DNA from: a virus
DNA: 27,214 nucleotides
IMG/VR virus record: IMGVR_UViG_3300027976_000172
Span: 1 to 27,214 of that record
Direction: 5' to 3' (one strand)
The position numbers and the translations under genes are program-made. Shown here one piece after another: positions 1 through 27,214 of this stretch. The notes beneath the pieces were generated by a model. The model ran no database searches and was not told the DNA's origin. It saw only the letters and a list, made by a program, of their open reading frames with translations. The first letter of the stretch is position 1, and each line of letters opens with the position of its first letter.

Positions 1-342
1 TCTATCAGAAATCTTAGGTACAAAGAAGAACAATTTACCGATTGGTAAGTTCAACGCTTGTACAGATACGATATCATTCGCTAATAATTTAGAGAATACA
101 CGTCTAATGATTGGGAAAACTACAGTTTCAAATGAACCGTTTGACCCTGATGAGTCAGTAGTTTCGTTAATCAATACAGATGCTTGATTCTCATATAAAA
201 GAGCGATGTTCTCTCTTACATGTCCTTCAAGACCTTCTAGGAAACCTAGTCCGTCCCATTTACTTACCGTAGCTTCACGGATTGCTTTTTGGTGTTTAAG
301 TCCAATATTTCCGACTTCACCTGATTTTAATAAATATCCCAT
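1..342 (-). CDS. Major capsid protein, gp23-like (N-terminal 114 residues, cut by window edge)
   Basis: The reading frame opens with ATG at 342 and stays open to base 1, so only the N-terminus is present. The peptide starts MGYLLKSGEVGNIGLKHQKA and continues through VRENIALLYENQASVLINE, an FETVVFPIIRRVF block and VQALNLPIGKLFFFVPK. These match the N-terminal region of T4 gp23-type capsid proteins (the LLENQ-like segment followed by the VQ..N.P.G..FF segment). It follows the scaffold gene by 20 nt, the T4 order gp22-gp23. A possible maturation site IRE-A lies at residues 21-24; T4 gp23 is also trimmed at its N-terminus by gp21 but after about 65 residues, so the propeptide here would be short. 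The family call is firm; the cleavage site is inferred. Confidence 0.85.
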   Translation of the reverse strand, partial: MGYLLKSGEVGNIGLKHQKAIREATVSKWDGLGFLEGLEGHVRENIALLYENQASVLINETTDSSGSNGSFETVVFPIIRRVFSKLLANDIVSVQALNLPIGKLFFFVPKISDR

Positions 343-362
343 TTTTAATTTAGATTTTTAAT

Positions 363-1571
363 TTATTTGTATTTATAATTAAACTCCCACATAGCTTTCA
401 TTTTAGCTAATTCAGGGTTTTCAAATACTTTTGATTCTGTTATTTGAGATGCTCCTGTTGATGCAGTCTTGTTAACTTTGGCGTCAACTGACTCCTTAAT
501 AGTTTTCTTAGACTTAACACCCATAAGTTCTTTAGCTAAACCTTTATAAATCAATGAAGATTCTTTAATTGTTTTAGCTTCGTCCATTCTCTTGACGATA
601 TCTATCTTTTCGTCTTTAGTTGTAGTGTTCTCAGTAAACAATCTAACAACGTGTGCTAGGTTACTATTGAATACAGCTACTTCTTGTAACTTCTGTCTAA
701 ACTGTTTTAAAGCGTCAACCATTTTTTCTTGGTTTTCCTTTAATTCTTTGTTTTCAGTTTTAACACTTAAAAAGTTGTTCCTTAGAACTCTATTTTCTTT
801 TATAATTTTACTATTGTTGATTTTTGGTTCACTAGATTCTCTAGTCAGTTTCTTAGGAAAATTAGATGGTCTTTTTCTTTGACCTCTACCATTCGGATAA
901 TTTCTAGTAACATTTTCTGTTCCTAAATTTTTATCATCATCTTCTTCGGTCATTTCGATTTCATAAACAATTTCCTCATCTTCTTCGGTCATTTCGATTT
1001 CATAAACAATTTCCTCATCTTCGTCTTCATTGTTTGCCCATAACTCTAGTTCATCACCAGCATCTAAGTCGATTACTTCTTCGTCATCATCTAAATCCAT
1101 GTCATCGTCCATGTCCAATCCTCCACCAAGTTCAACCCTGTATTCAGCACCAGTTTCATTATCAGTGAATGTAACACCGTTCTCATCTTGAACTACTTCA
1201 ATTTCTGAGTCTGGGTCCATACTTTTGAATACTTTAATTAACTCCTCATCGTCTGAGTCAGTTAAATCAATAACATCCATGTCGTCACCTTCAAATTCTT
1301 CATCATCACCTAAATCTAAATCATCTTCTTCATCACCCATTTCTAAATCATCTTCTTCATCACCCATTTCTAGGTCTGTTGCCATTAGGTCATCTTCCTC
1401 ATCCTCTTTAACCGCCTTTGTTGGATTCCCTAAAGATTCCCTTACCATTTCTTCAATTTCTGAACCCATTGTACGAGCCAGTATTTCTTTTGCGTTGGCT
1501 TTGAAGGTTGCATCAATTTGTGCAGCTTCCAGGAGAGCTTGTTCAATAACCGATTTTTCTGTTTTTGCCAT
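363..1571 (-). CDS. Prohead core scaffold protein, gp22-like, very acidic
   Basis: The 402-residue protein has an extremely acidic N-terminal half containing two kinds of direct repeat (DDLEMGDEE-type units and a 13-residue EDEEIVYEIEMTE unit). A short basic stretch follows, then an alpha-helical, coiled-coil-like C-terminal part (KENRVLRNNFLSVKTENKEL, then FNSNLAHVVRLFTEN). Acidic, helical composition and position immediately upstream of the capsid gene are the hallmarks of T4 gp22-type scaffolds, which are degraded by the gp21 protease. Possible I-x-E protease sites are present: IKE-S twice (TIKESS, TIKESV) and ITE-S. It is longer than T4 gp22 (about 270 residues), mostly because of the acidic repeats. 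No Shine-Dalgarno is seen before the ATG, only an A-rich leader. Role assigned from context and composition. Confidence 0.75.
   Translation of the reverse strand: MAKTEKSVIEQALLEAAQIDATFKANAKEILARTMGSEIEEMVRESLGNPTKAVKEDEEDDLMATDLEMGDEEDDLEMGDEEDDLDLGDDEEFEGDDMDVIDLTDSDDEELIKVFKSMDPDSEIEVVQDENGVTFTDNETGAEYRVELGGGLDMDDDMDLDDDEEVIDLDAGDELELWANNEDEDEEIVYEIEMTEEDEEIVYEIEMTEEDDDKNLGTENVTRNYPNGRGQRKRPSNFPKKLTRESSEPKINNSKIIKENRVLRNNFLSVKTENKELKENQEKMVDALKQFRQKLQEVAVFNSNLAHVVRLFTENTTTKDEKIDIVKRMDEAKTIKESSLIYKGLAKELMGVKSKKTIKESVDAKVNKTASTGASQITESKVFENPELAKMKAMWEFNYKYK
369..377 (-). promoter_or_regulatory. TATAAATAC, T4-type late promoter-like box before the capsid gene
   Basis: Read on the minus strand the bases spell TATAAATAC, the T4 late (gp55-dependent) -10 consensus, 26 nt before the capsid start codon. 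It lies in the last codons of the scaffold gene (Tyr/Lys codons), so chance is possible in such AT-rich DNA. The same nonamer occurs 29 nt before terL. Confidence 0.4.
938..1015. repeat. Two perfect 39-bp direct repeats inside the scaffold gene
   Basis: Copies at 938-976 and 977-1015 are adjacent and appear identical, keeping frame and adding 13 acidic residues. A second in-frame pair of 27-bp units (DDLEMGDEE) lies at about 1322-1376. Confidence 0.85.
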
Positions 1572-1698
1572 TTTCTTATTTATTTTTAAGAATTATTATA
1601 ACAAACCCGTGTTGGGTCGTTTCTCAATAAATATGTGGTTTATTCAATGAAAAGCTTAAAACATTAAAAAAATGTGGAAATTATTACTAGGTTAGTTG

Positions 1699-1708
1699 GA
1701 TATTTATA
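1699..1708 (+). promoter_or_regulatory. GATATTTATA box 3 nt before the SprT-like gene
   Basis: GATATTTATA is followed by TGT and the ATG at 1712. The same box at the same distance occurs before three minus-strand genes (starts 12965, 13479, 13880). Role as a phage promoter is inferred from recurrence; so short a distance would give a leaderless or nearly leaderless mRNA. Confidence 0.5.
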
Positions 1709-1711
1709 TGT

Positions 1712-2119
1712 ATGGGGAAAAAAAACATTAGATATATATTGAAGGAATACGTGGAAAACGATATAAAATTCCAAGAAAACACATTAGATAGGTTATTTAA
1801 TCATTGTGTTAAAAACATCTATTTAGCATACAAAAAAATATATGGTGGTGAACCAGATATACCGAAAATTAAATTAAAATTTGATGATAACTTTAAGGAT
1901 GGGAAGATTGGTGCCTTTATTCACCCTGAGTTTGATGGTGACCATGGTGTTATGTTAATAAAAACAAAGGCTGTTGAGGATGGTGGTGAAGAATATGTTA
2001 AGCACATAATAACCCATGAACTTATTCACGCTGTTTTAGGACACAAGGACCACGAACATGATGAAAAGTTTCACGGGTTATCAGATTTGTTAGGGTTACC
2101 TAACGAGTACAGGGATTAG
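1712..2119 (+). CDS. SprT-like zinc metallopeptidase
   Basis: The 135-residue protein carries HELIH at residues 102-106 (His102, Glu103, His106) followed by a histidine-rich stretch with His121 in KFHGL, fitting the SprT/Spartan-type gluzincin pattern of HExxH plus a downstream third zinc ligand. The preceding strand (GVMLIKTKAVEDG) fits the family core. It would hydrolyse peptide bonds using zinc; SprT-family members in cells act on DNA-protein crosslinks, but the phage role is unknown. It is a single plus-strand gene inside the minus-strand head cluster, with its own GATATTTATA box, and its stop overlaps the stop of the DUF4494-like gene by 4 nt. Its N-terminus (RYILKEY) contains an L-K-E motif like those discussed as possible prohead-protease sites. 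Confidence 0.75.
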   Translation: MGKKNIRYILKEYVENDIKFQENTLDRLFNHCVKNIYLAYKKIYGGEPDIPKIKLKFDDNFKDGKIGAFIHPEFDGDHGVMLIKTKAVEDGGEEYVKHIITHELIHAVLGHKDHEHDEKFHGLSDLLGLPNEYRD

Positions 2120-2343
2120 GCAGCTACAAACTCAACTACATCTTCAATAGCTGATTTAACAGCTGATACAATTTCGTAATCTAAAACAGTATCTTTAAGA
2201 TAGTCAGTCATTCTAGCCTCAGCTTCAGTACATGATATAGCATCCACTAAATACTGTGATTTGATTTTTTTAGTTTTCCCAGTGTCAGTCATTGTTTCGA
2301 ATTCTACCCTTACTAAAAAATACTTTGTTATTTGTTCATCCAT
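2116..2343 (-). CDS. DUF4494-like small protein
   Basis: The 75-residue protein has the pattern YFLVRVEFE, Gly-Lys-rich turn, then QYLVDAISCTEAEARMTDYL, which I recognise as the DUF4494 signature (YLVDA-S-TEAEAR), a family found mainly in Bacteroidota and their phages. Function is unknown. It lies between the scaffold and the 102-residue protein on the minus strand and converges with the SprT-like gene (4-nt overlap of stops). The leader before ATG is A/T-rich without Shine-Dalgarno. Confidence 0.7.
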   Translation of the reverse strand: MDEQITKYFLVRVEFETMTDTGKTKKIKSQYLVDAISCTEAEARMTDYLKDTVLDYEIVSAVKSAIEDVVEFVAA

Positions 2344-2417
2344 AATAAAACTTTTTTTTTAATTTATAATTGTTAATGATTATAATGATACCTAAACTAT
2401 AAAAGTTTGTAAACAAC

Positions 2418-2439
2418 AAATGGGTCTCTCAACCCATTT
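2418..2439. terminator. Hairpin terminator candidate in the 2344-2519 gap
   Basis: AAATGGGT and ACCCATTT form an 8-bp stem with a 6-nt loop (CTCTCA), flanked by A-rich and T-rich sequence, so it could act in either direction. It lies downstream of the minus-strand gene ending at 2520. The rest of this 176-nt gap holds no gene I can support but contains a GC-rich pocket at about 2487-2502. Confidence 0.55.
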
Positions 2440-2519
2440 TAATTATTGTTCCATTAAAAAAATAATGCTTGCTTTTTAATTGCTTATGCTGCAGCGCGCG
2501 CATCTTTTTTATATGTATA

Positions 2520-2828
2520 TTATTCAGTAATACCTAAATACCTCAACATTTCATCTCTACCATACACTTGTTCCAATCTCTTAATAACTAACGCTGGATT
2601 TTTTCTCATGTAAGAAATTACGTTTACTGGTACATCATCACTATAAGGCCCGAAAATACCCATTAATTGGTCTTCCCTTTTATATGGTTTGAAAGAACTT
2701 TTTCTGAAATTATTTGATTTTCTTTGTATTTCTCTTTCAGGTGTAGCTTCATTTATAGCATCTACCTTAATAATCTTCTCAACCAATGATTGGATGTCTT
2801 TTTCGTTTAATTTAATTACTTTAGTCAT
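2520..2828 (-). CDS. Unknown 102-residue protein following the prohead protease
   Basis: Not recognised. The start codon overlaps the protease stop in a TAATG junction, implying translational coupling and a linked role. The N-terminus TKVIKLNEKDIQSLVEKIIK is helical with an L-N-E motif, resembling the N-termini of several other small proteins in this window. The middle is basic (KSNNFRKSSFKPYKRED) and the C-terminus helical (NPALVIKRLEQVYGRDEMLR). Position between protease and scaffold in a T4-like head operon suggests a prohead core or virion component, but nothing in the sequence proves it. Confidence 0.7.
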   Translation of the reverse strand: MTKVIKLNEKDIQSLVEKIIKVDAINEATPEREIQRKSNNFRKSSFKPYKREDQLMGIFGPYSDDVPVNVISYMRKNPALVIKRLEQVYGRDEMLRYLGITE

Positions 2829-3556
2829 TATAATATATTGTTTAATTTATCTAACATCGAACCTTCGTTTAATGTCGTATTTTTATTTGTTGATTCAGTA
2901 TATGTTTTTAAATCAGTTTTATCATTAGAAATCCAAGCTCCAGGTGTTGACGGTGATGTAACAATATCCCAACAGATGATTTCAAAGTCGTCTTGTACTA
3001 CATTCTTACCACCTTCTTGTTTAAGTGAACCCACACCTCTTGATGAGATACCAACAGTCCAACCTTTTCTTAACATATTAGCTACCTTATCACCAAGTGT
3101 ACTAACAATACCTTGTTTATGGTAAGCTGGTGTTGTATCCAACTCAATTTCACCCATAAGTGTAACACCTTCCCACCAAGTTTTAGTTATACAATGAGAT
3201 ACTCTTTCACCATCAATGATTGATGACTCTGGATGATTAAGTTCACCAAGAGCTGTTCCCATTTTAATAAATTCTTGATAAGCTATGTTTTGTTGTTCCA
3301 ATACCTTTTTCGGGTAGATTCGACCATTCTTATTCTCGATACCATATTTCTGTAAAACAGCATATAGTATTACTTTGTCCGGTACAGCACCATCCGTATA
3401 TAAATCAGGTGCTTTCGTACCTGAATCGAATTCTCTAAGTAACGCCTCATTAGAACAAGTACCATCAGCACAAGTTAATTTAGGTGTAATAAAACCAGCG
3501 TCATACTCGATAAGAACACCTTTTTTATTTAATTCGTTATTATTGTTTATAAACAT
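2828..3556 (-). CDS. Prohead maturation protease, gp21-like
   Basis: The 242-residue protein carries the blocks typical of T4 gp21-family serine proteases: NKNGRIYP (residues 76-82), GELNHPES with probable catalytic His108, GERVSH (116-121), a GEIELDTTPA strand, VGISSRGVGS with the candidate nucleophile at Ser171/Ser172, then DIVTSPSTPGAW. It should assemble inside the prohead and cleave scaffold, capsid protein and itself during maturation. T4 gp21 is of similar size (about 210 residues). The first 50 residues, including two Cys in CADGTC, are not explained by the protease core. It is followed by an unknown gene through a TAATG overlap and preceded by a CATATTTATA box 13 nt before the ATG. 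Confidence 0.85.
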   Translation of the reverse strand: MFINNNNELNKKGVLIEYDAGFITPKLTCADGTCSNEALLREFDSGTKAPDLYTDGAVPDKVILYAVLQKYGIENKNGRIYPKKVLEQQNIAYQEFIKMGTALGELNHPESSIIDGERVSHCITKTWWEGVTLMGEIELDTTPAYHKQGIVSTLGDKVANMLRKGWTVGISSRGVGSLKQEGGKNVVQDDFEIICWDIVTSPSTPGAWISNDKTDLKTYTESTNKNTTLNEGSMLDKLNNIL

Positions 3557-3569
3557 ATTAGATTTTCTA

Positions 3570-3578
3570 TATAAATAT
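3570..3578 (-). promoter_or_regulatory. ATATTTATA box before the protease gene
   Basis: On the minus strand ATATTTATA lies 13 nt before the protease ATG, a variant of the recurring GATATTTATA box. On the plus strand the same bases read TATAAATAT, 43 nt before the CCA-enzyme gene, so its direction is ambiguous in this divergent 65-nt gap. Confidence 0.4.
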
Positions 3579-3621
3579 GCACTTTTTTTGTTATATTTAG
3601 GCAGAATTAAAAGATAACGAT

Positions 3622-5133
3622 ATGAGTAATAAAGAAATTAGGGTTCAAAAGGTGATAAGTGTACCAAAATCCATTGATAAAATACATGATATTTTCAAAA
3701 AAGATGGGTTTAAGTTATATTTAGTCGGTGGTGCTGTTAGAGACACATTGGTAAATAAATACCCTAAAGATTTTGATTTAGTTACAGATGCGACACCTGA
3801 AAAAATAAAAAGTTTACTACATATGTACCCAACGATTGAGTCTGGTGAACAATTTGGTGTCGTTAATGTTGTAACTGAGGACGACACATACGAGATTGCC
3901 ACTTTCAGGTTTGATATCGGTCGTGGCCGTAGACCTAATTCCGTAGAGTTCACAACCATCGATAAAGATGTGTTAAGAAGAGACCTAACCATCAACGCTT
4001 TATTCTATGATTTAGATACAAAAGAAATTGTTGACTTAGTTGGTGGTATTTCTGATTTAGAAAATGGTATCGTTAGAACGGTTGGTAATGCTGTTGATAG
4101 GTTTGATGAAGATAAATTAAGAATATTAAGAGCGTTACGATTTGCTGGTCGTATTGGTTCGGATGTTGATGATGGTATAGATAAAGCTATTAAACGTGAT
4201 AACACAATCATTAGTGGTGATGGGAAACCATTAGCACAAGAAAGAATTCAAGATGAGTTCATTAAGGGGATTAAACAAGCTAAATCCGTTAAACATTTTG
4301 TTGGGATGATTGAGAAGTATGGTTTATTTCAGTGGATATTTCATGATATGGATGTTAGTGGTGAGATTTTAAATATTAAAAACCCAATTATATTGGTAAG
4401 TTCTATTTTAAGGAATGAGACAGTGGATATCGATAAAAGGTTAACTGGTATATTAAAATTTACTAAGTTACAAGGTAAACAAATTAAGTTTTTGATTGAT
4501 TTCTTTAAAAACGGTACACCTAACACAGCTTACAAATTTAAAGAAAAGGTTAAAACATTGAGTATTGATGGTAGTATAATCCACCACTTTGGTAAACAAA
4601 TGGGGATGAATAAACAATTTATTAAATGTTTTAATAAGTATGAAATAAGTATTGATGGTGATACACTATTTAAACAAGGTTTTAATGGTAGAGATTTGGG
4701 GATTGAAAAAGAAAGACTTGAGACCGAAATATTTAATGGATTATTAAGAAAATCAACAATCAATTACTCAGCGTTGTTATTGGATAACTCATCACACAAT
4801 GATTTATTAGGTGTAATTAAAGAACATTGCCCACAAGTTACTAAAGAGTGGGTGGTTGTAGCTGACCATATGACAATTAACTTAGGGCCATTATTAGGTG
4901 AACAACGTCATCTAATAGGTAATGTTTTTCCTATGACCGTGACACATGTTGGTGGTGACAATAATGTAGTGGCGGTCTTAATACACACCACATCGTTTGA
5001 TGTTAATACACCACATGTTACTCTTTCGGTTGGTCCTAATGGTAAACCTGAAATGTCTAAACAAATTAATAATTGGTTACCTATTAAACCCTTTGAAATA
5101 AAGGGTATGGTGCAAGAAATTTATATCCCATAA
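3622..5133 (+). CDS. tRNA CCA-adding enzyme fused to a C-terminal 2H phosphoesterase domain
   Basis: Residues 1-160 form a class II nucleotidyltransferase head: GGAVRD at 36-41, catalytic pair Asp50-x-Asp52, RRDLTINA at 119-126, and EDKLRILRALRFAGRIG leading into the RNA-binding neck. Residues 230-375 are a helical body. The last 125 residues are unlike CCA enzymes: they hold two H-x-T motifs, HMT at 416-418 and HVT at 465-467, 47 residues apart, the mark of 2H phosphoesterases (2'-5' RNA ligase and cyclic phosphodiesterase relatives). Expected roles are CCA 3'-end synthesis and hydrolysis of 2',3'-cyclic phosphate or related RNA ends, that is tRNA repair. E. coli Cca pairs the same catalytic head with an unrelated HD phosphohydrolase domain. 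The gene is alone on the plus strand and ends at a strong terminator. The fusion is directly visible; the substrate is inferred. Confidence 0.85.
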   Translation: MSNKEIRVQKVISVPKSIDKIHDIFKKDGFKLYLVGGAVRDTLVNKYPKDFDLVTDATPEKIKSLLHMYPTIESGEQFGVVNVVTEDDTYEIATFRFDIGRGRRPNSVEFTTIDKDVLRRDLTINALFYDLDTKEIVDLVGGISDLENGIVRTVGNAVDRFDEDKLRILRALRFAGRIGSDVDDGIDKAIKRDNTIISGDGKPLAQERIQDEFIKGIKQAKSVKHFVGMIEKYGLFQWIFHDMDVSGEILNIKNPIILVSSILRNETVDIDKRLTGILKFTKLQGKQIKFLIDFFKNGTPNTAYKFKEKVKTLSIDGSIIHHFGKQMGMNKQFIKCFNKYEISIDGDTLFKQGFNGRDLGIEKERLETEIFNGLLRKSTINYSALLLDNSSHNDLLGVIKEHCPQVTKEWVVVADHMTINLGPLLGEQRHLIGNVFPMTVTHVGGDNNVVAVLIHTTSFDVNTPHVTLSVGPNGKPEMSKQINNWLPIKPFEIKGMVQEIYIP

Positions 5134-5141
5134 TTTTAAAT

Positions 5142-5175
5142 AAAAAACCCCTACCAATAATGGTAGGGGTTTTTT
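5142..5175. terminator. Bidirectional rho-independent terminator
   Basis: CCCCTACCA and TGGTAGGGG form a 9-bp stem with loop ATAA, with six A before and six T after, so it ends both the plus-strand CCA-enzyme gene and the minus-strand gene at 5180. The stem is identical to the terminator at 23677-23699. Confidence 0.92.
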
Positions 5176-5179
5176 ATTG

Positions 5180-5620
5180 TTATATTTTTTTCCGATAAAA
5201 CTTAAAATCCTCATCTGTTTCAAAAACATCATTTATAATCCTAGTGGATATCTCACTTAATGATGGATACAACTCTTCTGAATTAACTGGTACAAATGGT
5301 TCTTTTTGGAATATCGTTAGTTCTACAGACATAAAACTTCTTTTACTAAATGATATACCTGAGGAAGCCATATTAAAGTCAACGATACATTTATCACGAT
5401 AAAACCTTTCGTCCAAACTTAACACCTCAAATAACTTTTGTTTAATTCTTTTTGATTTTTGTTTAATAATGTTGTCGTAATTACTATCATTATTTTCTTT
5501 TGGTTTACCCCATGCTGATATTTGTATATAAATGGATTTTGGTTGTTTGTTATCAACCGTACCTGATACAACATTATACTCATAGGGTAATTTTAATGAA
5601 ATCTCTTTTCCTCTCTTCAT
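5180..5620 (-). CDS. Unknown 146-residue protein
   Basis: Not recognised. The protein is soluble in appearance, with alternating strands (YIQISAWGK, SFMSVELTIFQKEPFVPV) and helices (IIKQKSKRIKQKLFEVL, SLSEISTRIINDVFETDEDF), and no signal peptide or membrane segment. It is the last gene of the minus cluster downstream of the portal and is separated from the preceding gene by a terminator at 5700-5728, so it is probably transcribed on its own. The 130-nt gap before it is T/A-rich and offers no clear promoter. A virion or assembly role is possible from location only. Confidence 0.65.
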   Translation of the reverse strand: MKRGKEISLKLPYEYNVVSGTVDNKQPKSIYIQISAWGKPKENNDSNYDNIIKQKSKRIKQKLFEVLSLDERFYRDKCIVDFNMASSGISFSKRSFMSVELTIFQKEPFVPVNSEELYPSLSEISTRIINDVFETDEDFKFYRKKI

Positions 5621-5699
5621 AAAACTTTTTTATATTTTTTTTATTATGTTACATTTCCATAACAATCTTTTTTGTTAATGATATATTATTTTTAGAGAT

Positions 5700-5728
5700 A
5701 AAAAAAGCCCCATCAATTTGATAGAGCT
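5700..5728 (-). terminator. Rho-independent terminator of the 5751-7612 cluster
   Basis: On the minus strand AGCTCTATC pairs with GATGGGGCT (9 bp including G-U pairs) around a 5-nt loop and is followed by a run of T. It lies just downstream of the minus gene ending at 5751. On the plus strand the stem would lose the G-U pairs and lacks a T tract, so it is one-directional. Confidence 0.75.
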
Positions 5729-5750
5729 GTTTATATTAGAATAGTTAAAC

Positions 5751-6038
5751 TTATGTGTTAGGTTCCACACCTTTACTTTTCTTTTCTTTTTGAATGTGGT
5801 TCATTGTATAACCAGCCATAATAAATTCAGAACCAGCCCACATTAACATATCTTGTGTTGTCATAATATCAACCTTTTCCATTAAAAAATAAATCATACC
5901 AAATTGACCGATGGTGAAAGCTAAACCAGATTCTATTCTTTTTTTAGAAAAATAGGAATCCTCGGTTGAGTAAATCTTACCAAGTTCTTTCATAAACCAT
6001 TTAATACTATCTTTTACTTCAATAAACCATTTCTTCAT
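5751..6038 (-). CDS. Small membrane protein with two predicted helices, holin candidate
   Basis: The 95-residue protein has an amphipathic Trp/Lys-rich N-terminus (MKKWFIEVKDSIKWFMKELG), a hydrophobic segment at about 41-59 (LAFTIGQFGMIYFLMEKV), a second weaker one at about 63-83 (MLMWAGSEFIMAGYTM) and a Lys-rich tail. Size and two-helix hairpin topology with charged tail resemble class II holins, but there is no family motif I recognise. It follows the PAS-domain gene by 6 nt and closes the cluster before a terminator. A lysis role is inferred only; it could equally be an inner-membrane protein of another kind. No endolysin gene is seen in this window. Confidence 0.65.
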   Translation of the reverse strand: MKKWFIEVKDSIKWFMKELGKIYSTEDSYFSKKRIESGLAFTIGQFGMIYFLMEKVDIMTTQDMLMWAGSEFIMAGYTMNHIQKEKKSKGVEPNT

Positions 6039-6044
6039 ATTTTT

Positions 6045-6515
6045 CTATTTAATAAGTTTTTTATTAGATTTATTTTTTTCTGGTTTAAGTTGTTTTTTAG
6101 GTATAACCCCGATTGAGATTAATAAACCCAACTCATGAAAAAATTTAACAGACCAATTTAATGGTATTATCTCACCAAGATTGTTTATAAAATTACACCC
6201 ATAATTCGTATAATCATCCTCTTCTTTTAATCCACTAAATGTTTCACCTAGTTTCTTTTGTTCTGTTTTTGGTATAAAGTCTTCCCAAGACATATTAACT
6301 GGGTATTCCTCACTATAACCCATAACTTGTTCCCAATCACCATTAACAGCAACAAACTTATTCGTTTTATGGTTTGAGATTGTTCGAATTATGTGATATT
6401 TTTTAGTATCGTGTTTTTCCTTACTTAATTTTTGTAATATCTCTAACTCTTTAAAACCTAAATCGGTTAATATTTTTTCTAGTTTATTCAGTGCCATCAT
6501 CGTCTGTATTAACAT
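6045..6515 (-). CDS. PAS-domain protein
   Basis: The 156-residue protein has a helical N-terminus (residues 8-35) and a PAS fold at about 50-140: VNGDWEQVMGYSEEY, then MSWEDFIPKTEQ, a charged helix, and CNFINNLGEIIPLNWSVKFF followed by LLISIGVIPK, corresponding to the N-aW--v-Gys, w-dfi-pdD and r-kdG-i--l-w blocks of the family. PAS domains bind small ligands or mediate protein contacts. There is no kinase or output domain, only a Lys-rich tail. The start overlaps the upstream membrane protein gene; ATG codons at 6515, 6500 and 6497 are all possible. It sits between two membrane-protein genes, which suggests a sensor or adaptor acting with them. The domain call rests on motif reading without a profile search. 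Confidence 0.65.
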   Translation of the reverse strand: MLIQTMMALNKLEKILTDLGFKELEILQKLSKEKHDTKKYHIIRTISNHKTNKFVAVNGDWEQVMGYSEEYPVNMSWEDFIPKTEQKKLGETFSGLKEEDDYTNYGCNFINNLGEIIPLNWSVKFFHELGLLISIGVIPKKQLKPEKNKSNKKLIK

Positions 6516-6828
6516 TTTTTATTATTTTAGAGATGGTGGTCAATCTATCATTACATGAAACCATTTTAATATCAATGTGTTGTTTAATCTTTTCGATTAC
6601 TTCTGTATTACCATCTATATTACTTTTAATTACATCTTGTAATCCTTTCGAGGCTTCAGTCAGTAAAGGTAACATTTCCCTAAGTTCTTGAATTCTGGCC
6701 TCTTGTTCTTCTTTTAATTGTTCTATTATACCTTTTTTTTCGAGTTTAATTTCCTTTAACCATAACCACATCACATAAAATGTAGCACCAGCACCACCGA
6801 AAATTTGTAATAATGAGTCTAAGTCCAT
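6484..6828 (-). CDS. Membrane-anchored coiled-coil protein (holin or spanin-like topology)
   Basis: I start at ATG 6828 (1 nt after the upstream stop); the longer frame from 6837 would need TTG. The protein begins MDLDSLLQIFGGAGATFYVM, a single hydrophobic segment ending WLWLKEIK, followed by a long charged helix (KKGIIEQLKEEQEARIQELR and onward to residue 105) with heptad-like spacing. One N-terminal membrane segment followed by a coiled coil is the plan of BhlA-type holin-like proteins and of inner-membrane spanins. No catalytic motif is present. It overlaps the PAS gene and is part of the same operon. Lysis function is an inference from topology. Confidence 0.65.
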   Translation of the reverse strand: MDLDSLLQIFGGAGATFYVMWLWLKEIKLEKKGIIEQLKEEQEARIQELREMLPLLTEASKGLQDVIKSNIDGNTEVIEKIKQHIDIKMVSCNDRLTTISKIIKNVNTDDDGTE

Positions 6829-6829
6829 A

Positions 6830-7612
6830 CTACCCAAAGATTGATTTAATGTCGTAAAGTTTTCTGATGTTTTCAGATATTGTATCTACGTTATACTCGT
6901 ACATATTGTACACAACATCCTTAGTCTCCAATAATTTAGATTTAAGTTCAATATTATTGTTAACTTCTTTAAGTTGTGTATTAATAAGTGAGATTGTTTC
7001 TTTAATCATAGAACGTAATAAAGTACCTTTAGTATCATCATTACCATCCCTTAGTACTTTAATAATGTTTTTTTCACCCTCAGACATGTTTTCATACTTT
7101 TTATTGTATAAATCTGTAGCAATTGTTAAGAATTTTTGTACATCAAGATTTTCCTGAACAACACCCTCATCCTTTAGAGTGATTTTTTCAATCATTAAAG
7201 ATTTAACAAGACTAATTTTAGCCTCATGGATATCGTTAATTGTGTTAATGTTTTTTGATGTTGTTGTTAATGTGTGTAGTGATTTATGTAGTGTTGATTG
7301 TTCCAAAACAACATTAACATCGTTATCATTAAGTAATTTAATTAATTTTTTAGATTCAAGTACGATACTTTTATCACCCCTGAATTTATTTAAAACCAAT
7401 AAATGTTCCTTAAGGTATTCATTAGCTTCAAATTGGTTATTAATTGTTTTACTTTCTAAATTCTTATAAACAATGAAAAAGGTTTTTAGAGTTTCACTTT
7501 CTTTTAAAACTTCCAAAAACCTTTTAAATAGTTCCTTACCTTTATTATCACCATTAACGTGTGATTCTATATAGGTTTGTGTAAATGTATTTTTTAGTGT
7601 ACCGAAATCCAT
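6830..7612 (-). CDS. Unknown all-helical protein downstream of the portal
   Basis: I choose ATG 7612 (MDFGTLKNTFTQTYIES) because an ATATTTATA box lies 12 nt upstream of it and a longer frame from 7648 would run through that box. The 260-residue product is almost entirely helical and hydrophilic, rich in Leu, Lys, Glu, Asn and Thr, with no signal peptide, membrane segment or recognised motif. In T4 the portal is followed by prohead core genes 67 and 68; a helical protein in this slot could be a core or internal virion protein, but no homology is visible to me. The next gene starts 1 nt after its stop. Confidence 0.7.
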   Translation of the reverse strand: MDFGTLKNTFTQTYIESHVNGDNKGKELFKRFLEVLKESETLKTFFIVYKNLESKTINNQFEANEYLKEHLLVLNKFRGDKSIVLESKKLIKLLNDNDVNVVLEQSTLHKSLHTLTTTSKNINTINDIHEAKISLVKSLMIEKITLKDEGVVQENLDVQKFLTIATDLYNKKYENMSEGEKNIIKVLRDGNDDTKGTLLRSMIKETISLINTQLKEVNNNIELKSKLLETKDVVYNMYEYNVDTISENIRKLYDIKSIFG

Positions 7613-7624
7613 ATTCTTTTTAAT

Positions 7625-7633
7625 TATAAATAT
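7625..7633 (-). promoter_or_regulatory. ATATTTATA box before the 7612 gene
   Basis: On the minus strand GCATATTTATA lies 12 nt before ATG 7612. It is one of the recurring AT-boxes seen upstream of structural genes. Confidence 0.45.
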
Positions 7634-7664
7634 GCCCCAATAACACAATACGTCAATTTAACAA

Positions 7665-9536
7665 TTACCGTTTTTCTTCAGTTTTTTTAATTATCTCATC
7701 AACACCTTCAAATAACATTTTTATATCCTCATTTTTACGTTTACCATCGTTTAATAATTTATCGATAATCCCACTTTGTCTATTAAATGATTCACCAAAG
7801 TCAGTGTCACCCTCGTCACCACCCTCGTCACCACCCTCGTCACCACCAAAGTCAGCCTCACCCTCGTCACCACCAAAGTCAGCCTCACCAAAGTCAGCCT
7901 CACCAAAGTTACCACCTCCACCTCCACCGAAGTCGTCTCCACCTCCCATGTCACCCTCGTCACCTTCTTCATCAGTATTAACATCTTCACCGATTTCACC
8001 GTAAAGTTTATCAACCTTATCAAAGTAACCAGTTTTCTTAATAACGTTAGGTGTGTTTTCAAGTTCAGTTGAAACAGCTCGTTCAACTCTTTGTTGTTCT
8101 AAGTCTAATGTAATTTCATCATTAGAGAAGTTAAATATGTTTTTCTTAGCCCACGTATGAGATGTTGGTGCTATACCATCAACCGCTGTAACAAGGTCTT
8201 TATATAATAAAACTTTTTCTTTCCATTGTTCTATTTTTAACATTTCACCTTGTGTAGATGGGTTGGTTAACATCAATTGGAAGTTGTTCAACTCTTCCTC
8301 AAAACCTAAAATATATAAATGGATAATAGCTATTTTATTCAACTCCTGAATCATAGCTTGTTGTATTCTATTCACCGTTCTAGCAAATCTAATATCCATT
8401 AAGGCTAAATTTTTACCCTCACCCTGTGCATCCTCAAAACCTAATATTGGTTTTGGTATCCTAAGGGCTGTAACCATTTTTCTTTGGATATATTGAATAT
8501 CAGCAATTTGGTCTAAGTTTTGTGCACCAGCCAATGTTTCGATTGGACTTGATGTATTCATATCCCTAACGGGGATAAAGTAATCTTGGTCAACAGCTAA
8601 TGTGTTATATCTAAGGTCAACCTGTCCTGTCTGATTATCAGCTTTCTGTGTTCTTTTGAATTTATTAGCAACTTTTTGTACATAAGATTCAACATCCTTA
8701 TCATCAATATTACCAACATACACTTTAAATACTCTTCTTTCAGGTGCTCTCACCACACGATATACTAACATAGCATCTTCCGCTAATAATAATTGTTTCC
8801 ATATACGTCTTACTTTTTCAAGTACTGATGTCCCATAAGGTAGTTTTCTATCATCACCCAATAAACGAAAATGAGCTATTTCCCAAGCGTTAAATTCCAT
8901 GGCTTTATCTTTCCATTTAAATTTAACTTCTTTCTTTTTAACCTGACCACCCTCACCAATTTGGGTGTGTGGTGTCATCCCACCAATTTCATCACGTTCC
9001 ATTTCAACATTTGTTAATTGGGAAGCTCCTAAAACACCTTTGGTTCTATCAATTTTAAGGTAAACAAAGTTATCACCATACTTACATGTGTTTCTTGTCC
9101 ACATTTGTAAATTCGTATTAACATCTAATATATTTTCAAATAAATCCTCTAATATATTTTTAATCCTTTTCGATTCAGAACGAACGGTAATAACTTTACC
9201 TTGTTCATTAAGTGTACAAGATTCCTCCGACATAATATCCAAAGATGCTGAAATTTCAGGTGTAAACTCCATAGCTTCATAATCCATGTAAGACGCAATC
9301 CTACTTGTTTCGTAGTATACAGCTTTTTGATACAATTCACTATCCACTCTAGCCCATTGAGCTTGCATATGGTTTTGTTGTTGACCCTCTAATTTCTGTT
9401 TTTCGTATTCATCTCTAGATTTAGTGGTTATTAGGTCATCCTTATCAAGTGTGTATTTAGGTGTCCTTGGTCCGTTTCCGGTACCAAACATCGTAAATAA
9501 TTTCTGATATACTGTTAAATTATCTTTTTTTGCCAT
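7665..9536 (-). CDS. Portal protein, gp20-like
   Basis: The 623-residue protein shows the T4 gp20 family layout: an RxxxYEKQK segment, SRIASYMDYEAMEFTPEISA (residue about 80-100) with LDIMSEESC, the WTRNTCKYGDNFVYLKID block, WEIAHFRLLGDDRKLPYGTS, EDAMLVYRVVRAPERRVFKV, and RALRIPKPILGF-like TALRIPKPILGFEDAQGEGK. It forms the dodecameric ring through which DNA is packaged. It is longer than T4 gp20 (524 residues) because of a C-terminal Gly/Asp/Glu-rich repeat tail at about 515-585, ending in a helical stretch. It lies 73 nt downstream of the terL C-half; the T4 sheath and tube genes (18, 19), found between terL and portal in T4, are absent here. Confidence 0.9.
   Translation of the reverse strand: MAKKDNLTVYQKLFTMFGTGNGPRTPKYTLDKDDLITTKSRDEYEKQKLEGQQQNHMQAQWARVDSELYQKAVYYETSRIASYMDYEAMEFTPEISASLDIMSEESCTLNEQGKVITVRSESKRIKNILEDLFENILDVNTNLQMWTRNTCKYGDNFVYLKIDRTKGVLGASQLTNVEMERDEIGGMTPHTQIGEGGQVKKKEVKFKWKDKAMEFNAWEIAHFRLLGDDRKLPYGTSVLEKVRRIWKQLLLAEDAMLVYRVVRAPERRVFKVYVGNIDDKDVESYVQKVANKFKRTQKADNQTGQVDLRYNTLAVDQDYFIPVRDMNTSSPIETLAGAQNLDQIADIQYIQRKMVTALRIPKPILGFEDAQGEGKNLALMDIRFARTVNRIQQAMIQELNKIAIIHLYILGFEEELNNFQLMLTNPSTQGEMLKIEQWKEKVLLYKDLVTAVDGIAPTSHTWAKKNIFNFSNDEITLDLEQQRVERAVSTELENTPNVIKKTGYFDKVDKLYGEIGEDVNTDEEGDEGDMGGGDDFGGGGGGNFGEADFGEADFGGDEGEADFGGDEGGDEGGDEGDTDFGESFNRQSGIIDKLLNDGKRKNEDIKMLFEGVDEIIKKTEEKR
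7797..7975. repeat. Low-complexity repeat array coding the portal tail
   Basis: Short in-frame direct repeats based on TCACCACCCTCG and CACCAAAGTCAGCCTC units encode repeated GGDEGGDE and FGEAD/FGGDEGEAD segments on the minus strand. Repeat number is likely to vary by slippage. Confidence 0.8.
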
Positions 9537-9560
9537 TTGTTGTTTTAATGTTTATTTTAT

Positions 9561-9570
9561 TATAAATACC
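9561..9570 (-). promoter_or_regulatory. GGTATTTATA box before the portal gene
   Basis: On the minus strand GGTATTTATA lies 24 nt before the portal ATG, followed by an A-rich leader. Variant of the recurring GATATTTATA box. Confidence 0.4.
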
Positions 9571-9609
9571 CAGTTATAATAGTAATCACCATATTGTAAA
9601 TGTGAATAA

Positions 9610-10836
9610 CTAAGGTTTCTTACCTTTATTTTTAAATCCATACATACCACCAAAGACCCAATTATGGGGTGAATCAGCTAATTGTACCCGATTTACTTCG
9701 TTGTTAGCCATATAAAAATCTACGTTTCTAGATAATGTATCAACATCTGTTGAATCAGTACTAGTCACCACCCAACTCCCAACCATCGCCTTAGCTTGTC
9801 CCTTTGATTTTTCTAAATCTTTAAATGAACTCATAGCAACAAATAAAGCCATACCAATTGACATAAGTAAATCATCGTGGTACCCTTTCATGTGGTCGGG
9901 TCTACCATTGATGTATACAAAAGTATCCATCTCCATAAGTGCTCTAGCTGAACGAAGTTTAAATGTATCCATACGAACACCCTTTTCTAATTCCGATATA
10001 ATAAGATTTCTGTTTTTTTGGAAGTTAAGACCTGGTAATTTACCATTATCCATGTGTTTTTGTAGTGACCTATTGTTCTCTAACGCATCAATACCAACCG
10101 TAATATCGTAGTATAGTAATTTTTTAGGGTAACCCAAGTCGATTAGTTTAAGTACTGTTGCTGCACCCCATCCACCTGTAATATCCACAACAATAAAAGC
10201 GTTGTATGAATTACCGTAGTGTGCACACATCTCACCAAGTACATCGGGTGCAACCTTACCTTGGTATTCAGCCACTTGATTACCTGTTGTGTAATCAAAC
10301 ACACATATACCAGCAGCATCCGCCGCTGAACCTGATGAAGCATCCGCCGCTAATATGTATTGATGGTCCTTAATTGGGTCTTCCCATATCCACATATTAC
10401 CATCAAGCCACTCTTTTCTAATTGGGTCTTTAACATTATGTTTTTCCTGTCTCTTGACGTACTTATCATCAATAACGTTATCACCAGAACCTAAAAACGA
10501 ACAATTATGGGTTAATATATTATTTGCGTAATAAAGGTTTCCATCAGCCACCTCTAATAAATCATATACATAATCATTATGTGTGATAATGGTGTTACTA
10601 ACCACTTGGTAGTTGCCATCTTTTGTGGTTAGATAATTTTCAGTGGTTAATTCACCAGATTTTAATAAAACCCCATCATTGGTGGGGTATACATGGTTTT
10701 CAGTTGATTTAATTACCAACCCGTTCTCTAACTTTATTTCATGAACATATTTAGCATAACTCCGTTTAACACCGATGAAATCTTTATAACCACTGTCAGT
10801 TAAAACTTTATATTTAGTATTTTTTTTATTTTCCAT
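9610..10836 (-). CDS. C-terminal split-intein fragment plus nuclease half of TerL (gp17-like)
   Basis: Residues 1-111 are the C-part of an intein: block B TENH at 45-48, block F VYDLLEVADGNLYYANN (90-106) and the C-terminal splice motif THN ending at His110-Asn111, directly followed by Cys112. Residues 112-408 are the TerL C-extein: CSFLGSGDNVID, then the RNase H-fold nuclease with ILAADASSG (Asp165), FIVVDITGG (Asp218) and HDDLL (Asp321/322), equivalent to the acidic triad of T4 gp17. After trans-splicing it would join the N-half at QELL-CSFLGS. The start ATG overlaps the stop of the endonuclease gene by 11 nt. N-extein 324 plus C-extein 297 gives 621 residues, close to T4 gp17 (610). Confidence 0.92.
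   Translation of the reverse strand: MENKKNTKYKVLTDSGYKDFIGVKRSYAKYVHEIKLENGLVIKSTENHVYPTNDGVLLKSGELTTENYLTTKDGNYQVVSNTIITHNDYVYDLLEVADGNLYYANNILTHNCSFLGSGDNVIDDKYVKRQEKHNVKDPIRKEWLDGNMWIWEDPIKDHQYILAADASSGSAADAAGICVFDYTTGNQVAEYQGKVAPDVLGEMCAHYGNSYNAFIVVDITGGWGAATVLKLIDLGYPKKLLYYDITVGIDALENNRSLQKHMDNGKLPGLNFQKNRNLIISELEKGVRMDTFKLRSARALMEMDTFVYINGRPDHMKGYHDDLLMSIGMALFVAMSSFKDLEKSKGQAKAMVGSWVVTSTDSTDVDTLSRNVDFYMANNEVNRVQLADSPHNWVFGGMYGFKNKGKKP
10504..10836 (-). other. C-intein segment (111 residues)
   Basis: This segment holds intein blocks B, F and G and ends His-Asn before Cys+1. Block B normally belongs to the N-part of split inteins, so the break here lies unusually near the N-terminus. 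The layout is like the described AceL-TerL type. Confidence 0.88.
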
Positions 10837-11911
10837 GTATAAAATTAATGCATTTATTAACCATTAAATCTTTATTTTTCTTATAATCACCCTCACTAAC
10901 AACCATAACCTTATAACCTAAATCATCTAATAGTTTATATCGTAAATTATCGGCATCAATCGTTTTATTATGCCAATAATCACCATCAAATTCAATAATC
11001 TTATTACCAACCTTAAAGTCGGGTTTAATACAGTGTTTACCAAGTTTAATTTTATCACTATCACGAAGGTTTATAAAAAACTCACCACCATTAGTTGCGT
11101 AATAAATGTTTTCTGTCACATTTATTCCATCCACCACATCATTAAATAATTCTTGTGATATTTTAGAAAATGTATCTTTAAATAATTTATCGGTGTTTTT
11201 ATGTAACGTGACCATTTTTTTATTATAATATTTAAGGTATTTACCCTCCCACTCCGTACCGTATTTATTTTGGAACCATTCTTTACTATTTGTTTTCGTA
11301 TTACCTAATTTATCACGTCTTTTATCACGGTGTGACATCCAATCATCACCATATTTAAATTTAAAATACTTCTCTGATGGGTATTTAGGTTGACATTGAA
11401 TACAAAACGGTTGGAAATTATTTACATAATCAACATATACTGATTGTTTTTGTTTATATGTAACACCATTCCCACATTCACATTTAATTTTATCTATATT
11501 ACCACCATGTTTAACTAAAAAAATTATTCTAGCCATTATGGATTTACTATTCTTATCTTTTAATTTATCTAAAGATTTTGTGTGTTGATAAACACTGTTA
11601 TATAATAAACCATCACATGACATTAATTTACGATTACCAGACCGACCCATAAAATTAATGTATGTATCGTTATACCCTAATTTATTAATAGTGTCATCCA
11701 TGTCGTAAACACCCATATCATTAACATGTTCTTTAATAGTCTCCCACCCTTTTTTAACGTAGTCAGTTTGTTGTAATTTTAGTTGAGTAACCTTACCCAT
11801 GATTGATGCATATGTACGACCTAAATCGTCAGCCACACACTTTAAAGGTTTATGGTTAACATTTTTTATGAGATATTCAGTATCAACATCCGACCATCGT
11901 TTATAATTCAT
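10826..11911 (-). CDS. Homing endonuclease of the Vsr-like/EDxHD type between the two TerL halves
   Basis: The 361-residue protein begins with a Myb/SANT-like helix-turn-helix (RWSDVDTEYL, then LKCVADDLGRTYASIMGKV) for DNA binding. A C-x-C and C-x2-C pair (Cys144, 146, 170, 173) suggests a zinc-binding knuckle. Two copies of a KYG-[DT]-[DE]-W motif follow. The C-terminus is a PD-(D/E)xK-related nuclease: KPDFKVGNKIIEFDGDYWHN with Glu307, Asp309, Asp311 and His314, then LGYKVMVVSEGDY, matching Vsr-like/EDxHD homing endonucleases. It would cut an intein-less terL and drive copying of the whole insertion. Its start and stop each overlap the flanking terL fragments by 11 nt, so all three genes lie in one transcript. 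Family assignment is by motif. Confidence 0.88.
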   Translation of the reverse strand: MNYKRWSDVDTEYLIKNVNHKPLKCVADDLGRTYASIMGKVTQLKLQQTDYVKKGWETIKEHVNDMGVYDMDDTINKLGYNDTYINFMGRSGNRKLMSCDGLLYNSVYQHTKSLDKLKDKNSKSIMARIIFLVKHGGNIDKIKCECGNGVTYKQKQSVYVDYVNNFQPFCIQCQPKYPSEKYFKFKYGDDWMSHRDKRRDKLGNTKTNSKEWFQNKYGTEWEGKYLKYYNKKMVTLHKNTDKLFKDTFSKISQELFNDVVDGINVTENIYYATNGGEFFINLRDSDKIKLGKHCIKPDFKVGNKIIEFDGDYWHNKTIDADNLRYKLLDDLGYKVMVVSEGDYKKNKDLMVNKCINFIHGK

Positions 11912-12965
11912 TATATAAATCCTCTATTTTTAATTCTTTTATTTCACCAGTGTTGTTATCCATCACTTTAATATAAGTATCACCAACGACACATAAAAGT
12001 TCTTGTGCTATTGAACGGGGATTGTGATTAAGGTCAGAACACATACTTTCAAACCAACCAGATGTTGGTGTAAAACCTTTTTCAATCATATCATCCCAAG
12101 TACTTTCAGGAACCGTACATTCCTTACCAGTATAATGATTAATATCACCACTACATGGGTCAAATATACTCTCAAGTACTTCACCAGACTTTTCATTAAG
12201 TAAATTCCATGTCATCCCATGTGGGAATAAATCATTTTTATTCCTACCATTGTAACGAGGGTCTTCATACCATTTCATATCAACGGTATTGTAGTTATTT
12301 TTCCCTAGTTTAGCTAGTTTATATGTTTTATGGTATAATGGGTCATACCCATTTGGTGTTGAAATTAAAATACATCTACCACCTGTTGATAAAGATGGTT
12401 GTGCTGCTTCATAGAATTCTTCCCCCCTACTACCCTCAATAAACGCTGCCTCATCCACAATTATGATTGATGGTGTGTAACCCCTCAAAGCATCTTTTGA
12501 TGATGCCACGGCCTTTACTTCACTACCATTATGCATTCTATAATGTGAATCCGAATTTTTATCAGACGAAAACCAATCCTTAACATTTGGTGGTCTATAT
12601 ATATCCATCCATTCAGGTAGTTGTCTAGTAAAATCCCTAATTTTCTTAAGAAATTCCTTAGCTGTTTCCTGTTTATTTGCTGCAATTAGGATTTTATGTT
12701 TAGATTTTGGACTAGCTAATGCGGTTAAGACCGCTGCGTAAGCCGCTGTTGTTGTTGATATCCCAGCTTGACGAGGTTTCATCACAATATTGTGTCTATG
12801 GTCAATATAACCATGTACTAGTTCTTTTTGTTTTGGAAACAATGTGAATGGTACCTCACCACCTTGTGTTCTATCTTCAGTGTGTAGGTAACTCTCAATA
12901 GCATATATAGGGTCCTTAAGACACCTAGCTATTTCCAAAAGTTTTTGTCCTTTTGTTAAACTCAT
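11901..12965 (-). CDS. ATPase half of TerL (gp17-like) plus N-terminal split-intein fragment
   Basis: Residues 1-324 are the packaging ATPase: adenine-binding LFPKQKELV region, Walker A KPRQAGISTT (63-72), Walker B IIIVDEAAF (167-175), coupling motif ILISTPNG (199-206), and the terminal SIAQELL that precedes the T4-like cleavage-domain linker. Residues 325-354 are the N-intein: CVVGDTYIKV (block A, catalytic Cys325) through KIEDLYNEL and a stop. Only 30 residues of intein are present, so the gene looks truncated but is not: the remaining intein and TerL half are encoded at 10836-9610. The start follows a GATATTTATA box by 3 nt. TerL powers DNA translocation into proheads and cuts concatemers. 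Confidence 0.93.
   Translation of the reverse strand: MSLTKGQKLLEIARCLKDPIYAIESYLHTEDRTQGGEVPFTLFPKQKELVHGYIDHRHNIVMKPRQAGISTTTAAYAAVLTALASPKSKHKILIAANKQETAKEFLKKIRDFTRQLPEWMDIYRPPNVKDWFSSDKNSDSHYRMHNGSEVKAVASSKDALRGYTPSIIIVDEAAFIEGSRGEEFYEAAQPSLSTGGRCILISTPNGYDPLYHKTYKLAKLGKNNYNTVDMKWYEDPRYNGRNKNDLFPHGMTWNLLNEKSGEVLESIFDPCSGDINHYTGKECTVPESTWDDMIEKGFTPTSGWFESMCSDLNHNPRSIAQELLCVVGDTYIKVMDNNTGEIKELKIEDLYNEL
11904..11993 (-). other. N-intein segment (30 residues)
   Basis: It starts at Cys325 of the TerL N-half with CVVGDTYIKV and ends KIEDLYNEL. From memory the AceL-TerL N-intein also starts CV-GDT and has KIEDLY near its end, at about 25 residues. Confidence 0.88.
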
Positions 12966-12968
12966 ACC

Positions 12969-12978
12969 TATAAATATC
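12969..12978 (-). promoter_or_regulatory. GATATTTATA box 3 nt before terL
   Basis: On the minus strand GATATTTATA is followed by GGT and the terL ATG. It is one of four instances with exactly 3-nt spacing. Confidence 0.5.
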
Positions 12979-12994
12979 TAATTGTGTGGAAAAG

Positions 12995-13003
12995 GTATTT
13001 ATA
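12995..13003 (-). promoter_or_regulatory. TATAAATAC, T4-type late promoter-like box before terL
   Basis: On the minus strand TATAAATAC lies 29 nt before the terL ATG, matching the T4 late consensus; the same nonamer precedes the capsid gene by 26 nt. Confidence 0.45.
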
Positions 13004-13024
13004 GAATGTTTGTTGGGTATGTAA

Positions 13025-13060
13025 GGTGTAAGTCCCGTTAATCCGTAGACCTTATCCAAC
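13025..13060 (-). pseudogene. Decayed tail of the 13126/13542 gene family
   Basis: On the minus strand this 36-nt stretch matches the C-terminal codons of the two neighbouring paralogs (those for LDEVYGITGLTP), with several changes including a stop. Similarity continues upstream (to about 13076) into the part matching the ITRW codons with a small deletion. It looks like the remnant of a lost tandem copy. Confidence 0.7.
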
Positions 13061-13090
13061 TGTTATAAGCTCCTGCCCGCCTTCTGATGG

Positions 13091-13126
13091 GGTGTGAGTC
13101 CAGTTATTCCGTATACCTCATCCAAC
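13091..13126 (-). repeat. Perfect 36-bp copy of the paralog tail
   Basis: These 36 bases are identical to 13157-13192, which lie inside the 13126-13479 gene. The copy begins at the stop codon of that gene and so is a free-standing tail fragment, 66 bp from its match. Confidence 0.85.
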
Positions 13127-13479
13127 TAGGTCAGATAAAAATTCAATGTTTGAGATGGTGTGAGTCCAGTTATTCCGTATACCTCATCCAACCACCTGGT
13201 TATAACTTCCTGAATTTCATTATAGTTAAACCCAAAACGAGACCCCAAAAGTGACCATATTTCACCATAATTAATATAACAACTCCCATTTTTTTTATCC
13301 TGATAATAAAAAAACAATTTTTTATCATTATCATCAACATAATATGTTTTATTACCATCAACAACTGGTTTTAAATCCCCAAAATTATCGATTAACCACG
13401 ATAGTGGGGTTTCAAATCCCGATTGGTCAATCCAATCAAAGTTATCAATTTCCTCCTTTATTATTTTTCTAATGTTCAT
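13126..13479 (-). CDS. Small protein, tandem paralog A
   Basis: Not recognised as a known family. The 117-residue protein starts MNIRKIIKEEIDNFDWIDQ and has a body with KTYYVDDNDKKLFFYYQ, CYINYGEIWSLLGSRFGFN and a C-terminal EVITRWLDEVYGITGLTP. It is a near copy of the next gene (start 13880), the two differing mainly at the N-terminal linker and the last residues; nucleotide identity is also high, pointing to recent duplication. The IIKEE start resembles N-termini seen on other small proteins in this window. A GATATTTATA box lies exactly 3 nt before the ATG. It is between terL and the 537-residue protein gene. Confidence 0.8.
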   Translation of the reverse strand: MNIRKIIKEEIDNFDWIDQSGFETPLSWLIDNFGDLKPVVDGNKTYYVDDNDKKLFFYYQDKKNGSCYINYGEIWSLLGSRFGFNYNEIQEVITRWLDEVYGITGLTPSQTLNFYLT

Positions 13480-13482
13480 GTT

Positions 13483-13492
13483 TATAAATATC
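13483..13492 (-). promoter_or_regulatory. GATATTTATA box 3 nt before paralog A
   Basis: On the minus strand GATATTTATA is followed by AAC and the ATG at 13479. The surrounding 13480-13503 and 13881-13900 segments are nearly the same, so the box was probably duplicated with the gene. Confidence 0.5.
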
Positions 13493-13503
13493 TATATTTT
13501 TTT

Positions 13504-13533
13504 AGTCCCGTTATTCCATAGACCTCATCCAAC
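13504..13533 (-). repeat. Truncated 30-bp copy of the paralog tail
   Basis: This stretch matches 30 nt of the tail repeat (GTTGGATGAGGTCTATGGAA then TAACGGGACT on the minus strand). It lies downstream of the paralog B stop, immediately before the promoter box of paralog A. Confidence 0.75.
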
Positions 13534-13541
13534 TTCACTTA

Positions 13542-13880
13542 TTAAAGATAAGGTTGCAAAGTCGGTGTGAGTCCCGTTATCCCATACAACTCATCCAACC
13601 ACCTGGTTATAACCTCCTGAATTTTCTTATAGTTAAACCCAAAACGAGACCCCAAAACTGACCATATTTCATAATCATTAATATAACAATTCCCATTTTT
13701 TTTACCCTGATAATAATAAAACAATTTTTTATCATTATCATCAACATAATATGTTTTATTACCATCAACAACTGGTTTTAAATCCCCAAAATTATCGATT
13801 AACCACGATAGTGGAGTTTCACCCTCATCAAACCAATCAAAGTTATCAATCTCCTCTTTTATTATTTTTTTGATGTTCAT
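13542..13880 (-). CDS. Small protein, tandem paralog B
   Basis: This 112-residue protein starts MNIKKIIKEEIDNFDWFDEG and is about 85-90 percent identical by eye to paralog A across SWLIDNFGDLKPVVDGNKTY, the Tyr-rich middle and RWLDELYGITGLTP. Differences cluster in the FDW-to-PLSW linker (two residues shorter after DEGE) and at the very C-terminus, where tail repeats have been exchanged. Its own tail repeat is at 13564-13599. A GATATTTATA box lies 3 nt before the ATG and a strong hairpin at 13907 insulates it from the upstream gene. Function unknown; the N-terminus suggests possible virion packaging (inference). Confidence 0.8.
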   Translation of the reverse strand: MNIKKIIKEEIDNFDWFDEGETPLSWLIDNFGDLKPVVDGNKTYYVDDNDKKLFYYYQGKKNGNCYINDYEIWSVLGSRFGFNYKKIQEVITRWLDELYGITGLTPTLQPYL

Positions 13881-13883
13881 AAT

Positions 13884-13893
13884 TATAAATATC
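13884..13893 (-). promoter_or_regulatory. GATATTTATA box 3 nt before paralog B
   Basis: On the minus strand GATATTTATA is followed by ATT and the ATG at 13880. Confidence 0.5.
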
Positions 13894-13906
13894 TATATAA
13901 ACAGGA

Positions 13907-13938
13907 AAACCCACCCGGTAGCGACACTGGGTGGGTTT
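13907..13938 (-). terminator. Strong GC-rich hairpin downstream of the 537-residue gene
   Basis: AAACCCACCCGGT pairs with ACTGGGTGGGTTT (13 bp, one G-U) around AGCGAC. On the minus strand it lies 38 nt after the stop at 13977 and ends in TTTTCCTGTTT, a moderate U tract. It most likely terminates the 18020-13977 transcript before the paralog B promoter. The gap 13939-13976 shows nothing else I can support. Confidence 0.75.
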
Positions 13939-13976
13939 AATAGTCCGTAGACTATAACGGTCCTAATCCGTATATT

Positions 13977-15590
13977 TTAATTCAAATATTTACCAATTTC
14001 TTTAGCTAAACCGTAGTCTCCATTATCCAAAGCATCATCCATAGCTTTTCGTAAATCAATGATATCCATTTCTGAATAATCTAATTCATCGTTATTACCA
14101 CCTAATAGATTATCTAATTCATCATCAGGTACATTCTCATCACCGTCAGCAACATCACCTTCTTCATCGCCACTTGGTTCATCGTATGTACCCATAGCGT
14201 CCTCATATTCCTCGTTACGAAGTTCTTCTGACGCTTCTTCAGCGATACTCTGTATAACCTCAACCATCTCAGGGTCATTTTTCATTAGACCTTTCATAAT
14301 CCCAACAAATTCGTTAGCTGGTTTTGTTATTAATTTATTTAAGAATACCGCTTTATGATTTGGGTTTTCTATATTAACAAAACGACTAACTTTTTCCCAA
14401 ATACCAGTACCTAACCTAATGTCATCAGCTTCAGCCTCTAAGGTATCAGTCTTGTCTTCAACATAATCTCTCACACCTTTATCTTCGTGTATACCATGTA
14501 ATGACATTAATTCCATAACACCTTTAGTAAGTTCATGTAATACAAATGAGAATGTCATACCTTGTGCTATAATTTTAGGTTTACCACTTTCTTGTATTAC
14601 AACCCTAACATTACCAGCGTGTTCACCATTACTACCTTGGTCGTTGATTGTGTTTCTATCCATAGCCCAATACATAAAGTCATTTGCTGCCATCACTTTG
14701 GAATAATCTTGTGTAGCTCGAGGATTGATTTGGTTTAATTTTTCACTAGCCATGTGATAAAGGTTTTGACCTTTTCTAGCTGCACCATGTGTTAGACCAT
14801 TAATAAGTCGTCTTTTTGTAACTTCATCTTTTAACTCATCTTCAGTGTAACCCTCAGGTACTGGTTTATTACCTTTAGATAATTGAATATTACCTTTAGT
14901 GATTGGTCTCCCACCTAATTGGGGGTGTCCCGTGATTTGTGCGTCAATATCAACAGCCTCCTCAGTTAGTGCTGGATATTCACCCCTAATAAGTTGTATA
15001 GCTTCATCTTGTAACTCCTGTTCCTTACCTTGTTCAAACATTAATATGTTCTGTAAGGATTGTGCCATCGCCATTGATGCTGTTTGGAAGTTAGCTCGTC
15101 CGAATTTTTCTTCGGCCGCTGATTTAATGTCTTGGTATAACTGTTTACCCATGTCTTTAACGGAATCGGTATCTAAATGTCTAGAATAGTCGTTATCACC
15201 ACTATCATATTCACCTTCATACTTATTATCCTCATTGACAATTTGTCTAGATATTTCTTGAATAAGTTCATTCTTAGACATGATTGGATTTTGATTTTCT
15301 CCCATCATATCCATAATCTCTTCTTCCTTAACAGAAATAGTACCATCATCGTTGTAACTAATATCCTCTTCTTTAGCTTTTTTAACGGCTTTAGAAACTT
15401 CATCAGTTTCATCCTCAGGTGAATACGTAGTCACAGTTCTTTTTTCAGCTTCAACAATGTTATTAGATATAATGTTCCAATATAATTCCGTTAGTTCACC
15501 TTCGGTAAGGTCACCAATATTTTTTCCTTGTGACCTTAAAAAGTTTTTTGCTTTCCTTTTAATATCACCTTCTAATAATTTCTTAGCCAT
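13977..15590 (-). CDS. Unknown 537-residue acidic protein, probable virion component
   Basis: Not assigned to a family. The N-terminus MAKKLLEGDIKRKAKNFLRS is basic and helical and contains GDLTEGELTELYWNI; the middle has Gln/Met-rich helices (FQTASMAMAQSLQNILMFEQ), HGAARKGQNLYHMASEKLN and a block FSFVLHELTKGVMELMSLHG. The C-terminus is an acidic linker (SGDEEGDVADGDENVPDDEL) followed by a short helix (MDIIDLRKAMDDALDNGDYG). HELTKG is not the HExxH zinc motif. Size, acidic low-complexity linkers shared with scaffold, portal and the next protein, and location upstream of terL suggest a structural protein. Leader is an unusual ATTTTGTTTT-type triplicate on the plus strand (15596-15620). Confidence 0.75.
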   Translation of the reverse strand: MAKKLLEGDIKRKAKNFLRSQGKNIGDLTEGELTELYWNIISNNIVEAEKRTVTTYSPEDETDEVSKAVKKAKEEDISYNDDGTISVKEEEIMDMMGENQNPIMSKNELIQEISRQIVNEDNKYEGEYDSGDNDYSRHLDTDSVKDMGKQLYQDIKSAAEEKFGRANFQTASMAMAQSLQNILMFEQGKEQELQDEAIQLIRGEYPALTEEAVDIDAQITGHPQLGGRPITKGNIQLSKGNKPVPEGYTEDELKDEVTKRRLINGLTHGAARKGQNLYHMASEKLNQINPRATQDYSKVMAANDFMYWAMDRNTINDQGSNGEHAGNVRVVIQESGKPKIIAQGMTFSFVLHELTKGVMELMSLHGIHEDKGVRDYVEDKTDTLEAEADDIRLGTGIWEKVSRFVNIENPNHKAVFLNKLITKPANEFVGIMKGLMKNDPEMVEVIQSIAEEASEELRNEEYEDAMGTYDEPSGDEEGDVADGDENVPDDELDNLLGGNNDELDYSEMDIIDLRKAMDDALDNGDYGLAKEIGKYLN

Positions 15591-15601
15591 TTTATTTTGT
15601 T

Positions 15602-16018
15602 TTATTTTGTTTTATTTTGAATGTATTTTAAATCTATTCCCAAAGTTAACAATTTTGCCTCAACTTCGGTCATAAAATCACCAAATTTAAAAACTAATCT
15701 ATCACTTTCTTCATCAATCTCCTCATCTTCAGATAGTTTACCCCATCCTAAAGCTATAATACCTTCTACTGCGTTATAAATTTGAAAAACCCCAGACTCT
15801 TGGACCAAATGTAAATCGATTTTTTCAGTTTGTAGAAACCCAACCATTTTTATAAATGGCATTGGGGGTGTTAGATATGACATATCAGTTACGACACTAG
15901 ATTCATACCATTCCTCATCCCAATCATGGTCGGTCCTATCTGAAAAAAGGAACTCAAACATGTGTTCCCCTTTAAAGTTAGTTCCAATTTTGTTTATATA
16001 TATTAGTTTTAAATCCAT
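15602..16018 (-). CDS. Unknown 138-residue protein
   Basis: Not recognised. The product is a mixed alpha/beta soluble protein with aromatic-rich strands (MFEFLFSDRTDHDWDEEWYE, SYLTPPMPFIKMVGFLQ), a YNAVEGIIALGWGKL segment and an acidic loop before VFKFGDFMTEVEAKL. Its ATG shares a base with the stop of the 583-residue gene (TAATG), so the two are translationally coupled and probably act together. No signal peptide or membrane segment. Confidence 0.75.
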   Translation of the reverse strand: MDLKLIYINKIGTNFKGEHMFEFLFSDRTDHDWDEEWYESSVVTDMSYLTPPMPFIKMVGFLQTEKIDLHLVQESGVFQIYNAVEGIIALGWGKLSEDEEIDEESDRLVFKFGDFMTEVEAKLLTLGIDLKYIQNKTK

Positions 16019-17769
16019 TAACTAAAGTCTACATCTGAATCGTCTATATAATTAATACCACCATCTCTTCTAGCCTTTGGGTTTGGTTCATCACCCGGTC
16101 TAATATAAGGTGGTGGTGTAAATGGGTTTTTAGATGGTCTCACTGGTCTATCCGTACCAGGTTTAGTTGGTGTAGTAGTTGGAGCTTCACTAGGGTTTCT
16201 AGATGGGGATGGTTGTGACATATAATCTACCCTATCCCTACGTCTAGCCTTTGGTCTTGGTTCCTCACCCGGTCTAATACGACTTGGTGGTGTAAATGGG
16301 TTTTTAGACGGCCTAGATGGTCTATCCGTATCCGGTCTACCAATACCTGGTCTAACACTTGGTCTTGTTGGAGCTTCTTTTGGATTGTTCATACCATAAA
16401 TATCGGTAGAATTATTTGATTTGTCAAATAATTTATCAATATCATCATCAGATAATTCATCACCCATGTAAGAAACACTTTCACTTGTACCCCAACCCAT
16501 TCCACCTTTTGTGTCATCATCCATAAAATTACTCATACCTTCTTCCATCTCACTTTCATCATCAAACGTATCGTAAGGTAATTTGTGACCACGTTTTAAT
16601 TCATCAAAAGATGGTTTATTATAATATGATGATATGTCTTTATCAGCTTGTCTTTCAGCTTCATACTCATCATCCATATAAGAAGTGGATTCAAAACCTA
16701 AATAACCACCAGGTCCTTCATCATCATCATCCATGTAATCAATTTCATTAGTTTGTGAGTGTATATTACCTAAATAACCACCAGGTCCTTCATCTTCTTC
16801 CTCATCATCTAACAATAATTCCTCACCATATTCACCAGTGTGGTAATCATCATCCATAAAGTCTATATCAGCCCCATCAGTTTTTTTGTTAGACCCACCA
16901 CCATTTTCAAGTGTGTTTACAATGTCATCGATATCAGCACCATCCATGTTATTAAGGTTAAGTGCTGAAATAACACTCTTAGCAACCCATTTCTGCATAT
17001 CAGACGATATATCTTCCGTGTCTCTTAATTGTTGACCTAATTTACCAGTTGTTCTTTGTATGTCTTTAATGTTATCACCACCTTCTTCAGAGGTATCAAA
17101 TTCCATATCAGTGTCTCCACCTTCCTCATCACCAAAGTCAAAATCTTCATCACCTTCAGTGTCTCCACCTTCCTCATCACCAAAGTCAAAATCTTCATCA
17201 CCTTCAGTGTCTCCACCTTCCTCATCACCAAAGTCAAAATCAGTGTCTCCACCTTCTTCACCCTCCGATTCATCACCAAAGTCAAAATCACCACCTTCCT
17301 CATCACCAAAATCCATTTCAGGTTCAGGTTCAGGTTTTGGTTTAGTTTTTGGTTTAGGTTGTTTTAGTATGAATTTTTTTTCTTGTAAAGAACTAAGTTT
17401 AACGTATTCACCATTTTCATTAAGTTTATAATCGAAGTTAACCATATCAACCTCTTCGTTAAGGTTTTGTACTCTATTGATATCGTTAAAAATTAAGTTT
17501 AACTTAGTGACAGCGTCATCATAACCTCTATAAGAATTCTTAGTCCTATTTTTAAGCCCATTAAGGTAATCAAAATCACCCTCAACTAAAACATCTTTAG
17601 TTTCAGTACTTTTTATATAGTATGTTCTATTTTCTCTAAAGATAGCGTAAGTATTACCATCAGCAACAGATTTAATAAATTCTATTGATGATGATTTTGA
17701 ACCTTCGTTTATTGACTTCTTTTTAATGTCAGCCAATCTTAACATTTTTTCTAATTGTTTATTATTCAT
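16018..17769 (-). CDS. Unknown 583-residue disordered, acidic repeat protein
   Basis: Not recognised. Residues 1-135 look folded (MNNKQLEKMLRLADIKKKSI, then a strand-rich TYAIFRENRTYYIKS domain and helices). A Lys/Pro spacer leads into an acidic array of about 16-residue units (FDFGDEEGGDTEGDED). A short helical domain follows (GKLGQQLRDTEDISSDMQKW, ISALNLN). The rest is Asp-rich and contains at least five [DNS]-[YF]-M-[DG]-D motifs, then two imperfect Pro/Arg repeats (RPSKNPFTPP...RPGEEPRPKARR and RPSKNPFTPP...RPGDEPNPKARR). Alternation of acidic and Arg/Pro blocks suggests a linker or internal virion protein. INE-G at residues 20-23 resembles the possible protease motif. The gene couples to the next by TAATG. 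Confidence 0.75.
   Translation of the reverse strand: MNNKQLEKMLRLADIKKKSINEGSKSSSIEFIKSVADGNTYAIFRENRTYYIKSTETKDVLVEGDFDYLNGLKNRTKNSYRGYDDAVTKLNLIFNDINRVQNLNEEVDMVNFDYKLNENGEYVKLSSLQEKKFILKQPKPKTKPKPEPEPEMDFGDEEGGDFDFGDESEGEEGGDTDFDFGDEEGGDTEGDEDFDFGDEEGGDTEGDEDFDFGDEEGGDTDMEFDTSEEGGDNIKDIQRTTGKLGQQLRDTEDISSDMQKWVAKSVISALNLNNMDGADIDDIVNTLENGGGSNKKTDGADIDFMDDDYHTGEYGEELLLDDEEEDEGPGGYLGNIHSQTNEIDYMDDDDEGPGGYLGFESTSYMDDEYEAERQADKDISSYYNKPSFDELKRGHKLPYDTFDDESEMEEGMSNFMDDDTKGGMGWGTSESVSYMGDELSDDDIDKLFDKSNNSTDIYGMNNPKEAPTRPSVRPGIGRPDTDRPSRPSKNPFTPPSRIRPGEEPRPKARRRDRVDYMSQPSPSRNPSEAPTTTPTKPGTDRPVRPSKNPFTPPPYIRPGDEPNPKARRDGGINYIDDSDVDFS
17108..17251. repeat. 48-bp tandem repeats in the 583-residue protein gene
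   Basis: The unit starting TCAGTGTCTCCACCTTCCTC recurs at 17108, 17156 and 17204 (48-bp period, 16 residues), with a shortened unit from 17240. Copies look identical or nearly so, suggesting recent expansion. Confidence 0.85.
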
Positions 17770-17783
17770 GTCTTAATCTATTT

Positions 17784-18020
17784 TTATCCTTTTATTGGGT
17801 ATGTCCCGTCATCACTTTTATAGAACTCAGGTTTTCTTTTCCCTAATAAGTACATTGTACCTGAATTACCCCCATTTGAATTAACACCAACGGGTAATTT
17901 TATATCAGCAACCGTAGTTATTGATTCACCATTTAGTGTCACCGTCTGACCACCAGGTATATATACTTCCGAATATTGGTAATCCGTAAAGTTAGCGTTT
18001 GCTAATAAATGTATTGTCAT
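17784..18020 (-). CDS. Unknown 78-residue beta-rich protein
   Basis: Not recognised. The sequence MTIHLLANANFTDYQYSEVY followed by PGGQTVTLNGESITTVADIK and a Gly/Asn/Ser turn before TMYLLGKRKPEF looks like a small all-beta protein. Such compact beta proteins in late clusters can be head-decoration or fibre-associated, but nothing here proves it. An AGATATTTATAA box is 14 nt before the ATG, overlapping the end of the upstream nucleotidyltransferase gene, so it may have its own promoter. It precedes the 583-residue gene by 14 nt. Confidence 0.7.
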   Translation of the reverse strand: MTIHLLANANFTDYQYSEVYIPGGQTVTLNGESITTVADIKLPVGVNSNGGNSGTMYLLGKRKPEFYKSDDGTYPIKG

Positions 18021-18033
18021 AGTTAGTTTTTTA

Positions 18034-18783
18034 TTATAAATATCTAATATTTTCCATAGTTAAGGATTTATCATAAGCTAATGTCTTAATATCTGATAAT
18101 CTTTCTAAAGTACCGTTCCTTCTAAGTGATTTAAAGGCCATGTTTTCAACGGAAAACTCACCAACGGAATCAAGACCAGTTTGTCTCATTTTTTTAATTC
18201 TATCTTGTATTTTTTGGGCTTTTACTATGATTGTTTCGTAATTACGTTCATCATGTATGTCATTATAAAGGTCTTCAACTCTATCCATAATAACAGTAGC
18301 TTTATGTGTTACAGATTTTTTATTTATTTTAACATCTTGTTGTTTTGGTTTTAATGTCCACTCATCATTAAGTATTGAGTAGACACCTGTTGATGTGTGT
18401 TTCTCATCTATGTCTTGAACATAAATCTCAACATCAAAACCATATATTTTAATATCGTGTGTATCATTCCAACTACCACTTTTAGACTTTAAGAAATCTA
18501 AAACCAAATCTTCATCAACCGGTATATCATCATAGTTAGTTAGAATATGTAAATCAACATCTGAATACTTAGACCAATTGTAATTAGCTAAACTACCAGT
18601 CATAGACACATCTTCAATATCGACTTCTGAGCCTAAACCTAAACCCTCAAAATAGTCATCAGCTATTTTCAATAATGTTTTTCTTATCTCAGGTTTTAAC
18701 TTTTCACCATCCCAAATTTTAGGGTTTAAGGTGTCTTTCATTTTGAACCCAGATAAATCTATAGTTTTATTCATCTTTTCCAT
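18034..18783 (-). CDS. Nucleotidyltransferase-fold protein
   Basis: Residues 55-130 show the polymerase-beta-like nucleotidyltransferase signature: TGSLANYNWSKYSDVDLHIL with Gly63-Ser64 and Asp75-x-Asp77, and a third acidic position in YGFDVEIYVQD (Asp117/Glu119). All three metal-ligand positions appear intact, so it is probably active. The C-terminal 120 residues are helical and basic (VIMDRVEDLYNDIHDERNYE, KIQDRIKKMRQTGL), unlike CCA or kanamycin transferases I know. It would transfer a nucleotide to an RNA or protein target; which one cannot be told. ATG 18783 (MEKMNK) or the internal ATG 9 nt later could be used. It diverges from the 18817 gene across only 33 nt. Confidence 0.75.
   Translation of the reverse strand: MEKMNKTIDLSGFKMKDTLNPKIWDGEKLKPEIRKTLLKIADDYFEGLGLGSEVDIEDVSMTGSLANYNWSKYSDVDLHILTNYDDIPVDEDLVLDFLKSKSGSWNDTHDIKIYGFDVEIYVQDIDEKHTSTGVYSILNDEWTLKPKQQDVKINKKSVTHKATVIMDRVEDLYNDIHDERNYETIIVKAQKIQDRIKKMRQTGLDSVGEFSVENMAFKSLRRNGTLERLSDIKTLAYDKSLTMENIRYL
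18035..18044 (-). promoter_or_regulatory. GATATTTATA box before the 78-residue gene
   Basis: On the minus strand GATATTTATA lies 14 nt before ATG 18020 and overlaps the stop codon of the upstream gene. Confidence 0.45.
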
Positions 18784-18816
18784 ATATCTTATAAATATTC
18801 TATATATTTATTAAAT
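18784..18816. promoter_or_regulatory. Divergent promoter region, 33 nt
   Basis: The gap between two divergent starts is pure A/T except for two C-G pairs and holds TATAAATATTC (AATATTTATA toward the minus gene, 6 nt from its ATG) and ATATATTTATT toward the plus gene. Both genes must take their promoters from this gap or from inside each other. Confidence 0.45.
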
Positions 18817-19155
18817 ATGAAAAAGAAAGTGTTAATTAATGAAGAACAGTTAAAAAAAATTATGGAGTACAAGGCTAATGAGTATAAGGTAATTGATGTT
18901 GCTAAACAATTAAAGAACATTAAGTGTGATGGTTCGGGTGTTAAACCACTTGTAATGGAAAGATTAAGAAGTGTTGGTTATACGGATATTAAGATTAATT
19001 TTATCGGTTATGAAGATGAGACCAACAAACTTATGTATTCAATATACACTGATGGTCCCATGTTCATAATTAAAGCCGAAAGTATGCACCAAGATAAACC
19101 ATGTATGCAGATTACCTTTGTACAGACTTATGAAAAATTACAATCTAAAAATTAA
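18817..19155 (+). CDS. Unknown 112-residue protein
   Basis: Not recognised. The N-terminus MKKKVLINEEQLKKIMEYKA is a basic amphipathic helix with I-N-E, similar in style to other small proteins here. The rest is alpha/beta: ELKNIKCDGSG-like loop, LVMERLRSVGYTDIKINFIG, then LMYSIYTDGPMFIIKAES and CMQITFVQTYEKL. Its stop overlaps the thymidylate synthase stop by 4 nt (convergent). It stands alone on the plus strand. Confidence 0.7.
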   Translation: MKKKVLINEEQLKKIMEYKANEYKVIDVAKQLKNIKCDGSGVKPLVMERLRSVGYTDIKINFIGYEDETNKLMYSIYTDGPMFIIKAESMHQDKPCMQITFVQTYEKLQSKN

Positions 19156-20270
19156 TTCGATAAAGGTGCTTTTATACTTGGGTGTGATTCGTACCCGGTA
19201 AATTTAAATTGGTCAATACTATAGTCCGATATATTAGAACCAATAGGTTCACCATGTATCTCTAATCTAGGTAAGTCAAATGAACTCCTACTCAACTGTT
19301 CTTTAGCTTGTTCTATATGATTAGAATATAAATGTACATTGGTTAAATCTCCTATTAAAAAACTAGGAACCATATTAACCTCCTTAGCTAACATTTCTAA
19401 TAACAAACCATAAGATGCTATATTAAATGGTAAACCTAAAAATGTATCAACACTTCTTTGATGCCATTTAAGACTAAGTTTTCTTTTTGGGATATTGTTT
19501 TCATCCATCCATAATTTACGAGCAGTGGGTTTAAGTGAATCCATACCAGTATGTTGAATTAATGCAATCCTTTCCTCGTCACTTAATTCTTCAGTATAAC
19601 ACTCAAATGCCCAGTGACATGGAGGTAAAGTCATTTGCTCTAATTCACCAACATTCCAAGCTGAAACCATTAGTCGTCTTGAATCTGGGTTTGATTTGAG
19701 TTCTGAAATTAGGTTGGATATTTGGTCTATGTATATTTCTTTATTAGTTTCTTCTTGTGAAATTAAGCCACAATCAAGAGCACCATTCTGAACTCCTCTA
19801 TAACCGTACCTCTCCCAACTCCTCCATTGCTTACCATATATGGGACCTAAATCACCCCAATTCTTAGCAAATTTATTATCAGTTTTAATTCTATCAGTAA
19901 ATTCATTAATTGTCATCAACCTAATTGAATTTTCATTAGGGTCATCAATATGAACATCATAATCTGGTTCTTCATAAGCACCAGCTATTTTACGATATAT
20001 TTTATAGGAATCACCATTCCAAATATTACAACCATTATCCACGAGATATTTTATATTTGTATCTCCTTTAAGAAACCATAATAATTCAGTTATTATTCCT
20101 TTGGTAAACATTTTTTTAGTTGTTAATAAAGGAAACCCAGTTGACATATCATGACTTATTTGATGTGAGAACAATGAAATAGTACCAGTACCAGTTCTAT
20201 CTTCCTTTTTAACACCAAAATCTATTATGTCACTAAGTATATTTTGGTAATCTTTATCTAATTTATTCAT
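19152..20270 (-). CDS. thyA: Thymidylate synthase (ThyA type)
   Basis: All family blocks are present: KKEDRTGTGTISLF near the N-terminus (phosphate-binding Arg), LLTTKKMFTKGIITELLWFL, GPIYGKQWRSW, DSRRLMVSAWNV, the catalytic LPPCHWAFECY with Cys218, QRSVDTFLGLPFNIASY, and GDLTNVHLYSNHIEQ. It makes dTMP from dUMP with methylene-tetrahydrofolate to supply phage DNA synthesis. At 372 residues it is about 100 longer than E. coli ThyA, through insertions after NIWNGDSYKIY (residues about 90-125), around 170-185 and between the catalytic Cys and the QRS-D block. ATG overlaps the stop of a 54-residue gene (ATGA). It is the last gene of a minus operon. Confidence 0.95.
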   Translation of the reverse strand: MNKLDKDYQNILSDIIDFGVKKEDRTGTGTISLFSHQISHDMSTGFPLLTTKKMFTKGIITELLWFLKGDTNIKYLVDNGCNIWNGDSYKIYRKIAGAYEEPDYDVHIDDPNENSIRLMTINEFTDRIKTDNKFAKNWGDLGPIYGKQWRSWERYGYRGVQNGALDCGLISQEETNKEIYIDQISNLISELKSNPDSRRLMVSAWNVGELEQMTLPPCHWAFECYTEELSDEERIALIQHTGMDSLKPTARKLWMDENNIPKRKLSLKWHQRSVDTFLGLPFNIASYGLLLEMLAKEVNMVPSFLIGDLTNVHLYSNHIEQAKEQLSRSSFDLPRLEIHGEPIGSNISDYSIDQFKFTGYESHPSIKAPLSN

Positions 20271-20431
20271 ATTTTTTTTAATTCGTTTATAAAGTTATTA
20301 GCCTCACAAAGAGTTTTAAACTCAAATACACCTTTAGCATACCTAAAAATATATAAAAATTTTTTAACCTCAACAACACAATAGTAACCCTCATCAACTA
20401 TTATCGCGTATTGTATTTTTTTCTTTTTCAT
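20267..20431 (-). CDS. Small 54-residue protein coupled to thyA
   Basis: A short frame from ATG 20431 to TGA 20267 overlaps the thyA start by ATGA. The product starts MKKKKIQYAIIVDEGYYCVV and continues EVKKFLYIFRYAKGVFEFKT, ending in a helix (EANNFINELKKI), that is a beta-beta-beta-alpha like pattern. It fills the otherwise empty 20271-20452 gap, keeps operon spacing (21 nt from the upstream stop) and lacks any known motif. Real gene likely by position and overlap; function unknown. Confidence 0.65.
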   Translation of the reverse strand: MKKKKIQYAIIVDEGYYCVVEVKKFLYIFRYAKGVFEFKTLCEANNFINELKKI

Positions 20432-20452
20432 ATTAATCATATGGTAATACCC

Positions 20453-20791
20453 TTATTCTACGTTTTCATCATTAATTCCTTCTTTTTCCTCTTTGATATC
20501 TTTCTTAAACATATTGTTTATTCTTTCAAGCATCAAGCTAGTATCAACTTTACCTAAATTATCTGTTTTATGAATTTTAATGTATTTGTTAAAAACCTTA
20601 CCTTGTGATTCATCAGCTTCAAACCTTAGGTAATCTTTATATGATACATTATGGTAAGCATATTTACCACCATAATTAAATGTGATAATTAAATTCTGTG
20701 TTTTTTCATTATACTCCGACATTAAAATATTTGTCGACTTATATAAACACTCCATTGTTCCGTCCTCTTGAAACACTTTATCAACTAACAT
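20453..20791 (-). CDS. KTSC-domain protein
   Basis: Residues 19-72 match the KTSC domain pattern: STNILMSEYNEKTQNLIITF, YGGKYAYHNVSYKDYLRF, then EADESQGKVFNKYIK (S--i--v-Yd, L-v-F--G--Y-Y--V, A-S-G--fn--I). The domain is named for its relation to the C-terminus of some lysyl-tRNA synthetases and is common in small phage proteins; its function is unknown. A Lys/Glu-rich tail follows. The start shares a base with the stop of the preceding gene (TAATG), so it is coupled within the operon leading to thyA. Confidence 0.75.
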   Translation of the reverse strand: MLVDKVFQEDGTMECLYKSTNILMSEYNEKTQNLIITFNYGGKYAYHNVSYKDYLRFEADESQGKVFNKYIKIHKTDNLGKVDTSLMLERINNMFKKDIKEEKEGINDENVE

Positions 20792-20997
20792 TAGTCTTTA
20801 CCGATATAACTGATTATCGTATTAAGATGGTATATTTTACCAACTACCGATTTTTTATTAGTTTCTACACCCACTACACAGTAATCACCTGTTATCGTTA
20901 TACTAGCATTAGAAAAGACAACTTTATGTGTACCCCCAAATTCATCATCACTATTTGGGTTATCCTTAAATAGGATTGTTAATTCTTTATATTCCAT
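20791..20997 (-). CDS. Unknown 68-residue beta-rich protein
   Basis: Not recognised. The product is a run of predicted strands (ELTILFKDN, HKVVFSNASITITGDYCVVG, VVGKIYHLNTIISYIG) without membrane segments. It is the first gene of the minus operon that runs through the KTSC protein and the 54-residue protein to thymidylate synthase, and it starts next to the 178-nt divergent region before clpC. Confidence 0.65.
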   Translation of the reverse strand: MEYKELTILFKDNPNSDDEFGGTHKVVFSNASITITGDYCVVGVETNKKSVVGKIYHLNTIISYIGKD

Positions 20998-21049
20998 ATT
21001 TCTTTAATTTAACTTAAATATAGATTTTTTTAAAATAAAACTAAATATT

Positions 21050-21081
21050 GTTTGTTATTTAGTTAATTCTTTATATATTTG
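21050..21081 (+). promoter_or_regulatory. Bacteroidota-type promoter, upstream copy before clpC
   Basis: TTG at 21050-21052, 21 nt spacer, TATATTTG at 21074-21081, fitting the -33 TTG / -7 TAnnTTTG consensus. It would give an approximately 90-nt leader for the ClpC-like gene. Confidence 0.5.
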
Positions 21082-21139
21082 TAGGAGTTACTTATTACTA
21101 AGATTATCACAAAAAAATAAATAAAAATAAATTTAAAAC

Positions 21140-21170
21140 TTGATGTGATGTAATATTTTATGTATATTTG
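21140..21170 (+). promoter_or_regulatory. Bacteroidota-type promoter immediately before clpC
   Basis: TTG at 21140-21142, 20 nt spacer, TATATTTG at 21163-21170, only 5 nt before the ATG. Transcription from it would start at or next to the start codon. The same TTG-N20-TATATTTG arrangement is found at 25493-25523. Confidence 0.65.
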
Positions 21171-21175
21171 TACCA

Positions 21176-23668
21176 ATGAGTAAAAGAATGATACCAAAAG
21201 TTAGGACGATATTTAAACAAGCGTTTAAAGAGTCTAATAGATTAGGTGATGTGAAGATAAGACCTGAACACATATTATTAGCAATGTTAAATGATAATAA
21301 TGATGTGGTGGATGTTTTAACTGAAATGGGTACGGATGTTGAGGATATACAAGCTGTGTTAGAAGGTTATATTTTAACTAAACCAAGTAGTCCCCCTATT
21401 AAATCTAAAATATTACCTTTTAGTGAATCATCAAAAAATGTTATATCATCAGCTGAACTTGAATCTGATAAGTTAAATGATAGATTTATTGGTGTTGAAC
21501 ACATATTTCTAGCTATATTAAAAAACGAATCTTTGGATGGGACTAGATTTTTAGGAAATAAAGGTATAACTTATAAAACATTCAAACAAACATTAATAGA
21601 AACCAAAGAACAAATAAATATGAGTATGACAGATGGATATGATGAAGTAGATGACAACAATTTCGGAAAGAAAACAAAAGGTAAGTCAGCAAAGTCAACA
21701 ACACCAATTTTAGATAATTTCGGTAAAGATGTTACTAAATTAGCTGAAAATGGTTCAATAGACCCAATAATTGGTAGAGATGAGGAGATTGAGAAGGTGT
21801 CTCAAATTCTTTCTAGAAGAAAGAAAAATAACCCTATCTTAATTGGTGAACCTGGTGTTGGGAAAACAGCTATTGTTGAAGGTTTAGCACTTAAAATTGT
21901 AACTAGAAAATGTCCTAGAATTTTATTCGGTATGAGAATTGTATCGTTAGATTTAGGTTCATTAGTTGCTGGTACTAAATACCGAGGACAATTTGAGGAA
22001 AGATTAAAGGGTATAATGGAAGAACTTGAAAAAGTTGATGATGTTATATTGTTTATTGACGAAATTCACACGATGGTTGGTGCTGGAAACGCTTCAGGTT
22101 CAATGGACGCGTCGAATATGTTAAAGCCAGCTTTAGCTAGTGGTCAAATTCAGTGTATTGGAGCGACAACTCTTGATGAGTTCCGTGAACACATCGAAAA
22201 GGATAAGGCATTAACAAGACGTTTCCAAAATGTTATGATTAACCCACCTTCAACCGCGGATACTTTAGTTATCCTTAACAACATCAAGGATAAGTATGAG
22301 GACCACCACAAAGTTACTTACACTGATGAAGCTATTGAGGCTTGTGTAAGGTTATCTGATAGGTATGTTACTGACAGAGAACAACCTGATAAGTCGATTG
22401 ACATTTTGGATGAGGTTGGTGCTAGAGCACAAGTCCACGCTAAACCACCAAAAGTGATTTTGGATTTAGAAGAAGAAATTGTTGAAATTGGTTATAAAAA
22501 AGTTGCTGTTGTTAAATCACAGAAATATGAGGAAGCAGCAAGACTTCGTGATGAAGAAAGACAACTTCAAGAAAAATTAGAAGTTGAGACAGAAAAATGG
22601 AATTCAGATACCAATAAAAGTCGAAAAATTATTACCGAAGATGATGTCGCTAAGGTAGTTTCTATGTCTACTGGTATTCCAGTGACTAAGGTTGGTAAAG
22701 ATGAAATCCAAAAGTTAATCAACATGGAAAAAGAGTTGAAAACTAAGGTACTTGGTCAGGATGATGCTATCACTCAAATTTCTAAAGCGATTAAAAGGAG
22801 TAGAATTGGTATCAATAAGGCTGACAAACCAATGGGAACATTTATGTTCTTAGGTCCAACGGGTGTGGGTAAAACACATTTGACTAAGATGTTAGCTGAG
22901 AACGTATTTGGGACGACTGATTCGTTAATTAGAATTGATATGTCTGAATACATGGAGAAACACGCTGTATCTAAGTTAGTTGGAGCACCTCCGGGATACA
23001 TTGGTTATGAGGAAGGTGGACAATTAACTGAAAAAGTTAGAAGAAAACCATATTCAGTGATTTTATTGGATGAGATTGAAAAAGCACACCCTGATGTGTT
23101 TAACATCTTACTTCAATTGTTAGATGAGGGTCACTTAACTGACTCGTTGGGTAGAAAGGTGAACTTTAAGAACACCATGATTATCATGACATCAAACATT
23201 GGAGCTAGAAAGTTACAAGACTTTGGGACTGGTGTTGGTTTTGGGACTAAGGCGAAGATTGAGACTCAGGATATATTAACTAATGATATTATCCAAGAAT
23301 CATTAAAAAAATCATTCGCACCTGAATTCTTAAATCGATTAGATGAGATTATTGTTTTTAATTCCCTTACAAAAGAGGATATTAAGAAAATGGTTGAGTT
23401 ACCACTTAAAGATTTAACTAATAGAATAGCTGATTTAGGTTATTCGGTTAAAATCACACCGAGGTTGAAAGAACACATCGCTGAAGTTGGTTACGACGAA
23501 AAATATGGAGCTAGACCACTTAACAGAGCTATCCAAAAATTCATCGAAGACCCAATCGCTGAAAGGTTACTTGAAGGTGACGTTGAAGAAGGTGACATAA
23601 TCAAGGTTGGTTATAAAAAAGACGATGTAACAGTCGAAATTATTAAACCCGAAACTATAGAGAAGTAA
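21176..23668 (+). CDS. ClpC-type AAA+ unfoldase (Clp protease ATP-binding subunit)
   Basis: The 830-residue protein has the complete class I Hsp100 plan: two Clp-N repeats (about 1-145, RPEHILLAML and GVEHIFLAIL), AAA-1 with Walker A GEPGVGKT (224-231) and Walker B FIDEIH, a UVR-like linker (KYEEAARLRDEERQLQEKL), AAA-2 with GPTGVGKT (560-567), LLDEIEKAHPDVF and the C-terminal D2-small domain (GARPLNRAIQKFIEDPIAERLL). A VGF tripeptide at 687-689 in the loop after the second Walker B is the ClpP-docking motif of ClpC-type proteins, so it could work with a host ClpP; no ClpP gene lies in the window. It would unfold proteins using ATP. Promoter of host type lies 5 nt before ATG, and a strong terminator follows, so it is a single-gene unit. 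Confidence 0.95.
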   Translation: MSKRMIPKVRTIFKQAFKESNRLGDVKIRPEHILLAMLNDNNDVVDVLTEMGTDVEDIQAVLEGYILTKPSSPPIKSKILPFSESSKNVISSAELESDKLNDRFIGVEHIFLAILKNESLDGTRFLGNKGITYKTFKQTLIETKEQINMSMTDGYDEVDDNNFGKKTKGKSAKSTTPILDNFGKDVTKLAENGSIDPIIGRDEEIEKVSQILSRRKKNNPILIGEPGVGKTAIVEGLALKIVTRKCPRILFGMRIVSLDLGSLVAGTKYRGQFEERLKGIMEELEKVDDVILFIDEIHTMVGAGNASGSMDASNMLKPALASGQIQCIGATTLDEFREHIEKDKALTRRFQNVMINPPSTADTLVILNNIKDKYEDHHKVTYTDEAIEACVRLSDRYVTDREQPDKSIDILDEVGARAQVHAKPPKVILDLEEEIVEIGYKKVAVVKSQKYEEAARLRDEERQLQEKLEVETEKWNSDTNKSRKIITEDDVAKVVSMSTGIPVTKVGKDEIQKLINMEKELKTKVLGQDDAITQISKAIKRSRIGINKADKPMGTFMFLGPTGVGKTHLTKMLAENVFGTTDSLIRIDMSEYMEKHAVSKLVGAPPGYIGYEEGGQLTEKVRRKPYSVILLDEIEKAHPDVFNILLQLLDEGHLTDSLGRKVNFKNTMIIMTSNIGARKLQDFGTGVGFGTKAKIETQDILTNDIIQESLKKSFAPEFLNRLDEIIVFNSLTKEDIKKMVELPLKDLTNRIADLGYSVKITPRLKEHIAEVGYDEKYGARPLNRAIQKFIEDPIAERLLEGDVEEGDIIKVGYKKDDVTVEIIKPETIEK

Positions 23669-23673
23669 AAACA

Positions 23674-23705
23674 AAACCCCTACCAATTTATGGTAGGGGT
23701 TTTTT
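23674..23705. terminator. Bidirectional rho-independent terminator
   Basis: CCCCTACCA (23677-23685) and TGGTAGGGG (23691-23699) form a 9-bp stem with loop ATTTA, flanked by A and T runs, between the convergent clpC and DHH genes. The stem is identical to that at 5148-5169. Confidence 0.92.
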
Positions 23706-23709
23706 ATTT

Positions 23710-25236
23710 TTAATCTTCACTAGCTAAATCAACATCTTTATCAACATCAATTCGTCTTTTAAGTTCATTATAGAATTCACGAGCTATTTTTTTCATAAAT
23801 GGAACCCCATTTTTACCAAAATACATAAAACCCGATATGTTTGTTATACACTTATGACCACCTGACTGTGATTGAATCATATCCCAACCATTAAGTGATA
23901 GTAATTTAAGTGCTTTCACTTCTTTATCACTTAATGAGCTATATGGTTTACTCATAATCTTTTTAATTGCTGCCTGCCATCGTTCTACGGTGTATTCAGA
24001 TGAAGAACCCTTAGGTGTCTCACCCAAACCTTTAATACCACCATCAGTATCGTTAAATAACGCAACCATATCACTATAAGTAAAACCAACACTATCTTCT
24101 GTGAATGATTTATGTTTTTCCGAGAAATATTTGATTGTATCGAAGGTTAATGTGACATTTTGTAACTCTTCTTTGAATTTTATTAAGACTTCTTGAGCAA
24201 TATCACCAAGGTTAACACCTTTTAGTGACCTATTTGTTTGAAATGGGTTACAACTTGATTGCATAAGACCCATTGGCCATACTAAAACAATAAAATTAGC
24301 GTCAGGGTTGTTTTTAAATGGTGTGTATCTATCATACGAACCAGGTTTGAACATTGAACCTCCACCGTATTGTGTGATAATCCCATAATCTTTGTCATAT
24401 TTAACACTATCACTACTTTTTTGTGCTTGTGTGTAGTCTGTTTGGTGTTTTGTCATTTCCTCAGGTGTGGCGTAACCACTTTCCTTAGCCATTTTAAGAA
24501 TATTAACATAAATATTTACTAACGATGGGGTTGATTCCAAAACTAACCTTTCTAAGAACTTAGGTTTGTTTTTATAAGCTAAAAGTAATTTATTTGTTAC
24601 TAATGACATTATTTTTTTCCTTCCACTGACCTGAAATTCATTATTTAATTTAGGTTTTTTTCCTAAATTGGTCTTAACCCATAAAATGAATTTTTTTATC
24701 ACAGATGAACCATTAACTACTTCATTTGTTTTATTACTAAACACAAAACTCATAACATCATCAACAGTCACACCCATACTAACGAAATCAGCTGAATCAA
24801 CCGTTGATATCATTTTAATATCGTCCGATGGGAATATGTCAGAGGGTGATAAAATTTGTGAAACCGTTTCAACATTTGACCTTGATTGTTTAAATGATGT
24901 TGATGTATTCTTTTCAACCCCCACTTGTGAATCGTGGTGGTCTGTGTGTATTACAAACATTGGTTTTCCGTGTGCGAAATCCACTAAAACAGGCATCACC
25001 TCACCACTAGCGTCTGGTTTTTTAACTGAAAATTCGGTATCACCATATTGAATAGTTTCAGCATCAACCACTTTAATACCGTTATTCTCTAAATAATACT
25101 TCATACCTAAAGCTGTTGTTACACCATCTAAATCTTGGTGAAAATAAATCTTAGCTTTTTTATATCTTTTGGATAACTCCCGTATGTTTCGTATACCAGA
25201 CTCTATTAATAAATTTTTTGGTAGAATGTATGTCAT
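23710..25236 (-). CDS. DHH-family phosphoesterase with DHHA1-like C-terminus
   Basis: The 508-residue protein has the DHH metal-binding motifs in order: FHQDLDGV (Asp35, Asp37), VDFAHGKP (Asp86), HTDHHDS (Asp99-His100-His101) and STVDSADF (about 144-151). A late SGGHKCITNISG segment resembles the GGH motif of DHHA1 substrate-binding domains, and an internal YGGGSMFKPGSYDRY may also contact substrate. Family members include RecJ exonuclease and NrnA/GdpP-type phosphodiesterases that cut short oligonucleotides or cyclic dinucleotides; the large middle segment is not typical of either, so I cannot name the substrate. It is alone on the minus strand with a GGATATTTATT box 14 nt before ATG. Confidence 0.8.
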   Translation of the reverse strand: MTYILPKNLLIESGIRNIRELSKRYKKAKIYFHQDLDGVTTALGMKYYLENNGIKVVDAETIQYGDTEFSVKKPDASGEVMPVLVDFAHGKPMFVIHTDHHDSQVGVEKNTSTSFKQSRSNVETVSQILSPSDIFPSDDIKMISTVDSADFVSMGVTVDDVMSFVFSNKTNEVVNGSSVIKKFILWVKTNLGKKPKLNNEFQVSGRKKIMSLVTNKLLLAYKNKPKFLERLVLESTPSLVNIYVNILKMAKESGYATPEEMTKHQTDYTQAQKSSDSVKYDKDYGIITQYGGGSMFKPGSYDRYTPFKNNPDANFIVLVWPMGLMQSSCNPFQTNRSLKGVNLGDIAQEVLIKFKEELQNVTLTFDTIKYFSEKHKSFTEDSVGFTYSDMVALFNDTDGGIKGLGETPKGSSSEYTVERWQAAIKKIMSKPYSSLSDKEVKALKLLSLNGWDMIQSQSGGHKCITNISGFMYFGKNGVPFMKKIAREFYNELKRRIDVDKDVDLASED

Positions 25237-25250
25237 CTTTTATTTTATTA

Positions 25251-25259
25251 ATAAATATC
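25251..25259 (-). promoter_or_regulatory. GATATTTAT box before the DHH gene
   Basis: On the minus strand GGATATTTATT lies 14 nt before the ATG at 25236; it is a variant of the recurring box. Confidence 0.4.
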
Positions 25260-25266
25260 CACACAT

Positions 25267-25476
25267 TTACCCTTTATTCACCTCGATTAATTTATCCAAA
25301 TACTCACGACACTTATATAGGTCCTGTATTCCGTTTTTATGTCTCCATCTTGTAACGTACTTTACCACGTTACCCTCTAAAAAATCTAATTTATGTGACG
25401 ATGTGTAATCCCACACCTCAATCCCAACATTATAATGTTTCGGGTGTTCTACTTGTTCTTTTTGTTTATCCTCCAT
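25267..25476 (-). CDS. DUF3310-like small protein
   Basis: I start at ATG 25476 (MEDKQKEQVEHPKHYN); the longer frame from 25485 needs TTG. The 69-residue protein shows the DUF3310 pattern HPKHYN-G-EVWDY, LDFLEGNVVKYVTRWRHKNG and DLYKCREYLDKLIE, a family widespread in phages and often labelled nucleotide kinase on weak grounds. It is a small helical protein without a P-loop, so a kinase activity is not supported here. It diverges from the plus-strand gene at 25540. Confidence 0.8.
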   Translation of the reverse strand: MEDKQKEQVEHPKHYNVGIEVWDYTSSHKLDFLEGNVVKYVTRWRHKNGIQDLYKCREYLDKLIEVNKG

Positions 25477-25492
25477 AATTATCAATATAAAT

Positions 25493-25523
25493 TTGGTTAA
25501 ACGATTAATAAACCCTATATTTG
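25493..25523 (+). promoter_or_regulatory. Bacteroidota-type promoter before the 25540 gene
   Basis: TTG at 25493-25495, exactly 20 nt spacer, TATATTTG at 25516-25523, 16 nt before the ATG at 25540. Same elements and spacing as before clpC. Confidence 0.7.
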
Positions 25524-25539
25524 GTAAAAATTAATTAAT

Positions 25540-25884
25540 ATGGGTGATTTTGATTGGGTTGATGATATAGCATGTTTTGAATTAAAATATGATACCGAAT
25601 ACTGTATTGATACCACTATTATTGGGTTTTACGAACCTTCAGTTAGGGATAAAATAAATAATTTAGTTGGTGAGGGTTGGTTGACATATGGGACTAATTA
25701 TAATTCATATGTTAATTGGTTTAGTAATGAAAATATTAGGAGACTGGGTAATAAGGTTTATTTAACCTTTGTGTTAACTACAAATGTACCACATATTAAT
25801 ACTGGCTGGGATGTGAAACCTAATCGAATTAAAACGGGTATTGAAATAAGTATGGATGAGTTTTTAAACAGTGTAGTATTATGA
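25540..25884 (+). CDS. Unknown 114-residue protein
   Basis: Not recognised. It begins MGDFDWVDDIACFELKYDTE; the D-F-D-W motif also occurs near the N-termini of the 13126/13542 paralogs and of the protein at the right edge. The body is alpha/beta with aromatic-rich strands (WLTYGTNYNSYVNWF, KVYLTFVLTTNVPHI). It overlaps the next gene by ATGA, so the two are translated together from the 25493 promoter. Confidence 0.7.
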   Translation: MGDFDWVDDIACFELKYDTEYCIDTTIIGFYEPSVRDKINNLVGEGWLTYGTNYNSYVNWFSNENIRRLGNKVYLTFVLTTNVPHINTGWDVKPNRIKTGIEISMDEFLNSVVL

Positions 25885-26372
25885 ATATATTTTATTTAGA
25901 TAGGGAAACAAAAAAATGTGCTGAATATCATTGTAACAAACATGTTGTTAAGATGATATTGGAAACGGCTCAACTGTTATGTGCAACACAATGGTTATTT
26001 GGTACAGAGGCACCATATCGATTAACACATAAAAACCATCCATCCACAATATGGACAAGACAATCGATAAATAACTATCGTTGGTTATGTGACTTAGGGT
26101 TAGAGTTGTCCTATGAATACACTCATCGATATGGTAAGGTACACAAGTCACAGGTAATTATTGAATGGTGTCGTGACAATGAACCTCAGTTACCTAAAAT
26201 TCCGTTCACAGACCCACCACAGGCAATGCCTGATGATTGTAAGTTAGATGATACGGTTGAGGCTTATCGTAACTACTACATTAAAGAAAAAAGTAGTTTC
26301 TGTGTATGGAATAAACGGGATACACCTAATTGGTTTATTCTTGATAATCAAATGTCTGTAAACACAATGTAA
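25881..26372 (+). CDS. Phage conserved protein of the pyrimidine-dimer-glycosylase-labelled family
   Basis: The 163-residue protein opens MNIFYLDRETKKCAEYHCNK and continues HVVKMILETAQLLCATQW, then RLTHKNHPSTIWTRQSINNY, YTHRYGKVHKS, QAMPDDCKL, TVEAYRNYYIKEKS and NKRDTPNWF. This exact order of blocks is a widely conserved phage and bacterial family that I recall being annotated as pyrimidine dimer DNA glycosylase-like, though I do not know of proof for all members. If correct it would act in DNA repair. It overlaps the previous gene by ATGA, and its 3' end overlaps the convergent minus-strand gene by 25 nt. Confidence 0.7.
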   Translation: MNIFYLDRETKKCAEYHCNKHVVKMILETAQLLCATQWLFGTEAPYRLTHKNHPSTIWTRQSINNYRWLCDLGLELSYEYTHRYGKVHKSQVIIEWCRDNEPQLPKIPFTDPPQAMPDDCKLDDTVEAYRNYYIKEKSSFCVWNKRDTPNWFILDNQMSVNTM

Positions 26373-27214
26373 TCTTCACCATCAAAATATTCCGTACAAT
26401 AACTATCACTAAATTGGTTTAGTGGTCTAAAATCACCTTGGGAAGCGATGTCTTCGGCAGCTTCCCGATAATTAAACCTCAAACCCAAACTAGTAATTAC
26501 TTCGTCAACACTACCATATGTACCATTTTCAATAAAATAGTTAATAGGACTTTGTGTCATTTCTTTTTGGATTTCATAATAATAATCCTCAGTTGCTTTA
26601 AGTTTAGATGATTCAATTAATTCATATTTAAGTTTTTCTATGTCTTCTTTTTTACTTTCCAACTCCTCCATTTCAGAAGTTAATTGATTTACAACCTCCA
26701 CCATCTCTTCTGAATCAGCTATCATTATTCTAACAGATAATTCCTCAATACCACTATCTATTTCATCAATTTCTTCTTCAAGGGTTTCATATTCCGTATT
26801 ATTATCAGTTATAAGTAAGACATCATCATCACTTAAGTGACCAATATGATAATCAGACTCATCTGAAGCTATCATATTTATCATTGGTTCATCGATTATC
26901 ACATATTGTTCGGGGTCTAAACCATAAGATTCTAAACTAAAAATATCATCACTTAAATAATCATAAGTCATATCAGTTAATGATTTAGTAGCCTCATCCC
27001 TTGTACCAATAAAAATACTTTCATCATTGTCATTAACGTACTCCCTCATTGACCAATAGGTCTCATATTCATCAGGGTCAAGACCATCCAATATTTCGTA
27101 ATTTTCTTTATTACATTTCATTATCGCCAACATATACGGATTGTTCGGTGTTGTTTCCATATATTCAGTTGCCCAATCGAAATCAGACGTTTCTTCCTTA
27201 ATTACATTTTCACT
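26348..27214 (-). CDS. Acidic coiled-coil protein, 5' end outside the window
   Basis: Not recognised. The frame is open beyond the internal ATG at 27160 to the last base, adding 18 codons that read SENVIKEETSDFDWATEYME, so the true start is outside the window. The added part matches the IIKEE...FDW N-terminus of the 13126/13542 paralogs, which supports the longer form. The body is highly acidic with a coiled coil at about the middle (EMVEVVNQLTSEMEELESKK, DIEKLKYELIESSK) and a globular C-terminus ending FDGEDYIVFTDI. Its stop overlaps the end of the convergent 25881 gene by 25 nt. Confidence 0.75.
   Translation of the reverse strand, partial: SENVIKEETSDFDWATEYMETTPNNPYMLAIMKCNKENYEILDGLDPDEYETYWSMREYVNDNDESIFIGTRDEATKSLTDMTYDYLSDDIFSLESYGLDPEQYVIIDEPMINMIASDESDYHIGHLSDDDVLLITDNNTEYETLEEEIDEIDSGIEELSVRIMIADSEEMVEVVNQLTSEMEELESKKEDIEKLKYELIESSKLKATEDYYYEIQKEMTQSPINYFIENGTYGSVDEVITSLGLRFNYREAAEDIASQGDFRPLNQFSDSYCTEYFDGEDYIVFTDI

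Follow-up and report, generated by a model that had tools for sequence, protein, structure and literature searches.

A viral sequence record of 27,214 bases (hereafter the window, meaning the whole stretch of DNA that was analysed) carries a gene whose product joins a CCA-type tRNA nucleotidyltransferase to a 2H phosphoesterase domain of the CNPase/Trl1 type. The protein is probably a two-activity enzyme of tRNA 3'-end repair, in which end healing is combined with CCA restoration. Many other uncultivated phages, some of them distant, have a CCA enzyme and such a CNPase-like domain either in one polypeptide, as here, or encoded close together; often a phosphatase accompanies them, and in some cases it belongs to the same polypeptide.

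The fusion gene and its genomic setting

The open reading frame begins with ATG and has no internal stop; its coordinates, and every motif position named in the preliminary description of this DNA, proved correct. An AF2 model of the full-length protein has a pLDDT of 92.3 and a pTM of 0.81. The features are as follows, with the basis of each assignment in brackets.

3622..5133, plus strand: coding sequence, 503 aa, CCA-type tRNA nucleotidyltransferase and CNPase/Trl1-type 2H phosphoesterase (open reading frame; AF2 model)
3622..4746, plus strand: CCA nucleotidyltransferase (head, neck, body, tail), residues 1-375 (PF01743; CCA tree; fold match)
3769..3777, plus strand: motif A, catalytic D50-F-D52 (motif inspection)
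3976..3984, plus strand: motif B, R119-R-D121 (motif inspection)
4753..5127, plus strand: 2H phosphoesterase domain, residues 378-502 (AF2 model; CNPase / Trl1 fold matches)
4867..4875, plus strand: first HxT motif, H416-M-T418 (invariant in relatives)
5014..5022, plus strand: second HxT motif, H465-V-T467 (invariant in relatives)

The T4-like portal, prohead protease and terminase genes of the window all lie on the minus strand. The fusion gene, on the plus strand, is flanked by the prohead protease gene (2828-3556) and by a gene of no assigned function (5180-5620). No tRNA genes are predicted in the window, and no phage record was found to match the window protein over 80% of its full length.

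A separate feature of the window is that the terminase large subunit (9610-12965, minus strand) is apparently broken into three open reading frames. The N-terminal part has an intein-like start at its end, the C-terminal part opens with an intein-like end (HINT, '...THNC'), and the frame between them is homing-endonuclease-like (DUF559/MTES_1575). This arrangement may represent a fractured split intein whose endonuclease is free-standing.

The CCA nucleotidyltransferase

The intact CCA-type head reported in the preliminary description is borne out by domain match, motifs and fold. The PolyA_pol head family (PF01743) matches residues 32-152 with E=4.5e-36 in Pfam, and all of the class II CCA motifs are present: A (GG-x-[VI]RD, here GGAVRD at residues 36-41, together with DxD), B (RRD, within RRDLTIN at residues 119-125), D (EDxxR) and E (ERI). 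The full-length model aligns with the CCA-adding enzyme 1miv (Z 27.2, rmsd 4.3 over 360 residues) and with the human CCA-adding enzyme 4x4w (Z 26.9). The window protein groups with phage CCA enzymes in a CCA tree and lacks the poly(A)-polymerase signature, while the NCBIfam models for pcnB (178.7 bits) and for CCA enzymes (PRK13299, 175.9 bits) give near-equal scores that both fall below cut-off. Judged from these sequence features, CCA addition is the likelier candidate specificity, ahead of poly(A) addition or of partial (CC or A) addition.

No HD family of Pfam matches the window protein. It had been proposed that the phage replaced the HD domain of bacterial enzymes with a 2H domain, a replacement that is rejected here as unshown: the most similar stand-alone CCA enzymes of phages, about 370-393 aa long, are also without HD, and the 2H domain therefore looks added rather than swapped.

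Stand-alone CCA genes have two further features. In L016 (5953-8034), and also in L017, L018 and L019, a 289-aa open reading frame splits the gene into halves; this frame looks like a homing endonuclease broadly similar in type to the one within the terminase, and Rfam finds no group I intron at L016. In L008, L013, L022 and others, 7-17 predicted tRNA genes lie near the CCA gene, some with a CTA anticodon; no such array is present in L001.

The 2H domain

Residues 375-503, modelled by AF2 with 61 relatives, give a pLDDT of 94.9 and a pTM of 0.87. The top fold match of this model is the catalytic domain of CNPase (Z 14.0, rmsd 2.1 A, 127 of 129 residues), followed at lower scores by fungal Trl1 (6u05, Z 10.8), Acb1 (8.2) and LigT-like proteins (about 7.5). 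Residues 378-502 of the full-length model also align separately with CNPase, at Z 13.9. Both motifs fit the pattern H-x-[T/S]-hydrophobic (H416-M-T-I and H465-V-T-L), and H416, T418, H465 and T467 are kept in every relative that covers the site, about 65 in all; a third H-x-T, H455-T-T, is not conserved. As modelled, the C-terminal domain is a true, bilobal 2H fold with conserved catalytic residues, and the earlier assignment of a 2H domain with two H-x-T motifs thus stands, the modelled fold being CNPase-like. Two outcomes that the preliminary description had named as contrary to its reading, a fold other than 2H and H-x-T motifs that vary among homologs, were looked for and did not occur.

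This identification rests on fold and on relatives, because detection of the window copy by sequence failed: it has no Pfam match to 2H families, PF08302 included, and neither the copy nor its profiles match any PDB sequence. PF08302, the fungal tRNA-ligase phosphodiesterase family, is matched by 54 of the 61 relatives at E<=0.01, some of them above the curated cut-off. Homolog P0002, from L001, whose 2H domain has diverged less than the window copy, gives E=0.003.

The fold matches bear on one alternative, namely that the 2H domain degrades nucleotide signals, whether 2',3'-cyclic mononucleotides, 2'-5' oligoadenylate or CBASS-type cyclic oligonucleotides, as Acb1 does, and is merely carried along with the CCA enzyme. 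Acb1 is indeed a distant fold match, some relatives lie within very long multidomain proteins, and roles as RNase or signal degrader have been proposed for 2H domains of phage polyvalent proteins, versions that have no link to RNA ligases in that survey (PMC5512222). The domain is nevertheless far closer to CNPase and Trl1 than to Acb1, and its partners in other phages are enzymes of RNA ends (kinase, CCA enzyme, HAD_SAK), so that we regard a signal-degrading role as very unlikely.

Among relatives, the window copy of the domain is divergent. In the 2H tree its end branch measures 1.36, compared with 0.25-0.28 in its sisters; dN/dS in the comparison with L096 is about 0.29 for the 2H part and 0.13 for the CCA part; and the copy departs from otherwise conserved positions (H415 to D, N480 to K). 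By these sequence measures the window 2H copy is evolving fast. Of the 21 columns with conservation of 90% or more among relatives it keeps 16, and it matches the consensus at 35 of 103 other columns (Fisher p=4e-4); given this difference and the invariance of the HxT residues, the HxT pair exceeds chance. The long branch and the lost conserved residues would suit a 2H domain in decay or with no more than a structural part to play, the work being left to the CCA enzyme; this reading is extremely improbable considering that the four HxT residues are kept, the reading frame is intact, dN/dS is about 0.3 and the fold is confidently predicted.

The fusion in the window lineage

The same fusion is found in two further contigs of the lineage, L001 (a contig also listed as L007 and L023) and L096. 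CCA/2H fusions, in either order, also occur in a second, distant group of phages described below. The L001 protein is 64% identical to that of the window overall and 45-46% identical over the 2H part. In L096 the reading frame is broken near its start and the fusion junction is intact. In the next relative, L024, two distinct genes encode the CCA enzyme and the 2H domain, with an overlap of 4 nt. Mis-assembly was considered as the source of the fusion and rejected, as the fusion is in frame in three lineage contigs and separate fusions exist elsewhere.

Some candidate partners did not turn up in these contigs. A HAD phosphatase was sought in the 27-kb window and in the L001, L096 and L024 contigs, all of them fragments, and none came up, though the search was silent in control genomes too; no related kinase was found in the CCA-linked contigs examined, and no clear RNA ligase in the lineage contigs. 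The absence of kinase, RNA ligase and HAD from the lineage carries little weight, because the contigs are fragments.

Relatives of the 2H domain

With the 2H domain as the main bait, 84 2H-bearing open reading frames were gathered, near-copies included. Four of these are fused to a CCA enzyme (the window counted), ten have a CCA gene within 500 nt (within 11 nt for eight of the ten), and 42 are kinase-2H fusions with a polynucleotide-kinase-like partner. HAD-2H proteins of the same 2H family also occur in other phages. The pairing with RNA-end repair put forward in the preliminary description gains support from the repeated CCA/2H fusion, the gene linkage, and the kinase-2H and HAD-2H proteins.

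The kinase fusions also suggest another possibility. As in Trl1, the 2H domain could mend the tRNA halves produced by anticodon cleavage so that a separate RNA ligase can join them, with the CCA part serving mainly for tRNA binding or for independent CCA upkeep. The 42 fusions reproduce the Trl1/CNPase arrangement, and RNA ligases are present in several related contigs. The recurrent neighbours are CCA and HAD genes, not ligases, and the CCA-linked contigs (fragments, as noted) show no related kinase. On balance, anticodon healing appears an unlikely function for the window protein, and repair of the acceptor end is preferred.

Two pattern-based, limited contig scans revealed no 2H relatives in bacterial or archaeal genomes. 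By tblastn, the window 2H domain has no match in cultured phages; another member of the family matches Agrobacterium phage Atu_ph07, crAss-like phages and a few others. The CCA gene of Atu_ph07 lies about 9 kb from its 2H gene, and the 2H gene of a crAss-like phage is near a gene for a TROVE protein. The huge phages L003 and L004 encode a stand-alone CCA enzyme with, within about 1 kb, a 2H-SAK gene (PF22547), which belongs to another 2H family. The 2H domain of L099, L101, L102 and L104 shares its protein with an N-terminal part of about 190 aa. The kinase profile used here does not match this part, which has no Pfam match in L104, the one scanned.

A second, distant group of phages

A reverse scan was seeded with the CCA enzyme of the second group, using patterns drawn from the CCA part. 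A CPD-type 2H domain is present at 38 of the 42 loci recovered, several of which are on near-copy contigs, so that loci are not independent. The layouts include 2H fused after CCA, 2H fused before CCA (L140, L142), abutting genes, and genes within about 4 kb of each other. A second 2H domain, of LigT type, is also fused at several loci (L056, L105, L108-L113 and others). Genes of HAD_SAK type are near CCA/2H at most loci of this group, and in L140 and L142 a single chain reads 2H-CCA-HAD.

A tree was built from CCA domains, 55 after dereplication. Its well-supported branches require five or more label changes for C-terminal fusion and two or more for N-terminal fusion, changes in which gains and splits are indistinguishable. 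The fusions of the window lineage and of L105 fall in different, well-supported groups of the CCA tree, and the 2H tree, too, calls for two or more changes of the fusion label.

At L113, L118, L120, L129, L134 and other loci, CCA and 2H domains lie within very long open reading frames (1,300-2,090 aa), the remaining parts of which have no Pfam match in those scanned. These are possibly phage polyvalent proteins.

A proposed pathway of acceptor-end repair

Where bacterial CCA enzymes carry an HD domain, this domain is described as clearing 2',3'-cyclic phosphates from the 3' ends of tRNA (PMC10673834). A CC end that carries a cyclic phosphate would require resolution before CCA repair, for which CNPase was named as a theoretical candidate in human cells in 2022 (PMC8920990). 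As CCA enzymes need a free 3'-OH, cyclized tRNA ends should be dead ends unless they are opened.

In the proposed pathway, a metal-independent RNase would trim the tRNA acceptor end and leave a 2',3'-cyclic phosphate. The C-terminal CNPase/Trl1-type 2H domain would open this phosphate and free the 3'-OH, and the N-terminal CCA nucleotidyltransferase could then restore whichever part of the tail had been lost (A, CA or CCA). A phosphatase may clear the leftover phosphate, possibly the HAD-type enzyme of many relatives. The CNPase and Trl1 CPD class of 2H enzymes leaves a 2'-phosphate; for this reason the window phage would need a CCA part that tolerates 2'-phosphate or the assistance of another phosphatase. 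We infer the substrate, the order of the steps and the benefit to the phage (the undoing of host tRNase damage), as well as a role against host defence.

Counting for tRNA 3'-end repair are the two folds, the invariant HxT residues, the recurrent CCA-2H(-HAD) linkage and the kinase-2H proteins, the last of which have the arrangement of tRNA-healing enzymes. Counting against it are the 2'-phosphate expected as product with no HAD gene in the lineage contigs, the fast evolution of the window 2H domain, and the lack of tRNA genes in the window. A literature search for defence RNases that cut acceptor ends gave nothing.

More broadly, and more tentatively, phages may carry a dedicated acceptor-end repair cassette of CCA enzyme, CNPase-type 2H domain and HAD phosphatase, whose parts were fused repeatedly and in either order. 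If so, this would imply host defence or toxin RNases that cut the CCA end of tRNA and leave a 2',3'-cyclic phosphate. Damage and repair of the acceptor end in phage-host conflict become directly testable, and the predicted RNase activity is worth seeking.

Comparison with known systems

The component families are known; neither the fusion nor the recurring CCA-2H-HAD linkage was found in the literature searched, which does not extend to a principal 2016 article about RNA repair in biological conflicts. In jumbo phages, CCA-adding enzymes and 2H phosphoesterases are both known and have been assigned to tRNA repair, and the passages of the survey that were consulted treat them as separate enzymes, with no CCA-2H fusion or CCA-2H-HAD cassette (PMC7824862).

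Among the Swiss Army Knife proteins of RNA repair (HAD_SAK, 2H-SAK), HAD_SAK_1 is fused or adjacent to the same 2H family in L082, L070, L140 and L142, whereas the window 2H domain itself matches the CNPase/Trl1 type and not the Pfam 2H-SAK model. The fold and the two HxT motifs are common to the window domain, CNPase, the fungal Trl1 CPD (PF08302) and the lancelet PNK/CPDase, and the PNK-CPDase architecture has its parallel in related phages, where members of this 2H family are fused to a kinase. The phage domain has about 125 aa, fewer than the roughly 205-215 of its counterparts, and its partner in the window protein is a CCA nucleotidyltransferase rather than the kinase or ligase of those systems.

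A close parallel in design is provided by HD-bearing bacterial enzymes such as E. coli Cca and M. tuberculosis Rv3907c, which, like the window protein, combine a class II CCA enzyme with a second domain known or predicted to resolve 2',3'-cyclic phosphates at the 3' ends of tRNA. The second domain of the window protein is of the unrelated 2H fold with paired HxT motifs, without HD, and no fused phosphatase activity is expected of this protein. The analogy to HD-bearing Cca drawn in the preliminary description is nonetheless supported, and the window protein is best read as their probable phage counterpart.

What the first reader, a model, noticed from the sequence alone, without database searches (positions are those of the whole stretch)
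9610..12965. TerL split by an atypical split intein with a separate homing endonuclease gene in the gap
Seen: the packaging ATPase half ends in a 30-residue N-intein (CVVGDTYIKV... at Cys325), the nuclease half begins with a 111-residue C-intein containing block B (TENH), block F and THN before Cys112, and a complete 361-residue Vsr/EDxHD-type endonuclease gene lies between, overlapping both halves by exactly 11 nt. Known: fractured genes with split inteins and a Vsr-like endonuclease were described from marine metagenomes, and AceL-TerL-type inteins have very short N-parts. Inferred: TerL is rebuilt by protein trans-splicing and the insertion is mobile as one unit. The extein join QELL-CSFLGS restores a 621-residue gp17-like protein. 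The triple, symmetrical overlap is an unusually compact form.
Basis: partly seen in the sequence, partly recalled or inferred. Interest (0 to 1): 0.88.

Follow-up and report, generated by a model that had tools for sequence, protein, structure and literature searches.

The report
Phage terminase split by a selfish intein
An uncultured phage carries its DNA-packaging motor gene in two halves, each ending in part of a self-splicing protein element, with a selfish DNA-cutting-enzyme gene between them; this is a well-preserved new example of a known kind of mobile element, and its relatives show how such elements lose their cutting enzyme.

Summary
terL of a T4-like virus contig is two genes: 324 extein residues plus a 30-aa N-intein, and a 111-aa C-intein plus 297 extein residues. 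A complete 361-aa EDxHD (Vsr-like) endonuclease gene lies between them and overlaps each by 11 nt. Both intein parts match the two chains of PDB 6DSL (Cat, consensus intein with atypical split), with the same split point. The nuclease's best sequence and fold match is homing endonuclease I-Bth0305I. The sister terL (92% identical, no intein) has an exact empty site, so the inserted unit is 1490 nt. This is a new member of the known 'fractured gene' kind (AceL-/GOS-TerL-type split inteins). The 11-nt overlap is not special: it is the commonest endonuclease/C-gene overlap among EDxHD relatives. A census of 143 distinct inteins at this terL site finds 57 with a GIY-YIG gene, 33 with EDxHD (one fused to the C-intein), about 18 split without an intact endonuclease gene and 8 contiguous. 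Several endonuclease-less forms, including the window's near relative L083, keep the last codons of the lost endonuclease next to the C-gene start. Splicing and homing were not tested experimentally.

The parts
11994..12965 (-). TerL N-extein (ATPase part), 324 aa, ends ...SIAQELL
   Evidence: Pfam Terminase_6N 2e-8; PHROG_2 terminase large subunit 1.6e-35
11904..11993 (-). N-intein, 30 aa, Cys1 at codon 11993-11991; stop 11901-11903
   Evidence: (6DSL chain A CatN, E 0.033), (aligned with the contiguous intein of L081)
10826..11911 (-). 361-aa EDxHD/Vsr-like endonuclease gene; conserved PDF, IIEFDGDYWH and C-terminal C..F
   Evidence: (3R3P I-Bth0305I E 2.7e-5)
11901..11911 (-). 11-nt overlap of N gene and endonuclease gene (ATGAATTATAA)
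10826..10836 (-). 11-nt overlap of endonuclease gene and C gene (ATGGAAAATAA)
   Evidence: 11 nt is the commonest endonuclease/C-gene overlap among EDxHD relatives at this site
10504..10836 (-). C-intein, 111 aa: block B STENH, block F YDLLEV..NLYY, block G ILTHN
   Evidence: (CatC E 6e-15), (TIGR01443 above cut-off)
9610..10503 (-). TerL C-extein (nuclease part), 297 aa, begins Cys+1 (CSFLGS)
   Evidence: PHROG terminase
10504..11993 (-). whole inserted unit (N-intein + endonuclease gene + C-intein), 1490 nt, absent at the exact codon boundary in relatives

Best explanation
A mobile element sits in terL between codons 324 and 325 of the uninterrupted gene. The host gene is translated as two proteins. 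Their intein parts associate, fold into one Hint domain and trans-splice (Cys1, then Cys+1, then Asn cyclisation) to give a 621-aa TerL. The endonuclease encoded between the halves cuts intein-less terL at the empty site in a co-infecting phage, and repair from the interrupted copy spreads the whole 1490-nt unit. Shown here: the anatomy, intact catalytic residues, homology, split point, empty sites, and the presence of the element in relatives. Inferred: splicing, cutting and homing. It is an atypically split (S2-type, as AceL-/GOS-/Cat-TerL) intein in a fractured gene with an EDxHD homing endonuclease.
For: Coordinates and overlaps. Both intein parts match the two chains of 6DSL. TIGR01443 is above cut-off. 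A contiguous homologue at the same site (L081, 144 aa, pLDDT 92.6) folds as an intein like 6DSL, RadA, gp41-1 and VidaL, and the window's break falls in its least confident stretch, right after helix 23-29. The nuclease matches 3R3P by profile and by fold. More than 30 related terLs are uninterrupted at the same codon boundary, in near relatives SIAQELL|CSFLGSG, and the sister L084 (support 98) lacks the element while L083 carries the intein. Window versus L083 C-intein dN 0.35 / dS 1.31 points to constraint on the intein. No Rfam intron was found. Fractured terL occurs in isolated phages, with the intein parts annotated in PX29.
Against: No splicing or cutting was measured. The N-intein match on its own is weak (E 0.033, 30 aa). 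The endonuclease model is confident only for residues ~250-360. dS values are near saturation. Presence/absence on the tree fits gain and loss as well as fresh homing.
Confidence: 0.9

Rival explanations
1. The two halves work unspliced as a two-subunit terminase, as in the two-piece ribonucleotide reductase made by an endonuclease gene insertion; the intein remnants are dead.
For: The break falls near the ATPase-nuclease linker, where a two-piece enzyme is conceivable; genes split by endonuclease genes that work in two pieces are known (PMC10448857).
Against: All splicing residues are intact in both halves. Block B His and HN-C-x-FLGS are invariant across the eight distant homologues aligned. 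Intein dN/dS is below 1. The two halves keep the matching split point of a proven intein type.
Confidence: 0.05
2. The element is immobile: the endonuclease has been co-opted or is inactive, and the intein is inherited only vertically and lost at times.
For: L083 carries the intein without an endonuclease gene; intein and extein synonymous divergence between window and L083 are similar; only two of the eight closest terLs carry the intein.
Against: The window endonuclease is full length with the conserved PDF and IIEFDGDYWH motifs, and its relatives recur at two terL sites and in a DnaB-type helicase gene.
Confidence: 0.2
3. The interruption is removed from RNA (intron) or bypassed by frameshifting.
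For: terL RNA splicing is known in phage ICP1 (PMC10448857).
Against: No Rfam intron match in the window; the segment next to each extein codes for intein blocks, with start and stop codons in place.
Confidence: 0.01

Closest known systems
AceL-TerL, GOS-TerL and Cat (6DSL) atypically split inteins
   Same: TerL host (AceL, GOS); split after the first helix (S2; PMC13014065); short N-part (known range 15-37 aa; TerL Cat 30 aa, window 30 aa); both parts align to CatN and CatC
   Different: Different phage lineage; EDxHD rather than the GIY-YIG endonuclease that loci such as L180, L223 and L225 carry; C-intein about 30-40% identical to other inteins at this site apart from L083
Fractured genes with split inteins and Vsr-like (EDxHD) homing endonucleases (Dassa et al. 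2009, doi 10.1093/nar/gkp095; full text not held)
   Same: Gene halves each bearing an intein part, with a free-standing endonuclease of this family in the gap
   Different: The DnaB-type helicase examples seen here (L014, L054) use the canonical split with a large N-part; the window uses the atypical split in TerL
Homing endonuclease I-Bth0305I (PDB 3R3P)
   Same: Catalytic domain fold and motifs
   Different: I-Bth0305I belongs to an intron; this one sits in a split intein and has a different, longer N-terminal region
gp17 halves of isolated phages: Vibrio Va1, Aeromonas PX29, Providencia PSTRCR_127, Serratia 92A1
   Same: terL in pieces with a C-intein at the corresponding place; Va1 carries the same endonuclease family
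   Different: In Va1 the endonuclease is fused in frame to the C-intein; in PX29 the record notes a GIY-YIG domain and C-intein in one protein

Membership tests
Intein (Hint domain, class 1) | Cys/Ser1, block B T..H, block G (H)N and nucleophilic +1 residue | tested here: met
   Cys325, STENH, THN-Cys112; invariant H48, H110, N111, C112 in A1; TIGR01443 above cut-off
Intein (Hint domain, class 1) | Horseshoe Hint fold | tested here: met
   PDB match of the C-part to CatC 6e-15; contiguous homologue L081 modelled at pLDDT 92.6 and matched to many inteins. The window's own two parts were not folded together
Atypically split (S2) TerL intein | N-part of 15-37 aa, break after the first helix | tested here: met
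   30 aa; break falls just after helix 23-29 of the homologue; definition from PMC13014065
Atypically split (S2) TerL intein | Trans-splicing activity | not testable with these tools
   needs co-expression
Fractured gene with free-standing homing endonuclease | Host gene in two ORFs, each with an intein part, endonuclease ORF between | tested here: met
Fractured gene with free-standing homing endonuclease | Clean empty site in relatives | tested here: met
   exact codon boundary in more than 30 relatives
EDxHD/Vsr-like homing endonuclease | Catalytic motifs and fold | tested here: met
   PDF, IIEFDGDYWH; 3R3P by profile E 2.7e-5 and by Foldseek prob 1.00, E 3.5e-3; Pfam MTES_1575 and DUF559 matches are below their cut-offs
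EDxHD/Vsr-like homing endonuclease | Cuts the intein-less allele and drives homing | not testable with these tools
   needs cleavage and co-infection assays

The most novel reading that the evidence does not exclude
The 3' end of the endonuclease gene doubles as the translation-initiation region of the C-intein gene. Endonuclease loss then proceeds by internal deletion that spares this tail, split inteins outlive their endonucleases, and some are later re-fused into contiguous mini-inteins, so splitting is not a one-way step. Supporting scars: L083 NCKINFINGK* (12 of 14 spacer nt identical to the end of the window endonuclease; 71 of 200,000 shuffles reach this), L170 ILNECWKNV*, L217, L355; L385 seems to keep both ends of a gutted endonuclease; L293 and L316 are contiguous relatives of split L302.
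Probability: 0.35. Interest if true: 0.62.

Novelty: new member of a known kind. Interest (0 to 1): 0.48.

Why it matters
The case is a complete, intact example of an atypically split intein with an EDxHD endonuclease, in a lineage where a 92%-identical empty allele (L084), a 90%-identical allele with the intein but without the endonuclease (L083) and the full element all exist. That makes endonuclease cutting, homing and endonuclease loss directly testable in one terL background. The site census shows that one terL site with one split region hosts two unrelated endonuclease families, fused, endonuclease-less and contiguous forms. It is also a source of further short-N split inteins, which are used as protein-labelling tools.

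Tried and rejected
RNA intron: no Rfam match. Endonuclease as a DNA-repair or defence gene: rejected as main reading because its profile and fold match is a homing endonuclease and its relatives sit in split-intein gaps. 'Symmetrical overlaps are special': rejected. 'Low intein identity (60%) to L083 against about 90% in exteins means separate acquisitions': not supported, since synonymous divergence is similar, though saturated. A regex scan of all C-site junctions for N-inteins missed most of them and was replaced by a profile; one search also used wrong hit coordinates and was redone. The scar test (6 of 18 loci against 0.15 expected) used motifs chosen after seeing some of the loci. Apparent tails in L351, L369 and L385 overlap the C-gene's own codons by about 25 nt, so they are not independent evidence. 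Dassa 2009 could not be read.

Full report
Observation. On the minus strand, terL is two genes. The N gene (12965-11901, 354 aa) carries 324 terminase residues and then CVVGDTYIKVMDNNTGEIKELKIEDLYNEL. The C gene (10836-9610, 408 aa) begins with 111 residues ending ILTHN and continues CSFLGSGDN.... Between them a 361-aa ORF (11911-10826) overlaps each half by 11 nt. The exteins join to a 621-aa protein with Terminase_6N and PHROG terminase matches. The record is a 27,214-base virus contig with T4-type portal and head protease genes; the closest named phages by portal are Microcystis phage Mel-JY01 and Flavobacterium phages 'immuto'. Two contigs from other datasets are identical here.

Intein. 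The C-part hits 6DSL chain B (CatC) at 6e-15 and gp41-1 at 4e-8, and TIGR01443 above cut-off exactly at residues 89-112. The N-part's best PDB hit is 6DSL chain A (CatN; weak on its own, E 0.033), ending at the same place. PMC13014065 puts natural atypical splits after strand 2 (VidaL, PolB16) or after the first helix (AceL-TerL, GOS-TerL), with N-parts of 15-37 aa and TerL Cat at 30 aa. A contiguous homologue at the same terL site (L081) gives a pLDDT 92.6 model matching RadA, Cat, gp41-1 and VidaL inteins. The window's break maps just after its helix 23-29, in the stretch of lowest confidence. All splicing residues are present.

Endonuclease. The ORF belongs to a family with invariant S..SQ.LF, DF, IE.DG.YWH and a C-terminal C..F. 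Its best PDB relative is I-Bth0305I by profile (2.7e-5) and by fold of the confident C-terminal part (Foldseek prob 1.00; the N-terminal half of the model is poor). Residues 3-57 match a DNA-binding regulator family (PHROG_323), in line with a site-recognition domain.

Empty site and relatives. More than 30 viral terLs (mostly 55-95% identical in the ATPase half) are uninterrupted at the codon boundary of the insertion, in near relatives SIAQELL|CSFLGSG, which defines a 1490-nt unit, 10504-11993. On the terL tree the sister of the window is intein-less L084 (98), with intein-bearing L083 next. L083 has the same split intein (60% identical; exteins 88-91%) but no endonuclease gene: 14 nt separate the halves. 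That spacer is AATTAATTTTATAA against CATTAATTTTATAC at the end of the window endonuclease, and in the endonuclease frame reads NCKINFINGK* against NKCINFIHGK* (71 of 200,000 shuffles). Since the C..F tail is conserved in the family, L083 most simply lost its endonuclease by internal deletion. dN/dS (NG86) between window and L083 is 0.27 in the C-intein and 0.56 in the N-intein, against 0.06 in exteins, with dS near saturation.

Census. 440 stretches in IMG/VR carry this junction; 143 distinct junctions were sampled over three scans and the other loci. 57 are split with a GIY-YIG gene, 32 with EDxHD, 1 with EDxHD fused to the C-intein (Vibrio phage Va1), 24 split with neither model matched, 8 contiguous, and 21 have no N-part in reach. 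Of the 24, five hold a sizeable other or gutted ORF in the gap (L248, L250, L255, L284, L385) and L349 a 103-aa ORF; about 18 have no intact endonuclease gene. GIY-YIG/C-gene overlaps are 8 nt in most cases (48); EDxHD/C-gene overlaps are most often 11 or 25 nt. Endonuclease-less L170 (FILNECWKNV*), L217 (INECEVRNV*) and L355 (IRRLLEKKSWKNV) keep GIY-type tails. Some loci carry two insertions in terL (L018, L071, L081).

Verdict. A fractured terL with an atypically split intein and an EDxHD homing-type endonuclease is well supported and is a new member of a known kind. Fractured genes with split inteins are cited to Dassa et al. 2009, which could not be opened here. That splicing and homing happen is inference from intact, conserved anatomy. 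The possible general point, that the endonuclease tail serves as the start region of the second gene and survives endonuclease loss, is new to me but rests on few loci and partly post-hoc motifs.

Noticed in passing
window 13025-13599: Five copies of a 36-nt direct repeat, with 66-nt spacing inside two clusters, next to two duplicated small genes (13126-13479 and 13542-13880; 258-nt duplication, 94% identical) just upstream of terL.
   Followed up: no
window 12951-12980, 13465-13494, 13866-13895: A shared AT-rich box (gene sense TAGATATTTATA) right before the ATG of the terL N gene and of both duplicated genes; possible promoter or start signal.
   Followed up: no
L018 3154-7601: terL in three pieces with two split inteins and two unrelated endonuclease genes: EDxHD at the Walker A site and another, HNH-like by eye, at the Walker B site.
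   Followed up: partly
L071 3040-7245: terL in three pieces: EDxHD endonuclease at the Walker A site and a GIY-YIG-like ORF at the same site as the window's insertion.
   Followed up: partly
L081 3160-6552: A 279-aa EDxHD endonuclease ORF lies in another frame inside an unbroken 1130-aa TerL ORF, so the interrupted stretch is open in two frames.
   Followed up: no
L161 3349-5634 (Vibrio phage Va1): Endonuclease fused in frame to the C-intein and TerL nuclease half, so splicing would release an endonuclease-intein protein.
   Followed up: partly
L293 191-1376 and L316: Contiguous inteins almost identical in the C-part to split L302, hinting that split inteins can re-fuse.
   Followed up: partly
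L385 3718-3971: A 101-aa ORF with what looks like an endonuclease N-terminal helix-turn-helix and the family's C-terminal tail but no catalytic middle: a gutted endonuclease gene.
   Followed up: partly
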